Assembly (NCBI RefSeq): GCF_036172515.1
Contig: NZ_JAXKVW010000005.1
Coordinates: 1-64,000, forward strand
DNA from: Flexistipes sp.
Lineage (GTDB): Bacteria; Chrysiogenota; Deferribacteres; Deferribacterales; Flexistipitaceae
Direction of reading: 5' to 3'
Length of the DNA: 64,000 nt
The notes under the pieces are model-generated. The model made no database searches. It saw only the letters and a program-made list of their open reading frames with translations, and had not been told where the DNA came from. This document shows positions 1-64,000 of the stretch, piece after piece. Within the stretch, counting starts at the first letter, position 1. The number at the start of each line of letters is the position of its first letter. The position numbers and the translations under genes are program-made.

Positions 1-118
1 TTCGAACGGTTTCGTTGAACCAATGACAATTATGTCCTTTATCACCTTCAGTGCTCTGGAACCTTATACAACTTTTTAATAGCCTGTTAAACAATTTTTC
101 CTACTTTCTTAATATACG
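1..118. other. Unassigned DNA upstream of the aldo/keto reductase
   Basis: No gene can be supported here. A short open frame from base 2 on the plus strand ends at a stop near base 79 and could be the tail of something starting outside the window, but I do not recognise its residues. There is no convincing ribosome binding site or promoter for the next gene. An in-frame stop at 110-112 separates this DNA from the reductase frame. Confidence 0.3.
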
Positions 119-1072
119 ATGTCAAGAGTCGGCCTTGGTACATGGGCAATCGGAGGCTGGATGTGGGGTGGTACTGATGAAAAACTGTCCATTGAAACCA
201 TTCACAAAGCCCTTGATTCAGGAGTAAATATGGTTGACACAGCTCCTGTTTACGGCTTCGGCAAATCAGAAAGCATTGTTGGAAAGGCTCTGAAAGAATA
301 TGGTAACCGCGATAAGATTGTTCTGGCCACCAAAGCAGGATTAGAATGGAATGACGACGGTGTTTTCCGCAACTCTTCAAAAGAGCGTCTTGAAAAAGAG
401 ATTGATGATTCCCTGAAAAGACTGCAGACGGATTATATCGATATTTATCAGATTCACTGGCCGGACAAACTCGTAAGTTTTGATGAAACGGCGGAGTTTT
501 TAAACAAGCTTGTGGAAAAGGGAAAGATAAGAGCAATCGGGGTCAGTAATTATTCTACTGAACAGATGGATGAATTCAGAAAAACTGCACCGATTCATAC
601 TTCACAGCCTCCTTACAATATGTTTGAAAGGCAGATTGAAGATGACATACTCCCCTACTGTTTGGAAAACAACATTGTTCCAATTACTTACGGCGCAATC
701 TGCAGAGGGCTGCTATCCGGAAAAATGACTGAGAACAAAATTTTTGAAGGGGATGATTTGAGAAAAATCGATCCAAAGTTTAAAGGTGACCGCTTCAAGC
801 AATATCTTAGCGCAGTGGATAAACTGGATAAATTTGCCCGGGAAAATTACGGAAAAACGGTTATGGATCTTGCCATAAGATGGGTGCTGGACAAAACAAA
901 AATAGGAACAGCTCTTCTGGGAGCAAGAAAACCGTATCAGGTTGAAAAGATAGCAAATATTTACGGCTGGCATATTGATGAAAGCGGTATGAATGAGATA
1001 GATAAAATTCTTTCAGAGGAAATTAAAGATCCGGTGGGCCCGGAATTCATGGCACCGCCGCATAGAAAATAA
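119..1072 (+). CDS. Aldo/keto reductase, apparently lacking its N-terminal hairpin
   Basis: NAD(P)H-dependent cytosolic oxidoreductase with a TIM-barrel fold; the substrate cannot be told from sequence. The AKR catalytic tetrad is visible as Asp40, Tyr45 (DTAPVYG), Lys72 (ATKAG) and His113 (IYQIHWPD). The C-terminal cofactor loop carries LLGARKPYQV. Family members normally have about 12-14 residues before the SRVGLGTW strand, forming the hairpin that closes the barrel bottom. Here an in-frame stop (110-112) lies three codons upstream of the ATG, no Shine-Dalgarno precedes it, and no frame of the upstream DNA encodes the missing piece. The 317 residues are otherwise uninterrupted. It may be a functional short form or a gene that lost its 5' end in a rearrangement. 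The barrel assignment is secure; functionality is uncertain. Confidence 0.85.
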   Translation: MSRVGLGTWAIGGWMWGGTDEKLSIETIHKALDSGVNMVDTAPVYGFGKSESIVGKALKEYGNRDKIVLATKAGLEWNDDGVFRNSSKERLEKEIDDSLKRLQTDYIDIYQIHWPDKLVSFDETAEFLNKLVEKGKIRAIGVSNYSTEQMDEFRKTAPIHTSQPPYNMFERQIEDDILPYCLENNIVPITYGAICRGLLSGKMTENKIFEGDDLRKIDPKFKGDRFKQYLSAVDKLDKFARENYGKTVMDLAIRWVLDKTKIGTALLGARKPYQVEKIANIYGWHIDESGMNEIDKILSEEIKDPVGPEFMAPPHRK

Positions 1073-1396
1073 TCTGAAGTCATTGCAGGGATTCGACGCC
1101 GGGCGGAGACAAAGCAATCTCCCATACGGGATGCGAGATTGCCACGGGCTGCCGCCCTCGCGATGACGTTTGTGGTCATTGCGAGCGTAGCGAAGCAATC
1201 TCGTACCCGAGATTACCACGCCGCCTTCGGCTCCTTGTAATGGCTCCTTTTTTGCGTCATTTTATATTGAGAAAGCAGGAAAAGTGGTGAGATGGAGAGG
1301 TAGAGGAGAGAGTGAAATAGAATGTTTGGTATGTGTTAGATTTTGATTTTCTGAGCACTTAAATACATAAATCACCTACTAAAATCCAACTGAGAG
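1073..1396. repeat. Degraded interspersed repeats between AKR gene and thrS
   Basis: This non-coding stretch contains two repeat types. Bases 1080-1215 hold a GC-richer palindromic type with GCGAGCGTAGCGAAGCAATC (1181-1200) and a diverged inverted partner at 1110-1150; a related copy lies at 27340-27450. Bases 1282-1320 hold a purine-rich motif (GTGGTGAGATGGAGAGGTAG) that recurs at 8281-8345 (reverse strand) and 17329-17365. Open frames here are repeat shadows. Confidence 0.6.
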
Positions 1397-1426
1397 TTGA
1401 CAAAGTGTGCAATAATACTGTATAAA
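1397..1426 (+). promoter_or_regulatory. Sigma-70 type promoter for thrS operon
   Basis: TTGACA at 1397-1402 and TATAAA at 1421-1426 are separated by 18 bases. The predicted transcript start near 1433 leaves a leader of about 33 nt before thrS, too short for a T-box riboswitch. Confidence 0.6.
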
Positions 1427-1465
1427 ACCTATTTTATATTTTGATAAGAACAACCGAGGTGATAA

Positions 1466-3388
1466 ATGAATATATATCTGCCGGACGGCAGCTGTATTGA
1501 AGCTGAAGAGGGTGCTTCTATCCTTGATTTGGCAGAAAAAATCGGCAGAGGTTTGGCTAAAAATGCAATCGCCGGAGAAGTGAACGGCAGACAGGTAGAC
1601 CTATATTATAAACTCTCCGACGGAGACAGTCTGAAAATATTTACAAAAAACGACCGGGAAGCTTTGGAAATCTTAAGACATTCCACTGCCCACTTAATGG
1701 CACATGCTGTAAAACGTCTGTTTCCGGAGGCAAAAGTTACTATCGGTCCTGTTGTCGAAGACGGGTTTTACTATGACTTTGATATAGATAATCCTTTTAC
1801 CCCGGAGGATCTGGATTCGATAGAGAAGGAAATGAAAAAGCTTGCCGATGAAAAAATGGATATAAGACGCAAAGAGATGTCCAAAGATGACGCGGTAAAA
1901 CTTTTTGATGAAATGGGAGAAAACTATAAGTCTGAAATAATTTCTGAGCTGGATGAAGATGTAGTTTCCCTTTATGAGCAGGGTGATTTTATAGATTTAT
2001 GCAGAGGTCCTCATCTGGATAACACTTCCAAAATAAAGCATTTTAAGCTGTTGTCGGTTGCAGGGGCATACTGGCGCGGTGACGAAAACAACAAAATGCT
2101 TCAGAGAATATACGGAACAGCTTGGTTCAAAAAGAGTGAGCTGGATGAATACATTCAACGTCTGGAGGAAGCAAAAAAGCGCGACCACAGAAAGCTTGGC
2201 AAAGAGCTTGAATTGTTCTCCTCATTCGATGAAATAGGCTCAGGTCTTATCTGCTGGCTGCCCAAGGGTTCCAAAATGAGACTCACGATAGAGGATTTTT
2301 GGCGAAATGAGCATATTAAGAATGATTATGAGATACTCTATACTCCTCATATAGGAAAATCCAACCTATGGAAGACTTCCGGTCACCTGGATTTTTATGC
2401 AGACAATATGTATTCTCCGATGGATATAGAAGGTCAGGATTATTTTATCAAACCTATGAACTGTCCTTTTCATATAATGATTTATAAAACAAAGACACGC
2501 TCATACAGAGACCTTCCGTTAAGGTGGGCTGAGCTTGGCACGGTTTATCGTTATGAAAGATCAGGTGTATTGCACGGGCTGCTCAGGGTGCGCGGATTTA
2601 CACAGGATGATGCACATATTATCTGCACAAGCGAACAGATTGAAGATGAAATCAGTGAGGTTCTTGAATTTTCACTGAATATCTGGAAGGCTTTCGGCTT
2701 TTCATCTATAAAAGGATATATTGCCACCAAGCCTGAAAAAAGTGTAGGCGATGATGCCATGTGGGAGAAAGCTACATCATCCCTGACCAAAGCCATTGAA
2801 AAATCCGGAATCGATTTTGAAATGGATGAAGGCGGAGGCGCTTTTTACGGGCCTAAAATAGACCTGAAGGTTAAGGACGCCATTGGCAGGGAGTGGCAGA
2901 TGACCACGATTCAGTTCGATTTTAATCTTCCGGAGCGTTTTGATATGACGTATGTGGATTCCGACGGCCGGGAGAAAAGACCTTTTATGGTTCACAGAGC
3001 TCTGCTGGGTTCTCTTGAAAGATTTTTCGGCGTTTTAACGGAACATTATGCCGGAGCTTTTCCTTTTTGGATAGCACCCGCGCAGGTGAAAATTCTGAAT
3101 ATATCCGACGATCAGCTGGATTACTGCAAAAGTATTGCAAAAAAACTGAAAAAAGAGGGTTTCAGGGTTGATACGGACTACAGGAATGAGAAAATAGGAT
3201 ATAAGATCAGGGAAGCTCAGCTGGAAAAAATACCTCATATGTTAATAATCGGTAAAGATGAAGTTGAAAATAATACCGTATCTGTTAGGTTAAGAAACGG
3301 TGAAAATAAAAATAACCTTGATTTTAGTGAATATATTGGTGTAATAAATGAACTTGAAAAAAATAAAAGTACAAATTTGTGGAGGTGA
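1466..3388 (+). CDS. thrS: Threonyl-tRNA synthetase
   Basis: Charges tRNA-Thr in the cytoplasm. At 640 aa it has full bacterial length and domain order: TGS domain (about 1-60), editing domain with HSTAHLMAHAV (the HxxxH zinc/editing motif, about 72-82), class II catalytic core with MNCPFH (zinc-ligand Cys) and the FTQDDAHIICT motif, then the anticodon-binding domain (about 540-640) beginning at PFWIAPAQV. The start is preceded by GAGGTGAT with good spacing. It is the first gene of thrS-infC-rpmI-rplT. Its TGA stop lies inside the Shine-Dalgarno of infC, so the two are probably translationally coupled. Identification is firm. Confidence 0.98.
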   Translation: MNIYLPDGSCIEAEEGASILDLAEKIGRGLAKNAIAGEVNGRQVDLYYKLSDGDSLKIFTKNDREALEILRHSTAHLMAHAVKRLFPEAKVTIGPVVEDGFYYDFDIDNPFTPEDLDSIEKEMKKLADEKMDIRRKEMSKDDAVKLFDEMGENYKSEIISELDEDVVSLYEQGDFIDLCRGPHLDNTSKIKHFKLLSVAGAYWRGDENNKMLQRIYGTAWFKKSELDEYIQRLEEAKKRDHRKLGKELELFSSFDEIGSGLICWLPKGSKMRLTIEDFWRNEHIKNDYEILYTPHIGKSNLWKTSGHLDFYADNMYSPMDIEGQDYFIKPMNCPFHIMIYKTKTRSYRDLPLRWAELGTVYRYERSGVLHGLLRVRGFTQDDAHIICTSEQIEDEISEVLEFSLNIWKAFGFSSIKGYIATKPEKSVGDDAMWEKATSSLTKAIEKSGIDFEMDEGGGAFYGPKIDLKVKDAIGREWQMTTIQFDFNLPERFDMTYVDSDGREKRPFMVHRALLGSLERFFGVLTEHYAGAFPFWIAPAQVKILNISDDQLDYCKSIAKKLKKEGFRVDTDYRNEKIGYKIREAQLEKIPHMLIIGKDEVENNTVSVRLRNGENKNNLDFSEYIGVINELEKNKSTNLWR

Positions 3389-3391
3389 TCT

Positions 3392-3922
3392 ATAGCAGCG
3401 AAAAAGGCCGATAAGGAAAGGGTAAACGAAGAGATAACCGGCAGTGAAGTAAGACTGATTCTTGAAAATGGCGAACAGAAAGGAATAGTTTCTCTGGAGG
3501 AAGCTCTTAATATTGCGAATGAAAGCGGATACGACCTGGTTGAAATTGCGCCGCAGGCCAAGCCGCCTGTATGTAAGGTAATGGACTACGGCAAATTTAA
3601 ATTTGAGAAAGCCAAAAAAGAAAAAGAAGCCCGCAAAAAGCAGCGACAAAACCAAATCGAAGTTAAAGAAATCAAATTCAGGCCTAAAATCGAAGAGCAT
3701 GATTACAATACAAAAATGAAGCATATAAGAAGATTTTTATCTGAAGGAAATAAAGTTAAAGTCGTGGTCAGATTCAGAGGTCGGGAAATGATATATAAAG
3801 ACCACGGGCTTGAGCTGCTTGACCGGGTTGTTAAGGAGCTCGGTGATCTCTGTGTTGTTGAAAAAAAACCAGAGATGCAGGGTAGATTGCAGACGATGGT
3901 TATAGGACCATCCAACGAGTAA
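3392..3922 (+). CDS. infC: Translation initiation factor IF-3, AUA start codon
   Basis: IF-3 binds the 30S subunit, prevents premature joining and proofreads the start codon. The conserved N-terminal domain (RVNEEITGSEVRL, then SLEEALNIA) lies upstream of the first ATG in this frame, which is internal (3581, MDYGKFKFE). Reading back, the frame reaches the thrS stop TGA at 3386-3388, followed only by TCT and ATA. A strong GGAGG (3381-3385) is six bases from ATA at 3392-3394, so AUA is the only sensible start, giving 176 aa, normal for IF-3. The C-terminal domain runs from about residue 85. E. coli infC starts with AUU, and IF-3 represses itself by rejecting that codon; the same autoregulation is inferred here. 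A start at the internal ATG would delete the N-domain. Confidence 0.93.
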   Translation: MAAKKADKERVNEEITGSEVRLILENGEQKGIVSLEEALNIANESGYDLVEIAPQAKPPVCKVMDYGKFKFEKAKKEKEARKKQRQNQIEVKEIKFRPKIEEHDYNTKMKHIRRFLSEGNKVKVVVRFRGREMIYKDHGLELLDRVVKELGDLCVVEKKPEMQGRLQTMVIGPSNE

Positions 3923-3935
3923 TTAGGAGGTAGTA

Positions 3936-4133
3936 ATGCCTAAGTTGAAAAGTCACAGAGGAGCCGCAAAGCGCTTTAAAATTACGGCTTCCGGCAAAGT
4001 GAAACACAAAAAGCAGGGATTGAGGCACATCCTCACCTCAAAGACCGCTAAAAGAAAGCGCGACTTACGCCACCCTGGCATCCTGGAAGGGCAAGATGCC
4101 AAGAACATTAAAAAACTTTTACCTTATACGTAA
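3936..4133 (+). CDS. rpmI: 50S ribosomal protein L35
   Basis: Small basic large-subunit protein of 65 aa. It begins MPKLKSHRGAAKRFKITASG and has the typical KHKKQGLRHILTSKT segment, followed by a Lys/Arg-rich middle. GGAGG precedes the ATG by six bases. It lies 13 nt after infC and 16 nt before rplT in the conserved infC-rpmI-rplT order. In E. coli, L20 represses this operon through its leader; no such structure was resolved here. Confidence 0.97.
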   Translation: MPKLKSHRGAAKRFKITASGKVKHKKQGLRHILTSKTAKRKRDLRHPGILEGQDAKNIKKLLPYT

Positions 4134-4149
4134 TTAAAGGAGGATAATT

Positions 4150-4497
4150 GTGCCAAGAGCAAAAGGCGGATTTAAAACTCGCCAGAGAAGAAAAAAATGG
4201 CTGAAACTGGCAAAAGGTTTCAGGGGCGTTAACCACAGTGTTTACAAAAAGGCCCGTGAGGTGGGAGAGAGATCCCTTGCCCATGCTTACAGAGGACGTA
4301 AACAAAAAAAGAGGGATTTCAGAAGATTATGGATTGTAAGAATCAATGCTGCTGCAAGACAGCACGGTTTGAGCTACAGTAAGCTCATCTCATTATTGAA
4401 AAAGAATAATATTGAAATCGACAGAAAAGCTCTTTCAGAGCTGGCTGTCAACAATCCGGAGGAATTTGAGCAACTTGTAAAACAAGTTTCCGCTTAA
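4150..4497 (+). CDS. rplT: 50S ribosomal protein L20
   Basis: Assembly-critical 23S rRNA-binding protein of 115 aa, standard length. The GTG start follows AAGGAGG with seven-base spacing. The basic N-terminal extension (MPRAKGGFKTRQRRKKWLKL) is followed by the globular domain with LWIVRINAAARQHGLSYS and the C-terminal LNR-type helices. It is the last gene of the thrS operon, with an intrinsic terminator ten bases after the stop. The family uses its C-terminal domain for translational feedback on rpmI-rplT. Confidence 0.97.
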   Translation: MPRAKGGFKTRQRRKKWLKLAKGFRGVNHSVYKKAREVGERSLAHAYRGRKQKKRDFRRLWIVRINAAARQHGLSYSKLISLLKKNNIEIDRKALSELAVNNPEEFEQLVKQVSA

Positions 4498-4506
4498 AAT
4501 TATCAG

Positions 4507-4535
4507 GGGGTGCATGCAGCACCCCTTTATTTTTA
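4507..4535 (+). terminator. Intrinsic terminator after rplT
   Basis: A perfect 7-bp GC-rich stem (GGGGTGC at 4507-4513 with GCACCCC at 4519-4525) and 5-nt loop is followed by TTTATTTTT. It separates the thrS-rplT unit from pheST. Confidence 0.85.
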
Positions 4536-4602
4536 CCGTTAAAAATGATTCCGTTTTTTGTTTTTTTATAAGCATTGTGATGAAAGTCTTTTGAGGTGAG
4601 TA

Positions 4603-5616
4603 ATGGAGTTTGATCTCTCTGCAGCAAAAGGATATGTGGAAGAAATAAGTCAGGCTGACTCTCTTGAGCGCCTGTATGCCGTTAAAGTAAAATATATGGG
4701 CAAAAAGGGGCTGATATCCTCCCTTAACAAACAGATGAAAAGTGTGCCTGCCGAGCAAAGGGCTGAGCTTGGTAAAAAAATTAATGAAATAAGGCAGGAC
4801 TTTGAAGCCAGATACGAAGCAAAGGAAAAAGAGGTTAAACTCAAAGAAAAACAAGCCCAGCTGAATTCGGAGTCCATCGATATTTCTCTGCCGGGTTTTC
4901 CTTTTACATCAGGCTCCATACATCCGGTAACACGTATCTATGATGAAATTGTCGATATATTTGTAAGCATGGGATTTGAAGTGGAAACCGGGCCTGAAGC
5001 GGAAAGTGATTTTTATAATTTTGAGGCTCTCAATATCCCCAAAGAACACCCTGCCAGGGATATGCAGGATACCTTTTATATCTCCGATGATTTACTTTTG
5101 AGAACACATACCTCTCCTGTACAGGTCAGGACTATGGAAAGGGTAAAACCGCCTGTTAAGGTGATTGCACCGGGAAAGGTGTACCGGTGTGACAGTGATG
5201 TTACACATACGCCTATGTTTCACCAGGTGGAAGGTTTGCTGGTGGACGAGGATGTGACTTTTGGGGATTTAAAAGGTACGCTGACATTGTTTGTAAAAAG
5301 GATGTTCGGTGATGATGTGCCGGTGAGGTTCAGACCGAGCTTTTTCCCGTTTACCGAACCCAGTGCGGAAGTGGATATGGGTTGCGTTATATGCGGCGGG
5401 AAAGGATGCCGCGTTTGTGGAAACACGGGGTGGCTTGAAATTCTGGGCTGCGGCATGGTGGATCCGGAAGTTTTCAAATCAGTTGATTATGATTCTGAAA
5501 AATATTCCGGGTATGCTTTCGGAATGGGAATCGAAAGGATTGCTATGCTTAGATACGGCATAGATGATTTGCGTCTTTTCTTTGATAATAACCTGAAATT
5601 TTTAAAACAGTTTTAG
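4603..5616 (+). CDS. pheS: Phenylalanyl-tRNA synthetase alpha subunit
   Basis: Catalytic subunit of the alpha2-beta2 PheRS. The 337 aa begin with a coiled-coil tRNA-binding arm (about 1-90), followed by the class II core: motif 1 around HPVTRIYDEI, GPEAESDFYNFEALNIP, motif 2 with GKVYRCDSDVTHTPMFHQVE, and motif 3 in the C-terminal GYAFGMGIERIAMLRYG. A Cys-rich insertion (CVICGGKGCRVCG, about 264-277) resembles a zinc knuckle seen in many bacterial PheS. Shine-Dalgarno GAGGTGAG precedes the ATG. It is followed after 9 nt by pheT. Confidence 0.97.
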   Translation: MEFDLSAAKGYVEEISQADSLERLYAVKVKYMGKKGLISSLNKQMKSVPAEQRAELGKKINEIRQDFEARYEAKEKEVKLKEKQAQLNSESIDISLPGFPFTSGSIHPVTRIYDEIVDIFVSMGFEVETGPEAESDFYNFEALNIPKEHPARDMQDTFYISDDLLLRTHTSPVQVRTMERVKPPVKVIAPGKVYRCDSDVTHTPMFHQVEGLLVDEDVTFGDLKGTLTLFVKRMFGDDVPVRFRPSFFPFTEPSAEVDMGCVICGGKGCRVCGNTGWLEILGCGMVDPEVFKSVDYDSEKYSGYAFGMGIERIAMLRYGIDDLRLFFDNNLKFLKQF

Positions 5617-5625
5617 AGGTAGATA

Positions 5626-8007
5626 ATGAAAGTAAGCTTAAGCTGGCTGAATGATTTTGTTGATATTTCCGGGATAGAAGTCTTTGAACTTGCAGAAAGG
5701 TTAACCATGTCTGGTCTGGAGATCGAAGGCGTGGATAAATTGGAAGCGGCTGAAAATGTGGTGACTGCTGCTGTTAAGAAAGTGGAAGAACATCCGAATG
5801 CTGACAAGCTTTCCGTGTGTGAAGTTTCTGACGGTGAAAATATTTATAATGTGGTCTGCGGTGCGCCTAATGTAGCTGAAGGGCAGATTGTTCCTTTTGC
5901 CAAAGTTGGGGCTGTTTTACCGGGTGGATTTAAAATTAAAAAAGCGAAGCTTAGAGGTGTGGAGTCTTTTGGTATGATATGTTCTGCAGCTGAGCTGAAT
6001 CTTGAAGAAAAAAGTGACGGGATTATGCCCCTTCCTGAAGATACGCCGGTAAATGAAGACATAAATGAGGTGCTCGGTTTGGGTGATTATGTACTTGATA
6101 TCAGTATTACTCCAAACAGGGCCGACTGCCTCAGCATAAGGGGTGTGGCAAGAGAAGTTGCTGCGCTTTACTCAAGGAAAATGAAAAAAACTTCATACCA
6201 AATTAAGAGTGATAAATTCCTTAATGCATCTGACTACAGTTACGTAAAGGTTACAGATGAAGAAAAGTGCCCCGTTTATCTGGGCAGAATTATAAAAGAT
6301 GTTACAATAAAACCCTCTCCACTGTGGATGCAGAACAGGTTGCGTGCTGTTGGTGTAAGGCCGATTAACAATATTGTCGATATTACAAATTACATCATGT
6401 TTGAGTACGGTCAGCCTTTACATACTTTTGATCTGAGAGAAATCGAAGGTGGGATTATAGTCAGAACGGCTAAGCCGGGTGAAAAGATAATGACGCTTGA
6501 CGGCAAAGAACGCTTGCTTGATGAAAGTATGCTGGTGATTGCAGATGAATCAAAGCCCATAGGAATCGCCGGTGTAATGGGCGGGGAGTATTCCGGGATT
6601 CATGATGATACGAAAGATGTTTTTCTGGAGTGTGCTTATTTTAAGCCTGAAAATATCAGAATGACTGCAAGGAAACTCGGCCTTCAAACGGATTCCTCTT
6701 ACAGATACGAGCGGGGAATAGACAGGGTTAATACACTTTCAATGGTGGATTATGCTGCTTCGCTGCTTAAGGAAAATGCTGACGGCAGTGTGGCTGACGG
6801 CGTTCTTTCAAATGATTATAAAGAATATGTTCCGTTGTCCGTAAATGCTGAAGTTGATAAAATAAACAAATTGCTTGGAACAGAGATTTCCGAAAAAGAA
6901 ATGTCGAAAGTACTGGAAGAGCTTGGCTTTGGTGTTAAAACCAAACAGGGAGAATTAACGGTAGAAGTTCCCCCCTACAGGGTTGATATCGAAAGGTGGC
7001 AGGATTTGGCGGAAGAGGTGGCAAGAATTTACGGTTATAACAATATTGAGGCTACGGTACCCAGATTGTCAGCCGACAGTGCGCCTCCGGAACCTTTTCT
7101 CAAAAATGCAAAAAATATAAAAAGCAGCCTTAAAACACTTGGTTTCAATGAAGTAATAAATTACTCGTTTATGAGTGAGCGTTATTTGAGCAGATTTGAT
7201 AAAAAGGATAATTTTGTAAAGCTTTTAAATCCTATTTCAGAAGATATGGATACGTTAAGGACATATGTTTTTCCCGGTGTAGTTGCTGCAGCAAAACAGA
7301 ATATCAATCAGGGATTTAAGAATATACGATTATTTGAAATTGCGAAGACATTTATCGACAGAAATGAATCTATTCCTGAGCAGCTTTCCGGGCTGGCTTT
7401 TTGCGCCACAGCCTCTTTTTTCCCTTTGTCGTGGAATACAGGCAGCCGGGTGGATACGTTCTATTATATGAAAGGGGTGCTGGATAATCTTTTTAAATCC
7501 TTTAAAATTAACGCTGAATATGAAAAAAATGAGAAGTATGATTTTCTACATCCCGGCAAATCTGCTGAAATAAAAGTTGGCGGGAAAGGTTACGGTTTTA
7601 TAGGGCAGCTTCATCCTAATATTGCCGAAGAGGAAGATATTCAGGAAGATCTTTATCTATGTGAAATATATCTGGAAAAACTGATTAATGAAAAAGTGAA
7701 AGGTGATTTTCATTATGAAAAATTTTCAGTTTATCCGTTTGTTTATAAAGATTTATCGGTTGTGGTGGATAACACTGTAAATGCCGGTGACTTACTTGAA
7801 TACATCAAAAATTTTGGTCCTCTGGTCTATGATGCTGTGGTATACGATATTTATCAGGGGGATAAGATCGGTGAGAATAAACTCAGTGTGACGTTCAGAA
7901 TATTCTATTCCGCACTTGACAGGACGCTCACGGATGAGGAAACAAACAAGATTCTTGAAGAAATTATCGAAGGACTGAGCGAAAAGTACTCTGCTGAGTT
8001 GAGATAA
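5626..8007 (+). CDS. pheT: Phenylalanyl-tRNA synthetase beta subunit
   Basis: Non-catalytic and editing subunit of PheRS, 793 aa, full length. Visible domains: B1 (MKVSLSWLNDFVD), EMAP-like tRNA-binding OB fold (about 43-150, HPNADKLSVCEV), B3/B4 editing region (about 210-400, with DITNYIMFEYGQPLHTFD), B5 (about 405-480), the class II-like pseudo-catalytic module, and the C-terminal ferredoxin-fold anticodon-binding domain (about 700-793, ending with the TDEETNKIL helix). GAGGT precedes the ATG. The operon seems to end here in a repeat-rich gap without a clear terminator. Confidence 0.97.
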   Translation: MKVSLSWLNDFVDISGIEVFELAERLTMSGLEIEGVDKLEAAENVVTAAVKKVEEHPNADKLSVCEVSDGENIYNVVCGAPNVAEGQIVPFAKVGAVLPGGFKIKKAKLRGVESFGMICSAAELNLEEKSDGIMPLPEDTPVNEDINEVLGLGDYVLDISITPNRADCLSIRGVAREVAALYSRKMKKTSYQIKSDKFLNASDYSYVKVTDEEKCPVYLGRIIKDVTIKPSPLWMQNRLRAVGVRPINNIVDITNYIMFEYGQPLHTFDLREIEGGIIVRTAKPGEKIMTLDGKERLLDESMLVIADESKPIGIAGVMGGEYSGIHDDTKDVFLECAYFKPENIRMTARKLGLQTDSSYRYERGIDRVNTLSMVDYAASLLKENADGSVADGVLSNDYKEYVPLSVNAEVDKINKLLGTEISEKEMSKVLEELGFGVKTKQGELTVEVPPYRVDIERWQDLAEEVARIYGYNNIEATVPRLSADSAPPEPFLKNAKNIKSSLKTLGFNEVINYSFMSERYLSRFDKKDNFVKLLNPISEDMDTLRTYVFPGVVAAAKQNINQGFKNIRLFEIAKTFIDRNESIPEQLSGLAFCATASFFPLSWNTGSRVDTFYYMKGVLDNLFKSFKINAEYEKNEKYDFLHPGKSAEIKVGGKGYGFIGQLHPNIAEEEDIQEDLYLCEIYLEKLINEKVKGDFHYEKFSVYPFVYKDLSVVVDNTVNAGDLLEYIKNFGPLVYDAVVYDIYQGDKIGENKLSVTFRIFYSALDRTLTDEETNKILEEIIEGLSEKYSAELR

Positions 8008-8417
8008 AGGAACCGTGATGCTTAAAACCGTGATGCGTGATGCGTGAAAAAAAGGTAGTTAAAGGTATTTGAGGTACTTGATGTATTTTGAGGTACCAAC
8101 TGACCACACAACTTAAAATTTTTGAGTAATTTATTTTTATAAACTTTACCACCTTTCGCCCAGAGGCGGGCAGTATATGTTCACTCATAACTTTTTGGTA
8201 GATTGGAGATAAAACCCCTCCCCTAAGTTGGAGAAGGTTGGATGGGGTACTTATTCAAGGGTCTTAACTTTCTAAAACATCTCAACCTTAACCTTTGCCT
8301 CTACTTCTCCACCTCACCACCTAACTATCTCACTTTTCCAATAAAAATAGATCTGGTATCACCCCAAAAATTATATAAAAATATTGTTTTACATATACTT
8401 AGCTAATATGAAACTGA
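8008..8417. repeat. Non-coding repeat-rich spacer after pheT
   Basis: No gene is supported. Direct repeats of CCGTGATGC/GTGATGCG occur at 8014-8045. Bases 8043-8076 match, on the opposite strand, bases 17407-17441 (shared core TTAAAGGTATTTGAGGTA). Bases 8281-8340 are the reverse complement of the purine-rich repeat at 1282-1320 and 17329-17365. I see no promoter or RNA structure of note. Confidence 0.55.
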
Positions 8418-8689
8418 TTTCAATGTAATTTGCACGCATTTCGCAGCCGAAACTCGAAACTACTGCCGCTAACCGTCTACTAGCACCAGCCGTAAGGCTG
8501 GTAGATATGTGGAACACATCCCCCTCCTCTCATAATTGTTTTTATTTGCAAATATTTATCCACTTTACCTTCCAACACAGGGTGTGACCGCTAACCGGCA
8601 GTACGTTTCTCTAACACCAGCCAAAAGGCTGGTAAATATGTGGAACACATTCGACATCGGCTGCTTCATTTGTGCAAATTACATTGAAA
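8418..8689. mobile_element. MITE-like element with two internal hairpin-tail units
   Basis: A perfect 18-bp inverted repeat (8418-8435 and 8672-8689, TTTCAATGTAATTTGCAC) bounds 272 bp with no coding capacity. The similarity continues inward for roughly 15 more bases (GCAGCCGA against its complement). Inside are two direct copies of a hairpin-plus-tail unit: 8484-8520 and 8614-8650 (CACCAGCC, loop, GGCTGGTA, then ATATGTGGAACACAT). The same unit occurs at four other places in this window. I infer a non-autonomous transposable element or a composite of two. No clear target duplication was found for this copy. Confidence 0.5.
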
Positions 8690-8769
8690 AATATTTGCAC
8701 TACGAAAAATGGGGTGACGTCAGAAATAGATTCATTGACACTTTTGGGTAAATGTTGTATTTAATAAGT

Positions 8770-8964
8770 ATGGAAATGTTAGAAAATATAAACAGTTTAT
8801 CTGAAAAAATTGAAGCTCTGCTGGAAGACTACCAGCAGTTGAAAGGCAAAAACGAAGAACTTGAAAAGCGATTAGAAAGCTTAAAAGAGGAGAATGAAAA
8901 GTACAAAAATGAGAGAGAAGCAATAGCCGAAAAAATTGAAAATCTGCTGGGCAGGTTACCTTAA
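8770..8964 (+). CDS. Small coiled-coil protein, ZapB-like
   Basis: A 64-aa protein, almost entirely one heptad-patterned coiled coil (LSEKIEALLEDYQQLKGKNE onward), rich in Glu, Lys and Leu and ending in GRLP. Size, composition and position directly upstream of zapA suggest a ZapB-type partner that bundles FtsZ through ZapA. The frame opens at 8752, but the ATG at 8770 is the more likely start because it leaves a compact coiled coil. Coiled coils carry little family signal, so the functional name is inference. Confidence 0.6.
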   Translation: MEMLENINSLSEKIEALLEDYQQLKGKNEELEKRLESLKEENEKYKNEREAIAEKIENLLGRLP

Positions 8965-8976
8965 GAGGTGTGGCAA

Positions 8977-9252
8977 TTGAATGTTTCCGAGGTTTATATT
9001 TACGGAGATAAGTATAAAATTAAAACTGAAGGTGACGAAGAGTATATAAAAGATATAGCTTCGTTTGTTGAGTTGCGGATGAAAGAGATAGAGAAAAACC
9101 TTCATGTTTTAACTACTTCTAAGATTGCAGTAATGGCTGCTTTTAATATAGCTGCTGAATATTTTATGCTGAAAGAGGAAATAAGCGAAAGTAAAAAAGC
9201 TATTGAAAGATTAGAGCGGAAACTTGACGAACTGGAAGTAAATATCGGATAG
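8977..9252 (+). CDS. zapA: Cell division protein ZapA
   Basis: ZapA crosslinks FtsZ protofilaments at the division ring. The 91-aa protein has the family layout: an N-terminal beta-rich head (VSEVYIYGDKYKIKTEGDE, then the DIASFVELRMKEI helix), a conserved middle segment (LTTSKIAVMAAFNIAAEYF) and a C-terminal coiled coil for tetramerisation. TTG at 8977 is preferred because AAGAGGTG (8963-8970) sits six bases upstream. The in-frame GTG at 8968 lies inside that Shine-Dalgarno. It is followed immediately by 6S RNA, as in many bacteria where zapA, ssrS and fthC are neighbours. Confidence 0.88.
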   Translation: MNVSEVYIYGDKYKIKTEGDEEYIKDIASFVELRMKEIEKNLHVLTTSKIAVMAAFNIAAEYFMLKEEISESKKAIERLERKLDELEVNIG

Positions 9253-9257
9253 AGGGT

Positions 9258-9445
9258 AGCCCCTGCGGTGCCCGTGAAAGTGTAGAAAATTTGGAGCCAA
9301 CACCTCTAAAAAAGGGGAATTGATACTGGTTGCCGTGTGCAAGCCCGCCTTTGAGCGGGAAGCCTAACGCAGCCGTGATTTTCCCCACCTGGTTAGCCAG
9401 GGCTGCAAATGGACTGCACGCACGGCACATGCGGGGGCTTTTTTT
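9258..9445 (+). ncRNA. ssrS: 6S RNA
   Basis: About 185 nt without an ORF between zapA and rarA can fold into one long rod. The 5' end AGCCCCTGCGGTGCCCGTG pairs with the 3' end CACGGCACATGCGGGGGCT, followed by a T-run at 9439-9445. Inner segments (CCCGCCTTTGAGCGGG at 9345-9360 and CCTGGTTAGCCAGG at 9389-9402) form further hairpins around an unpaired centre. 6S RNA mimics an open promoter and sequesters housekeeping RNA polymerase. The placement downstream of zapA and near fthC is the classical ssrS neighbourhood, which with the closing stem makes this call. I did not check it with a covariance model. Confidence 0.8.
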
Positions 9446-9451
9446 ATATTT

Positions 9452-10678
9452 ATGAAATTTAGACTGATTGACAGGATATATCCAGAACATTTTGACGAAA
9501 TAAAGGGACAGCGTCATCTGCTGTCGGATAATGCTCCTCTGCGCAAAATTATTTCGGAAGGAAGTTTCGATTCCCTTATTTTTGTAGGGCCTCCCGGCAC
9601 AGGCAAAACATGTCTTGCCAAAATAGCAGGTGAGGTTTTGTCGCTGCCTTTTTACCGTTTACATGCGGCTTCTTCAGGCTCATCTGAATTGAAAAATATT
9701 GTGGATTCCACAAAATCCTATGGCAAACCGGTTCTGATTTTTATTGATGAGATTCACAGATTTTCAAAAGTCCAACAGGATCTTCTTTTGGACTTGATTG
9801 ATGAGAAGCATGCGAAGCTCATAGGTGCCTCCACTGAAAACCCGTATTTTAAAATAACACCTGCACTGAGATCCAGAAGCCTTCTTTTTACATTTGAGCC
9901 TTTAGGCAGAGATGCATTGAAATCCATTTTTAAGCAGGCTTGTGCTGAAATAGAAAAAATGTATGACGTTGAGGGAATAACAGTTGACAATGAAGTGTTT
10001 GAAAGACTTTGTGAAGCATCGAACGGTGACGCAAGAAGATTTCTCAATATGCTTGATATTGCTGCAATGACGTCACCTGTCAAAGACGGTGAAATGTTTT
10101 TGGATGTTTCGGAAGTGGAAGATTTGATAATGAAAATGGGTTATTCTGAGGACGAGCACTACGATCTGCTTTCGGCAATGATAAAAAGTATACGCGGCAG
10201 TGATCCGGATGCGGCACTCGTTTGGTCAAAAAAACTTCTGAAAAGCGGAGTTGATGCGGAAAGCGTTTTCAGAAGGCTCCTTATTTCAGCTTCCGAAGAT
10301 ATCGGCAATGCCTTGCCCGATGCACTTGCTTTTACAAATTCCGCTTATGAAGCTTTTTTGAAAGTGGGTATGCCGGAAGGAGATATTATTCTCTCGCATG
10401 TGGTTACTTATCTGGCTTCCTGTCCGAAAAGCAACCGGTCTTACACAGCCGGGAAAAAGGCCGAAGAATATTTAAAGGCTTCCAACCCGTATCCGCCTGA
10501 AAATATCCGTCATAATCCTGCAGGGTACAAATATCCATTTGATTATGGTGAATTTGTGGCTCAGGAGTATATGAAAAGTGAAAAAGTTTTTTATAACCCG
10601 TCCGACTCCGGCTTTGAAGGTAAGATAGCCCAAAGGCTCAAAAGACTCTGGAAGGGGATTAAAAAATATGACAGCTGA
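9452..10678 (+). CDS. rarA: Replication-associated recombination protein RarA (MgsA)
   Basis: Clamp-loader-like AAA+ ATPase acting at stalled forks and on single-stranded DNA gaps. The 408 aa include Walker A GPPGTGKT (46-53), Walker B FIDEIH (97-102), sensor 1 GASTENPYF, and the C-terminal tetramerisation region with VTYLASCPKSNRSY and ENIRHNPAGYKYP typical of RarA. The ATG is only seven bases after the 6S RNA T-run and has no clear Shine-Dalgarno, so it may be a weakly translated or near-leaderless start. It overlaps fthC by 11 nt. Confidence 0.95.
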   Translation: MKFRLIDRIYPEHFDEIKGQRHLLSDNAPLRKIISEGSFDSLIFVGPPGTGKTCLAKIAGEVLSLPFYRLHAASSGSSELKNIVDSTKSYGKPVLIFIDEIHRFSKVQQDLLLDLIDEKHAKLIGASTENPYFKITPALRSRSLLFTFEPLGRDALKSIFKQACAEIEKMYDVEGITVDNEVFERLCEASNGDARRFLNMLDIAAMTSPVKDGEMFLDVSEVEDLIMKMGYSEDEHYDLLSAMIKSIRGSDPDAALVWSKKLLKSGVDAESVFRRLLISASEDIGNALPDALAFTNSAYEAFLKVGMPEGDIILSHVVTYLASCPKSNRSYTAGKKAEEYLKASNPYPPENIRHNPAGYKYPFDYGEFVAQEYMKSEKVFYNPSDSGFEGKIAQRLKRLWKGIKKYDS

Positions 10679-11219
10679 TAAGGCAACTCTGAGGGCACGT
10701 ATAAAAAGAATGAGAAATGAGCTTGATGGTGACTTTATCAGTAAGGCCAGCAGGCAGGTGTGTGAAAAGTTTATTGAGCTTTACGGTGAAAGGGAAAGTT
10801 TTCTTTTTTATTGCAATTTCGGAAATGAGATTGAAACGGAATGGCTTTTTAACTATCTGCATAAAAGGGGTAAAAAGATTTATCTTCCCAAAATGTGTTT
10901 TGAGGAAATCTTTATCGGAAGATTTGAAGGAAGTGAATTTTTGGAAACATGCAGTCTGGGTATCAAAGAGCCTGTCTCTTTAACAGATGAACCTGAACAG
11001 ATTGATGTTGCAATAGTACCGGCTCTTGTATTTGATACAAACTGCAACCGAATCGGATTCGGCAAAGGATATTATGATAAGCTTTTAAAAAATTATTTGT
11101 TTGATTTAAAGGTTGGTTTTGCATATGATTTTCAGGTAGTGGAAAGAATTGAAACGGAAGAACATGATGTGCCACTTGATGTGGTGATTACAGAAAAAAA
11201 TATATACAGGAGGAAATAA
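10668..11219 (+). CDS. fthC: 5-formyltetrahydrofolate cyclo-ligase
   Basis: Converts 5-formyl-THF plus ATP to 5,10-methenyl-THF. At 183 aa it has the N-terminal Lys/Arg-rich helix ([12 protein letters not shown]), the substrate loop near EIETEWLF, and the C-terminal phosphate-binding motif [11 protein letters not shown] (about 125-135), the family hallmark. It overlaps rarA by 11 nt and shares one base with the rny start (TAATG), so the genes are co-transcribed. The proximity of 6S RNA and fthC mirrors E. coli ssrS-ygfA. Confidence 0.94.
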
Positions 11220-12778
11220 TGGTTTGGTTATACATCTTGATTGGCGTTGTAGCCCTTATTGCAGGTTTTGTAGCCGGCGCAGTTATCGTGAAGAAGAAAA
11301 TTGAATCTGACAATGCCAAAGTCGGTAAAACATCCGAGGAAATACTTAATAAGGCCAGACGTGAAGCTGATGAAATTATTAAAGAAGCAAAACTGGAATC
11401 CAAAGAAATCATTTTCAAAGGGAAACAGGAAGCTGAAAATGAAATAAAAGAAGGAAAGAAAGAATTACAGGCTCAGGAAAAAAGAATTCTGGCAAAAGAA
11501 GAAGCACTGGATAAAAAGGTCGAACTGGCCGAGAAGAAAGAAGAGATGATTATCCAGAGGGAAAAGGAATATGAAGATAAGATTGCTGAAGTAGATAAGA
11601 TTAAAGCTGAAACGGACAGCATCAGATTGCAGCTGATCCAGGAAATAGAAAAAATATCGGGTATGACCCGGGAAGAGGCAAAACAGCTGCTCAGACAGGA
11701 AATGGTAGAAGAGGCTAAAGTGGATGCGGCACGTGAAATCAGAGAAATTGAAGAAGAAGTAAAACGAACTGCCGATAAAAAAGCTCAAAGTGTTATCGCC
11801 ACTTCCATACAGAGATGCGCACCTGAATATGTGAGTGAAATCGCCGTATCTTCGGTCAATCTTCCTTCCGATGAAATGAAAGGTCGTATTATCGGCAGAG
11901 AGGGTAGAAATATCAGAACCTTTGAAAGTGTAACGGGAGTGGATATTATTGTTGACGATACACCGGAGGCAGTAATACTTTCCTCTTATGACCCGTTCCG
12001 CAGGGAAATTGCAAAACTTACTCTGGAAAGATTGATTTCCGACGGCCGGATTCACCCTTCACGAATCGAAGAGCATTATGAAAAGAGTAAACAGGAAGTT
12101 GAAAAACACATTTATGAAGTTGGTGAGGAGGCAGCATTTAATCTGGGGATACATAATATACATTCTGATCTTCTGAAACTTATCGGAAGACTCAAATACA
12201 GAACAAGCTACGGCCAGAATGTTTTAGGCCATTCTATTGAAGTGGCCAAGATAGCGGGTATCATGGCTGCAGAGCTGGGACTGGATGAAAAGATGGCAAA
12301 ACGCATGGGACTGCTGCACGATATAGGTAAGGCTGTCGATCAGGAAAGTGAAGGCTCACATACGGAAGTGGGCGTTGATATTGTTAAGAAATACAAGGAA
12401 GATCCCAGGATTCTCAATGCCATTCTTTCCCACCACGGAGAAGAGGAATTTAAGTATACGGAATCTGTTCTTATACAGGCTGCTGATGCACTTTCAGCCT
12501 CCAGACCTGGTGCCAGAAGGGAAGTGCTGGAATCATACATAAAGCGTCTTGAGAAACTGGAGGAAATATCCTCAAGCTTTGAAGGGGTCAGTAAGGCTTA
12601 CGCCATTCAGGCAGGACGGGAATTGCGTATTATTGTTGAGCCGGACAGGGTTAATGATGATACAATGGTTACACTTTCTAAGGATATAGCCAAAAAGATT
12701 GAGGAAGAACTTACCTATCCCGGTCAGATTAAGGTTACGGTTATAAGAGAGGCGAGAACTGTAGAGTATGCGAAATAA
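11219..12778 (+). CDS. rny: Ribonuclease Y
   Basis: Membrane-anchored endoribonuclease that initiates mRNA decay. The 519 aa have a single N-terminal membrane helix (about 2-24), a long charged coiled coil (about 25-200), a KH RNA-binding domain (about 210-270, [17 protein letters not shown]), and an HD domain with the metal-binding [10 protein letters not shown] (about 365) and the downstream HHGEEE. GGAGGAAATA precedes the ATG. Length and order match the family. It overlaps ymdB by 11 nt, a pairing conserved in many bacteria. Confidence 0.97.
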
Positions 12779-13565
12779 TAAAACTCTAGAGGTTCTGTTT
12801 ATCGGAGACATAGTGGGAAGGAGCGGGCGCAGATCCGCCTCCCTGGCTCTGAAGGAACTCAGTGAAACAGCTTCTTTTGACCTGGTTATTGCCAATGTTG
12901 AAAATTCAGCCAGTGGTTTTGGAATAACGCTCAATGTTTATAAAGAGCTGAGAAAACTGGGTATTGATTTTATGACAAGCGGTAACCATATTTGGGATAA
13001 AAAAGATACGGAAAAAGAGATAGAGAAGTACGAAAATGTAATAAGACCGGCCAACTATCCTGACGGTGTGCCCGGAGTCGGTTTTAAAACTGTTGAAGCA
13101 GATGGTGTAAGTGTTTGTATTTCAAATTTTATGGGGCGTGTTTTTATGCCCGTTTCCGACTGTCCTTTCAGATCTTTTGACAGACTTTATGAAAAACAAC
13201 CGGATGCCCTTCATCTGGTTGATTTCCACGGAGAAGCCACAAGTGAGAAAATGGCCTTCGGACTTTACACAGACTCAAGGGCTGCCGCTGTCTGCTGTAC
13301 GCATACGCATGTTCAGACCAATGATGACAGGATGCTGCCGAAAGGAACCTTCTATATAAGTGATGTGGGAATGTGCGGCAGTGCCGATTCAGTAATTGGT
13401 ACCACTTATGAAAAGGCAATGAAACGCTTTCTTTATTCGATGCCTGCAAAATTTGATGTTGAAAAAAAAGGAACTTTAATCTTTAATGCTGTTAATTTGT
13501 CTATAGATAAAACAACAAAAAGGGTTGTACATTTTGAGAAGATAAAAAAATATTACGGGGAGTAA
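12768..13565 (+). CDS. ymdB: YmdB-family metallophosphoesterase
   Basis: Dinuclear-metal phosphoesterase of the TIGR00282/YmdB group; Bacillus YmdB hydrolyses 2',3'-cyclic nucleotides and cAMP and influences biofilm versus motility decisions. The 265 aa show the metal-binding blocks [31 protein letters not shown] and [11 protein letters not shown]. It overlaps rny by 11 nt and nadA follows one base after its stop. The link to RNase Y is strong across phyla, suggesting a shared role in RNA turnover. Its substrate in this organism is unknown. Confidence 0.93.
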
Positions 13566-13566
13566 T

Positions 13567-14475
13567 ATGGATTTAAAAGCAGAAATAAAAAAACTTCTTA
13601 AAGAAAAAGATGCAGTTTTACTTGCTCATAACTACCAAATTGATGAAATTCAGGAAATTGCCGATTTTACAGGCGACTCTCTGGGCTTAAGTATTGAGGC
13701 TTCGAAGGTTCAGCAGAATACCATTGTTTTCTGCGGTGTTCATTTTATGGCTGAGACGGCTCATATTTTATCACCTGAAAAAACCGTCCTGCTTCCGGAG
13801 ATAGAAGCAGGATGTCCGATGGCAGATATGATTACGGGTGACAAGGTGCGGCAGCTGAAGATGGAGTATCCGGGTGTGCCGGTTGTCTGCTATGTTAACT
13901 CATCGGCTGAAGTTAAAGCTGAGAGTGATATATGCTGTACTTCTGCCAACGCTGTAAATGTTGTGAAATCTCTGGATACAGATAAAGTTATTTTTGTCCC
14001 GGATAAAAATCTCGGACATTATGTTTCAAGATTTGTGGATACCGAAGTGATTTTGTATGAAGGTTTCTGTCCCATACACGAAAGGGTTACAAAGAAGGAA
14101 GTGGAAGCATTAAAGAGTATGCATCCTGATGCTCTTTTTGTTGCTCATCCTGAGTGTCCTCCTGAAGTTGTGGATATGGCGGATCATATTTGCTCAACAT
14201 CAGGTGTGTACAAATACGCCAAAGAGACTGACAATAAAAAGTTTATAATCGGAACGGAAGAGGGTGTGGGATACAGGCTTCGAAAAGAAAACCCGGATAA
14301 AGAATTTTATTTTGCCTATGATTCCTTTAAATGTAAAAATATGAAGAAGACAAATCTGAAAAAAGTTTACGACGCATTGGTCAAGGAGCAGTATAAGATA
14401 ACACTTGATCCTGCACTTAGAAACAGGGCTTATACTTCAATAGACAAAATGCTTCAGGTTCCGAGAAATTATTAA
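13567..14475 (+). CDS. nadA: Quinolinate synthase A
   Basis: 4Fe-4S enzyme that condenses iminoaspartate with dihydroxyacetone phosphate to quinolinate in de novo NAD synthesis. At 302 aa it is the compact three-Cys form: ligand cysteines sit in GCPMAD, GFCPIHE and the C-terminal FKCKNMKKT. AHNYQIDEIQEIADF at the start and IGTEEGVGYRL near the end are family signatures. The ATG follows GGGGAG (13557-13562). nadB and nadC are not in this window. It is the last gene of the run starting at zapA. Confidence 0.96.
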   Translation: MDLKAEIKKLLKEKDAVLLAHNYQIDEIQEIADFTGDSLGLSIEASKVQQNTIVFCGVHFMAETAHILSPEKTVLLPEIEAGCPMADMITGDKVRQLKMEYPGVPVVCYVNSSAEVKAESDICCTSANAVNVVKSLDTDKVIFVPDKNLGHYVSRFVDTEVILYEGFCPIHERVTKKEVEALKSMHPDALFVAHPECPPEVVDMADHICSTSGVYKYAKETDNKKFIIGTEEGVGYRLRKENPDKEFYFAYDSFKCKNMKKTNLKKVYDALVKEQYKITLDPALRNRAYTSIDKMLQVPRNY

Positions 14476-14638
14476 CATACAGAGGGAAATTCTCCTATCT
14501 GTCTACGGACGGGAACACAGCGGGATGACAAAAAGCTGTCATCTCGAGCGAAACGGAGTGCAGTCGAGAGATCTCTACCATAAGAAACGATATAGCAGAC
14601 AAATATGTAAGTGTGCTTAGTAAAAAACCGGGTAAAAT
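14476..14638. repeat. Interspersed repeat between nadA and the diguanylate cyclase
   Basis: Bases 14538-14577 (CTCGAGCGAAACGGAGTGCA and following) form an imperfect palindrome ending in GAGAGATCTCT. Bases 14572-14625 match 20918-20970 in order: GAGATCTCTACCATAAGAAACGA, then AAATATGTAAGTGTGCTTA. The second copy adjoins another hairpin-tail unit, so this is probably a fragment of the same repeat family. No gene is present. Confidence 0.5.
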
Positions 14639-15529
14639 TTATTTTGTTATTTCGACTCTGTCCCTTCCGTTTTCTTTTGCTTTATACAGAGCCTTGTCGG
14701 CCCTGTCTGTAAAAGTGTTTGCAGTATCACCTTTTTTGAAATGCGTGACGCCGAAGCTGCAGGTTACCTGACAATCCACCGGCTGTTTGGATGTTTTAAC
14801 CAACTTCCTGAGTTTTTCAGCGAGCATTGCAGCATTGTCAAGGCTGGTGTGAGGAACCAGAAGTATAAATTCTTCACCACCCCACCTTGCAAAAAAATCG
14901 GATTTTCTGATGTTGTTTTCCACAATTTCGGCCAGTCTTTTCAGCGTTTCATCACCCTTTATGTGTCCGTATGTATCATTGATTTTTTTAAAATGATCAA
15001 TATCAAGCATAATTAGGGAAAGTCCGTTTTGGTACCTGTCTGCTCTTTCCATTTCATGAGTTAGGATTTCATTGAATTTTGAACGGTTAGCAATTTTGGT
15101 GAGGGAATCAGTTGTTGCCTTTTCCTCCAGCACCTCGATCAGTCTTTTTTCCAGAGCGTCCTTTTCCTTAAGCGATTCCGTCATTTTGTTAAATGCTTCG
15201 GAGAAATCTCCAAGAAAGCTGACCTTATGATTATAATCACCATCGGATATCTGTTGCGCCTGCCAGGTAAGATGGTTCAGGTTGGATTGAAGGTTTTTTG
15301 CAGGCATTGCAAAGAAATTTGTTTTGCTGCAGTTTATATCCAGATCTCCTTCTGAAAGCTTTTTAGTACACTCATAAGCCTCTTTTATCTGGTTTAGCAG
15401 TGCTGCCAGATCTTCGCAAAACTGATTTTTCTCTCCGCAGTTGATGTTTTTCTTATTGATAAAATCGTAGGCAGACGGCCCCTTGTTAAGCGCATTTTTA
15501 ATTATTTTATGGAAGTCCTCGATATTCAT
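14639..15529 (-). CDS. Soluble diguanylate cyclase with HAMP-like segments
   Basis: Makes c-di-GMP from two GTP. The C-terminal GGDEF domain (about 137-296) has DSLTKIANR, active site GGEEF (217-221) and, five residues before it, the product-inhibition I-site RKSD (208-211), so it should be catalytically active and feedback controlled. Upstream are two HAMP-like stretches (about 58-90 with LSEGDLDI, and 94-120 with ISDGDYNHKVSFLGDF) but no membrane helix, so it is probably cytosolic and driven by a partner. Its start is 2 nt after the stop of the V4R gene, which points to that protein as the sensor. Confidence 0.9.
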   Translation of the reverse strand: MNIEDFHKIIKNALNKGPSAYDFINKKNINCGEKNQFCEDLAALLNQIKEAYECTKKLSEGDLDINCSKTNFFAMPAKNLQSNLNHLTWQAQQISDGDYNHKVSFLGDFSEAFNKMTESLKEKDALEKRLIEVLEEKATTDSLTKIANRSKFNEILTHEMERADRYQNGLSLIMLDIDHFKKINDTYGHIKGDETLKRLAEIVENNIRKSDFFARWGGEEFILLVPHTSLDNAAMLAEKLRKLVKTSKQPVDCQVTCSFGVTHFKKGDTANTFTDRADKALYKAKENGRDRVEITK

Positions 15530-15531
15530 TA

Positions 15532-16050
15532 TTATTCTGCCAAATCAATTTTGAACCTGCATATCCGTTCACCTGTAGCCCAGCAGTCAACTTCTTTAAC
15601 ATTGAACGTTTGACCTGTATATACCTTCAGAATTCCCGCAATAAAGCCTTCATCGTAATCACAGAATTCCACACCTATAATAGGCAGACCTGAACAGTCC
15701 AGATCTTCCGACATTGTAAACACCATCTTTAACGAATCCATGTCCATTTTTTCAACCCTCAAGACGCCCATTTTCAATTCAATAAGCACATCTTTTAAAT
15801 GCTCAATAAAATCATTCATTTCCAGACTTGTATCAAGCATGTTTCTGCAAAATTCTTCGCCGGCTTTCATCCCTGCTTTGGATAATATATCAAGAGCTTT
15901 TTCATAACCCAACTCCTTTGTCAATACGTCCCTCAGCGTGTACTGCATTAATCTGTATGTAGCCACACTTGTCATTTCACCCAGGTTAGGCCTTCCGTCC
16001 CGGATATCCCCCAAATGCTCCCATTGAAAATCGTACTCTTGATTACTCAT
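15532..16050 (-). CDS. V4R-domain small-molecule sensor protein
   Basis: A 172-aa stand-alone V4R (4-vinyl reductase) domain protein. V4R domains bind small hydrophobic ligands in regulators such as XylR/DmpR and are related in fold to heme-NO-binding domains. The Cys-rich C-terminal half (Cys119, Cys130, Cys156, Cys164; last segment EVDCWATGERICRF) is the typical signature. It has no DNA-binding or catalytic domain and lies 2 nt upstream of a diguanylate cyclase that has no sensor of its own. I infer a ligand-to-c-di-GMP switch. GAGGTTGCC precedes the ATG. Confidence 0.8.
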   Translation of the reverse strand: MSNQEYDFQWEHLGDIRDGRPNLGEMTSVATYRLMQYTLRDVLTKELGYEKALDILSKAGMKAGEEFCRNMLDTSLEMNDFIEHLKDVLIELKMGVLRVEKMDMDSLKMVFTMSEDLDCSGLPIIGVEFCDYDEGFIAGILKVYTGQTFNVKEVDCWATGERICRFKIDLAE

Positions 16051-16135
16051 GGCAACCTCTTAATTAATTTATTGAGTATCTTATAAATAATATTAACAAA
16101 ATATAGCGCTAAATTAAAGGGTATATTGCCTGATC

Positions 16136-16144
16136 TGGTATAAT
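16136..16144 (+). promoter_or_regulatory. Extended -10 promoter upstream of mltB-like gene
   Basis: TGGTATAAT at 16136-16144 is a consensus extended -10 element. No good -35 hexamer is 17 bases upstream. The predicted start near 16151 is about 50 bases before the transglycosylase ATG. Confidence 0.45.
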
Positions 16145-16202
16145 TCTAAATTATTTTTTTTCTTCCATTGAAGATTCCGGATAGAGTTAATATATTAATC
16201 CC

Positions 16203-17114
16203 ATGTTGAGACTAATATTCACTCTGTTTTTTTATTTATGTTTTTCATCTTTCTCCCATTCTTTGGTAATCGCTGATAAGATAGCTGAAAAGTTTGATCT
16301 TCCAAAGAGCTATGTAAAAGAAAATTTATCAAAAGCAGAAATTGTTGACCAAGTCACAGACTTGATTTCAAAACCTGCTGAAACTAAAGAATGGGGAGAT
16401 TATAAAAAAATTTTTGTCAATGAGCAAAGGATATCCCTGGGTGAAGACTTTTACAGAAAATACAGGGAGGAACTGGAGAAAGCTGAAAACGAATTCTACG
16501 TTCCCTCTGAAGTTGTTGCAGCCATCCTGGGAGTGGAAACATTTTTCGGGAAATATTCGCCGGAGTTTAATGCTTTGGATTCTTTGTATACAATTGCTAT
16601 GAATTATGAAAGGAGGAGTGAATATTTCACATACGAACTGGGAAATCTGCTGATTTATTCCTATAAAAATAATATTAATCCCAAAGAGATACGATCATCA
16701 TATGCCGGTGCGATAGGATATCCTCAGTTTATGCCTTCAAATATTTTAAAATATGCAGTGGATTTCGATGAAGACGGAGAGGTTGATTTGGTAAATTCCA
16801 TGTCTGATGCAATAGGCAGTGTGGCGAATTTTCTAAAACAACACGGCTGGCACTATTCCGACCCTACCGCTGTATCGGTTGCCTTCGGCCGCAGGAAACT
16901 AACCGGTGAGTGGATGAGTATTTCCATGTTAAAGGAGAAAGGTGTTAGTTTTCCGTTCGGGTTATCAGGGCATAAAGCTAAACTTATACGTCTGAAAGAC
17001 GAAGGAGAGGATATTTACTGGGCAGTTTTTCATAATTTTGAAGTTTTGAAAAGATATAACCCCAGTAACAAATATGCTCTGTCTGTACTTTTACTTGCTG
17101 TTGCATTAGAATAA
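16203..17114 (+). CDS. MltB-type lytic murein transglycosylase
   Basis: Cleaves glycan strands of peptidoglycan with 1,6-anhydro product formation. The 303-aa precursor begins with a hydrophobic signal sequence (about 1-20, LRLIFTLFFYLCF) without a lipobox, so the protein is periplasmic. The SLT_2/MltB domain carries the catalytic Glu in GVETFFGKYSP (Glu112), followed by YAGAIGYPQFMPS and the DEDGEVDLVNSMSDAIGSVA region, all MltB hallmarks. No C-terminal peptidoglycan-binding domain is present. It is followed by a tautomerase gene 25 nt downstream, possibly co-transcribed. Confidence 0.92.
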   Translation: MLRLIFTLFFYLCFSSFSHSLVIADKIAEKFDLPKSYVKENLSKAEIVDQVTDLISKPAETKEWGDYKKIFVNEQRISLGEDFYRKYREELEKAENEFYVPSEVVAAILGVETFFGKYSPEFNALDSLYTIAMNYERRSEYFTYELGNLLIYSYKNNINPKEIRSSYAGAIGYPQFMPSNILKYAVDFDEDGEVDLVNSMSDAIGSVANFLKQHGWHYSDPTAVSVAFGRRKLTGEWMSISMLKEKGVSFPFGLSGHKAKLIRLKDEGEDIYWAVFHNFEVLKRYNPSNKYALSVLLLAVALE

Positions 17115-17139
17115 ATTAATCCTGATAAGGAGGTCTCAT

Positions 17140-17328
17140 ATGCCGGTGATAACTGTAGAAGGGCCTAGAACTGATGATTTATCCAAGAAAAGAGATTTCG
17201 TGGAGAAAGTCACAGAGGCGGCTTCGGAATTGTATTCCCTGCCTGAAGAGAGCATAATTATTTTAATGAAAGAAAACAGGCAGGACAATGTCAGTGTCGG
17301 AGGGAAGCTGCTTACTGACAAAAAATAG
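17140..17328 (+). CDS. 4-oxalocrotonate tautomerase family protein
   Basis: A 62-aa tautomerase subunit. After Met removal, Pro1 (MPVITVEGP) would be the catalytic base of this family, which isomerises enol/keto acids as hexamers. The rest fits: KKRDFVEKVTEAASEL helix and ESIIILMKENRQDNVSVGGK C-terminal hairpin. AAGGAGG precedes the ATG. No aromatic-degradation genes are nearby, so the natural substrate is unknown. A second Pro1 tautomerase-like gene lies at 18824-19222. Confidence 0.88.
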   Translation: MPVITVEGPRTDDLSKKRDFVEKVTEAASELYSLPEESIIILMKENRQDNVSVGGKLLTDKK

Positions 17329-17450
17329 TGAGAGAGTGAGCTGGTGAGATAGTGAGATGGAAGTGTTGCGCGCGGCTTGAACCTCAACTACTCCAATTAC
17401 TTTTAAATACCTCAAATACCTTTAAATACTTTTCTTCACGCCTCACTGAT
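17329..17450. repeat. Purine-rich and TTTGAGGTA-type interspersed repeats
   Basis: Bases 17329-17365 repeat GTGAGNNNGTGAG units (GAGAGTGAGCTGGTGAGATA), as at 1282-1320 and, reversed, 8281-8340. Bases 17407-17441 are the reverse complement of 8043-8076 with few differences. The stretch is non-coding and the repeats start right after the tautomerase stop. Confidence 0.5.
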
Positions 17451-17494
17451 TTTTAAATGTGTAAATTTTGGACAGTTGCCAAATTAAAAGTACA

Positions 17495-17523
17495 TTGATT
17501 TTCAGCGCTGTGTTTGATATAAT
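17495..17523 (+). promoter_or_regulatory. Promoter for GGDEF/EAL gene
   Basis: TTGATT (17495-17500) and TATAAT (17518-17523) are 17 bases apart, and TG precedes the -10 by one base. The expected start near 17530 gives a leader of about 23 nt. Confidence 0.65.
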
Positions 17524-17552
17524 ATCCTTTAAAATACACAAAAGATAAGGTT

Positions 17553-18827
17553 ATGATTTTAAAGGATGATTTGACAGGGCTTCCCAACAGGAACAGTTTG
17601 ATTAATGAGCTGAATGTTCAAAAATGCAAAAAGATTGTTTTATTGGGCATTGATATTAAAAATTTCGGGGAGATAAACAGCTGCTACGGAAATGAAGAGG
17701 GGGATAATTTTCTGGTAAGCTTTGGAAGAAAATTGTCCGAATTTGCTAATTCTTTGGTTTTCAATAATACAGAAGTCTACAGACTGCACAGTGATGTTTT
17801 TGCTCTTGCAGCATGTCTGGATAAAACATCTTTAAAGAAAAACCTTCTCGATTTTGCAGAGATGATTGTAAAAAAGCTTGAAAACTTTATAAGTGAAAAT
17901 CCTATTCGGATTAACAGCTTAAATGTGACACCGTCTTTTGTATGTGGCATTTCCCATAATGACAATTTTTATGGCGACAACATTGGCAGCAACCTTTTTA
18001 ACAGAATGGATATAGCATTAAGGGAAGCAAAAAGTAGAAATATGAAGAAAATTTCATATTGTCAGTTTGATGAGGACGTGGAAAAATTTTATGAAAGAAA
18101 CATTCTGTGGTCGAATATTCTAAAAGGTGTACTGCAGGGTAAAAGTAAGATGGTTTTGAAACCTTATTATCAGGCAATCCAGAAAATCGGAACCGGAGAG
18201 ATCCCTAAGTACGAATGCCTTATAAGAATGGTTGGGAAAAATGATGTTATTTCTCCTTCAATGTTTCTGGCCTCAGCAGAACAGCTCGGTCTTTTACCTT
18301 CAATAGGAAGAATTGTTATATCCGAAAGCTGTAAAATCTTCAGGAATCTTCAATGCGGTTTTTCGATTAATATAACTGCTCAGGATCTGGCTGATGAGGA
18401 GTTTGAAAAATTTATACTCAGTCAATGTGAAATCAACAATATCGATCATGAAAGAGTTACGTTGGAAATTCTGGAAAATGAGGAAATTTATAATCTGAAA
18501 TCAAAAATTATTAACCTTAAAGAAGACGGCTTTAAAATTGCCATTGATGATTTTGGTGTGGGCTATTCCAATTTCAGCAGGCATCATGAGATAAATATTG
18601 ACTATATCAAAATTGACGGCAGCCTTATAGAAAACCTTCTCAAATCGAATAAATCTTATAAAACGGTAAAATCAATTGTAAGTTATGCGCAGAGCATCAA
18701 TGCTGAGACAATCGCAGAATTTGTGACTAACTCGGATATTTATAATAAACTGAAAGATCTGGGCGTTGATTATGCCCAGGGGTATGCAATCGGCAAACCG
18801 CTGAAATTATACCCAGTGCCTGACTAA
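17553..18827 (+). CDS. GGDEF/EAL protein, predicted c-di-GMP phosphodiesterase
   Basis: The 424 aa hold a degenerate GGDEF domain (about 1-165) and an EAL domain (about 180-424). The GGDEF part keeps DDLTGLPNRNSL but has HSDVF in place of the GGDEF signature, so it should not make c-di-GMP; such domains often bind GTP and regulate. The EAL part looks competent: ECL (the EAL Glu), SINITAQDL, LEILENE, DDFGVGYSN, YIKIDG, ETIAEFV and AQGYAIGKPL preserve the metal and catalytic residues. There is no sensor or membrane segment. Its 3' end overlaps the convergent tautomerase-like gene by 4 nt. Confidence 0.9.
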   Translation: MILKDDLTGLPNRNSLINELNVQKCKKIVLLGIDIKNFGEINSCYGNEEGDNFLVSFGRKLSEFANSLVFNNTEVYRLHSDVFALAACLDKTSLKKNLLDFAEMIVKKLENFISENPIRINSLNVTPSFVCGISHNDNFYGDNIGSNLFNRMDIALREAKSRNMKKISYCQFDEDVEKFYERNILWSNILKGVLQGKSKMVLKPYYQAIQKIGTGEIPKYECLIRMVGKNDVISPSMFLASAEQLGLLPSIGRIVISESCKIFRNLQCGFSINITAQDLADEEFEKFILSQCEINNIDHERVTLEILENEEIYNLKSKIINLKEDGFKIAIDDFGVGYSNFSRHHEINIDYIKIDGSLIENLLKSNKSYKTVKSIVSYAQSINAETIAEFVTNSDIYNKLKDLGVDYAQGYAIGKPLKLYPVPD

Positions 18828-19222
18828 TCTTTTAGCGGATCTTCACCTTCCCGCCAGGATTTCAGGGCTCTTTCGTAAAGGTGAAAGTCTTCCCCCTTAT
18901 GCTCGGTGAAAATTACATACATATTGGACAAAGGTACGTTAAAGAATTTGTTTATTTCTTTCATAAAGGCTAAAGCAAGTTTTCTTCTTTGTTCATACAG
19001 TCTGCCCTCTCTTATATCTGCATTTATGAAGGCTATGAGTTCCTCTGAGTTTTTTACTCTGCCCAGAAAAAGACCGTTGTCTTCAAATTCTCTTATTGTG
19101 ATGCCTATGTGATCCGTTCCTGTGTCCATTATTTCAGAGAAGTGTTCCATAATTTTTGAAGCAAATTTCCTTTTGCTTTCACTGTCAGCATTGAAACTGA
19201 ATTCAAATTGAAGATGCGGCAT
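18824..19222 (-). CDS. Tautomerase-superfamily protein (MIF/CHMI-like size)
   Basis: A 132-aa protein that starts MPHLQFEFSFNADSESKRKF, with Pro after Met as in tautomerases that use Pro1 as catalytic base. The length corresponds to a fused two-module subunit (MIF- or 5-carboxymethyl-2-hydroxymuconate isomerase-like) rather than the 62-aa 4-OT form. The second half contains REGRLYEQRRKLALAFMKEI and NVPLSNMYVIFTEHKGEDF, typical of such trimeric proteins. AGGTTAATC precedes the ATG. Substrate unknown. A cytochrome gene lies upstream on the same strand. Confidence 0.7.
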   Translation of the reverse strand: MPHLQFEFSFNADSESKRKFASKIMEHFSEIMDTGTDHIGITIREFEDNGLFLGRVKNSEELIAFINADIREGRLYEQRRKLALAFMKEINKFFNVPLSNMYVIFTEHKGEDFHLYERALKSWREGEDPLKD

Positions 19223-19276
19223 GATTAACCTCCGAAAAATCAGGACGGAACAAATGTCCGCCCTTTAAAAGCTGTT

Positions 19277-19750
19277 CTACATCTCTGATTTCAGATATGA
19301 CCAGTCGCTGCCTTTTACTGCCGAGTGACACTGTATACACCCTTTTACTTTACCAACAGCCTGTGCATCGCCTTTTGGAGAATATTTTGCCCAGTACCAG
19401 TCTCCTCCGTCAGGGTTAAATCCTTTTACTTTATACATGACTGTTACAGCTGCCAGCTTTTTTGAGGGGGTGTAGTTTTCCTTTACAATTATTGAGCCGT
19501 AAGCAAATTCATCATTATTAACACTTTTTGCAGTTTTCTTGTTAATATAAGATGTAAGGAAAGCGCCGTGAGGTGATTCACCGGGGTATAATTTTGTTGT
19601 TCCGGGAAACAACTGCCAATCGGTATAATTCTGATCCTGCAAATAGTTCCATACATTTGCCGGTTCCGTTTTCGGCATATCGGTTTTTGCGCATGACACT
19701 ACAAAAACGGCTGCTATAAAGAGTGCAATTACTAATCCTGTCTTTTTCAT
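19277..19750 (-). CDS. Cytochrome P460-family c-type heme lipoprotein
   Basis: A 157-aa exported protein with a signal peptide ending in a lipobox at VVSC (Cys20), so it is lipid-anchored. A single c-type heme motif CIQCH (138-142) lies near the C-terminus, as in the cytochrome P460 family, whose members handle hydroxylamine or NO or are peroxidase-like. The YTDWQLFPG N-terminal block and the YGSIIVKENYTP segment match P460-domain proteins of anaerobes. GGAGGAAAC precedes the ATG. No ammonia-oxidation context exists here, so NO or oxidant detoxification is a guess. Confidence 0.85.
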   Translation of the reverse strand: MKKTGLVIALFIAAVFVVSCAKTDMPKTEPANVWNYLQDQNYTDWQLFPGTTKLYPGESPHGAFLTSYINKKTAKSVNNDEFAYGSIIVKENYTPSKKLAAVTVMYKVKGFNPDGGDWYWAKYSPKGDAQAVGKVKGCIQCHSAVKGSDWSYLKSEM

Positions 19751-19878
19751 AGTTTCCTCCTTGTTTGATATTTCATAATATATTTTATCTTACAATTGGT
19801 GCTGATTACAAACTAAATTGCAGGTCTCATTTACTCACGGCGCTTTTTATAATTAAGTAATACACCATTTCTACCTCC

Positions 19879-20475
19879 TTATTGCCCTTTTTGTTTTAAG
19901 CAAAGCATTATTTTTAACGCAGAGAGTGTTTGAGAAAGGGGCGCACCCTTCTTTTCAAGACGGGAAAGCATTATTCCGCCTTCTACAGATGAAACGATAA
20001 AACCAGCCAGTATCTGAGAATTTAAATCACTTCTTATTTCACCGGTTTTCTGAGCATCATCAATTATACTGCTCAACATTGAAATCCATCTGTCGAAAAC
20101 ATTTTTAACCATTTGTGATAAAGAATCGTTTTTATCAGCCATTTCCAAAGCTGTATTACCAAAAATACAGCCGCCTGAATAATTTTTTGACTTATGCATC
20201 TTTTTTACCGATTCGAAGAAATTCTCCAATTTTTCTCCGGGAGAACTGCCCTGCAAAGAAGCGCTAATAAATTCAAAAAATGAATTTTCATACCTGCTCA
20301 AAGCTTCTGTTATCAAAGTGTGTTTGTCCGGGAAATGAAAATAAAGACTTCCTTTTGACATGCCGACTTTGGTTATGATATTGGAAATACTTGTTGCTTC
20401 TATCCCTTTTTGAAAAATCAATTCTATAGTTGAATCAAGTATCTTATCTGTTGTTTTATTCCCTTTAGTGCTCAC
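19879..20475 (-). CDS. TetR-family transcriptional regulator
   Basis: A 198-aa regulator. The N-terminal TetR HTH (about 8-55) contains ILDSTIELIFQKGIEATSIS and the recognition helix region GMSKGSLYFHFPDKHTLI. The C-terminal ligand domain has CIFGNTALEMAD and ends KIMLCLKQKGQ, similar to the AcrR/YxaF type. The start is GTG (20475), with GGAG upstream. A near-perfect palindrome 42 bases upstream is a likely autoregulatory operator. The adjacent downstream gene on the same strand is the P460 cytochrome, which it may control. Inducer unknown. Confidence 0.92.
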   Translation of the reverse strand: MSTKGNKTTDKILDSTIELIFQKGIEATSISNIITKVGMSKGSLYFHFPDKHTLITEALSRYENSFFEFISASLQGSSPGEKLENFFESVKKMHKSKNYSGGCIFGNTALEMADKNDSLSQMVKNVFDRWISMLSSIIDDAQKTGEIRSDLNSQILAGFIVSSVEGGIMLSRLEKKGAPLSQTLSALKIMLCLKQKGQ

Positions 20476-20516
20476 ATTTTTCTCCGAAAGACATAAAAAT
20501 ATTTTTAAAAGATTAA

Positions 20517-20534
20517 ATACCGAACGTACGGTAT
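20517..20534. promoter_or_regulatory. Palindromic operator for the TetR regulator
   Basis: ATACCGAACGTACGGTAT is an 18-bp inverted repeat with one mismatched pair. It has the ACCGN-type arms common for TetR operators and lies between the GTG start of the regulator and AT-rich promoter-like DNA. Confidence 0.6.
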
Positions 20535-20639
20535 ATTCTTTACTATATTGTAATTAGTCTAATTTTTCAATTCTTTTTTTACTGTTTTGTACATGACTCT
20601 AAACAGTTAATATTTCAAATTTCGTATTTGTAACTGTTG

Positions 20640-20970
20640 CAAGTCTTTGTTCACCCTGTTAAATATCAGCTTCGCTGATTGCTTACGGCATTTAACGGGG
20701 CGAGGGATGACAGGTTTCTACTTTTTGTCACCTTGACCGGAACGGAGTGGAGCGGAGAGATCTCTACTGTTATATTGCAAAGAGACCTCTCGGCTTCGCT
20801 CGAGGTGACAATTACATGCATACTGTCTATCAGCGATAGCTAAATAGGATGTTACACATATTTACCAGTATAAAAGACTGGTGCTAGCCGCAGGCATTCT
20901 TTCGAACGAAGTGAGAAATCTCATACCATATGAAACGACATAACGAATAAATATACAACTGTGCTTAATA
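20640..20970. repeat. Cluster of interspersed palindromic repeats
   Basis: This part of the gap between tetR and atpF' is non-coding. Bases 20731-20765 (GAACGGAGTGGAGCGGAGAG) and the inverted partner 20780-20810 (GACCTCTCGGCTTCGCTCGA) form a long imperfect hairpin like that at 14538-14577. Bases 20848-20887 are a reverse-strand copy of the hairpin-tail unit seen at 8484, 8614, 27264, 44830 and 58085. Bases 20918-20970 match 14572-14625. Confidence 0.55.
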
Positions 20971-21188
20971 TTGGGATATCTTCATGCGTGAAAATACCGA
21001 TATTTAGATAAAGTATTGTCAAATAGCACAAGTACAAAAATTTTGGAAGGTTGCTAAGACAAATATTATTTACATAAACAAATTTTAATGTTAGTAAATT
21101 TAAAATATTGTGTTACCAGGATGCTTCTTGGGTTTTCCAAAAGCTTAATAATCCTCTGTGCGGAAAACTTTTTTACACATAAAATGAG

Positions 21189-21217
21189 TTGACAAAAAAA
21201 TATATATTTGCTAACTT
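21189..21217 (+). promoter_or_regulatory. Possible promoter of the ATP synthase operon
   Basis: TTGACA at 21189-21194 with a poor -10 (TAACTT, 21212-21217) 17 bases on. An alternative -10, TACAAT near 21239, lacks a -35. The 220 bases before it (20971-21188) are AT-rich, with no gene or repeat I can name. Confidence 0.4.
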
Positions 21218-21268
21218 TTACGAGTTCTGTGTACAGTATACAATAATGCGGCTTATGAGGTGCGATGA

Positions 21269-21694
21269 ATGATTAGTATTGATAGTACTTTATTGATTCA
21301 GATTGTGAACTTTCTTATTATTTTATTCATTGGCAAAAAAATGATAATTAACCCTGTTCTCAATACAGTGGAAAAACGTGATGAGAAAATAGAGTCTCTT
21401 AACAGTGAGGCTGCTAAGTTGAGATCAGAAGTTGAAAAGCATAAAAAAGAGTACGAGGAAAAATTTGAGCAGGTGAAGCAGGAAGCAGCCGATTACCATA
21501 AGCAGGCTAAGGACGAAGCTGTTCTGGAAGCGGAAAAAATGTACGCCAAGGTTAAAACAGAAATGGATGAAAAGCTCGAGAATGCAAGGAAGGAGCTTGA
21601 CAAACAGAAAGAGGAAGCAAAGGCATCATTGAGGTCTGATGCAGAAAATATGGCTGAGGAAATAGTAGACAAAATTATTGGTAAAGTGGCGTAA
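21269..21694 (+). CDS. atpF': ATP synthase F0 subunit b' (first b-type subunit)
   Basis: Peripheral-stalk subunit of F1F0 ATP synthase. The 141 aa comprise an N-terminal membrane helix (about 8-27, LLIQIVNFLIILFIGKKMII) and a long charged helix with Glu/Lys heptads to the end. Its form and position ahead of a second b gene fit the b' subunit found in phototrophs, Deltaproteobacteria and Deferribacterota, which forms a b/b' heterodimer. Shine-Dalgarno GAGGTG precedes the ATG. It is the first gene of a seven-gene operon without atpB or atpE. Confidence 0.85.
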   Translation: MISIDSTLLIQIVNFLIILFIGKKMIINPVLNTVEKRDEKIESLNSEAAKLRSEVEKHKKEYEEKFEQVKQEAADYHKQAKDEAVLEAEKMYAKVKTEMDEKLENARKELDKQKEEAKASLRSDAENMAEEIVDKIIGKVA

Positions 21695-21707
21695 GGAGGG
21701 GTCTGAA

Positions 21708-22268
21708 ATGAATAGATTAGTTCTTTTATTTAATATATTGCTTTTACCTTCAATGCTGATGGCAGCAGAAGGAGGCGGCAGTCACGGCCCTGATTTTATG
21801 GGGCTCGTATGGAGAATTATTGTGTTCGTTGTTTTTGTGGCGATTCTTTACAAACTTTTAAAAAATCCGTTTATTAACTTTTTGGATAACAGAACAAAGC
21901 AGATAGAAGAATCGATCGAAAATGCCGAAAAAGCAAAAGAAAATGCCGAAATTGAACTTACGAATTATAAACTCAAACTTCAGCAGATGGAAAAAGAGCT
22001 GCAGACAATGAAAGAGCGTGCCAAAAAGCAGGCAGATTCCGAAAGAAAGAACATTTTGGAAGATGCAGAGAATAACATCGCAAAATTAAAAAAGTCGACA
22101 GAAGATATGATACAGTCTGATCTTGACAGAGCTAAGGCTGAGCTTAGAGAAGAAGCGGCAAAACTTGCTTTTGAACTGGCCGAGCAAAAGATTGAAAAAC
22201 GTCTTACAGATGATATGCAAAAAAGACTGGTTAAAAATTATATTGCTAAAATAGGAGTGACAAATTGA
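21708..22268 (+). CDS. atpF: ATP synthase F0 subunit b
   Basis: Second peripheral-stalk b subunit. The reading frame is open from 21678, but AAGGAGGGG (21693-21701) is spaced correctly for the ATG at 21708, giving 186 aa. An unusual hydrophobic leader (LVLLFNILLLPSMLMAAEGG, about 3-22) looks like a cleavable signal peptide before the true membrane helix (about 33-53, LVWRIIVFVVFVAILYKLL), a feature also known from related anaerobes. A long coiled helix follows. The stop overlaps the atpH start. Confidence 0.88.
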   Translation: MNRLVLLFNILLLPSMLMAAEGGGSHGPDFMGLVWRIIVFVVFVAILYKLLKNPFINFLDNRTKQIEESIENAEKAKENAEIELTNYKLKLQQMEKELQTMKERAKKQADSERKNILEDAENNIAKLKKSTEDMIQSDLDRAKAELREEAAKLAFELAEQKIEKRLTDDMQKRLVKNYIAKIGVTN

Positions 22269-22804
22269 TAGGTACTGTTATATCGAAACGATACGCCGGT
22301 GCTTTGTTTGAGATAGCTTCGGGAGAGAATAGTGTCAGCAAAGTCCTGGATGAGCTTCAAAATCTGATTGATTTTTATTATTCCAATGCTGAATTCAGAG
22401 AACTGGTAAAAAATCCTCTGATCCCTAAAGAAAGTAAAAGTGCCGTTTTTTCAGAACTGAAGGATAAAGGTGTTATCTCTGATCTTTTACTATCTTTTAC
22501 GAAGCTGCTGGTGGAAAAAAACCGTCTTGAAGAACTGGAAAATATAGTTGAAAGTTTTTCAGATATTTACAGAGAAAGCAGGGGCGAGGCTGTAGCCGAT
22601 GTCAGGTCAGTAATTGATATGGATGAAAAGGTTAAAGATGAATTGGTTAGTAAACTCAATGAGATAACAGGGAAAAAGGTTTCCGTGCAGGTGGAAAAAG
22701 ATCCGTCGCTGCTTGGTGGTTTCCTGGCTAAAATTAAAAGTACCCAATACGATGCCAGTGTTAAAGGGCAGCTTGAAAAACTGAAAGAAGAAATGACAGG
22801 TTAG
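22265..22804 (+). CDS. atpH: ATP synthase F1 subunit delta
   Basis: Links the peripheral stalk to F1. The 179 aa match family length. The N-terminal domain begins with VISKRYAGALFEIA, and the C-terminal domain shows KKVSVQVEKDPSLLGGFLAKI, the most conserved delta motif. The start is TTG (22265), overlapping the atpF stop by four bases, with AGGAGTG upstream. It is followed by atpA after 27 nt. Confidence 0.94.
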   Translation: MIGTVISKRYAGALFEIASGENSVSKVLDELQNLIDFYYSNAEFRELVKNPLIPKESKSAVFSELKDKGVISDLLLSFTKLLVEKNRLEELENIVESFSDIYRESRGEAVADVRSVIDMDEKVKDELVSKLNEITGKKVSVQVEKDPSLLGGFLAKIKSTQYDASVKGQLEKLKEEMTG

Positions 22805-24340
<1,536 letters not shown>

Positions 24341-24355
24341 AGTTGAGGTTTATAT

Positions 24356-25219
24356 ATGTCTGGAATGAGGGATATTAAAAGAAAAATCAGCTCGGTAAAA
24401 AATACACAGAAGATTACCAATGCCATGAAAATGGTGTCGGCTGCTAAACTGAGAAGAGCTCAGGAGGCAATGGAAGCAGCCCTGCCTTACGCCGATAAGA
24501 TTTATGAGGTCGTTCAAAACATAAGCAAGCGGGTAAATCCGGAAATACATAAATTATTGCAGCCCAAGGAAGAAATAAAGAATATTGGTGTGATTGTTAT
24601 TACATCTGACAGAGGGCTGTGCGGGGCATTTAACAGTAATATTAACAAATTGTTTTCTCAATTTCGCAGTGAGCATTCTGACAAAGATTTCAAGCTTATT
24701 TGTGTTGGCAAGAACGGCTATGAATATGTGAAGAGAAGAGATTATGAGATTGAGGAAAAATATATCTCGTTTGGCGGAAAGATTACATACGATGATGCAA
24801 TCACAATAGGTGATTCTGCAGTAAGACTTTTTAATGATGATGAGATTGATGAGCTATATGTTGTATACAACGAATTCAAGTCTGTTGCTTCCCAGGTTGC
24901 AAAAGTAAAAAAGATTCTGCCTTTGGATTTTGAAACTGAGGAAGAAACGGGTGAATCTGTTGTTGATTATTTATATGAGCCTGATCCCAATACGCTTGTG
25001 AAAGAAATAATTCCCCGTTTTATAAATTTTACCATATACAGCTGTATTTTGGAATCAGTTGCTGGTGAGCATGGTGCCAGAATGGCGGCAATGGATAATG
25101 CAACACGTAATGCGGGAGAGATGATTAAAAAGCTTACGCTTAACTATAATAAAGCCAGACAGGCTGCAATAACTACCGAAATACTTGATATTGTTAACGG
25201 AGCGGAAGCTTTAAAATAA
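24356..25219 (+). CDS. atpG: ATP synthase F1 subunit gamma
   Basis: Central rotor shaft of F1, 287 aa. The N-terminal helix RDIKRKISSVKNTQKITNAM and the C-terminal helix with EHGARMAAMDNATRNAGEMI form the antiparallel coiled coil; the middle Rossmann-like part contains ITSDRGLCGAFNSNI. All are gamma hallmarks. It lies 15 nt after atpA and 24 nt before atpD. Confidence 0.97.
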   Translation: MSGMRDIKRKISSVKNTQKITNAMKMVSAAKLRRAQEAMEAALPYADKIYEVVQNISKRVNPEIHKLLQPKEEIKNIGVIVITSDRGLCGAFNSNINKLFSQFRSEHSDKDFKLICVGKNGYEYVKRRDYEIEEKYISFGGKITYDDAITIGDSAVRLFNDDEIDELYVVYNEFKSVASQVAKVKKILPLDFETEEETGESVVDYLYEPDPNTLVKEIIPRFINFTIYSCILESVAGEHGARMAAMDNATRNAGEMIKKLTLNYNKARQAAITTEILDIVNGAEALK

Positions 25220-25240
25220 TACTATGATAATGGAGTGTAA

Positions 25241-26650
<1,410 letters not shown>

Positions 26651-26652
26651 TC

Positions 26653-27066
26653 ATGGCTGAAAAGCTTAAACTTGAACTTGTATCACCTGAGAGAAAACTT
26701 TTGGATCTGGAAGTGGACGAAGTAATCGCCCCGGGGGTAGAAGGTGATTTCGGTATATTACCTGATCACACACCATTTTTAACAGCTCTCAATATAGGCG
26801 AGTTGATTTATAAACATGACAAAACTACTGAGTATGCTGCTATTGACAGAGGTTTTCTTGAAGTCAACAATAACAGGGTGATCATTCTTGCCGAAGGTGC
26901 GGAGCTTGGAAGAGAAATTGACCTGGAAGAAGCGATCAGAAGGAAAGTTGAAAAAGAGCAAGAACTGGAGGCAGCCAGACAGGAAGAATCACATAAATTC
27001 AGCAAAGCGGAAATTGAGCTAATGAGAGAGCTCAACCGGGTCAGTGTTGCTGAAAGGTATAAATAA
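26653..27066 (+). CDS. atpC: ATP synthase F1 subunit epsilon
   Basis: Rotor-associated inhibitory subunit of 137 aa. It has the N-terminal beta sandwich (LKLELVSPERKLLDLEVDEV, then GVEGDFGILPDHTPFLTAL) and a C-terminal two-helix arm (EEAIRRKVEKEQELEAARQE). It ends the operon, followed by a terminator hairpin. No a or c subunit gene is in the window. Confidence 0.96.
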   Translation: MAEKLKLELVSPERKLLDLEVDEVIAPGVEGDFGILPDHTPFLTALNIGELIYKHDKTTEYAAIDRGFLEVNNNRVIILAEGAELGREIDLEEAIRRKVEKEQELEAARQEESHKFSKAEIELMRELNRVSVAERYK

Positions 27067-27070
27067 AAAT

Positions 27071-27103
27071 AACCGGGCACATAAATTTTTATGTGCTCGG
27101 TTT
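27071..27103 (+). terminator. Terminator after atpC
   Basis: A 12-bp stem, ACCGGGCACATA with TATGTGCTCGGT (one G-T pair), closes an AT-rich loop and is followed by a short T-rich tract. It could act in both directions. Confidence 0.65.
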
Positions 27104-27192
27104 ATATGAATTCTTCTAAAGTACTTTATTTGAGATCTCAATCGCATCATCTAAACGGCCTTATTAAATCCATAGAAACTTATTATATTTCC

Positions 27193-27488
27193 AATTCAAT
27201 TTTGCACTTGCACTTTTTAAATGTATGAACAATGCTTTGTTGCGCTCATAAGAACGCCTGCGGCTAGCATTAGTTCTTTAGACTGGTAAATATGTGTAAC
27301 ATTCTATTTATTCCCCTAAAGGTGAATTGCAGACGGACAAACGGCGTCATTACGAGGGAGGGAGTCCCGAAGTAAGCTCATGTACTTTACAGGAGATTGC
27401 TTCGTCTCCGCCCGTCGTCGGATCCTCACAAGGACGGCATTGAGGGCCGCTTTGCTTGTAATAACAAAACAAGTGCGAAACTTGAATT
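27193..27488. mobile_element. MITE-like repeat element between atpC and mraZ
   Basis: Imperfect terminal inverted repeats (27193-27210, AATTCAATTTTGCACTTG; 27470-27488, reading CAAGTGCGAAACTTGAATT) enclose about 300 non-coding bases. Inside are a hairpin-tail unit (27264-27305, ending GGTAAATATGTGTAACATT) and a GC-richer palindromic repeat (27340-27450) related to that at 1080-1200. The TTTGCAC ends recall those of the 8418-8689 element. I infer a decayed, possibly nested, non-autonomous element. Confidence 0.45.
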
Positions 27489-27611
27489 CAAATCTTAATT
27501 TTTTGTTTATATTTCACTTTTTATAAAAGATTTTTTAGAAGTTAACATACTGATAATCAAATTAATTATCAGATAATAAAATACGTCTGCAAATTATTTA
27601 CTCAATTAAAC

Positions 27612-27641
27612 TTGACACTATTTGGAATATTCATGTATTAT
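27612..27641 (+). promoter_or_regulatory. Promoter of the dcw cluster (PmraZ)
   Basis: TTGACA at 27612-27617 and TATTAT at 27636-27641 are 18 bases apart, just upstream of mraZ. The expected transcript start is near 27648. Confidence 0.65.
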
Positions 27642-27680
27642 TTGGTATAAAATGTCATAAAATGGTATGTAATGTTATGA
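27621..27680 (+). promoter_or_regulatory. Tandem decamer array, probable MraZ operator
   Basis: Six consecutive 10-bp units follow one another in register: TTTGGAATAT, TCATGTATTA, TTTGGTATAA, AATGTCATAA, AATGGTATGT, AATGTTATGA, with approximate consensus aaTGgtATaa. They cover the -10, the transcript start and the mraZ start codon. MraZ rings are known to bind short direct repeats spaced one DNA turn apart upstream of their own gene, so autorepression of the dcw cluster is the natural reading. Confidence 0.6.
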
Positions 27681-28141
27681 AAACTCCGACTAGTTTTAAG
27701 GGTAAAAGCTTCCACACAATTAATGACGCCGGTCGTGTAAGTATCCCATCGAAATTCAGGGATGTCCTTAAGACTAAATACGGAGATGAATCATTAATAC
27801 TTGTTACACTGGGCAGCCATATAGCTGCATTTCCCATATATGAATGGCAGAAATTGGAAAAGATGTGGGAAGAAAACCCACCCAGAGATACTCAGGGGAA
27901 AAAATTTCTCAGGTACCTGTATTCAACTGCAGAAGACTGCTCCATTGACAGACAGGGTAGAGTGTTGATCCCTAATATGCTTAGGGAAAAAACAGGTTTG
28001 AATTCAGAATGTGTTATTGTCGGCCATATGAATAAAATTGAAATCTGGCCTAAGTCTAAATGGGAGCTTGAATTTGAGGATATTGATGTAGAAAATCTTT
28101 TTGATTCGATAAGTGAAGAATTTCCGGAACTAAATTTATAG
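27677..28141 (+). CDS. mraZ: Transcriptional regulator MraZ
   Basis: Ring-forming SpoVT/AbrB-type DNA-binding protein that represses the dcw cluster. Two AbrB-like repeats are visible: INDAGRVSIPSKFRD near the N-terminus and DCSIDRQGRVLIPNMLRE in the second half (the DxxGR..P signatures). The start is uncertain: ATG at 27662 adds five residues and ATG at 27677 gives 154 aa; neither has a Shine-Dalgarno. The gene opens the dcw cluster, and rsmH follows after 11 nt. The upstream decamer array is its likely target. Confidence 0.93.
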   Translation: MKTPTSFKGKSFHTINDAGRVSIPSKFRDVLKTKYGDESLILVTLGSHIAAFPIYEWQKLEKMWEENPPRDTQGKKFLRYLYSTAEDCSIDRQGRVLIPNMLREKTGLNSECVIVGHMNKIEIWPKSKWELEFEDIDVENLFDSISEEFPELNL

Positions 28142-28152
28142 GCCGGTGGACT

Positions 28153-29079
28153 ATGCACAAACCTGTTTTGACAGAGGAGCTAATTGAAAATTTGGCAATA
28201 AATCCTCATGGAATATATGTGGATTGTACCGGCGGCGGCGGCGGTCATGCCCTGAGAGTTTATAAAAAACTGTCTTCCGATGGGAGGCTGATTATTCTGG
28301 ACAGAGACGAAGATGCAGTAAAGAGGCTTAAAGAAATATTTGATGGTTATAATAATGTTAATGTTGTCCAGTCTAATTTCGCAGATGTGGATTCTGTGTT
28401 AAAAGAACTTAAAATTGCCCGGATAACAGGTCTTTATGCAGATTTTGGTTTGTCAAATTATCAGCTCATGGATGAAAAACGAGGATTTTCATTCAGAAAA
28501 AGCGGTTTTCTTGATATGCGAATGGACAGCAGTGATAAGATTACAGCTTACGAAGTTGTTAATAATTACCCTAAAGAAACGCTTGTCAATATCTTGAAGA
28601 AATATGGTGAAGAACCTTTTGCCGGAAGGATTGCCGATTCAATAGTAAAAAAGAGAGTATTGAAAAAGATAGAATCAACATCGGAACTGGCCTCGGTAAT
28701 CTCAGAAGCGGTTCCGAAAAAGTTTCATAAACATGGTCAAAATCCAGCCACAAAAAGTTTTCAGGCGATAAGGATATTTATCAATAAGGAGCTGGAGGCG
28801 ATAGAATCACTGCTTAATAAAATTGAGAAAATTGTGGAAAAAGGCGGTCGTGTTGTTTTCATATCGTTTCACTCACTGGAAGACAGGCTTGTTAAGGATA
28901 TGCTTAATTTTTATGCCAAAGATTGTATTTGTCCTCCGGAATTTCCTGAATGCAGATGTGATAAGAAAAAGACGTTCAGGCTTATCACCAAAAAGCCGAT
29001 CACACCAAAGGAAAGTGAAATCAAACGAAATCCCCTCAGCAGGAGTGCAAAAATGAGAGTTGCGGAGAAAGTGATATGA
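28153..29079 (+). CDS. rsmH: 16S rRNA (cytosine1402-N4)-methyltransferase
   Basis: SAM-dependent enzyme (MraW) that N4-methylates C1402 in the ribosomal P site. The 308 aa have the N-terminal HKPVLTEELIENL, SAM-binding YVDCTGGGGGHAL (about 22-34), the GLYADFGLSNYQLMDEKRGF motif (normally DLGVSSxQLD) and the C-terminal ISFHSLEDRLVKDM. A Cys cluster near the C-terminus (CICPPEFPECRC) is common in the family. It overlaps ftsL by four bases. Confidence 0.96.
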   Translation: MHKPVLTEELIENLAINPHGIYVDCTGGGGGHALRVYKKLSSDGRLIILDRDEDAVKRLKEIFDGYNNVNVVQSNFADVDSVLKELKIARITGLYADFGLSNYQLMDEKRGFSFRKSGFLDMRMDSSDKITAYEVVNNYPKETLVNILKKYGEEPFAGRIADSIVKKRVLKKIESTSELASVISEAVPKKFHKHGQNPATKSFQAIRIFINKELEAIESLLNKIEKIVEKGGRVVFISFHSLEDRLVKDMLNFYAKDCICPPEFPECRCDKKKTFRLITKKPITPKESEIKRNPLSRSAKMRVAEKVI

Positions 29080-29372
29080 AGCACAACGAAGCAGCTATAA
29101 AAGCCGGCTCAACAAATATTGTACTCAGCTTGATGCTTAAAATTCTTGTAGTAGTGGTTATTGTTTTTACTATAATTGTCATTAAACAAAAATATATTAA
29201 TGTCGGATATGATATTTCCCGCTTGTCTGCAAAAATAGAAAGTAAAGAGATAAATTTGCAGTCACTGCAGGAAGCTTATAATGCTTTGGCCGACAAAGAC
29301 AGGTTGTATAAAAAGGGAAAAGCTATGGGAATGAAATTCCCGGAAAACACGAAGGTATATTATGTGGAATGA
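29076..29372 (+). CDS. ftsL: Cell division protein FtsL
   Basis: Small bitopic division protein, 98 aa. A cytoplasmic stub precedes one membrane helix (about 20-41, MLKILVVVVIVFTIIVI). A periplasmic coiled-coil segment (SRLSAKIESKEINLQSLQEA) and the terminal MGMKFPENTKVYYVE, typical of FtsL, follow. Identification depends largely on position between rsmH and ftsI and on topology. It overlaps ftsI by 11 nt. Confidence 0.85.
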   Translation: MKHNEAAIKAGSTNIVLSLMLKILVVVVIVFTIIVIKQKYINVGYDISRLSAKIESKEINLQSLQEAYNALADKDRLYKKGKAMGMKFPENTKVYYVE

Positions 29373-31059
29373 GAGGTTCAAGCTTTCCTTTGTTTTAATC
29401 TTGTTAAGTATAGTGATTCTGTCGATTTTTGTCCGGTTGGTATATTTGCAGATTTATAAGCATGATGATTATTTGGAATATGCGAAAAATCAGTCTTTAA
29501 GAAAGGTACAGCTTCATAAAAACAGAGGGGTGATTTATGACAGGAAAGGGGCTGTTCTGGCAGAAAATAAAAAAAGTGCATCCCTTTATGTTTATGGAAG
29601 GGATATTCAAGACCCTTACAGAATAAAGCTTATCTTAAAAGATTATAATCTGGATATGAGCAGCAGAAATTACAGTTATTTGAGAAAAAGAGAGGGTTTT
29701 ATCTGGCTTACCAGAAATGTTGAGGTGGTTAAAGCAAGAAAAATATCAGAAAGGTATCCCTATATACACTATATCATGCAGGAAAACAGATATTATCCCA
29801 AAGGTGAAGATGTGGCAAAAATCGTAGGATTCACAGGGGTGGATAATCAGGGACTTCAGGGTGTTGAATACGCTCTGGATGGTAGATTGAAAGGAGAAAA
29901 AAGAAATGTGATATATCTAAGGGACAGCCGTAACAGACCTATACTTCTGAAAGATAAAGAATATATTTCAGAAAGTTCAAAGGGGGTCTATCTTACTATA
30001 AATTCAGAAATTCAGGAGACAGCGGGCATTATTCTTAAAAAAGATATGAAACGCTTTGGTGCCGAGAAAGGGATAGCAGCCGGTATTAATGTGAACACAG
30101 GAGAAATAATTTTCAGTGTTTCCTATCCCTCTTATAATCCGGATAATTTTGAAAAATATTCCAAATCAACCTGGAAAAGTATGCTCACAAATTATCTCTT
30201 TGAGCCGGGATCGATTTTTAAGGCTATAACGTTCGGCTTTCTTCTTGAGCATGAAAATTTAAACCTTAATAAACAGGTAGACTGTGAAAACGGCAGATAC
30301 ACAGTTTATGGACATACATACAACGATGTGCACGCTTATGACAAACTGAAAGCTTCGGAGGTAATTGTAAATTCCAGTAATATCGGCACAGTTAAGCTCA
30401 CAAGTGACGCAAACGGAAAGAAATTCCATGACTTTCTGGTAAAAATGGGTTTTGGAAAAAGCTCCGGCGTCTTGGGGATTTTCGAAGAAAAAGGGCTGTT
30501 AAGGAACTATGATGAATGGTCAGGATTGTCAAAACCCTCAATTTCTATTGGTCAGGAGATTTATGTCACACCTTTGCAGATTCTTCAGTATTATGCAGCT
30601 GTAGCCAATGACGGAGTTCTGGTCTCTCCGCACCTGATAAAAAAGGCTGTAAATGATGGGGAAATTTTCAAACCTGATGTAAGCTCCAAAAGGCTTCTTA
30701 GTGAAAATACTGCCAAAACTTTGCAGATGCTTCTTAAAAGGGTTGTGGACAATGGAACCGGCGTGAATGCATCAAGCGAATATATCGATATCGGAGGCAA
30801 AACGGGTACTGCACAGAAATTTCTGATTGATCAAGGCAGGTACTCATATAAAAATTACGTGGCAAGTTTTGTCGGATTTTTCCCCGTTTCATCTCCGGAA
30901 ATTGCAATGATTGTGATTTATGATTCCCCGAGTGTTTCTATTTACGGGGGCTCTACCGCAGCTTATACATTTGAATCAATTGCTGAGCAGATAATGCTGC
31001 AGAAAGGTTACAAAATACAACGATTAAGGGCAGACAGTGAAACTAAAAAATCTTCTTAA
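29362..31059 (+). CDS. ftsI: Division-specific peptidoglycan transpeptidase FtsI (PBP3)
   Basis: Class B penicillin-binding protein that crosslinks septal peptidoglycan. The 565 aa have an N-terminal anchor helix (about 8-30), a pedestal domain beginning RGVIYDRKGAVLA, and a transpeptidase domain with SIFK (Ser284 nucleophile), SSN (338-340) and KTGT (480-483). No PASTA domains are present. It overlaps ftsL by 11 nt and murE by 23 nt, the tight packing usual for this cluster. Confidence 0.96.
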   Translation: MWNERFKLSFVLILLSIVILSIFVRLVYLQIYKHDDYLEYAKNQSLRKVQLHKNRGVIYDRKGAVLAENKKSASLYVYGRDIQDPYRIKLILKDYNLDMSSRNYSYLRKREGFIWLTRNVEVVKARKISERYPYIHYIMQENRYYPKGEDVAKIVGFTGVDNQGLQGVEYALDGRLKGEKRNVIYLRDSRNRPILLKDKEYISESSKGVYLTINSEIQETAGIILKKDMKRFGAEKGIAAGINVNTGEIIFSVSYPSYNPDNFEKYSKSTWKSMLTNYLFEPGSIFKAITFGFLLEHENLNLNKQVDCENGRYTVYGHTYNDVHAYDKLKASEVIVNSSNIGTVKLTSDANGKKFHDFLVKMGFGKSSGVLGIFEEKGLLRNYDEWSGLSKPSISIGQEIYVTPLQILQYYAAVANDGVLVSPHLIKKAVNDGEIFKPDVSSKRLLSENTAKTLQMLLKRVVDNGTGVNASSEYIDIGGKTGTAQKFLIDQGRYSYKNYVASFVGFFPVSSPEIAMIVIYDSPSVSIYGGSTAAYTFESIAEQIMLQKGYKIQRLRADSETKKSS

Positions 31060-32488
31060 GGGAGTTAATGTTTTGTCAGGAGAAACCGATATCCTCAATA
31101 CAGAAGTGGGGGATATATCTTTTGACAGTCGTTTTCTGAAAAAGAACTCTGTTTTTGTTGCCTACAAAGGTGCGGGTACTGACAGTCATGAGTATATTGA
31201 CGATATTGCAGAGACCGGTAAAATTGCGGTTTTTGTTACCGAAAAACCTGTTGATAGTGTGCCCCACATTGTTGTTGATTCAGGAAGAAAAGCTTTGGCA
31301 ATGATGTCTAAAAATTTTTTTGGGATAAGGGATGACAGCATCCTGAAGATTGCGGTAACCGGCACTAACGGTAAAACAACAATAAATTATTTGCTGGAAA
31401 GTATCTTTTCAACAAACGGAATGAAGGTTGTCAGAATAGGGACTACAGAATATAAAGTTGTCGACAGGGTTTATCAGGCCAAAACAACAACCCCTTCTTC
31501 TTATGAATATTACAGAATGATGAGTGAAGGAATCGAAAAGGGAGCGGAAGTAGTATGCATTGAGGCTTCTTCCCATGCCCTTGAGCAGGAGAGGTTGCAT
31601 GGTACCTGCTTTGATCTCTCGATATTTACAAACCTGACGGGTGATCATTTGGATTACCACGAGAATATGGAAAAATATTTTAAAGCCAAGCAGAAGCTGT
31701 TTGACTCTGATTATTCTTACAAAGCCCTGATAAACGCGGATGATTTTTACGGAGAGAAGCTTCTCGGAATGTCTGTAATTCCTTCTTATTCATATGCCGT
31801 TGAAAACAGTGCTGACTTTAAGGCGTTTAACATTCAAAACAGCCTGGACGGTGTATCATTCGCGGCTGCATGCGGTAAAGAACTGAAACTTCAGTCCAAT
31901 ATGGTGGGCAGGCATAATATATATAATATTTTGGCAGCAGCAGCGGCTTCAAACATACTTGGTGTTCCGGATACGGTCATTTATGAAGGAATAAGAAATC
32001 TTAAAAATATACCCGGCAGACTGGAAAAGATCGTTGTAAACAACAGATATTTTTTTGTTGATTATGCTCATACGGACGATGCATTGAAAAATGTGCTGCA
32101 ATCCCTTGCCGGGTTAAAGAAAAAACGTCTCATTACAGTTTTCGGCTGCGGCGGTGACAGGGACAAAACCAAAAGACCACGAATGGCAAAAGCAGCCGAG
32201 GCGTATTCGGATAAGATTGTCGTTACAAATGATAATCCGAGAACGGAAGAGCCTGCGTCTATTATCAGGGACATTGAGGCAGGTTTTGCCGGAAACGCAT
32301 CTTATGATGTTATCCCTGACAGAAGGGAGGCCATAATACATGCTTATGAAATTTCTGAAGAAGAAGATATCATTCTTGTGGCCGGTAAGGGGCACGAGGA
32401 TTATCAGATATTAAAAGATAAAACGATTCACTTTGATGACAGGCAAGAGATAAAGAAACTTCTGGAGGAAGAAAGTGCCGGTTTGTGA
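31037..32488 (+). CDS. murE: UDP-MurNAc-tripeptide synthetase (meso-DAP adding)
   Basis: Adds the third residue to the peptidoglycan stem peptide. The 483 aa show the ATP-binding GTNGKTTINYLLE, the TNLTGDHLDYHENMEKYFKAK motif, and DNPRTEEP near the C-terminus. The DNPR motif identifies the meso-diaminopimelate type, consistent with a Gram-negative wall. The GTG start (31037) lies inside ftsI. The end overlaps murF by 14 nt. Confidence 0.95.
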   Translation: MKLKNLLKGVNVLSGETDILNTEVGDISFDSRFLKKNSVFVAYKGAGTDSHEYIDDIAETGKIAVFVTEKPVDSVPHIVVDSGRKALAMMSKNFFGIRDDSILKIAVTGTNGKTTINYLLESIFSTNGMKVVRIGTTEYKVVDRVYQAKTTTPSSYEYYRMMSEGIEKGAEVVCIEASSHALEQERLHGTCFDLSIFTNLTGDHLDYHENMEKYFKAKQKLFDSDYSYKALINADDFYGEKLLGMSVIPSYSYAVENSADFKAFNIQNSLDGVSFAAACGKELKLQSNMVGRHNIYNILAAAAASNILGVPDTVIYEGIRNLKNIPGRLEKIVVNNRYFFVDYAHTDDALKNVLQSLAGLKKKRLITVFGCGGDRDKTKRPRMAKAAEAYSDKIVVTNDNPRTEEPASIIRDIEAGFAGNASYDVIPDRREAIIHAYEISEEEDIILVAGKGHEDYQILKDKTIHFDDRQEIKKLLEEESAGL

Positions 32489-33869
32489 GCCTTTGGATAT
32501 CTTTGTTGATATCATTGACTGCCACCTTTCCACAGTAAAAGTGTTTTTCAGAAGAGTGGAAATTGACAGCAGACGAGTGGAATATTCGGACATATTTTTT
32601 GCCCTTAAGGGTGAGCATGTTGACGGCAATGATTTTGCAAAAGAGGCCATTGAAAAAGGTGCGATTTTTGTGGTTATGGATGAAAAGGAAGCCTTCTATG
32701 AACTTAATTATCCCAACAAGATTCTTGTGAAGGATTCCCAAAAAGCTCTGGAGAATTTCGGAAAATATATGATTGCAAATTATGAAGGTGTAAAAATTGC
32801 GGTTACGGGCAGTGCAGGCAAAACCAGCACCAAATCTATGCTGGCTTCCGTTATAGGGAAGAAATATCCGGTTTATGAATCCTTTAAAAATTTTAATAAT
32901 AAACTCGGTGTTGCGTATTCTGCATCCAATATCGATTTGGATTCGGAATACGCAATATTTGAGCTGGGAACTAACAGCTACGGTGAACTGAAACTTTTGA
33001 GTGAGTATATAAAACCCCATGCTGCTGTAGTGACGAATATCGGAATGTCTCATATAGGGATGTTTGAGAATATAAACGCTCTTGCCCGTGAAAAACTCAG
33101 TATCCTTAATTCTCTTCCGCCGTCAGAAAAAGAAGGCGGTTTAAACGGAGAGGTTTGGCTTCATAAAAGCTGCAAAAAATATATGAATGATTTTGAAGCG
33201 ACCGGCAATTTGGCAGAAAAGCTTAATATCCACTATTTCGGAGATGATGAGGATAGTGATATAAGGATGGAAGAAATCAGGCGTAACAACCATATTGACT
33301 ATGTTGTGGGACTTGGAGATAAAAAATATGAATTCAGAATCAACCATGTATACGAGCATTTCGCGATGAACTCTCTTATCCCTGTAGCCGTTGGTACCAA
33401 ACTGGATATACCTTATAATGATATTTTTGATGCCATAGCAGATTTTAGGCCGTTAGAAGGCCGCGGAACATTTATTAACAAAGATGGAAGGATTTCTGTC
33501 ATTGATGATTCGTATAATGCGAGTTTTGATTCAATACTGGCTGCAATAGAAGATATCCATAAGATACAAAAAGATAAAAAATATGCGGTAATTGGCGAAA
33601 TGGCGGAAATAGGTAAATTTGCCAATCATTTTTGTAATGAGCTTTTCTCTGTGGCGCGCTCACGAAGAGATATCACATTTCTTTTTACTGGCGAAAGTTA
33701 TGCTGCTTTTAATGAGAGTGTGAATGTGTACATTTTTAAAAATAAAAACGAGCTGAAAAACTATCTGACAAAGCTGGATGAGGGAATTTTTCTTGTCAAA
33801 GCAAGCAGATCGCAAAAATTCGAGAACATTGTTGAATTTTTAAAGGAGAAAAATAAAAGTGCTGTATAA
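32475..33869 (+). CDS. murF: UDP-MurNAc-pentapeptide synthetase
   Basis: Adds D-Ala-D-Ala to the UDP-MurNAc-tripeptide. The 464 aa contain an N-terminal substrate domain (SRRVEYSDIFFALKGEHVDG), ATP-binding TGSAGKTSTKSML (about 113-125), the KNFNNKLGVAYS and FELGTNSYGEL motifs, and the C-terminal DDSYNASFDSILAAI typical of MurF. The start is GTG, overlapping murE. It overlaps mraY by 11 nt. Confidence 0.95.
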   Translation: MPVCEPLDIFVDIIDCHLSTVKVFFRRVEIDSRRVEYSDIFFALKGEHVDGNDFAKEAIEKGAIFVVMDEKEAFYELNYPNKILVKDSQKALENFGKYMIANYEGVKIAVTGSAGKTSTKSMLASVIGKKYPVYESFKNFNNKLGVAYSASNIDLDSEYAIFELGTNSYGELKLLSEYIKPHAAVVTNIGMSHIGMFENINALAREKLSILNSLPPSEKEGGLNGEVWLHKSCKKYMNDFEATGNLAEKLNIHYFGDDEDSDIRMEEIRRNNHIDYVVGLGDKKYEFRINHVYEHFAMNSLIPVAVGTKLDIPYNDIFDAIADFRPLEGRGTFINKDGRISVIDDSYNASFDSILAAIEDIHKIQKDKKYAVIGEMAEIGKFANHFCNELFSVARSRRDITFLFTGESYAAFNESVNVYIFKNKNELKNYLTKLDEGIFLVKASRSQKFENIVEFLKEKNKSAV

Positions 33870-34944
33870 TCTGCTTTATCCGCTAAGCGAACATTTTATA
33901 CTGTTTAATGTTTTCAAGTACATAACTTTTCGTACTGCTTATGCAATCATTACTTCGCTCCTTATAAGTCTTTTCGTTGGCGGATATCTGATAAATACAT
34001 TAAAAGAGATGCAGCTTTCCCAGAAGGCAAAAGGATATGAGCCCGCCCGGCACAGAGAAAAAGAGGGTACACCGACAATGGGCGGTATTATGATAATTCT
34101 GACCGCTTTGTTTTCCACTTTGTTATGGGCAGATTTGACAAATTTATATATATGGATTGTGCTTTTTGTTTTTATCGCCACAGGAGTTCTTGGATTTGCA
34201 GACGATTATATAAAAACTGTCAAGAAAGATCCTGAAGGGATGAAGCCATTGGTTAAATTCTCTCTGCAGGTTGTTATTGCTGCTGTTGCGGTGGTGTGTA
34301 TAATCATTGTCGATGAAAGCGGTGCAGCCACCAAACTGGCTCTTCCTTTTTTTAAAAATATGTTATTCGACCTGTCTTTTTTCTACATTTTATTTGCACT
34401 CTTTGTTATTGTGGGTACCTCCAATGCCGTCAATCTGACAGACGGACTTGACGGTCTTGCAACAATGCCCTCTGTAATTGCTTTCGGAACTTTCATTTTA
34501 TTTTCATATGTTACCGGTCACGTTCAATTTGCCGATTATCTTCAGATTATCTACGTTGAAGGTTCCGGGGAACTGGCGGTATTCTGCGGAGCGATGCTGG
34601 GCGCAGGGCTTGGATTCCTTTGGTACAACACGTTCCCGGCGACGGTTTTTATGGGAGATGTCGGGAGTCTGTCAATAGGCGCGGCTTTGGCTACTGTTGC
34701 CGTGATAACGAAACATGAAATTGTGCTGGCAATTGTCGGCGGTGTTTTTGTTATCGAAACGGTTTCGGTGATTATGCAGGTCGGCTTTTTTAAAGCTACA
34801 AAAGGCAGACGTCTTTTTCGGATGGCGCCCATTCATCATCATTTTGAGCTTAAAGGTTGGGAAGAACCGAAAATAATAGTTCGTTTCTGGATTCTGGCAT
34901 TTATGCTGGCGATGATTGCAATAAGTACACTTAAATTAAGGTGA
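33859..34944 (+). CDS. mraY: Phospho-MurNAc-pentapeptide translocase
   Basis: Integral membrane enzyme that makes lipid I from UDP-MurNAc-pentapeptide and undecaprenyl phosphate. The 361 aa have about ten membrane helices and the conserved GTPTMGGIMII, GFADDYIK (catalytic Asp pair), NAVNLTDGLDGLA, FMGDVGSL and PIHHHFELKGW motifs. The GTG start follows AAAGGAG (33842-33848). murD begins 4 nt after its stop. Confidence 0.97.
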   Translation: MLYNLLYPLSEHFILFNVFKYITFRTAYAIITSLLISLFVGGYLINTLKEMQLSQKAKGYEPARHREKEGTPTMGGIMIILTALFSTLLWADLTNLYIWIVLFVFIATGVLGFADDYIKTVKKDPEGMKPLVKFSLQVVIAAVAVVCIIIVDESGAATKLALPFFKNMLFDLSFFYILFALFVIVGTSNAVNLTDGLDGLATMPSVIAFGTFILFSYVTGHVQFADYLQIIYVEGSGELAVFCGAMLGAGLGFLWYNTFPATVFMGDVGSLSIGAALATVAVITKHEIVLAIVGGVFVIETVSVIMQVGFFKATKGRRLFRMAPIHHHFELKGWEEPKIIVRFWILAFMLAMIAISTLKLR

Positions 34945-34948
34945 TAAT

Positions 34949-36217
34949 GTGAAATACGCTTTACTGGGTTATGGAGTCAGCGGCCGCGGCGCTGAAAAAT
35001 TATTGAAGAGCAGAGATATTAGTCAAGTTGATATTTATGACGATACAATTAAATCATATCCTTCTGTATCTTCGTGCAATTTTGATAAATATGATAAAGT
35101 AATTGTAAGCCCCGGAATTGCCCCGGACAAGGTTAACATTCCTGCAAATAAAGTTACCAGCGAAGTGGAAATTGCATATGAAAACCTGTCATCTGAAGCA
35201 AAAATAGTAGGGGTAACGGGAACAAACGGCAAGTCTACAATCACCTACCTTACCTGGCAGATTTTGCAGCAGATTGGTGCTGGTGCTGTTTATTGCGGTA
35301 ATATAGGCAGAACGTTCAGTAAAGTTGCTATAGAAGATGATTATGATATTTATGTAGTGGAACTCAGCAGCTACCAGATTGACCTGCTGAAAAACTTCAG
35401 AATGGATGCTTTTTGTATATGCAATGTTACACCTGATCATTTGGACAGATACAGGGATATAAAGAGTTATGCAGCATCAAAGCTGGCAGCTCTTAAATTT
35501 GTAAAAGCAGAAAGATCCTATCTTCTCGACTCACCTGTTTTTGAGAATTTTAACATTTCAAAAAGTGTAAATTTTATAGATCCGGAACTGAAAAAGTTTC
35601 CCGTTATTAAGAATGATATTCTGGATTTTGGCAGGTTTTATGCTGACACCCGTTCGTATCCACTCAGCGGCAGGCATAATCTGCTTAATCTGGCTTTTGC
35701 TATGTGTCTGGCAGATGAAGTATATGGTTTGCAAAGGGATGTTTCCACGGTTGTATCCTCACTGCAGCCCCTGGAACATAGATGTGAAAAATTTGCGGAA
35801 TCAAAAGGGGTGAAGTATATAAATGACTCGAAAAGCACAAATCCTGAATCAACCATGACAGCTTTAAATGCGCTTGATGGGAATGTGATTCTTCTTATGG
35901 GCGGCCGAATTAAAAATGCCGACTACTCAGGGACAGCAAAACCGATTAACAAAGTGGTAAAGAAGCTTGTTTTGTTTGGAGAGGCTGCCGGCTCTCTTAA
36001 CCGCCAGCTGGAGAGATATGTTGATGTGGAAAAGCTGGTTTGCGCCAGCCTTGATGAAGCGATTGACATTGCTCTGTTATCTGCAAAGTCAGGAGATACA
36101 GTTTTATTATCTCCCGGGTGCTCCAGTTTCGACAGTTTTAGCAATTTTGAGGAGCGGGGGAAGTATTTTAAAAACAGGGTAAATGAAAAACTTAAGGGGT
36201 GCGGACTAAATGTTTGA
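34949..36217 (+). CDS. murD: UDP-MurNAc-L-alanine:D-glutamate ligase
   Basis: Adds D-Glu to UDP-MurNAc-L-Ala. At 422 aa it has the N-terminal Rossmann-like GYGVSGRGAEKLL, ATP-binding GVTGTNGKSTITYL (about 89-102), NVTPDHLDRYRD, the C-terminal YINDSKSTNPESTMTAL and LLSPGCSSFDSFSNFEERG, all MurD signatures. The GTG start is favoured because GGTGAT lies upstream. It overlaps ftsW by 8 nt. Confidence 0.95.
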   Translation: MKYALLGYGVSGRGAEKLLKSRDISQVDIYDDTIKSYPSVSSCNFDKYDKVIVSPGIAPDKVNIPANKVTSEVEIAYENLSSEAKIVGVTGTNGKSTITYLTWQILQQIGAGAVYCGNIGRTFSKVAIEDDYDIYVVELSSYQIDLLKNFRMDAFCICNVTPDHLDRYRDIKSYAASKLAALKFVKAERSYLLDSPVFENFNISKSVNFIDPELKKFPVIKNDILDFGRFYADTRSYPLSGRHNLLNLAFAMCLADEVYGLQRDVSTVVSSLQPLEHRCEKFAESKGVKYINDSKSTNPESTMTALNALDGNVILLMGGRIKNADYSGTAKPINKVVKKLVLFGEAAGSLNRQLERYVDVEKLVCASLDEAIDIALLSAKSGDTVLLSPGCSSFDSFSNFEERGKYFKNRVNEKLKGCGLNV

Positions 36218-37289
36218 ATACAAGGATGAACGCTTTTATATGTTTGTTTCTGTTGCGATACTCCTTGTAATAGGAATGACATTTATCTTTTCGGCGGGCT
36301 CACTTCAGGCTATGCGTATTGGCAAACCTGAATCGTTCTTCTTTTATAAACAGATTATAGCTATGGTTGTGGGGCTCTGCTGTATGTATGTCAGTTACTC
36401 AACACCACTATATGTATACAGAAAGCTGGTTGTTTTAATATACTTTCTCACGGTTGTGCTTCTTTTATCAGTTTTTGCTTTTCCGGCAATAAACGGTGCG
36501 CACCGTTGGATAAACCTGCCGTTTCTCAGTCTCCAGCCATCAGAACTGGCTAAATTTACAGTAGTCGTTTATCTTGCGCACTATCTTGATAAAAAAGATC
36601 AGAAAATAAAAGTTTTTGTTAAAGGATTTCTGCCCGCCAGCCTGATGCTGGGTTTTCTGGCATCACTGGTAATGATTGAGCCCGATTTCGGTACTGCTTT
36701 TTTATTGATAGCTGTATCAGGCACCCTTCTTTTTATAGGCGGGATGAATATGAAACATTTGGTTGCAGGTATTGCTTTTATTCTTCCTTTACTCGGTTCA
36801 CTGGTTATGATGGGGTACAGAAAAGAGCGTATCCTGAGCTTTATTGATCCGTGGAAATACAGCGATACAACAGGATACCAGCTGATTCAGTCCCTTATCG
36901 CCGTGGGGAGCGGGGGCATTTTTGGAAAAGGGTTGGGGAACAGCTCACAGAAACTATATTTTTTGCCTGAAGCCCATACGGATTTTATTTATGCGATTAT
37001 CGCTGAAGAATTCGGCATTATCGGAGCCGCTGCAGTGGTGATACTGATTTTGGTGTTATTTGTATGCGGTCTTAGAATAGCGGCATCACATGTGGACAGA
37101 TACAAAAGATATTTGACTATGGGGCTTTGTTTTGTCCTTTTTTACCAGGCCGTTATCCATTTCTGTGTTGTTTTGGGGCTGACCCCGACAAAAGGAATCC
37201 CGCTGCCTTTTGTGAGTTACGGCGGTTCGGCAATGGTTTTCCAACTTTTTTTACTCGGCATCATTTTTAGAAGCGCGGAGGAGCGATGA
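36210..37289 (+). CDS. ftsW: Septal peptidoglycan polymerase FtsW
   Basis: SEDS-family glycosyltransferase working with FtsI at the septum. The 359 aa form about ten membrane helices. Family motifs are present: GAHRWINLPFLSLQPSELAK, MIEPDFGTAFLL, the LPEAHTDFIYAIIAEEFG loop and the C-terminal LTPTKGIPLPFVSYGGSAM. It sits between murD and murG as usual. The C-terminus overlaps murG by four bases. Confidence 0.96.
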   Translation: MFEYKDERFYMFVSVAILLVIGMTFIFSAGSLQAMRIGKPESFFFYKQIIAMVVGLCCMYVSYSTPLYVYRKLVVLIYFLTVVLLLSVFAFPAINGAHRWINLPFLSLQPSELAKFTVVVYLAHYLDKKDQKIKVFVKGFLPASLMLGFLASLVMIEPDFGTAFLLIAVSGTLLFIGGMNMKHLVAGIAFILPLLGSLVMMGYRKERILSFIDPWKYSDTTGYQLIQSLIAVGSGGIFGKGLGNSSQKLYFLPEAHTDFIYAIIAEEFGIIGAAAVVILILVLFVCGLRIAASHVDRYKRYLTMGLCFVLFYQAVIHFCVVLGLTPTKGIPLPFVSYGGSAMVFQLFLLGIIFRSAEER

Positions 37290-38329
37290 GGGTAGTGCTG
37301 GCCGGAGGCGGAACCGGAGGACATCTTTATCCCGGTATCGCTATAGCAGAAAAACTGGAGAGAAAGAAAGTGGATATTATCTTTATGGTTTCTGACAGGG
37401 CTGTGGACAGTAAAATTCTTTCACCCCTGCATTATCCTTTTATCGTTCAGCATGTTACACCGGTAAAAGGAAAAGGTTTCTTATACAAAATAAAAAGTTT
37501 TTCAAAGCTGTCAGTTCAGGTTTTGAAAAATATGAAGATTATAAAACGCAGTGACAAAGTGCTTCTCCTGGGCGGTTTTGCCTCAGCTGCAGCAGGCCTG
37601 GCTGCTCTGTTAAAGAGATGCGAAATTTATGTCCATGAGCAGAATTCCGTTATGGGTTTTGCCAACAGATTCTTTGTGAAATTTGCAAAAAAGGTATTTG
37701 TAAGTTTTGAAATTAAAAACATGGAAATACCGGAAGCGGTTTTAACGGGGAATCCTGTGCGTGAAGGAATTGCTGAAATTGAGCCCAAATATGAGCATTC
37801 CAGACATCTTTTGGTGCTCGGCGGAAGCCAGGGGAGCCGTTTTATCAACAGGCTGATGATTGAATCTTTTGAACAGCTGAAAAAAGAAGGTATTGAGATT
37901 AAACATCAGACAGGCTCAATGCTTTATAATGAGACCGTTGACGGATATAAGTCGAAATACGGCGTAAGCGAAGGTGAGAATCTGGAAATAACGGATTATG
38001 TTAATGATATTCAGGACGTTTTAAAATGGAGTGATGCAGTGGTTTCCAGAGCGGGATCCGGCTCTGTTTATGAAATTATGTATGCAAAACGACCTGCTGT
38101 TTTTATACCGCTCAAGCTGGCAGCTGATAATCACCAGTATTTTAATGCTAAATTTTTTGAGGAGCATGGTTACGGTTATGTATTGACAGAAGATGAAGCA
38201 ACTCCTGAAAATTTTTGTAAAAAAATAATGTCACTGTTTGAAAACTATAACGATTTTTCAAGGAAACTGGCATCTGTGAAAAGGTTGAATGCTTCTGAGA
38301 TTATATTATCGGAAATGGGGTTTGTGTAA
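37286..38329 (+). CDS. murG: Lipid I N-acetylglucosaminyltransferase
   Basis: Peripheral membrane GT28 enzyme that makes lipid II. The 347 aa begin with the loop AGGGTGGHLYPGIAIAE and include HEQNSVMGFANRFF, VLGGSQGSRFINRLM, and the UDP-GlcNAc site around SRAGSGSVYEIMYAKRPAVF. The start overlaps ftsW by four bases and its stop shares one base with the murC start. Confidence 0.96.
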   Translation: MRVVLAGGGTGGHLYPGIAIAEKLERKKVDIIFMVSDRAVDSKILSPLHYPFIVQHVTPVKGKGFLYKIKSFSKLSVQVLKNMKIIKRSDKVLLLGGFASAAAGLAALLKRCEIYVHEQNSVMGFANRFFVKFAKKVFVSFEIKNMEIPEAVLTGNPVREGIAEIEPKYEHSRHLLVLGGSQGSRFINRLMIESFEQLKKEGIEIKHQTGSMLYNETVDGYKSKYGVSEGENLEITDYVNDIQDVLKWSDAVVSRAGSGSVYEIMYAKRPAVFIPLKLAADNHQYFNAKFFEEHGYGYVLTEDEATPENFCKKIMSLFENYNDFSRKLASVKRLNASEIILSEMGFV

Positions 38330-39705
38330 TGTTTGGCAAAATTAAGAAAATACATTTTGTTGGTATTGGCGGAATAGGTATGAGCGGGATAGCAGAAGTA
38401 CTTCACAATCTGGGCTTTATTGTGACCGGTTCTGACACCGCCAGAAACTCTACAGTTGAAAGGCTCTCTAATCTCGGGATAGAGGTTATGCAGGGGCACA
38501 GTGCAGATAATGTCGACGGAGCAGATCTTGTCGTATATTCATCAGCCGTTAGATTAGACAACCCTGAGCTTGTCCGGGCAAAAGATAACTATATCCCTGT
38601 AATTAAGAGGGCAGAGATGCTTGCGGAACTTATGCGTATGAAATATTCAATAGTAGTTGCCGGCAGCCACGGCAAAACAACCACCACTTCCATGATTGGA
38701 GAAATCCTGTATTATGCGGATTTTGACCCCACTGTAGTGATAGGTGGCCGCCTTAACAGGGATTACAACAATGCGTTGGTGGGAAAGAGCGAATTTATGG
38801 TTTCCGAAGCCGATGAGAGTGACAGATCTTTTCTAATGCTTTATCCTACTGTTTCTGTGATTACAAATATAGATCTTGAGCATCTGGAGGCCTATGAAGA
38901 TATGGACGATTTGAAAAATGCTTTTATCCGTTTTGCCAACAAGGTTCCTTTTTATGGTGTAAATATTATATGTATCGATGATTTGAATGTAACGGATATC
39001 ATTCCTTATATCGAAAAAAGGTTTACAACTTACGGTTTAAGCGCAAAAGCGGATGTGAGCTGTTATGATATCAAGCGTACAGGTTTTTCCGTATCATTTG
39101 AGGTTTTACTGCACGGTGAGAAGATTGGGAAGGTTAAACTTGCACTGCCCGGTGAACATAATGTTCTTAATGCTTTGGCTGCAATAGCAGTGGGATTTGA
39201 GCTGGAAATACCCTTTGACAGAATTAAGAAAGGGCTGGAAAATTTTCAGGGAGTTCAGAGGAGACTGACTCTGAGACTTGACAGTGATAATGTTAAAGTT
39301 ATTGATGATTACGGTCATCACCCCACGGAAATTTCCACTACCCTTCGGGCAGTAAGGGAAGCTTTTCACGATTACAAGGTGGTTGCTATTTTTCAACCGC
39401 ACAGATATTCCAGAACATCTGCCTTAATGACAGATTTTGCCAAATGTTTTTTTGACGCAGATGAGCTTTATGTGACTGATATTTATGCTGCCAGTGAAGA
39501 TCCGATTGAGAATGTCAACTCAGAGAGACTGGTTGCAGAAATAAAGAAACACGGATTTAAAGATGCGGTTTATATAGAAAAGCCTTCGGATTTCTTACAA
39601 TACATTGATAATTATAAAAATCAGAATACGGTTTTTTTAACACTCGGAGCTGGTGATATTACGAATTTTTCATCCGAACTTGCAAAGGCTTTGGAGGATA
39701 AATGA
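38329..39705 (+). CDS. murC: UDP-MurNAc-L-alanine ligase
   Basis: First Mur ligase. The 458 aa show GIGGIGMSGIAEVLHNLG, ATP-binding GSHGKTTTTSMIGEIL, the substrate-binding EADESDRSFLML, NIDLEHLEAYEDM and C-terminal DDYGHHPTEI with FQPHRYSRT, all MurC hallmarks. Immediately downstream is ddl with a four-base overlap. murB, which often stands between or is fused to these genes, is not here. Confidence 0.97.
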   Translation: MFGKIKKIHFVGIGGIGMSGIAEVLHNLGFIVTGSDTARNSTVERLSNLGIEVMQGHSADNVDGADLVVYSSAVRLDNPELVRAKDNYIPVIKRAEMLAELMRMKYSIVVAGSHGKTTTTSMIGEILYYADFDPTVVIGGRLNRDYNNALVGKSEFMVSEADESDRSFLMLYPTVSVITNIDLEHLEAYEDMDDLKNAFIRFANKVPFYGVNIICIDDLNVTDIIPYIEKRFTTYGLSAKADVSCYDIKRTGFSVSFEVLLHGEKIGKVKLALPGEHNVLNALAAIAVGFELEIPFDRIKKGLENFQGVQRRLTLRLDSDNVKVIDDYGHHPTEISTTLRAVREAFHDYKVVAIFQPHRYSRTSALMTDFAKCFFDADELYVTDIYAASEDPIENVNSERLVAEIKKHGFKDAVYIEKPSDFLQYIDNYKNQNTVFLTLGAGDITNFSSELAKALEDK

Positions 39706-40607
39706 TTGATAAGAACATGAGAATAGTTGTTCTTTACGGCGGTTTTTCAAGTGAAAGAGAAGTTTCACTGACCACCGGTACAGCTATGGGCAATTCATTA
39801 AAAAAGAACGGGTATAAAAATATTATTTTTATGGATATAGGGGATAATTTTTTTAAAGAATTGCTGGAAATAAAACCCGATATTTGTGTTAACGGCTTAC
39901 ACGGTAAATTTGGAGAGGATGGAAAAATTCAGGCTGTTCTGGAATCTCTGAAGATACCGTATACCGGCTCAGGGGTCGCCGCAAGCTGCCTTGCCTTTGA
40001 TAAAGCTTACTCAAAATATATTTTAAGAGGAGCCGGTCTTCCGACAGCCGAATTTATAATTGCATCAAAAGATAACCAAAAGCCTCCTTTTCTGCCGTGT
40101 GTGGTGAAGCCGGCCAGAGAGGGGTCTACAATAGGTATATCAATTGTAAAACAGGAAGGTGAGTATAAAAGAGCTCTGAAGATTGCCGCCCAATATGACG
40201 GCAAAATAGTTGTGGAAAAATTCTTAGACGGAAAAGAGATTACAGTGGGTATTTTAGGAGACAAGGCACTGCCGCCGATCTGGATAAAACCGGAGAGCGG
40301 TTTTTACGACTATGAGTCCAAATACACCAAAGGAAAAACCGAATACCTTTTTAATACAGGGTGCACAGAGAAGGAAACGGCTGAAATTAAAGATACGGCA
40401 CTCAGGGCTTTTAATGCCGCAGGGTGCACAGGATACGGGAGAGTGGATTTTATCTATAAGGAAAACACACCGTATATACTTGAAATAAACACATTGCCGG
40501 GGATGACAGAGACGAGCCTTTTGCCGCAGGCAGCAGCCGAAGCTGGAATAAATTTTGAAGAACTTGTGGAGGAAATACTATACACGAGTGGAGAATTGCA
40601 TGGTTAA
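39702..40607 (+). CDS. ddl: D-alanine--D-alanine ligase
   Basis: ATP-grasp enzyme that forms D-Ala-D-Ala for MurF. The 301 aa contain VLYGGFSSEREVSLTTG, NGLHGKFGEDGKIQAVLE, the PYTGSGVAASCLAFDKAYSK segment, VKPAREGSTIGI and the C-terminal EINTLPGMTETSLLPQAA. Tyr in the PYTGSG to SFDK region and Lys/Glu metal ligands look normal. The start overlaps murC by four bases. Confidence 0.96.
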   Translation: MIDKNMRIVVLYGGFSSEREVSLTTGTAMGNSLKKNGYKNIIFMDIGDNFFKELLEIKPDICVNGLHGKFGEDGKIQAVLESLKIPYTGSGVAASCLAFDKAYSKYILRGAGLPTAEFIIASKDNQKPPFLPCVVKPAREGSTIGISIVKQEGEYKRALKIAAQYDGKIVVEKFLDGKEITVGILGDKALPPIWIKPESGFYDYESKYTKGKTEYLFNTGCTEKETAEIKDTALRAFNAAGCTGYGRVDFIYKENTPYILEINTLPGMTETSLLPQAAAEAGINFEELVEEILYTSGELHG

Positions 40608-41283
40608 ATTTTATCTGAAAGCTGTTTTTATGATTGCAATGTTACTGCTTATCGCTTTTTGGGCTTATCCTAATGTCAAAGAAATGATTTTCAGCTCCGA
40701 TTACTTTGATGTGAAAAATATAGAAATCTCCGGTGTAATCAATGGAAACGGAGAAAGACTTAAAAAAATGTATGAAAAACACCTGGGTGAGAACCTTTTC
40801 AAGTTTGATGTAAGGGCTGAAAAAATAACCAAAGACAAATGGATTGAAAGAGTGGAAATAAAACGTATCTGGCCATCCACGGTAAAAATAATTGTCTATG
40901 AAAATAAGGGGTTATTTACATGTAAAAATGATAGCGAGTGTTTTGTTTACACGTATAACTCCAAAAAAATACAGGTAAAATGCAGTGAGAATGATATGAG
41001 TGTGTTTATGAAAGATACCGTTGGCTCATCCTATTTAGAAAATTTTGCTGAAATCTATAAAAAGGGCTCGCTGAATAATTATAGAAAGATTGTTTTAAAA
41101 GAATCCTATTTCACAATATACAAAGATAGTTATGAAATAAAAGGCTCATACAGTCCTGATGCTTTTTTAAAAGCGTACCGGCTAAAGGACTTTTTGACAG
41201 AGAGATATTCATCCCTTGAATATCTTGATTTAAGAGTGCCTGAGAAAATTTATGTAAAAGGGGTGCTGAATGAAGCAGGATAA
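40600..41283 (+). CDS. ftsQ: Cell division protein FtsQ
   Basis: Bitopic division protein of the FtsQBL complex. The ATG at 40600 (GTGGAG upstream) gives 227 aa and is preferred over the longer frame from 40555. Residues 5-25 form the membrane helix (LKAVFMIAMLLLIAFW). A POTRA domain follows (YFDVKNIEISGVINGNGERL, then KDKWIERVEIKRIWPSTVKI). The C-terminal part is weakly conserved and shows LEYLDLRVPEKIYVKG, as in other FtsQ. It overlaps ddl by 8 nt and ftsA by 14 nt. Confidence 0.88.
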   Translation: MVKFYLKAVFMIAMLLLIAFWAYPNVKEMIFSSDYFDVKNIEISGVINGNGERLKKMYEKHLGENLFKFDVRAEKITKDKWIERVEIKRIWPSTVKIIVYENKGLFTCKNDSECFVYTYNSKKIQVKCSENDMSVFMKDTVGSSYLENFAEIYKKGSLNNYRKIVLKESYFTIYKDSYEIKGSYSPDAFLKAYRLKDFLTERYSSLEYLDLRVPEKIYVKGVLNEAG

Positions 41284-42502
41284 TATTTATGCAGGTTTAG
41301 ATATAGGGACCACTAAAATCTGTGCAGTAATCGGCCGAAAAAATAATGATGACAGTTTGGATATAATCGGCCTTGGTTGTGTGCCGAGCTCCGGTTTAAG
41401 AAAAGGAGTGGTGATTAATATTGACGGTACTGTTAAAGCTATAATTGAGGCTTTAAGAGAAGCCGAAAGAATGGCCGGTGTTCAGGTTAAGAACGTTTGT
41501 GCAGGTATTGCAGGAGGACACGTTAAAAGTTTTAATTCAAGAGGAATAATTGCCGTAAAAAACAGAGAAGTGAGCAGGAAAGATGTGGAAAGAGCCATTG
41601 AATCCGCTTCTGCAGTTGATGTACCTATCGGCAGTGAAGTCCTTCATGTTATTCCTCAGCAGTTTATTCTGGACGGACAAACGGAGATAAAGGACCCGAT
41701 AGGTATGAACGGTGTTAGGCTTGAAGTGGATGTTCATATTGTTACCGGAGCGGTGAGCAGTGCCCAGAATATTTTAAAGAGTTGCGAAAGGGCGGGAATT
41801 TCAGTGGATGATATTGTTCTTGAGCAGCTTGCTTCCAGCGAAGCCGTGTTGTCGGAAGATGAAAAGGAGATAGGTGTATGCCTTATCGATGGAGGAGGCG
41901 GCACGACAGATATGGCTGTTTATAAACGGAATGCGGTTTACCATACAGCTGTTCTTTCCATTGGCGGGAATAATTTTACCAGGGACTTATCTATTGGATT
42001 GAATACACCGGAATCTGAAGCAGAGAAGGTTAAAAAGGAGCACGGTTGTGTCTGGATGGACTTTGTTTCAGAAGATGAAGTCATAAATGTACCTTCAGTG
42101 GGCGGAAGACCTCCCAGAAAAATTTCAAGACCTGTGCTGACCCAAATTCTGCAGGCGAGAAGTGAGGAAATTTTCCAGATGTTTCTGGGAGAACTGCAGA
42201 AAAAGCAGCTTCTTGAAATACTGGGTGCCGGGATTGTGGTAACCGGCGGTATTTCAAACCTTGAGGGGATTGAATATCTGGCCTCTTCAATTTTTGAGGT
42301 ACCGGTCAGGGTAGGCAGGCCTCAGGGCATCGGTGGTTTGACTGATATTGTGGAAAATCCTGTTTATGCAACAGGTGTTGGTCTTACTCTGCATGCTGCC
42401 AAAAAGGGGCACCAACAGGTGAAAATTTCCAGAGGAAGCGATGAGAAAGTATTCAGAAAAGTTCTGGATAGAATGAAAAGCTGGTTTGGAGAGTTTTTCT
42501 AA
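41270..42502 (+). CDS. ftsA: Cell division protein FtsA
   Basis: Actin-like protein that tethers FtsZ to the membrane. The 410 aa include the phosphate-1 loop [14 protein letters not shown], the 1C domain inserted after it, phosphate-2 [15 protein letters not shown], and the adenosine motif [13 protein letters not shown]. The C-terminus ends in an amphipathic, positively charged helix ([16 protein letters not shown]), the membrane-targeting sequence. It is followed by ftsZ after 20 nt. Confidence 0.96.
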
Positions 42503-42522
42503 ACTTTACGGGGGTGAATATT

Positions 42523-43656
42523 ATGTTTGAATTTCAGGAAATTGCACAAGGTGCAGTTATTAAGGTAATCGGCGTTGGTGGAGCCGGCGGAAATGCCATC
42601 ACCAACATGATTAAAGCCGGTATTGATGGTGTGGATTTTATTTCTGCTAATACCGATGCTCAGGCTTTGTCTAAAAACAGGGCACCGCTTAAAATTCAGC
42701 TGGGAACACAGCTGACCAAAGGGCTGGGAGCGGGCGGAAATCCCGAAGTGGGAAGAAAGGCCGCTGTTGAGGATGCCGAAGCTATTGAAGATGCACTCAG
42801 GGGCTCAGATCTTGTCTTTATTACTGCCGGAATGGGCGGTGGTACTGGCACCGGTTCAGCTCCTGTTATTGCAAGTATTGCAAAAGACCTGGGGGCGCTA
42901 ACTGTTGCCGTTGTTTCTAAGCCGTTTTACTGGGAAGGAAAACGGAGGAATGAATTTGCAGACCAGGGGATGAAGTTCCTGAAGGAGCATGTGGATACAT
43001 TTATCGTGGTTCCCAATGACAGGCTTCTGGATATTATCGACAAAACCACTTCGTTTCAGGAAGCTTTCAGAATTGCCGATGATGTACTAAGACAGGGTGT
43101 GCAGGGTATCTCGGATACAATTAACAGCGATGGATATATCAATGTGGATTTTGCCGATGTTAAAGCAATTATGAGCTCCCGGGGAATGGCACTTATGGGC
43201 ATAGGTGAAGCATCAGGAGAGAGCAGGGATGAAGAAGCTGCCAAACGTGCACTGATGAGTCCTCTGCTTGCAGATGCCGATATAAGAGGTTCCCAGGGCA
43301 TTCTGATTAATATTACGGGTGGAAGCGATTTGACCATGTTTGAAATCCAGAATATAGCTCAGCTTATCTATGAAAATGCCGGTGAAGATGCTGCAATTTA
43401 CAAAGGTGTGGTTATTGATGAGAATATGGAAGGTAAAATCAAAGTTACTATTGTTGCAACCGGTATAGGCAAGGTTAAGGAAAGTACAAAAACTGTTAAT
43501 CTGGATGAATATGTGAAAAAATCCACGCCTGAGAGTTCATCAATCATTAAAAAGGTCAACAATATAAAGAAAATGGACAGAGGGTTAAAGACGCTGGACG
43601 ATTTTGATGAGGAGGAATTTGAGATTCCCACTTATCTGAGGAAGCAGGCTGATTAA
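42523..43656 (+). CDS. ftsZ: Cell division protein FtsZ
   Basis: Tubulin-like GTPase that builds the Z ring. The frame is open from GTG 42514, but that codon is part of the GGGGTG Shine-Dalgarno, so ATG 42523 is taken (377 aa). The tubulin signature [13 protein letters not shown] is present, with [14 protein letters not shown] and NTDAQAL near the start. A variable linker leads to the conserved C-terminal tail [10 protein letters not shown], which binds FtsA. It is the last core gene of the dcw cluster. Confidence 0.97.
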
Positions 43657-43664
43657 GCGGCAGA

Positions 43665-44726
43665 ATGAGATTTTTGCATGTTGTGAATGTCAGATGGTAC
43701 AATGCTACTGCCTGGTATGCCGTAAATCTTTCAAGAATTTTGAAAGGTTATGGACATGATGTCATTGTCCTCGGTTTACCAGGCACACCCCCGATGGATA
43801 AAGCCGGGCAGTATTCTCTTGAAACTGTCGGACTGGATCTGAATTCGAATAATCCACTGAAAGTTTTTCGTAATATCTGCGAAGTGAATAAGCTTTTAAA
43901 ACGTTTTAATCCTGACGTTGTGAACTGTCACCGCGGGGAGTTTTTCTGGTATTTTGCCTTTAAGAAAGTTCTCGGCAAAAAATCTTTTAAACTTATTCGT
44001 ACAAGGGGCGATACCCGCGAGCCCAAAAAGGGATTTTTTAATTATTTTGTTCACTCTGTTTGCGACAGAATTATTACATCTGCGGAAATTATAAAAAACA
44101 AATATGTGGAAAATCTTGGAGTCAGCCCGTCAAAAATCAGTGTTGTCTACGGAGGGGTTGATGATAAAAAATTTATTTATAGTGAAAAAGGAAGAGCGAG
44201 GGTAAGAGAAGAAATGGGTTTTGGCGAAAAGGATTATGTTGTGGGGATTGTGGGCAGGTTTGATTATGTTAAGGGTCATGAGAATCTGATAAAGGCTGTA
44301 GGCAAGCTTTATTATGCCAAGGGGATGGAGAATATACGTCTTGTTTTGATTGGTTATGAAACTAATCTGTCAAATGAGGATATAAAGAACCTTTTAAAGG
44401 AAAACGGAATCGAAAAAATATCAGTAATAACAGGATACAGGGAAGACATTGCTGACTGTCTGAGTGCATTGGATCTCGGGGTGGTTGCTTCCACCGGTTC
44501 AGAAGCCGTTTGCCGTGTGGCTTTTGAAATTATGGCCGAAGGTATCCCTGTTGTTGCTTCAGATGTCGGGGTTTTACCTGAAATAATTCCTGAAGAAAAT
44601 ATATATTCCAAAAACGATATTGATGGACTGGCGGATAAAATTATGCATCATTCTGATAAAACATTTTTATTTAGTGAAAAAAAATTTTACGAAGATTATA
44701 TGAAAGCTGTTAACAATAATGTTTGA
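43665..44726 (+). CDS. GT4-family glycosyltransferase
   Basis: A 353-aa GT-B fold glycosyltransferase. The N-terminal half begins MRFLHVVNVRWYNATAWYAV and carries VVNCHRGEFFWYFAF. The C-terminal half has the donor site: VGIVGRFDYVKGHENLIKA and GSEAVCRVAFEIMAEGIPVV with the ExxxxxxxE retaining motif, then ASDVGVLPEII. It lies 8 nt after ftsZ and is probably co-transcribed. Acceptor and donor are unknown; an LPS- or capsule-type sugar transfer is likely. It is not a standard dcw member. Confidence 0.88.
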   Translation: MRFLHVVNVRWYNATAWYAVNLSRILKGYGHDVIVLGLPGTPPMDKAGQYSLETVGLDLNSNNPLKVFRNICEVNKLLKRFNPDVVNCHRGEFFWYFAFKKVLGKKSFKLIRTRGDTREPKKGFFNYFVHSVCDRIITSAEIIKNKYVENLGVSPSKISVVYGGVDDKKFIYSEKGRARVREEMGFGEKDYVVGIVGRFDYVKGHENLIKAVGKLYYAKGMENIRLVLIGYETNLSNEDIKNLLKENGIEKISVITGYREDIADCLSALDLGVVASTGSEAVCRVAFEIMAEGIPVVASDVGVLPEIIPEENIYSKNDIDGLADKIMHHSDKTFLFSEKKFYEDYMKAVNNNV

Positions 44727-44743
44727 CTGTGAAAGTGCATATG

Positions 44744-44920
44744 AATGTGGGAGCTTTGAATTATACAAAAACGTCATGCTGAATTTATTTCAGCATCTTG
44801 TATTATCAAGAGTTTATGAGACCCTGTGGCACCAACCTAACAGGTTGGTAAATATGTGGAACACATTAAACAAGTTCAGGGTGACAAATATGGGATTATT
44901 CAAAGCTCTCAATGTGGGAG
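44744..44920. mobile_element. MITE-like element with terminal inverted repeats and target duplication
   Basis: Bases 44751-44760 (GAGCTTTGAA) and 44899-44908 (TTCAAAGCTC) are perfect inverted repeats. AATGTGGGAG occurs at 44744-44753 and again at 44911-44920, a direct repeat of 7-10 bp (its right edge merges with the element) that looks like a target-site duplication. Inside are a GATGCTGAAATAAATTCAGC-type hairpin (44776-44796 region) and a hairpin-tail unit (44830-44867). No transposase frame exists; the short open frame across it is accidental. The matching ends occur again at 58040-58246. Confidence 0.65.
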
Positions 44921-44955
44921 TGAGTGGGAGTGTGAGAGAGCCTGCCGGGTTGTGG

Positions 44956-45528
44956 TTATTTGGAAAGTTTTTTCAGTGATTCTTTAAGAAGGGTTTCAAA
45001 ATCGTCGTAATCGCCTGAAAGTTTTGTCACAATATTTTTACAGTCCTGTCTCTTGTACCCGAGATTTGCCAGAGCACTCAAAACATCCTCGGCTGCAGAG
45101 GCTTTCTGCTCCACCGGTTCAAATACCTCATCAAACTTATCCCTTAACTCCAGTACAATTCTTTCGGCAGTCTTCTTGCCTATTCCCGGAATTGTGGCAA
45201 TGAGTGGATAATCATTGCTCAAAATGGCATCTTTAAGTTTTTGTGTTGATATCCCGGATAACACAGCCAGCGAAAGCTTGGGACCCACTTTGGATACTGT
45301 GTTCAACAGCAAAAAAATCCGTTTTTCCTGCTCATCCAGAAAACCGTATAAATACATACCGTCTTCTCTGATAATAAGATGGGTATAAAGCTTTACAGAG
45401 AATCCGGATTCAGGAAGAGCGGAGAAAGTATTCAGTGCAATCAGAATTTCATAAGCAATGCCGCCGGTTTCCAATACAACCTTACCGGGTTCTTTATGTA
45501 CTAAGGTTCCGGAAATACTATAAAACAT
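44956..45528 (-). CDS. ruvA: Holliday junction DNA helicase subunit RuvA
   Basis: Tetrameric junction-binding protein that loads RuvB. At 190 aa it has an N-terminal OB fold (MFYSISGTLVHKEPGKVVLE, LYTHLIIREDGMYLYGF), the helix-hairpin-helix region with IPGIGKKTAERIVLEL, and a C-terminal three-helix domain (EDVLSALANLGYKRQD). It overlaps ruvC by 11 nt. ruvB is not adjacent. Confidence 0.95.
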   Translation of the reverse strand: MFYSISGTLVHKEPGKVVLETGGIAYEILIALNTFSALPESGFSVKLYTHLIIREDGMYLYGFLDEQEKRIFLLLNTVSKVGPKLSLAVLSGISTQKLKDAILSNDYPLIATIPGIGKKTAERIVLELRDKFDEVFEPVEQKASAAEDVLSALANLGYKRQDCKNIVTKLSGDYDDFETLLKESLKKLSK

Positions 45529-46009
45529 TGTATTTTCCTGTTAAACTCAGTCCGAGGCAAATCCCGCAGGCTAAAGCATCCGTTGCATCAAGAGGGATCT
45601 TTTTGTCAAATGTTTTACCCAAGTGAAGTTCCACCAGTTTTTTTACCTGATGTTTATCGGCTTTGCCGTATCCCACAACAGATTTTTTTATCTGCAATGC
45701 GGTGAATTCAAACATTTCAACGTTGCATCCCAACAAGGTGGCAATTATGGCTCCTCGTGTCTGTCCCAATAGAATTGCACTTTTTACATTTACCGAATAG
45801 AAAATATCTTCCACAGCAGCATACTCAGGTTTATATTCAGTGTAAAGGTTCTGCAGTGAGGAGCAAATTGTTTTAAGGCGCTCAGGCAGAGAATTTTTGG
45901 CATTGGTCTTTATTACATAGTGAGAGTTATAAGATATTTTTTTCTCATAAACGTCCAGAATGCCTATACCAGTATTGTTGAGGCCGGGATCTATTCCAAA
46001 GATAATCAA
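45518..46009 (-). CDS. ruvC: Holliday junction resolvase RuvC
   Basis: RNase H-fold endonuclease that resolves Holliday junctions. The 163 aa show the catalytic acids: Asp in IFGIDPGLNNTG, Glu in AAVEDIFYSVN, and the Asp pair in LDATDALACGICL. The basic patch around YGKADKHQVKKLV contacts DNA. The start is TTG (46009), close behind yebC, with a weak Shine-Dalgarno, so it probably relies on coupling. Confidence 0.94.
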   Translation of the reverse strand: MIIFGIDPGLNNTGIGILDVYEKKISYNSHYVIKTNAKNSLPERLKTICSSLQNLYTEYKPEYAAVEDIFYSVNVKSAILLGQTRGAIIATLLGCNVEMFEFTALQIKKSVVGYGKADKHQVKKLVELHLGKTFDKKIPLDATDALACGICLGLSLTGKYNVL

Positions 46010-46011
46010 CG

Positions 46012-46755
46012 TTATTCGTCCTCTAATTCACTGTCATCTATGTCAAAATTTGCATAAACTTCCTGAACGTCATCTAAATCTTCCAGTGCTTCAATAAGGT
46101 TAATGACTTTTTTGGCATTATCCCCTTTTACTTCTATAGTTGTTTTCGGTCTCATGGTTACTTCGGCATATTCGTATGAAATGTTTTCCGACTCAATTGT
46201 CTTTTTTACGTCTTCGTAGTCTGCGGGGTCACAAATTATTTCGTATGAGTCATCACCCGTTTCCACATCTTCGGCACCTGCATCAATAGCCAATGACATT
46301 ATCTGGTCCTCTCCGACGTTGTTAAGGGGGATGCTTATTACACCTTTTTTCTCAAAAATCCAGGAAACACATCCTGCTTCACCCATATTGCCGTTTTTCT
46401 TAGCCATTGTGCTGCGTACTTCAGAAACGGTTCTGTTTTTATTGTCCGTAAGTGCCTGGACAAGTATTGCCACACCTTCCGGACCGTAGCCTTCATACAT
46501 AACGTCCTCAAAGTTTGCTTCGTTACCTTCTCCCGTTCCTTTTTTTATAGCTCTGTCCACATTATCCTTAGGTAAATTAACTGCTTTTGCCTTGTCCAGT
46601 GCCATTCTCAGACGCGGGTTCATTTCAGGATCACCGCCGCCAAGCTTAGCTGCCACGGTTATCTCTTTAGCGACTTTTGTGAAAACCTTCCCTTTTTTTG
46701 CATCCTGAGCCGCTTTACGGTGTTTTATGTTTGCCCATTTACTGTGTCCTGCCAA
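46012..46755 (-). CDS. yebC: YebC/PmpR-family protein (TACO1-like)
   Basis: Conserved 247-aa protein of the YebC family, linked to translation through difficult sequences such as proline stretches and to transcriptional regulation in some species. It begins MAGHSKWANIKHRKAAQDAK, with the middle block GYGPEGVAILVQALTDNKNR and an acidic C-terminus (DDVQEVYANFDID), all typical. The start is TTG, preceded by GGAGGAAAAAA. yebC-ruvC-ruvA is a classical gene order. Confidence 0.95.
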   Translation of the reverse strand: MAGHSKWANIKHRKAAQDAKKGKVFTKVAKEITVAAKLGGGDPEMNPRLRMALDKAKAVNLPKDNVDRAIKKGTGEGNEANFEDVMYEGYGPEGVAILVQALTDNKNRTVSEVRSTMAKKNGNMGEAGCVSWIFEKKGVISIPLNNVGEDQIMSLAIDAGAEDVETGDDSYEIICDPADYEDVKKTIESENISYEYAEVTMRPKTTIEVKGDNAKKVINLIEALEDLDDVQEVYANFDIDDSELEDE

Positions 46756-46856
46756 TTTTTTCCTCCGTTGATATGAACTGAATGTATGCTTATAAGAAAA
46801 TTTAGCTCAAAATTCAAGATATGTTTGTATTATGTTGTAAAAGTATTGAAATGATA

Positions 46857-46891
46857 GAAAAAGCAGCGGCACTTTAAGAAACTGTGCCGCC
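46857..46891 (-). terminator. Terminator after desulforedoxin gene
   Basis: On the minus strand GCGGCAC and GTGCCGC (plus-strand 46884-46890 and 46866-46872) form a 7-bp stem with an 11-nt loop. A T-rich tract follows at 46862-46858. It lies between the desulforedoxin stop and yebC. Confidence 0.75.
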
Positions 46892-46904
46892 GATAATGCA
46901 TGGA

Positions 46905-47024
46905 TTAATCCACTAACACCATTTCTTCTCCGCAACAAACAAGGTCACCGGCTCCATTCTCCAAAACTTCAACTTTGTTACCACATATTTCACAGTAATA
47001 AACTTCTCCCACTTCAGTAGCCAT
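46905..47024 (-). CDS. Desulforedoxin-like protein
   Basis: A 39-aa iron protein. It reads [20 protein letters not shown] and ends [12 protein letters not shown], giving the Cys-x2-Cys plus Cys-Cys pattern that holds one Fe(Cys)4 centre in desulforedoxin and in the N-terminal domain of desulfoferrodoxin. The superoxide-reductase domain is absent. GGAGG precedes the ATG by seven bases, and promoter and terminator flank it, so it is a single-gene unit. It likely shuttles electrons in oxygen defence with the other rubredoxin-type genes in this window. Confidence 0.88.
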
Positions 47025-47069
47025 AATAACCTCCTATATTTTTTTCCCTTTTTAAGGAATTATGTTATA

Positions 47070-47098
47070 ATTTTATATGCAAGTAAAATGTATTGCAA
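47070..47098 (-). promoter_or_regulatory. Promoter for desulforedoxin gene
   Basis: On the minus strand TTGCAA (47098-47093) and TAAAAT (47075-47070) are 17 bases apart, about 45 bases ahead of the start codon. The rest of the 275-base divergent gap up to 47299 shows no other clear feature. Confidence 0.5.
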
Positions 47099-47299
47099 AT
47101 GAATTTTAATTATGGTGGAAAGATTCATTGATATATTATGATTCCTTGACTGCACAAAACAGACCGTATAAAAGAGCTGTATCCTGGAATAAAACATTGC
47201 GGATTTTAAACGTCAAGGCAGAAAAGGGGATGTTGGGTAAAAAATTGGTTGCAATTTTTGTGAAAAAAGAAATATATTCTGCTTTGCAGGAGGAATAAG

Positions 47300-47647
47300 T
47301 TGAAAACTCTACTGATTGTTGACGATGACGACAATATAAGACTGCTGATGCGGGATGAATTCTGTGATCTGAATTACAATGTTATTACAGCCGTAAACGG
47401 TGAAGAAGCTCTGATAAGTTTTAGCGAAGAGGATGTTGATCTCGTTATACTGGATTTGCGCATGCCTAAGCTTGACGGTGTGCAATTCCTGGAGAGAATC
47501 AGAAAAACGAGCAAAGTACCTATTATCATATATACCGCAAATCCCGGTGCTTTCAATGTTGGTGATTATGAAAGTGTTGAAATGCTTACCAAATCTCCCG
47601 ATACCGGAAATCTTTTGAAATTAGTTGAAACAACACTCAATGTTTGA
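47300..47647 (+). CDS. Stand-alone response regulator receiver protein
   Basis: A 115-aa CheY-like receiver with no output domain. The acidic cluster (LLIVDDDDN), phospho-acceptor Asp52 (VILDLRMPKLDG), Thr79 (IIIYTA) and Lys98 (LTKSP) are all in place, so it should be phosphorylated. The start is TTG, with CAGGAGGAA upstream. No histidine kinase is nearby. It runs into birA with an 8-nt overlap. A partner cannot be named. Confidence 0.9.
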   Translation: MKTLLIVDDDDNIRLLMRDEFCDLNYNVITAVNGEEALISFSEEDVDLVILDLRMPKLDGVQFLERIRKTSKVPIIIYTANPGAFNVGDYESVEMLTKSPDTGNLLKLVETTLNV

Positions 47648-48401
47648 CAGAGATAAGTACAATTTATTCCTGAAAACAAAAAATTTCGGCAGAAATCTGC
47701 AGGTGTTTGATTCGCTGCAGTCCACTAATACCTATGCACTTGAACATAAGTGCCCTGTATTTTCTGCAATAACTGCGTCAAGGCAAACATCAGGCAGGGG
47801 CAGAAGCGGGCGTAGATGGGCTGATTTTGAAGGGGGAAACTTATATTTTACTTTAATTCTGCCGAAAATCGAGGGTGACCGTATACTTCCACTCAATATT
47901 TTAGCCGGTTTTGCCATGTGCGATGTTTTAAGAACTTATTTTAAATGCTACTTAAAATGGCCTAATGATATTGTATATGCGGGTAAAAAGATTGCCGGTA
48001 TTTTAATTGATACGAAATTTAACGGGAATAAACTTGCAAAAATTGTTCTGGGCATCGGGGTTAATGTAAATGCAGAAAAGGTAAACAAGATTATCCCTAC
48101 GGCTTCCTCAATAAAGGACGAAACGGGAAAGGATGCCGAACTGGAAAAAATTATGGCTTTATTCATGAACACATTCGAGGATTACTTCAGCAGGTTTATG
48201 AATGATGAAATAAATATTGAAAAATTATGGTACGATTATTCAGCTCATCTGAACTTACCTGTCAATATTCATATCGATAATAAAAAGACGGAAGTTCTTG
48301 AAAAAGGTATCGATTCAAATGGTGCCTTGATTGTTGCAGAAAAATCAGGTAAACTGACAAAAATTTACTCTGGTGACATAGGCTATGATTTTTGCCGTTG
48401 A
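47640..48401 (+). CDS. birA: Biotin--[acetyl-CoA-carboxylase] ligase
   Basis: Attaches biotin to carboxylase carrier domains through biotinyl-AMP. The ATG at 47640 is chosen (253 aa); a TTG at 47625 would add five residues. The signature SGRGRSGRRWADFEGGNLYF, LKWPNDIVYAGKKIAGILID and the C-terminal SH3-like domain are present. There is no N-terminal helix-turn-helix, so this is a class I enzyme without repressor function. The reading frame overlaps coaX by 17 nt. Confidence 0.93.
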   Translation: MFDRDKYNLFLKTKNFGRNLQVFDSLQSTNTYALEHKCPVFSAITASRQTSGRGRSGRRWADFEGGNLYFTLILPKIEGDRILPLNILAGFAMCDVLRTYFKCYLKWPNDIVYAGKKIAGILIDTKFNGNKLAKIVLGIGVNVNAEKVNKIIPTASSIKDETGKDAELEKIMALFMNTFEDYFSRFMNDEINIEKLWYDYSAHLNLPVNIHIDNKKTEVLEKGIDSNGALIVAEKSGKLTKIYSGDIGYDFCR

Positions 48402-49161
48402 TATTGGCAACACCAACATAGTATTCGGGATTTTTGATAAGCAGGGCAATCTTGCAGGAAATTGCAGGTTAACAACCGATTCCATGAGAACAACCGATGA
48501 GTATGCTGCCACTATTATGCTTCTTCTTAAAAACAGGGGAATAGACTTTGATCAGCTGAGCGGAATGGTTATTTCCAGTGTTGTGCCGCCGCTTGTTTAC
48601 ACTTTTACTAAACTTGCCCGCAAATATTTTGATATTGAACCCATAGTTATCGGCCCCGGTATAAAAACGGGGGTACCTGTTAAATTTGAAAACCCCAAGG
48701 AAATTGGTGCTGACAGAATTGTGAATGCGGCTGCTGCGATTAAATATTATAAGGCGCCTTGTATCGTTGTTGATTTTGGAACGGCCACAACTTTTGATGT
48801 TGTGAACAGAAAGGGTGAATATATCGGAGGGGTTATCAGCCCCGGTATAAAACTTTCTGTAAATGCATTGCATTCAAAGACGGCGAAGTTGCCGGAGATT
48901 GAAATAGAAAAATGCCGGAAAGTTGTGGGAAACAGTACAACTTCATCGATGAAATCCGGAGTGTATTTCGGTTACCTCTCAATGATAGACGGCATAATAG
49001 AAAAAATTATTCAAGAGCAGTTTGAAGGCAGTTCAGTAAAGGCTGTGGCTACGGGAGGTTTAGGAAGCATTTATATTGATGAATCAAAATATATACAAGA
49101 ATATGAACCCAATCTTACACTATACGGGCTGAGGTTAATTTATGAAAAGAATAGCGCTTAG
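48385..49161 (+). CDS. coaX: Type III pantothenate kinase
   Basis: First step of CoA synthesis; ASKHA-fold kinase of 258 aa. The phosphate-1 motif FAVDIGNTNIVFGIFD, the GADRIVNAAAAIKYY region, the phosphate-2 VVDFGTATTFDVV and the GGVISPGIKLS motif identify CoaX rather than CoaA. birA-coaX pairing is widespread. The end overlaps the TPR lipoprotein gene by 20 nt. Confidence 0.95.
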   Translation: MIFAVDIGNTNIVFGIFDKQGNLAGNCRLTTDSMRTTDEYAATIMLLLKNRGIDFDQLSGMVISSVVPPLVYTFTKLARKYFDIEPIVIGPGIKTGVPVKFENPKEIGADRIVNAAAAIKYYKAPCIVVDFGTATTFDVVNRKGEYIGGVISPGIKLSVNALHSKTAKLPEIEIEKCRKVVGNSTTSSMKSGVYFGYLSMIDGIIEKIIQEQFEGSSVKAVATGGLGSIYIDESKYIQEYEPNLTLYGLRLIYEKNSA

Positions 49162-49888
49162 TTTATTATTGATTTTCGTTATACTGGGCTGTGCGGCAAA
49201 AAATGATAATGCTTTTCAGTCGCATTACAAAATGGGGCTTGCTTATCTGAATACAGATAAGGATTATATGGCAATCAGAGAGTTTGAAAAGGCACTGAAA
49301 TATAAACCAAACGATGCCAAAACACACTATGCAATTGCCACTTTTTACCTGAAGCATAACAAGTTGCTGAAAGCACAGAAATATTTAGAGAGGGCTATTG
49401 AACTGGACCCTTCCAACTCCGACTACCATAATGCATATGCTTCCACATTGGCTTCTCTTGGAAATGTTGAAAAGGCTGTAAAACAATGGAAAATTGTGCT
49501 CGAAGATCCCGGATATCCAAATCATGGAATGATTTATTACAACATGGGGTATTCCCTTTATGGAAAAGGGCGTTACGACAGAGCACTGGAGTATTTTAAG
49601 AGGGCAGTGGAAACCAACCCCCGGTTCATGTCTCCATATATGTATATGTACAGAATTTATAAAAGCTGGGAAGAGCATGATAAGGCGATAGATATTTTGA
49701 AAAAGGCGTTAAAGAGAAACCCTGTTTTTCTTCCAGCAAATCTTGAGTTGGGCAAGTATTATTACAATCAGAACAAATATGAACAGTCTGCAAAAGTTAT
49801 GGAAGAAATTATAGAACTGCAGCCTGACAGTGAGGAAGCAAAAACAGCCGCTTCTTATCTGAAAAAAATGGGGCTTTATTATGAGTGA
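49142..49888 (+). CDS. TPR-repeat lipoprotein, PilW/PilF-like
   Basis: A 248-aa exported protein with a signal peptide ending in LGC (Cys17 lipobox), followed by about six TPR repeats (YKMGLAYLNTDKDYMAIREF, then AKTHYAIATFYLKHNKLLKA, and so on to YEQSAKVMEEII). Lipid-anchored TPR proteins of this size include PilF/PilW, which helps assemble the type IV pilus secretin, but no pilus genes are adjacent. The protein overlaps coaX and the RodZ-like gene, so it is in the same operon. Confidence 0.8.
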   Translation: MKRIALSLLLIFVILGCAAKNDNAFQSHYKMGLAYLNTDKDYMAIREFEKALKYKPNDAKTHYAIATFYLKHNKLLKAQKYLERAIELDPSNSDYHNAYASTLASLGNVEKAVKQWKIVLEDPGYPNHGMIYYNMGYSLYGKGRYDRALEYFKRAVETNPRFMSPYMYMYRIYKSWEEHDKAIDILKKALKRNPVFLPANLELGKYYYNQNKYEQSAKVMEEIIELQPDSEEAKTAASYLKKMGLYYE

Positions 49889-50813
49889 TTTAGGTCATTT
49901 TCTCAGTGAGAAAAGAAAAGAGCAGGATAAGAGTATAAAGGATGTATCAAAAGCAACGTTGATAAGTAAGGCGGCAATTGAAGCTATTGAAAGCGGTGAT
50001 TTTGACAGTCTCCCTTCATATGTACATTGCTACGGTTTTGTGAAAAAATATGCGGAATATCTCGGATACACATACGATGATGTTAAAAGTCTTTTTGAAT
50101 CGGAATGCAAAAAGGAAGATTTTCAGGTTCAGGAGGCTCAGGAATCGGAGGAGGATTATTCTTCTGCTGATTCGAAAAGAAAATTTCCAGTATTTGCCGC
50201 TGTTTTTCTCCTGCTTATTATTGGGGGAATTCTTGCATACATATTTGTACCCTCTGATTCCACACATAAGGAAATAAGACTGACAGAGGGCAATGCAGGG
50301 CTTGTTACGGATAACAGGGCTTCGGAAAATAACACTGACTTAAATGAAAGCAAAGCCTTTCCGGATGACAATATTTCTTCGGAAAAAATTGCGGGTGAAA
50401 AGGAACAAACGCCGAAAACAGACAACCAGTCATCAATTACAGAAAATGCAACTGAAAGTGACGGGAAAGCTAAGGATAATGAAATCACTCCTTATGAGAT
50501 AACGCAGGAATTAAATAAAGAGAAAAAAGTTGTTGAAAAGAAATATAATGTATCGCTGGATTTTTCAGATACTTGTTGGGTTCATGTGAATATAGATAAT
50601 GAAAAACAGTTGGATTTTATAGCTGAAGGTGGTTTGACCAAAACCATAAGCTTCAGTGATTTTTTTATTATAGATATTGGAAACGCCGCAGCAATAACCA
50701 TTTCACATAACGGCGATATTTACAGAAATCTCGGAGGGTGGCGGGAACCGGTAAAGAATCTCAGATTTACAATGGATAACGGCACGTTAAAATATTCAAA
50801 AATAGAAAATTAA
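49881..50813 (+). CDS. rodZ: RodZ-like HTH membrane protein
   Basis: A 310-aa bitopic protein with an N-terminal Cro/C1-type helix-turn-helix (about 5-70: LGHFLSEKRKEQDKSIKDVS, then IEAIESGDFDSLPSYVHCYG), one membrane helix (about 105-127, FPVFAAVFLLLIIGGILAYI), a Ser/Asn/Glu-rich linker and a C-terminal DUF4115 domain (about 225-310, SDTCWVHVNIDNEKQLDFIA). This is RodZ architecture, linking MreB to the elongasome. It overlaps the TPR lipoprotein by 8 nt. mreB is not in the window. Confidence 0.88.
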   Translation: MSDLGHFLSEKRKEQDKSIKDVSKATLISKAAIEAIESGDFDSLPSYVHCYGFVKKYAEYLGYTYDDVKSLFESECKKEDFQVQEAQESEEDYSSADSKRKFPVFAAVFLLLIIGGILAYIFVPSDSTHKEIRLTEGNAGLVTDNRASENNTDLNESKAFPDDNISSEKIAGEKEQTPKTDNQSSITENATESDGKAKDNEITPYEITQELNKEKKVVEKKYNVSLDFSDTCWVHVNIDNEKQLDFIAEGGLTKTISFSDFFIIDIGNAAAITISHNGDIYRNLGGWREPVKNLRFTMDNGTLKYSKIEN

Positions 50814-50883
50814 TTTTCAGAATACCTATTGCATTTTATTAAATCATGTGTATCTTCTTTAAAAAGACAAAAAAGGTGTTATT

Positions 50884-51666
50884 ATGCGAATGGAAGTGGG
50901 CATTTTTGCAGGGGAATCTTTACTGTTAAATGAAGTTATTACTGCAATAGAGGGACAGATGCCTGAGGTTAGCATTAATGTTTATGCAGAAAAAGAGAAA
51001 ATGCCTGTTTTGCAGTCGGAAGTTCCTTCAGCTCAAATGGAAGAATTAAGTCAGTTTGGCGATGAAGATGTTCTCCTGGTTCTGCCAGGCGGTGACAGTC
51101 TGGCCGGCAATGCCGGTGATTTTGACGGCAGCGTTATTGATGCAGCAGGATACTATTCTGAGGATGTTGATATCTGTAAAGTTCTAAATCCGGTGGAGTA
51201 TATTCTTAACTCTGTGTGTGATGACATTGATGAAATTAAGGGCGTATGCAGTCTGCCTGCTGCTGTTTTCGGCAAAGACGGTGTTGATGATTTGATAAAC
51301 CAGACAAGACACCTTTTGGCTTTCTCAGACTATAACAGTAAGGTTATTGATTTTAATCTGGGTTTCAATGTTGCAACAGAAGGCAACACCCTTTTTGATA
51401 AATATTTGACAAATATAAAGGATGAAGTAAGAAAAAATTTTATTTTTAGGTTGCTACCTGTTTCAACAGGACTTATATTGGACATTTGTGGCAATACAGA
51501 AAATGTTGCAGGCGAAGATTTGTACGGGAAAACGGGGAACCTGGCAGATATTATAGCCAATGAAGGGTTGGTTTTCAGAAAAGAGAATAACGGTATGGTA
51601 ACCGTTTATGGTGACTATCTGCATATTTATACAAAGCAGATATTAGATGAGCTAAAAAAACTGTGA
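50884..51666 (+). CDS. Unknown protein, possible degenerate aspartate-semialdehyde dehydrogenase paralogue
   Basis: A 260-aa cytosolic protein I cannot name with confidence. The layout recalls the Asd/USG-1 family: an N-terminal Rossmann-like segment (MEVGIFAGESLLLNEVITAI), FDGSVIDAAGYYSEDVDI where Asd has a VIDNSSAFR block, and GKDGVDDLINQTRHLLAF where Asd has its EQTR helix, then FNLGFNVATEGNTLFDKYLT. The catalytic Cys (PNC) and the His of Asd are absent, and the protein is about 70 residues shorter, so it would not be active. AAAGGTG precedes the ATG. It is 17 nt upstream of the IscS-like gene and may belong to that unit. Confidence 0.5.
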   Translation: MRMEVGIFAGESLLLNEVITAIEGQMPEVSINVYAEKEKMPVLQSEVPSAQMEELSQFGDEDVLLVLPGGDSLAGNAGDFDGSVIDAAGYYSEDVDICKVLNPVEYILNSVCDDIDEIKGVCSLPAAVFGKDGVDDLINQTRHLLAFSDYNSKVIDFNLGFNVATEGNTLFDKYLTNIKDEVRKNFIFRLLPVSTGLILDICGNTENVAGEDLYGKTGNLADIIANEGLVFRKENNGMVTVYGDYLHIYTKQILDELKKL

Positions 51667-51683
51667 TGTAAGGAGAGCGATTT

Positions 51684-52865
51684 ATGGTCTATATGGATAA
51701 TGTTGCCGGAACGAAACCTGATAAACGAGTTATTGATAAGATGATCCCTTTTTATACGGAAAAATACGGAAATCCCAGTGCACATTTTTATCCTCTGGGC
51801 AGGGAAGCTTTTGAGGCAATTGATGAGGCAAGGGGATATGTGGCTGATCTTATAGGTGCTGAGAATGATGAGATTATTTTTACATCCTGCGGCACTGAGT
51901 CGAATAATCTTGCTTTAAAAGGTGTTTTGGGTACTGATAGAATAAAAGAAAAAAAACATATAGTTATAAGTGAAATAGAACATTTTTCCGTACAGAATGT
52001 ATGCATAAAATTAATGAACGAGGGCTATGATATTACAAAAGTAAAAGTTGATGAAAATGGAAAGATAGATATGAATGCTCTGGAGAAAGCTGTAACCCCC
52101 GAAACTGCACTTGTATCGGTTATGCATACTAACCCTGAGATTGGAACTGTTCAGGATTTAAGAAAAGTAGGTGAGATTTGCAGGAAAAATGAGGTTCTTT
52201 TTCATACCGATGCTGTTGCAGGAGTGGGTCATGCAGAGATTGATGTAAATGAATTCGGATGTGATCTGCTGAGTCTTGCAGGCCAGAATTTTTACGGTCC
52301 CAAAGGATCTGCAGCACTTTTTGTTAGAAACGGAGTGAAGATAAACCCTCTTTTTGACGGCGGGTTTCAGGAAAAAGGTATCCGCAGCGGCTCTGAAAAT
52401 GTACCGGCCATTGTAGGTCTGGGCGAAGCAGCACGCATTGCAAAGGAAGAAATGGGCGAATATGTACCCAGGATGAAAAAATTGCAGGAAAAGTTGTGGA
52501 ATGGCCTTGACGAAATGTTCGACTTCATACACTTTACTGGAGACAAGAACGATAGGTTACCCGGTCATGTCAGTTTTTGGATTGAATATATAGAAGGCGA
52601 ATCACTCCTTTTATGGTATTCGCTAAAAGATGTATACGGGGCAAGCGGTTCGGCATGTTCCTCAAATATCCAGGCTGAGGACGAGGATGAGCTGGAAGCC
52701 TCTCATGTGCTGACGGCAGTAGGTGTTCCCAATGATATTTGTGCCGGTTCACTTACATTTTCCATGTCAAAGTACAATACTGAGGATGAGGTGGACAGAG
52801 TTCTGGAGATAACACCGGAGATTGTTAATAAACTCTGTGAAATGTCACCATATTATAACAAATAG
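51684..52865 (+). CDS. IscS/NifS-family protein lacking the PLP lysine
   Basis: Class V aminotransferase-fold protein of 393 aa, full length for cysteine desulfurases. Retained: DNVAGTKPDKRV start, SCGTESNNLALKG, His100 in SEIEHFSV, Asp176 in FHTDA, GIRSGSENV, and the sulfur-carrying Cys325 in GASGSACSS. Changed: the SxHK loop reads SLAGQNFYGPKG, so the Schiff-base Lys is Asn202 and the His is Gln201; the Gln of the usual ATQ motif is Ala179. It should not bind PLP covalently. It lies 12 nt upstream of iscU, so it may be a scaffold partner or Cys-ligand donor instead of a desulfurase. AAGGAGAG precedes the ATG. Family placement is firm; activity is inferred absent. Confidence 0.92.
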   Translation: MVYMDNVAGTKPDKRVIDKMIPFYTEKYGNPSAHFYPLGREAFEAIDEARGYVADLIGAENDEIIFTSCGTESNNLALKGVLGTDRIKEKKHIVISEIEHFSVQNVCIKLMNEGYDITKVKVDENGKIDMNALEKAVTPETALVSVMHTNPEIGTVQDLRKVGEICRKNEVLFHTDAVAGVGHAEIDVNEFGCDLLSLAGQNFYGPKGSAALFVRNGVKINPLFDGGFQEKGIRSGSENVPAIVGLGEAARIAKEEMGEYVPRMKKLQEKLWNGLDEMFDFIHFTGDKNDRLPGHVSFWIEYIEGESLLLWYSLKDVYGASGSACSSNIQAEDEDELEASHVLTAVGVPNDICAGSLTFSMSKYNTEDEVDRVLEITPEIVNKLCEMSPYYNK

Positions 52866-52877
52866 CAGGAGGAAATT

Positions 52878-53327
52878 ATGGCAAAAGGACCATACAGTGA
52901 AAAAGTAATGGAACATTTTATGAATCCCAGGAATATGGGTGAAATCGAGGACGCCAGCGGAGTGGGTGAAGTAGGTAACCCTGCTTGCGGGGATGTTATG
53001 AAACTTTTTCTCAAAATCAATGACGATGGAGTTGTTGAGGATGTGAAATTTAAAACATTCGGCTGTGGTGCAGCGATTGCTTCGAGTTCTATGGCAACGG
53101 AGCTCCTGAAAGGGAAAACAGTGGAAGAAATTCTTGAGCTTACCAATAATGCTATTGTTGAGGCTCTTGAAGGTCTGCCGCCGGCAAAAATCCACTGTTC
53201 TGTAATGGCTGAGGAAGCTATTGAAGCTGCTCTTAAAGATTATTATGAGAGAGTGGGTAAAGATCCGAAAATTGTTGACGAAATAAAAGAAAAAATTAAA
53301 AATAAAGAGACAAATCAGGAGGTTTAA
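52878..53327 (+). CDS. iscU: Fe-S cluster scaffold protein IscU/NifU-N
   Basis: Scaffold on which 2Fe-2S clusters are built. The 149 aa have the three ligand cysteines in VGNPACGDVM, FKTFGCGAA and KIHCSVMAEEA, and the conserved PYSEKVMEHFMNPRNMGEI start. The C-terminus has an extra Lys/Glu-rich tail. It is preceded by AGGAGG and directly follows the IscS-like gene; nfu follows 6 nt later. This is a compact assembly set without iscA or hscBA. Confidence 0.95.
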   Translation: MAKGPYSEKVMEHFMNPRNMGEIEDASGVGEVGNPACGDVMKLFLKINDDGVVEDVKFKTFGCGAAIASSSMATELLKGKTVEEILELTNNAIVEALEGLPPAKIHCSVMAEEAIEAALKDYYERVGKDPKIVDEIKEKIKNKETNQEV

Positions 53328-53333
53328 GATATT

Positions 53334-53555
53334 ATGAAAGAAAGAGTTGAAGAAGTGCTCCAAAAGGTGAGACCGTCTCTTCAGGCAGACGGTGGCGATG
53401 TAGAGCTTATTGACGTTAGTGATGAAGGTGTGGTAAAGGTGCAGTTGACAGGAGCCTGTGGCAGCTGTCCTTTCAGCACTATGACTTTGAAACACGGAAT
53501 AGAAATGCGGCTTAAAGAAGCTATTCCTGAGGTGAAGGAAGTCGTTGCTCTATAA
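53334..53555 (+). CDS. NFU-domain Fe-S carrier protein
   Basis: A 73-aa Nfu (NifU C-terminal) domain protein that carries 4Fe-4S clusters to clients. The family motif is the CxxC in [19 protein letters not shown], and the start [20 protein letters not shown] is standard. GGAGG is upstream of the ATG by about ten bases. Together with iscU this amounts to a NifU split over two genes. Confidence 0.93.
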
Positions 53556-53564
53556 GGAGAGAAT

Positions 53565-53675
53565 ATGAATAAATGGAAATGTACTGTATGCGGCTACATT
53601 TATGAAGGCGAAGAACCGCCTGAAAAATGTCCTGTATGTAACGCGTCTAAAGAAAAATTTGAAGAAGTGAAATAA
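53565..53675 (+). CDS. Rubredoxin-like mini-protein
   Basis: A 36-aa protein beginning [20 protein letters not shown] with a second knuckle [12 protein letters not shown], so four cysteines in two CxxC pairs form a single Fe(Cys)4 site as in the rubredoxin module of rubrerythrin. It is shorter than true rubredoxins (about 53 aa) because the loop between knuckles is missing. AAGGAGA precedes the ATG. It ends the iscS-iscU-nfu unit, ahead of a terminator, and suggests an electron-transfer role coupled to Fe-S assembly or oxygen stress. Confidence 0.9.
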
Positions 53676-53683
53676 CTTATTAT

Positions 53684-53712
53684 AGAGAGACTTTTTAAGT
53701 CTCTCTTTTTTA
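53684..53712 (+). terminator. Terminator after the Fe-S assembly unit
   Basis: AGAGAGACTT (53684-53693) and AAGTCTCTCT (53697-53706) form a perfect 10-bp stem, followed by a run of T to 53711. It ends just eight bases before the next gene, so that gene needs its own start or readthrough. Confidence 0.85.
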
Positions 53713-53719
53713 TTTGATT

Positions 53720-55006
53720 ATGTTTAATTTTAAAATAAATCCCTGGATGTACCTTTTTATTACATTTGCGCTTTTTATCATAGCGGGTACATTCCTTTTA
53801 AAAATGCCTTTTGTAAAGCATACCGAAGGTCTTTCTTATATCGATGCATTGTTTACTGCCACTTCAGCTGTCTGTGTTACAGGCCTTATTGTGGTGGACA
53901 CGTCTGGTTTTAATTTCTGGGGACAATTTTTTATTATGCTTATGATGCAGGTGGGAGCAATAGGAATCATGACATTGACTTCGTCGTTGCTGCTTTTTTT
54001 GCGCGGTGAGCTCGATTTTTCCAGAAAATTTATGGTTGCCAAAATAACTGACAGTAAAAGCATACAGGAAGCTGAAAAAGTACTAATTATTGTTGTTATT
54101 TATACATTTGTAATGGAGTTTGTGGGTTTTTTGGTTCTGAGTTACGGTTTTTTTCTGGACGGCTTTGCTTTGAAAGATGCAGCTTATTACGGCTTGTTTC
54201 ATGCTGTTTCGGCGTTTTGTAATGCAGGTTTTTCCACATTTGACAGCAGCCTTGTCGGCAGTAACAGTATTGTAAAGATAACAACGATGTTTCTTATTGT
54301 TTTTGGTGGGTTAGGTTTTTATGTGATCTATAATATTTTTATGACGCTTTTTTCCAATGAGAGAATAAAAGTGCACACTAAAATTGTTATTTACACTACA
54401 TTTGCGTTGATTATCTCAGGGACTTTACTGATTTTTATGCTCGAAAAAGGCACGTTGAGTGTTATTGACAGTTTTTTTCAAGCCATTACAACGAGAACCG
54501 CCGGTTTTAATACAGTAGAAATAGGCAGTCTTCATGTTGTTACGCAGTTTTTGATGATTGTATTTATGATTATCGGAGCATCTCCGGGGTCAACCGGTGG
54601 CGGTATAAAAACTACGGCTTTTTATATAGCTGTTGTTTCAATGTATAGTATACTGAGGGGCAACAAAAGAGTTGTGATATTCAACAGAAACATAGCTTTG
54701 ATTAATATACTTAAAGCATATGCACTTATATCCATGTACATATTTTTTCTTGTAATAGCAACGCTTTTACTCCTTTATTTCGGGGACTTCACCTTTATGG
54801 ATACCCTTTTTGAAGTTACGTCCGCATTAGGAACGGTGGGGCTTAGCTTAGGTATCACCGGCGAATTAGGTATTTTCGGCAAATTAATTATAACGGCCTG
54901 TATGTTTCTGGGCAGAATCGGGCCTGCTACATTGATAACTATGCTTTTACTGAAAGAAAAAACTTCGAAACTGACTTACCCGGAAGAAAAAATAATACTG
55001 GGGTGA
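53720..55006 (+). CDS. ktrB: K+ uptake channel subunit (TrkH/KtrB family)
   Basis: Membrane-embedded potassium translocation subunit of 428 aa (ATG 53720; a TTG at 53714 would add two residues). The four MPM repeats are recognisable through their selectivity-filter segments: SAVCVTGL, SAFCNAGFST, TRTAGFNT and SALGTVGLS. About ten membrane helices are evident. Its partner, an RCK protein, is next. No Shine-Dalgarno is visible, and the start lies close after a terminator, so initiation may be inefficient or leaderless. Confidence 0.93.
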   Translation: MFNFKINPWMYLFITFALFIIAGTFLLKMPFVKHTEGLSYIDALFTATSAVCVTGLIVVDTSGFNFWGQFFIMLMMQVGAIGIMTLTSSLLLFLRGELDFSRKFMVAKITDSKSIQEAEKVLIIVVIYTFVMEFVGFLVLSYGFFLDGFALKDAAYYGLFHAVSAFCNAGFSTFDSSLVGSNSIVKITTMFLIVFGGLGFYVIYNIFMTLFSNERIKVHTKIVIYTTFALIISGTLLIFMLEKGTLSVIDSFFQAITTRTAGFNTVEIGSLHVVTQFLMIVFMIIGASPGSTGGGIKTTAFYIAVVSMYSILRGNKRVVIFNRNIALINILKAYALISMYIFFLVIATLLLLYFGDFTFMDTLFEVTSALGTVGLSLGITGELGIFGKLIITACMFLGRIGPATLITMLLLKEKTSKLTYPEEKIILG

Positions 55007-55009
55007 TAT

Positions 55010-55660
55010 ATGAGTGAAAAAAATTATGCAGTAATCGGTTTGGGTATTTTCGGTTACAGACTTGCAGTAGAACTGTTTGAACTTGGCAATAACATTCTGG
55101 CTGTGGACAGAAACCGTAAACTTGTTGAGCAGATAAAAGAGAAGGTTACGGAAGCTGTTGTCGCCGATGCTTCGGACTATGATGCATTAGAGGAATTAAA
55201 AATACAGGATTTTAAGACGGTTATCGTGGGTATGAGTGACAACCTTGAACAGCTGATCTTATGCGTTACCAATCTTAAAAAACTTGGAGTTGAAAGAATT
55301 ATCGCTAAAGCTAACAGGAAAATACATGAGGAAATTCTCCTGAAAATCGGAGCAGATGAAGTTGTGCTGGCGGAAAGAGAGATGGCTGAACGTCTGGCAC
55401 ACCGAATCAGCAGACCTGATATATTAAAAATAATTGATGTGGACAGTGAAGTAAAGCTGGTTAATGTGAAACTGGGCAAAAAATTTGCCGGAAAAACTCT
55501 GAAAGATCTTAAGCTGCGTGAAAAATACAATATAAACGCTATACTTTTCAAACGTAAAGATAATCCAATAAAATTAATTACCGATCCGGATATAAAATTT
55601 CAGGAAGATGACGAGCTGTATGTAGCAGGCAATGAGGAGGATATATACAAAATCTTTTAG
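55010..55660 (+). CDS. ktrA: K+ uptake regulatory subunit (KtrA/TrkA RCK protein)
   Basis: Cytosolic gating ring subunit of 216 aa. The N-terminal Rossmann RCK domain starts with YAVIGLGIFGYRLAVELFEL and binds ATP/NAD; VGMSDNLEQLILCVTNLKKL follows. A TrkA-C domain occupies about 135-216 (VNVKLGKKFAGKTLKDLKLR). With one RCK_N and one RCK_C it matches KtrA. It starts 3 nt after ktrB. Confidence 0.95.
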   Translation: MSEKNYAVIGLGIFGYRLAVELFELGNNILAVDRNRKLVEQIKEKVTEAVVADASDYDALEELKIQDFKTVIVGMSDNLEQLILCVTNLKKLGVERIIAKANRKIHEEILLKIGADEVVLAEREMAERLAHRISRPDILKIIDVDSEVKLVNVKLGKKFAGKTLKDLKLREKYNINAILFKRKDNPIKLITDPDIKFQEDDELYVAGNEEDIYKIF

Positions 55661-55668
55661 AAAGAGGA

Positions 55669-55689
55669 GAAGGGGAACTAAGCCCCTTC
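55669..55689. terminator. Possible bidirectional terminator between ktrA and flavodiiron gene
   Basis: GAAGGGG (55669-55675) pairs with CCCCTTC (55683-55689) around a 7-nt loop between two convergent genes. There is no strong T-run on either side, so the function is tentative. Confidence 0.4.
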
Positions 55690-55696
55690 AGTCCGT

Positions 55697-56899
55697 TTAT
55701 CCTTCCATAACAGAGAGACCAAAGCTGTTGCCCCAGTTGTATGCTTCCTGAAGCTCATCTTTGCTCGGTGTCATTTTAAATTTTAGCGAAGGCTGTGGTA
55801 GTTTCATCCGCATTGTTTTTAAAATATCCTCACTCATTTTGACACCTTCGCCACTCCAGCCAAATGAGCCGAAAGCACCTGCATTTCTGCCCGAAACATT
55901 CAGTGCAACCAATTGTGCAAATAGGTTAAAGATAGGTTTGGGCGCTTTGGCATTTATCGTTGCAGTGCCCACAAGCAGACCGTGAGAAATTTCAATTTCA
56001 TCAATAATATTATTGATATCGTCACCGGCAGCATCAAACATTTTAACTTTTACCCCTGATTCTTCCACACCGGCTTTTATTTTATCAGCCATGAGTTTGG
56101 TATTTCCATACGCGGAAGCATATACCATGGTAATCTGTTTTTCCGGGTTATTCCTGTAATATCTTTCGGCTTTTTCTTTGTAAAAACTCAGGTAGTAATC
56201 AAGATTCTCCCTTAAAATCGGACCGTGAGAAGGGCAGACAATGTCAATTTTTAACGGTTCAATCTTTTTCAATGCCCTCAATATGTGTTCTTTATAGGGG
56301 CGCATTATTGAGTTATAGTAAAATTCAAATGCTCCTTTCGCTTCTTCTTTGTTTTTTAATTGGTCGTTAAATATATTATCAGGGCAGTAGTGTGCGCCTA
56401 AAAAATCACAAGGGAAAAGTATATTGTCTTCCTCTAAATATGTAAACATCGTGTCAGGCCAGTGCAGAAAGGGAGTATGAAAAAATTTCAATGTCTTGCC
56501 GCCAAGATCTATTGAATCTCCGTCTGTTACTGAGCGTCCGTCAAACTCAGTATTTACTATATTTTCGACAAAAGTTTTTGCAGTCTTTGAGTAAATAACC
56601 TGCATGTCGGGGTTTATTTTCAGAAGCTCCGGTAAGGCTCCCGAATGATCCGGCTCATTATGGTTGAGTATTATATAGTCTATTTTTTCAATGGGGGTAA
56701 TCTCTCTTATTGTGTTGAGATAATCATCTGTGAAAACAAATTTGTTGGCTTCCACGAGAGCTTTACTTTTTGTACCTTCAATAAGGTAACTGTTGTACGT
56801 TGTTCCGTGTTTTGTTGGTATTACAATGTCAAAAACTTCCAGGTCGGGATCGTATACTCCGACCCAATGTATATTGTCTTTTATCTTTACCGCTTTCAT
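55697..56899 (-). CDS. A-type flavodiiron protein
   Basis: Reduces O2 to water and/or NO to N2O in anaerobes. The 400 aa comprise an N-terminal beta-lactamase-like diiron domain with ligands His80, Glu82, Asp84, His85 (HNEPDH), His146, Asp165 and His225, and a C-terminal flavodoxin-like FMN domain (about 255-400, VYASAYGNTKLMADKI). There are no extra domains, so class A. GGAGG precedes the ATG. A rubredoxin gene lies just upstream on the same strand and is its likely electron donor. Confidence 0.96.
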   Translation of the reverse strand: MKAVKIKDNIHWVGVYDPDLEVFDIVIPTKHGTTYNSYLIEGTKSKALVEANKFVFTDDYLNTIREITPIEKIDYIILNHNEPDHSGALPELLKINPDMQVIYSKTAKTFVENIVNTEFDGRSVTDGDSIDLGGKTLKFFHTPFLHWPDTMFTYLEEDNILFPCDFLGAHYCPDNIFNDQLKNKEEAKGAFEFYYNSIMRPYKEHILRALKKIEPLKIDIVCPSHGPILRENLDYYLSFYKEKAERYYRNNPEKQITMVYASAYGNTKLMADKIKAGVEESGVKVKMFDAAGDDINNIIDEIEISHGLLVGTATINAKAPKPIFNLFAQLVALNVSGRNAGAFGSFGWSGEGVKMSEDILKTMRMKLPQPSLKFKMTPSKDELQEAYNWGNSFGLSVMEG

Positions 56900-56912
56900 T
56901 TTGTCCTCCTAT

Positions 56913-56937
56913 AAAAAAAGCCACCTTCTGGTGGCTT
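56913..56937 (-). terminator. Terminator/attenuator between rubredoxin and flavodiiron gene
   Basis: On the minus strand AGCCACC and GGTGGCT form a 7-bp stem with a 4-nt loop, followed by a run of T (56919-56913). It stands between two same-strand genes and would lower transcription of the flavodiiron gene relative to rubredoxin. Confidence 0.75.
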
Positions 56938-56952
56938 ATCTTAACTTAGTAC

Positions 56953-57114
56953 TTAGTCTTCATAAGGCTCGAAACTGCTTTTTGGAGCTCCGCATTCAGG
57001 GCATACCCAATCTTCGGGTACATCTTCCCATTTTGTGCCCGGCTCCACCCCGCTGTCCGGATCACCTTCTGCTGGGTCGTAAATATAACCACATATTGTG
57101 CATATGTATTTCAT
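56953..57114 (-). CDS. Rubredoxin
   Basis: A 53-aa one-iron electron carrier. It begins [20 protein letters not shown] and has the second knuckle [15 protein letters not shown], giving the four Cys ligands (Cys5, Cys8, Cys38, Cys41). GGAGG lies seven bases before the ATG. Upstream of the flavodiiron gene on the same strand, it is expected to pass electrons from an NAD(P)H:rubredoxin reductase (not in this window) to that enzyme. Its length and sequence are typical of rubredoxins. Confidence 0.95.
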
Positions 57115-57314
57115 AGCCACCTCCTTAGCTTATTATTTTTATTATAAAAACAATTTGCAGTCAACTTCTATTTTATAAAGCTCTTTTGTTAAGCAAACTT
57201 GAGTAATTAATTTTCAAAAATCTGTATAGTTGGCAGTTCTTATTATTTCTAAAGAATGATTGTTTAATTTTTTGAGTTAGTATGGAGACAACAAATTTAT
57301 CGTAATAAACACTT

Positions 57315-57860
57315 TTAAAATGTGGGGGGGTGATTTATCCAGAGAACTTCCGTGACTTCATCAGAAGGATTTTTCCAGCTGTGCGGATGATTGGATTTAT
57401 ATAAAGCCGAGTCACCTTCATCCAAAAGAAAGCTTTCGTTCTCAACTGAAACCTCCAACTGCCCTTTCAAAACAATTACAAACTCTTCACCTATATGGGA
57501 ATGGCTCTCCTTGCCGCTGAAAGCACCCGGTTTTAGATACATATACAGTGCTTCCAGTTCCGTTTCGGAGAATTGCGGACGCAGCAGCTCATAAGTGACC
57601 TTTGATTTAGGGTTAACCATTTTGTTGCGCTCATTCCTTCTTACGACAACTTTCTGATTGGAGTGGGGATCGTCAAAGAAATACATCATGTTGACCTCCA
57701 AAGCGTCTGCAATTTTCTTCAGTGAAGAAATTGTGGGGGACACGAGGTCACGTTCAATTTGAGAGAGAAATCCCAGTGAACAGCCGGACAGTTTGCTTAG
57801 CTGCCTTAGTGTCAATTTTTTGCTTTGTCTCAGGCCTAGTATCTTTTTACCGATTGTCAT
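57315..57860 (-). CDS. HTH-cupin transcriptional regulator
   Basis: A 181-aa regulator with an N-terminal XRE/Cro helix-turn-helix (about 5-60, LRQSKKLTLRQLSKLSGCSL, then LSQIERDLVSPTISSLKKIA) and a C-terminal cupin_2 domain (about 105-178) with [18 protein letters not shown] and SNHPHSWKNPSDE. PuuR-like proteins of this form bind polyamines or amino-acid derivatives. No catabolic genes are adjacent; the nearest same-strand downstream gene is rubredoxin, 200 nt away. A clear promoter lies just upstream. Confidence 0.9.
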   Translation of the reverse strand: MTIGKKILGLRQSKKLTLRQLSKLSGCSLGFLSQIERDLVSPTISSLKKIADALEVNMMYFFDDPHSNQKVVVRRNERNKMVNPKSKVTYELLRPQFSETELEALYMYLKPGAFSGKESHSHIGEEFVIVLKGQLEVSVENESFLLDEGDSALYKSNHPHSWKNPSDEVTEVLWINHPPTF

Positions 57861-57866
57861 AAGTTC

Positions 57867-57895
57867 AATTTATTAAACAAACAAACAAATGTCAA
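57867..57895 (-). promoter_or_regulatory. Promoter of HTH-cupin gene with CAAA-repeat spacer
   Basis: On the minus strand TTGACA (57895-57890) and TAAATT (57872-57867) are 17 bases apart. The spacer is almost entirely TTTG repeats. A second TTGTTTGTTTT-like stretch occurs at 57933-57943 on the plus strand, in inverted orientation, so the pair may serve as operator half-sites. The -10 is only a few bases from the start codon, so the mRNA would be nearly leaderless. Confidence 0.5.
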
Positions 57896-58039
57896 GCTAA
57901 AAGGATTGACAACTTGAATTGCAAGATTAAGTATCTTGTTTGTTTTATCCCTTTGAGTGTTTCTTATTGTGAACTTTCTGATAATTAAATTAAAGAGAAA
58001 GCATTAAGTTATTCGTGCAAATATTTGTCATACAGGTCA

Positions 58040-58246
58040 AGAGCTTTGAATAATGTGTTTTTCTCAGTTTTAGGAATTGGGTAGCACCAGCCGGAGGTTG
58101 GTATATATATTGTGTATCACAAATTTATCGGTCTTCGACCGATGTTAGTGGAATACATTACTTTAGTCCCGCATGCTTGATAATACAGGGTTTCGAAATA
58201 AACTTTGCACCGCTGAAGCCGCGCTTCCTGAATTATTCAAAGCTCT
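58040..58246. mobile_element. MITE-like element, second copy of the GAGCTTTGAA type
   Basis: AGAGCTTTGAATAAT (58040-58054) and ATTATTCAAAGCTCT (58232-58246) are perfect 15-bp inverted repeats bounding 207 bp without a gene. Ten of these bases are identical to the ends of the element at 44744-44920, and a diverged hairpin-tail unit lies inside (58085-58120). No clear target duplication remains. The surrounding 57896-58330 shows nothing else beyond an extended -10-like TGATAAAAT at 58294-58301 that may drive the next gene. Confidence 0.6.
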
Positions 58247-58330
58247 CGGGTCGCATATAAAAAACTATTTTAGTTTGCTTCGGTTTCTGTTATGATAAAA
58301 TGATTTTTTACTACCGCCGGGAGGGTTACA

Positions 58331-59014
58331 GTGAAGCGCAGTGAGGTTAAGGAGTTTAACGGCAAAAACGGTAAGCCTGCTTATATTATATTTGACAATA
58401 AAATCTACGATGTAACCGAAAGTAAATTATGGAAAGACGGCGTCCATATGAACAGGCACAAAGCCGGGGAGGATATGACCGATTTTATTTCCATGGCCCC
58501 ACATGGAGAAAATTTACTGGAAAGGGATAACATCAGGTTTGTAGGAAATCTTGAAGAGGACAAACAAAAGGAAGATAAGAAGCTTAAATACAGAAGACTT
58601 TACAGTAAATTGCATCCTCACCCAATATTTATCCATTTTCCTATGGGTATATTATATTTCGGTGCTTTTATGCTTCTTTTGTACCTTTTTACCGGTAACG
58701 TAAGCTTTGAAAATGCATCTTACTATGCTTTAATTGTTGGGACTGTTTCTATTTTTCCAGCTGTTATTACAGGGTTTATCAGCTGGTGGCTGAACTATGA
58801 AATGACAATGACAAATGTTTTCAAAAATAAAATTGTCTTTTCATCAATTTTAATCGTGATATCCTTAACACTGGTTATCATCAGGTCATATTATCTGCCT
58901 CCATATTCAATGAACTATATAATAAAAGTTATATACATCGGCGGTTACTTTTTATGCATACCTACACTTTCTTTTGTAGCTTATAACGGGGGTAAGATAA
59001 CATGGCCCAGTTAA
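58331..59014 (+). CDS. Cytochrome b5-domain / DUF2231 membrane protein
   Basis: A 227-aa fusion. Residues 1-75 form a cytochrome b5-like heme domain with likely axial His43 (RHKAGEDM) and His58 (MAPHGENLL). After a charged linker, a DUF2231-type membrane domain starts at HPHPIFIHFPMG (about 93-104), with four hydrophobic helices to the end. The GTG start follows GGGAGG. The architecture suggests a membrane-bound b-type electron carrier. DUF2231 is of unknown function, and the neighbouring gene encodes a ferritin-like half. Confidence 0.82.
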   Translation: MKRSEVKEFNGKNGKPAYIIFDNKIYDVTESKLWKDGVHMNRHKAGEDMTDFISMAPHGENLLERDNIRFVGNLEEDKQKEDKKLKYRRLYSKLHPHPIFIHFPMGILYFGAFMLLLYLFTGNVSFENASYYALIVGTVSIFPAVITGFISWWLNYEMTMTNVFKNKIVFSSILIVISLTLVIIRSYYLPPYSMNYIIKVIYIGGYFLCIPTLSFVAYNGGKITWPS

Positions 59015-59050
59015 AATCAGTTTTATTAAGCAAATATTCGGGGGAAACCA

Positions 59051-59290
59051 ATGGATAAGAAGCAGAAAAAGAAATCTCTGGAAGAAATGATAGAAGTTGT
59101 ATTGTTCCGTATACCCAAGGAAATTGAGGCTATGAGGTTTTACAAGTCGGCTGCTGAGAAGGCTACAGATGAAGCGGCAAAAGAGCTTTTTGAAAATCTT
59201 GCTGCTCAGGAAAAAGGACATGAAGCCGAATTGAGGAGAATACTGAATGAATTGAAAAATCAGTTAAATGATTTAAGAAATGAGGAATAA
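59051..59290 (+). CDS. Half-length ferritin/rubrerythrin-like protein
   Basis: A 79-aa protein with two helices. Helix A has IPKEIEAMRFYKSAAEKATD, resembling rubrerythrin (E, then Y three to five residues on), and helix B has ENLAAQEKGHEAELRRIL with the ExxH iron motif. A complete ferritin-like domain needs four helices, so a dimer is required to form a diiron site, as in encapsulated ferritins. There is no encapsulin-targeting tail. A ribosome site GGGG precedes the ATG by seven bases. It is 36 nt after the b5/DUF2231 gene. Iron or peroxide handling is the likely role. Confidence 0.78.
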   Translation: MDKKQKKKSLEEMIEVVLFRIPKEIEAMRFYKSAAEKATDEAAKELFENLAAQEKGHEAELRRILNELKNQLNDLRNEE

Positions 59291-59362
59291 TATTTACTAT
59301 TGCAAAATATATATGAACTTAACTAAAATAGAACTGTCAAAGCATTGTGGCCGGAGGAAATA

Positions 59363-59953
59363 ATGAATGATTCTCAGATGATAGACAAGGTTTTAGCTGG
59401 TGATACCAATTCTTTTGAAATGATGATTATAAAGTACCAGCGGAAACTGTACGCTACAGTAATAAACATTGTTAAGGATGCGGATCTTGCCCAGGATATT
59501 GTGCAGGAAGCATTTATGAAATCTTTTGAAAAACTCGACACGTTAAGAAATAAAAACCAATTTTACCCGTGGTTGAAAAGGATTGCTATTAACTGTGCGT
59601 TTCTTACTTTTGAAAAAAATAAACGTATGGTGGATGTTTTTTCCAAAAACAGCGATGATGAAGACAAAGGCGATGATTTTTTTGACAGAATAACCGACGG
59701 AGCAACGCCTGAAGAGGATTTGCTGAATGATGAGCTGAAAAAGTATGTCAGAAATTTTGTGGATGCGCTGCCTGCAAAATTAAGGGTTGTTATCATTCTC
59801 AGGGAAGTGGAGGATATGAGCTATGAGGAAATAGCTGAAATACTGGAGATTCCTGTGGGAACAGTGAGATCAAGACTTTTCAATGCAAGACAGTATATTA
59901 AACAAAGACTTATAAAACAAGGGTTTGTTAATGAAATGTCAAAAGTATCGTAA
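59363..59953 (+). CDS. ECF-type RNA polymerase sigma factor (RpoE-like)
   Basis: A 196-aa sigma-70 family ECF factor. The ATG at 59363 is used because GGAGGAAAT lies just before it; the frame is open from 59345. Region 2 is seen in LYATVINIVKDADLAQDIVQ EAFMK (with a break) and region 4 in ILREVEDMSYEEIAEILEI, PVGTVRSRLFNARQYIKQ. It is followed by an overlapping anti-sigma gene, then RseB-like and DegP, mirroring rpoE-rseA-rseB. Probably it responds to envelope stress. Confidence 0.94.
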   Translation: MNDSQMIDKVLAGDTNSFEMMIIKYQRKLYATVINIVKDADLAQDIVQEAFMKSFEKLDTLRNKNQFYPWLKRIAINCAFLTFEKNKRMVDVFSKNSDDEDKGDDFFDRITDGATPEEDLLNDELKKYVRNFVDALPAKLRVVIILREVEDMSYEEIAEILEIPVGTVRSRLFNARQYIKQRLIKQGFVNEMSKVS

Positions 59954-60386
59954 ACTTATATCACTTTATGTCGATGATGAATTGAGCAGTGTGCATGAAA
60001 ATGAGCTGTTTGAGCATATCGGCACATGCCCTTCATGTAAAACTGCCCTTAAAAATGAATCGATGCTTAAATCCTATATAAAAGACAGTTACAGCGGTAC
60101 GTATAATGTGGACTTTTCCCGCAGCATAATGGCTAAAATAGAAAACAAAAATAATAAAAAGAAAAGTCCGTTTAAAGCAGTTCAAAGATCCAGGATGGTG
60201 GCCGGTGCAGCAGTTGTAATAGTTTTTTCATCTATAGTAACTCTTTCTGCTCTTTCCAGGACAGATTATTTTGCAAAAAATGATAACTCTGACAACCTGG
60301 AAAAGTTTGTGTATGAGCATATGGATAAATCCTCACCCGAGCAACAGAGATCATTTGAACTTACCTCAGTAAATTTTCACAAATGA
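59931..60386 (+). CDS. Zinc-finger anti-sigma factor (RseA-like role)
   Basis: A membrane-spanning anti-sigma factor of 151 aa (ATG 59931; a TTG at 59925 would add two). The N-terminal cytosolic ZAS-type module holds the HxxxCxxC motif in FEHIGTCPSCKTALKN. One transmembrane helix lies at about 90-110 (MVAGAAVVIVFSSIVTLSAL) and a short periplasmic tail follows. It overlaps the sigma gene by 23 nt, so coupling is tight. Release of the sigma factor would need proteolysis, as in RseA. Confidence 0.88.
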   Translation: MKCQKYRKLISLYVDDELSSVHENELFEHIGTCPSCKTALKNESMLKSYIKDSYSGTYNVDFSRSIMAKIENKNNKKKSPFKAVQRSRMVAGAAVVIVFSSIVTLSALSRTDYFAKNDNSDNLEKFVYEHMDKSSPEQQRSFELTSVNFHK

Positions 60387-61111
60387 AATATTTTGTTTTA
60401 GCGTTTTTACTTTTTGTTTGTTCTTCTGCCTATGCAGGTTTTTTTTTCAAGATTGCCGTTGATAACTCATCATACTCATCCTTTATCCTGAAGAGCCTTA
60501 AAAATACTGAAATCCATACCCACTTTATTATCCAGAAAATCAGGGAAAACTATTTTGATATTTCCTTAGTGGATAAAAATTATTATCAGGTCAGTATAAA
60601 ACGCGGGGTATCACTTTTTCATAAAAAACTACTTCTTTATGAACTCACACCCACTTTTTCTGATCGGTTTAAACATGTAATCTGGGTAACATATGACAAC
60701 ATTGTTGTCAGAAAAGAGGTTTATAATTTGAATAATAAACTGATGCTTTCTTATGGTTATGTTGATGAGCTGCCCCAAGTAGAACCCGGGCCTCCGGCTG
60801 TTTTGCATAAAGGCGCTGGTTGTGACAAACCACTTAATTTCAGAGGGTTTGAACTTTACGGTTGCAAGAGAATTGATAAAAATACAAAACATTTGATTTT
60901 TAGCGACGGATTGAACAAATTTTCCGTATTTGTTGATAAAAATGTTGAAGTAAAGAAAATCAGTAAAAAAGTGATAATGGGCAATTATGTTTATAGAAAA
61001 AGCCAGGGTGGGGATACTTATACAGTTGTAGGTTACGTACCCTTTAAAATAATGAATGATGTGATTACATATATTAATAATAAGGAGGAAAAACATGAAA
61101 GCAATGAGTAA
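60383..61111 (+). CDS. Periplasmic RseB/MucB-like protein
   Basis: A 242-aa protein with a cleavable signal peptide (about 1-18, YFVLAFLLFVCSSAYAG). The N-terminal half has a beta-rich lipid-binding-like fold, and the C-terminus ends with YTVVGYVPFKIMNDVITYIN, matching the MucB/RseB C-terminal domain (the VxGxVP motif). Primary similarity elsewhere is weak, so the name relies on position between an anti-sigma factor and degP. RseB protects RseA from DegS until it binds misfolded outer-membrane components. It overlaps the anti-sigma gene by four bases and degP by 17 nt. Confidence 0.72.
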   Translation: MKYFVLAFLLFVCSSAYAGFFFKIAVDNSSYSSFILKSLKNTEIHTHFIIQKIRENYFDISLVDKNYYQVSIKRGVSLFHKKLLLYELTPTFSDRFKHVIWVTYDNIVVRKEVYNLNNKLMLSYGYVDELPQVEPGPPAVLHKGAGCDKPLNFRGFELYGCKRIDKNTKHLIFSDGLNKFSVFVDKNVEVKKISKKVIMGNYVYRKSQGGDTYTVVGYVPFKIMNDVITYINNKEEKHESNE

Positions 61112-62483
61112 GATTTTGATGGTATGGGTATTTTTGTTTTCCAGTATATCCATGCTGCATGCGTTCGGTGCCCCGGATTCCTTTTCGGAAGTTGCCGGGA
61201 AGGTGAAAAAAGGGGTTGTAAATATAAGCACTACTAAGATTGTTGAACAAAAAGGTATGTCAGATTTTTTCAACGATGAATTTTTCAAGAAATTCTTTGG
61301 TGATAAAATGCCCGATATTCCTGAACACAGAAGACCTTTCCGTTCCAAGTCTCTCGGTTCAGGATTTGTAATCGATAAAGAAGGTTTGATTGTCACCAAT
61401 AATCATGTGGTGGAAAATGCCGACGAAATTATTGTAAAGCTTCCCGACGGGAAAGAATTCAGTGCAGAAGTTGTAGGTACTGATCCCCTGACAGATTTGG
61501 CACTGTTGAAAATTAATCCTGAGGGTGAGACATTACATCCTCTGACTCTTGGTGACTCTGAGAAAGCCGATGTGGGCGACTGGGTTGTGGCAGTTGGCAA
61601 TCCTTTCGGTCTTGAATCCACCGTTACAGCAGGTATAGTGAGTGCAAAGGGGCGTGTCCTGGGTGAAGGTCCGTATGACAATTTTATGCAGACGGACGCT
61701 TCGATTAACCCGGGAAACAGCGGCGGTCCGCTTGTCAATATGGATGGTGAAGTTGTGGGGATTAATACTGCAATAATTCCCTCCGGTCAGGGGCTTGGAT
61801 TTGCCATTCCTGTAAATATGCTTAAAGAGTTATTGCCTGAGCTGAAAAAGGGTGAAGTGAGACGCGGCTGGCTCGGTGTGTCCCTACAGCCTATGAATGA
61901 GAAGCTGGCGAAAACATTCGGTCTGGAGAATACTACAGGGGCTCTTGTTGCCGATGTTATAGAAGGTGATCCTGCCGGCAAAGCGGGTGTAAAGGCCGGT
62001 GATATTATTTTGGCTGCCGACGGGGATAAGATAGAAGACAGTAAAGAACTGGTGAATTATATCGGTAATAAATCCCCGGGAGAGGTAGTAAATCTAAAGA
62101 TTTTCAGAAACGGTAAAACAATAAATATTGAAGTTAAGCTTGGAGAAAGGGAGACTCAAAGTATAGTCTCTAAAGATAAAACATCTACGGATTCAAATAT
62201 AACTGTTTCCACTCTTAACAAAGATGCAGCGGATAAACTGGGGATTTCCGGCGGTGTAAAAGTTGTAGAAGTTGACAGAATGAGCAATGCTTTTGAAGCA
62301 GGTTTAAGACCCGGTAATGTTATTGTCTGGGTCAACAGAAAACAAGTTGAAAATGCAGATGAGTTTTATGATGTATACAACAACATAAAGCCGGGTGAAA
62401 CTGTAGCCTTCAAGGTGATTTCCGAAAGAGGAAGCAGATTTATTGCTTTTGATAAAGACAAACCAACAAAAAATAATCAATAA
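61095..62483 (+). CDS. degP: Periplasmic serine protease/chaperone, Do family
   Basis: Envelope quality-control protease. The 462 aa have a signal peptide (about 1-23, ILMVWVFLFSSISMLHA), a trypsin-like domain with catalytic His104 (NNHVV), Asp134 (PLTDLAL) and Ser209 (NPGNSGGP), and two PDZ domains (about 250-345, 355-450). An N-terminal insert DFFNDEFFKKFFGDKMPD corresponds to the LA loop. AAGGAGG precedes the ATG. It is the end of the sigma/anti-sigma/RseB unit, its likely target, and is followed by a terminator. Confidence 0.97.
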   Translation: MKAMSKILMVWVFLFSSISMLHAFGAPDSFSEVAGKVKKGVVNISTTKIVEQKGMSDFFNDEFFKKFFGDKMPDIPEHRRPFRSKSLGSGFVIDKEGLIVTNNHVVENADEIIVKLPDGKEFSAEVVGTDPLTDLALLKINPEGETLHPLTLGDSEKADVGDWVVAVGNPFGLESTVTAGIVSAKGRVLGEGPYDNFMQTDASINPGNSGGPLVNMDGEVVGINTAIIPSGQGLGFAIPVNMLKELLPELKKGEVRRGWLGVSLQPMNEKLAKTFGLENTTGALVADVIEGDPAGKAGVKAGDIILAADGDKIEDSKELVNYIGNKSPGEVVNLKIFRNGKTINIEVKLGERETQSIVSKDKTSTDSNITVSTLNKDAADKLGISGGVKVVEVDRMSNAFEAGLRPGNVIVWVNRKQVENADEFYDVYNNIKPGETVAFKVISERGSRFIAFDKDKPTKNNQ

Positions 62484-62493
62484 ATTTACAGGA

Positions 62494-62519
62494 AAGGGGC
62501 TGATTCAGCCCCTTTTTTT
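62494..62519 (+). terminator. Terminator after degP
   Basis: AAGGGGCTGA (62494-62503) and TCAGCCCCTT (62505-62514) form a strong stem followed by TTTTTT. Confidence 0.9.
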
Positions 62520-62654
62520 ATATCTTTCCATTTCTTGTTTTCTGAAGCTTAAGTCATTTGTTGTTGACACGGATTTTTATTTATTAAGGAATCGTAGGTT
62601 GACTATATTGAAAAACATGATTATTTTTATATAGATAAATTTCAAGGAGCAATT

Positions 62655-64000
62655 ATGATACATCCAATAATTATACAAGGCGGTATGGGCGCAGGTGTGT
62701 CCAATTGGAGACTTGCAAAAGCTGTTTCAAAGCTGGGATATTTGGGAGTGGTTTCCTGTACAGCTCAGGATGCAATTTTTACAAGGCGCCTTCAGAATGG
62801 AGATCCGGGGGGCGACATCCGCAGAGCTATTAAGTCCTTTCCCAATCAGGATATTGTAAAATATGTTATGGATAAATATTTTGTGGAAGGCGGAATAAAA
62901 GATGATAGATATAAATATATTCCTATGTATACCATCGATGCCAGCTGGGAACTGAAAGCAATGTCAATACTTTCCAGTTATGTGGAGGTTTACCTGGCAA
63001 AAGAGGGACATGACGGTATTGTGGGGATCAATGTGCTGGAAAAAATCCGGATGCCGAATCTTTATGTCCTTTACGGAGCTATGCTTGCCGGCGTGGATTA
63101 TGTGATAGTTGGTGCCGGGATACCGAGGGAGATTCCCGGAGTTATTGACAGTCTGGCAGAACACAGTAAGGCATATCTTCGTTTAAATGTCGAAGGTGCG
63201 GCCCCTGATGATGACTATAAAATGGAGCTTGATCCATCCGATTTTGTAAATGTTTCCGAAGTTTCCGTTAAAAGACCTTATTTTCTTGCTATTGTTTCTT
63301 CCAATACATTGGCGATGACAATGGCTAAAAAGGCTACCGGCAGAGTGGACGGATTTGTTGTGGAATATCCGAGTGCCGGCGGGCACAACGCCCCCCCCAG
63401 ACTTAGGGGATCATTTAATGAGCAGGGTGAACCGGTTTACGGACCTAAGGATTATGTCGATACAGATAAGCTTAAATCTCTGGGGCTCCCATTCTGGCTG
63501 GCAGGCGGATATGGCACACCGGAACAGGTTAAGAATGCTTTGGATTTGGGTGCAGCCGGAGTGCAGGTGGGTACACCTTTTGCTTTCTGCAGGGAATCAG
63601 GGTTTACTGAAGAGATAAAGAGAAAGGCGATTGATTTGGCCAAGAAGATGAAAGGAAAAGTTTTTACCGATCCTGAAGCCTCGCCCACAGGTTTCCCTTT
63701 TAAAGTATTGGAGCTCAAAGGGACGCTGTCGGAGTTTGCAGAATATATAAAAAGACCCCGTAGGTGTAATCTCGGGTATCTTCGTCAGCTTTTTAAAAAG
63801 GAAGACGGCTCTATCGGATATCGTTGTCCGGCAGAACCTGTGGAAGCTTTTACGGCAAAAGGCGGCGATCCGGAAAGGGCAAAAAACAGTAAGTGTCTGT
63901 GCAATGCACTTTTGGCCAATATCGGACTGGCTATGGGTTATGAAAGCGGTTATGTGGAGAAGCAGTTGGTGACAGTCGGTGACTGTTTTAACCGTATAGC
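62655..64000 (+). CDS. Nitronate monooxygenase family protein (3' end outside window)
   Basis: FMN-dependent TIM-barrel protein of the nitronate monooxygenase / 2-nitropropane dioxygenase group; 448 codons are in the window and the gene continues past the end. It begins MIHPIIIQGGMGAGVSNWRL, with the FMN-phosphate site in LAGGYGTPEQVKNALDLGAA and GVQVGTPFAF. The His of the family active site appears in SAGGHNAP. It is longer than classical enzymes (about 350 aa) and has Cys-containing additions near the window edge (RCPAEP and KNSKCLCNALLANIG). The reaction is uncertain: the family also includes enoyl-reductase-type proteins. AAGGAGC precedes the ATG. Confidence 0.85.
   Translation, partial: MIHPIIIQGGMGAGVSNWRLAKAVSKLGYLGVVSCTAQDAIFTRRLQNGDPGGDIRRAIKSFPNQDIVKYVMDKYFVEGGIKDDRYKYIPMYTIDASWELKAMSILSSYVEVYLAKEGHDGIVGINVLEKIRMPNLYVLYGAMLAGVDYVIVGAGIPREIPGVIDSLAEHSKAYLRLNVEGAAPDDDYKMELDPSDFVNVSEVSVKRPYFLAIVSSNTLAMTMAKKATGRVDGFVVEYPSAGGHNAPPRLRGSFNEQGEPVYGPKDYVDTDKLKSLGLPFWLAGGYGTPEQVKNALDLGAAGVQVGTPFAFCRESGFTEEIKRKAIDLAKKMKGKVFTDPEASPTGFPFKVLELKGTLSEFAEYIKRPRRCNLGYLRQLFKKEDGSIGYRCPAEPVEAFTAKGGDPERAKNSKCLCNALLANIGLAMGYESGYVEKQLVTVGDCFNRI

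Follow-up and report, generated by a model that had tools for sequence, protein, structure and literature searches.

According to a recent paper, SMS is the only Fe-S assembly system that has no cysteine desulfurase (PMC11559095). SMS (SmsBC) is reported to use sulfide and to have no desulfurase of its own (PMC12192291), and MIS, the minimal ISC system of MisS and MisU, is described as having a cysteine desulfurase among its components (PMC11559095, PMC12192291). Two IscS proteins are already known to be without the catalytic lysine that binds pyridoxal phosphate (PLP). The IscS of Archaeoglobus fulgidus, which has Asp199 at this position, is reported to show no desulfurase activity and to supply a Cys ligand (PMC7585200), ligating the nascent cluster on IscU (PMC7585200, PMC9769115); its structures are available as PDB 4EB5, 4EB7 and 4HVK, and that of the D199K mutant as 4R5F. 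The second, IscS1 of M. acetivorans, has been proposed to function as the A. fulgidus protein does (PMC7585200).

Here we describe P0001, an IscS homologue without the PLP lysine that is encoded directly upstream of iscU in a 64,000-nucleotide stretch of Flexistipes sp. DNA, referred to as the window. The A. fulgidus IscS, named as the precedent in the initial annotation of this DNA, is indeed its closest functional precedent. As far as the searched literature shows, what is new is a lysine-less IscS fixed in a bacterial order nearly without SUF, the presence of such proteins in many phyla, the joint loss of the lysine and an arginine, and the association with TusA and DsrE. A literature search for Deferribacter together with cysteine desulfurase and IscU returned no match, most subscription papers lying outside the search and absence being unproven.

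P0001, its operon and the Fe-S genes of the genome

The features of the locus are the following:

50884..51666, + strand: open reading frame of a 260-aa protein, upstream of the P0001 gene (17-nt gap)
51684..52865, + strand: lysine-less IscS homologue P0001, 393 aa (open reading frame, NCBIfam NifS/IscS family, AF2 model)
51981..51983, + strand: His100 (E. coli His104), kept (alignment)
52218..52220, + strand: Ala179 in the Gln183 column (alignment)
52284..52286, + strand: Gln201 in the His205 column (alignment)
52287..52289, + strand: Asn202, codon AAT, in the column of the PLP lysine, E. coli Lys206 (alignment)
52656..52658, + strand: Cys325, equivalent of the persulfide-forming E. coli Cys328 (alignment)
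52665..52685, + strand: acidic insertion of about 7 residues in the active-site Cys loop, predicted to be disordered (alignment, AF2)
52755..52757, + strand: Thr358 in the column of Arg354 (substrate carboxylate) (alignment)
52878..53327, + strand: iscU scaffold gene (NifU_N, TIGR03419), sole NifU_N copy in the genome
53334..53555, + strand: nfu-like gene of a NifU C-terminal domain protein (PF01106, profile match)
53684..53706, + strand: terminator-like hairpin with a T tail, probably marking where the iscS-iscU-nfu unit ends (consensus match only)

P0001 was aligned by HMMER and MAFFT to E. coli IscS and to A. fulgidus IscS, the reference sequence of the latter being identical to that of PDB 4EB5. 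The initial annotation had placed Asn202 at the position of the PLP lysine, Gln201 in place of the preceding His and Ala179 in place of the PLP-contacting Gln, and had described Cys325, His100 and the neighbouring iscU as retained; the alignment and the gene map bear out each of these assignments. Thr358 and the acidic insertion, which were absent from that annotation, are added here. The insertion directly follows Cys325 and is restricted to the window's order and its sister family. In addition, Ala199 occupies the Ser203 column, and Asp176 (E. coli Asp180) and the equivalent of Thr76 are retained. The claim that P0001 has no Schiff-base lysine also held in the alignment: another lysine in this role was considered and rejected because nearby lysines, such as that of GPKG, vary to Arg in relatives.

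P0001 belongs to the IscS/NifS fold family by descent. Its best NCBIfam score is 440.8 bits, to TIGR03402, whose cut-off is 530.75, and it falls under every equivalog cut-off. The AF2 model (pLDDT 91.2, pTM 0.90) is confident outside the Cys loop, where residues 326-335 have pLDDT < 50, and its TM to NFS1 and to the IscS proteins of E. coli and A. fulgidus is 0.91-0.97 (against 4EB5, 0.93 by query and 0.97 by target). Judged by its residues, P0001 lacks the Schiff-base lysine and the Arg354 equivalent expected of a desulfurase, and has the loop Cys. Family models place the lysine-less proteins among desulfurases, so that automatic annotation likely mislabels them.

With His100 and Asp176 kept, binding of PLP by P0001 may still be possible. 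A few PLP enzymes function without the lysine, and the protein could in principle be an active PLP enzyme of unusual mechanism, using another base or catalyzing another reaction; the retained His100, Asp176 and Thr76 equivalent would fit such an enzyme. E. coli IscS K206A likewise still binds some PLP, and the K206A, H104Q and Q183E variants are each without desulfurase activity (PMC9978102). We consider an active enzyme improbable, in view of the additional loss of the substrate Arg and of the Gln183, Ser203 and His205 equivalents, and of the exchange of nearby lysines for Arg in relatives.

The gaps along the upstream gene, iscS, iscU and nfu are 17, 12 and 6 nt, and these short distances together with the terminator-like hairpin at 53684 suggest that the four genes form one operon. 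The 260-aa upstream protein gave no match in a Pfam search and a weak NCBIfam match to aspartate-semialdehyde dehydrogenase (E 8.7e-4); at least 28 loci of the order have it at this position. No IscR-type Rrf2, IscA, HscA or HscB gene was found linked to the operon, nor was an A-type carrier (PF01521) found in the window genome.

The initial annotation had proposed looking for a second, lysine-containing cysteine desulfurase in the genome, and two such homologues were found away from P0001, one adjoining an Rrf2 regulator and a cysE-like gene and the other adjoining thiI. Since IscS is dimeric and paralogues coexist in the genome, P0001 might be an inactive regulatory or heterodimer partner of a lysine-containing IscS in the same cell. 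This is rather remote: the paralogue is only 39% identical to P0001, the genes are unlinked, and iscU sits with the lysine-less gene.

The IscU of the operon is the sole NifU_N scaffold detected in the window genome, and across the 46 genomes of the order IscU is essentially single-copy, apart from a weak second match seen in some members of family f6. No SufB was found in the window genome or in 44 of the 46 genomes; in the order it is restricted to two members of family f4. SUF was therefore rejected as the cell's actual assembly system. One of the two SufB genomes (G005, locus L166) encodes the SufB-like protein next to an ABC ATPase, in an SMS-like arrangement. Taken together, the single IscU, its adjacency to P0001 and the missing SUF mean that in most of the order the only detected scaffold is encoded beside an IscS without the residues for desulfuration. 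As P0001 lacks the residues for taking sulfur from cysteine, this implies that the cells build Fe-S clusters with sulfur from elsewhere.

Conservation, spread and origin of the lysine-less form

A survey for the same change, also proposed in the initial annotation, found the Gln-Asn pair without exception in the 39 gene-bearing members of the order that were examined. The class-level sister family, represented by two genomes, has Thr-Asn, so that Asn stands in the Lys206 column in 41 of 41 class members aligned. The dN/dS of the P0001 gene against its nearest congener is 0.057. A pseudogene or sequencing error can be dismissed as an explanation, given the full-length reading frame, this dN/dS and the residues shared by 39 members of the order. 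By profile count, the lysine-less gene has iscU and nfu nearby at 39 of the 40 loci from the order and its sister family. Genus g9 (family f3; two genomes, loci L160 and L161) pairs IscU with a lysine-containing IscS and an Rrf2 gene, an apparent replacement of the lysine-less IscS. Consequently, the lysine-less form is not indispensable for the IscU of the order.

The suggestion that P0001 is a bacterial counterpart of the A. fulgidus IscS stands as regards the functional precedent, but the case is not an isolated one, being order-wide and recurring in many other phyla. Scanning named genomes with an alignment of lysine-less proteins revealed loss of the lysine in Chloroflexota, Planctomycetota, Bacillota, Myxococcota, Nitrospirota, Aquificota, Aminicenantota, Acidobacteriota, Bathyarchaeota, Hydrothermarchaeota, Stahlbacteria, one actinobacterium and several unclassified lineages, that is, in more than 10 bacterial and archaeal phyla, nearly all of the genomes being MAGs. 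SufB is missing from 25 of the 35 genomes bearing lysine-less genes, many of which are incomplete MAGs. The Arg354 equivalent is gone in 94/94 lysine-less sequences scored and kept in 104/104 lysine-containing ones, some loci being counted twice; with the one exception, the Methanosarcina copy, the arginine is missing from 94 of 95 lysine-less proteins in total. The equivalents of the loop Cys, His104 and Asp180 are present in all 95 lysine-less proteins of the main survey, to which the Methanosarcina copy does not belong, and are invariant in the lysine group too.

The exceptional copy, at locus L204 of Methanosarcina sp. UBA5, stands in a row of genes for TusA, a DsrE-like protein, the lysine-less IscS and IscU; its Lys is replaced by Thr and His104 by Asp, and Arg354 is kept. 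The same genome has two lysine-containing IscS copies without TusA and DsrE. The most degenerate lysine-less IscS proteins are those of the Aquificota loci L092, L093 and L103, with Lys replaced by Leu and Thr76 by Ile. No iscU was found near these three loci, and the Aquificota genome G125 gave no further IscS match at the threshold used.

Trees were built with the active-site columns removed. The best trees contain a large lysine-less clade of 47 rows, which includes the window protein, and a small one of A. fulgidus and Bathyarchaeota, with the Methanosarcina copy apart, and in a reduced AU test a single lysine-less clade was not rejected (p 0.28). Because the best trees split the groups and the AU test leaves one origin possible, the aligned sequences indicate that the lysine was lost one to three times. 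Thus, the likeness of P0001 to A. fulgidus IscS extends to the residue losses but not to the branch in the best tree, with single origin not rejected. Direct descent of P0001 from the A. fulgidus protein was considered and is unsupported by the best tree, the AU result allowing one origin.

Sulfur carriers and the proposed role of P0001

Neighbours were counted by profile, on the same strand and within 4 kb, for 36 lysine-less genes outside the order and 77 lysine-containing genes. TusA is found at 25/36 lysine-less loci against 1/77 lysine loci and DsrE at 11/36 against 1/77; in both lysine cases with TusA or DsrE, the carrier is shared with a lysine-less gene of the same locus. The Fisher value for TusA is 1.8e-15, which overstates significance because the sequences are related. 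Identities of TusA and DsrE were confirmed by Pfam on samples, and the TusA pattern spans many phyla and all three lysine-less groups of the tree. The components of canonical ISC loci show the opposite tendency: Rrf2 occurs at 4/36 lysine-less against 30/77 lysine loci, and IscA, HscB and HscA at none of the 36 against 17, 14 and 16 of the 77, respectively. IscU is near 24/36 lysine-less and 50/77 lysine genes.

At five loci (L080, L081, L083, L088, L112) the fetched stretch has tusA 12-180 nt behind the lysine-less iscS but no iscU, so that TusA looks like the closer partner there. The TusA-like neighbours at L083, L100 and L108 are without the CPxP motif (YPMP, CPMH and CPIH, respectively), the Cys itself being gone at L083.

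We consider it probable that P0001 is a non-desulfurase IscS that serves as a structural and chemical partner of IscU, with sulfur coming from sulfide, a carrier or a lysine-containing desulfurase. This reading builds on features seen directly: conserved residue losses, the arrangement of the genes, one scaffold only and no SUF. P0001 would be catalytically retired, the PLP desulfurase reaction no longer being run, and would keep the IscS dimer fold and dock IscU. Cys325, on its enlarged flexible loop, would be presented at the IscU site, where it could act as a ligand of the nascent [2Fe-2S] cluster, the role reported for the A. fulgidus protein, or hold and pass on sulfur made elsewhere. The sulfur would be inorganic sulfide, or persulfide delivered by a carrier or by one of the lysine-containing desulfurases of the genome.

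Two forms of this explanation differ in the source of sulfur, and we hold each of them only tentatively. P0001 might be a sulfur relay hub, in which a TusA/DsrE-type carrier, a rhodanese or a lysine-containing IscS in trans loads the Cys, from which sulfur passes to IscU. The excess of TusA and DsrE near lysine-less genes points this way, as do the missing IscA, HscA and HscB, some loci with tusA only 12-44 nt behind the lysine-less gene and no iscU, and the Methanosarcina genome, where the lysine-less copy alone has both carriers. On E. coli IscS, TusA and IscU occupy different sites but compete for binding (PMC11302665), and a carrier could accordingly dock on a lysine-less IscS and act in reverse, although transfer in this direction, opposite to that from E. 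coli IscS to TusA, is conjectural. Against the relay stand the loss of CPxP in some of the linked TusA proteins and the situation in the order itself: none of the 40 lysine-less loci in the order and its sister family has TusA or DsrE nearby (profile, same strand, 4 kb), and the evidence for a relay is consequently not directly transferable to the window. TusA or DsrE as a partner of P0001 in the window organism was searched for and is not linked; the two TusA genes of its genome sit with selD-like and yeeE-like genes.

It is no less conceivable that free sulfide feeds the cluster and that Cys325 only ligates iron. Such a sulfide-fed arrangement has its precedent in the A. fulgidus IscS-IscU pair (PMC7585200), agrees with the unlinked carriers in this order, and draws on work with anaerobic E. 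coli without IscS, in which IscU can be supplied by sulfide (PMC13015791). It accounts less readily for the lysine-containing desulfurases that the genome retains and for the ties to persulfide carriers in other lysine-less lineages. External sulfide, the source named in the initial annotation, thus stands as a candidate but not as the only one, the TusA and DsrE ties in other lineages pointing to a persulfide relay. In the window organism the donor could equally be sulfide or a persulfide source acting in trans. On a broader scale, and as a speculation that we would not yet put above even chances, the lysine-less IscS proteins of more than 10 phyla may be a large, hitherto overlooked class that constitutes a separate Fe-S assembly system, a persulfide-receiving hub fed by TusA/DsrE or sulfide and not by cysteine, which in the window's order serves the sole general Fe-S scaffold of the cell.

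The order thus relies on one IscU beside a partner without desulfurase residues, in contrast to the rule that a desulfurase is part of the assembly system (PMC11559095). Whether Fe-S sulfur derives from cysteine or from an inorganic source thereby becomes open to direct test in bacteria, and the case may show which parts of IscS, such as IscU docking and the loop Cys, are required independently of catalysis. A concrete carrier hypothesis comes from the link to TusA and DsrE.

Comparison with known systems

The scaffold proteins of SMS are unrelated to that of the P0001 operon. MIS resembles the operon in being a minimal iscS-iscU system without HscA, HscB and IscA, but the operon has no active desulfurase component, as judged by residues only. 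Canonical IscS, NifS and NFS1 share with P0001 the fold, the iscU neighbour, the persulfide Cys, His104 and Asp180, and differ in Lys, His205, Gln183, Ser203 and Arg354, all of which P0001 has lost; the operon also differs from canonical ISC in being without IscR-type Rrf2, IscA, HscA and HscB. The Methanosarcina sp. UBA5 protein of L204, presumably the counterpart of IscS1, is like P0001 lysine-less and sits with iscU, but keeps Arg354, is without His104 and is preceded by TusA and DsrE.

The A. fulgidus IscS differs from P0001 in having Asn-Asp where P0001 has Gln-Asn, in having no acidic insertion in the Cys loop, and in belonging to the other lysine-less branch, with Bathyarchaeota, in the best tree (AU p 0.28). 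Its likeness to P0001 covers the replaced lysine (Asp199), the lost equivalents of Gln183 and Arg354 (Ala and Leu), the retained Cys loop, the pairing with IscU (PDB 4EB5, PMC7585200) and the fold (TM 0.91-0.97).
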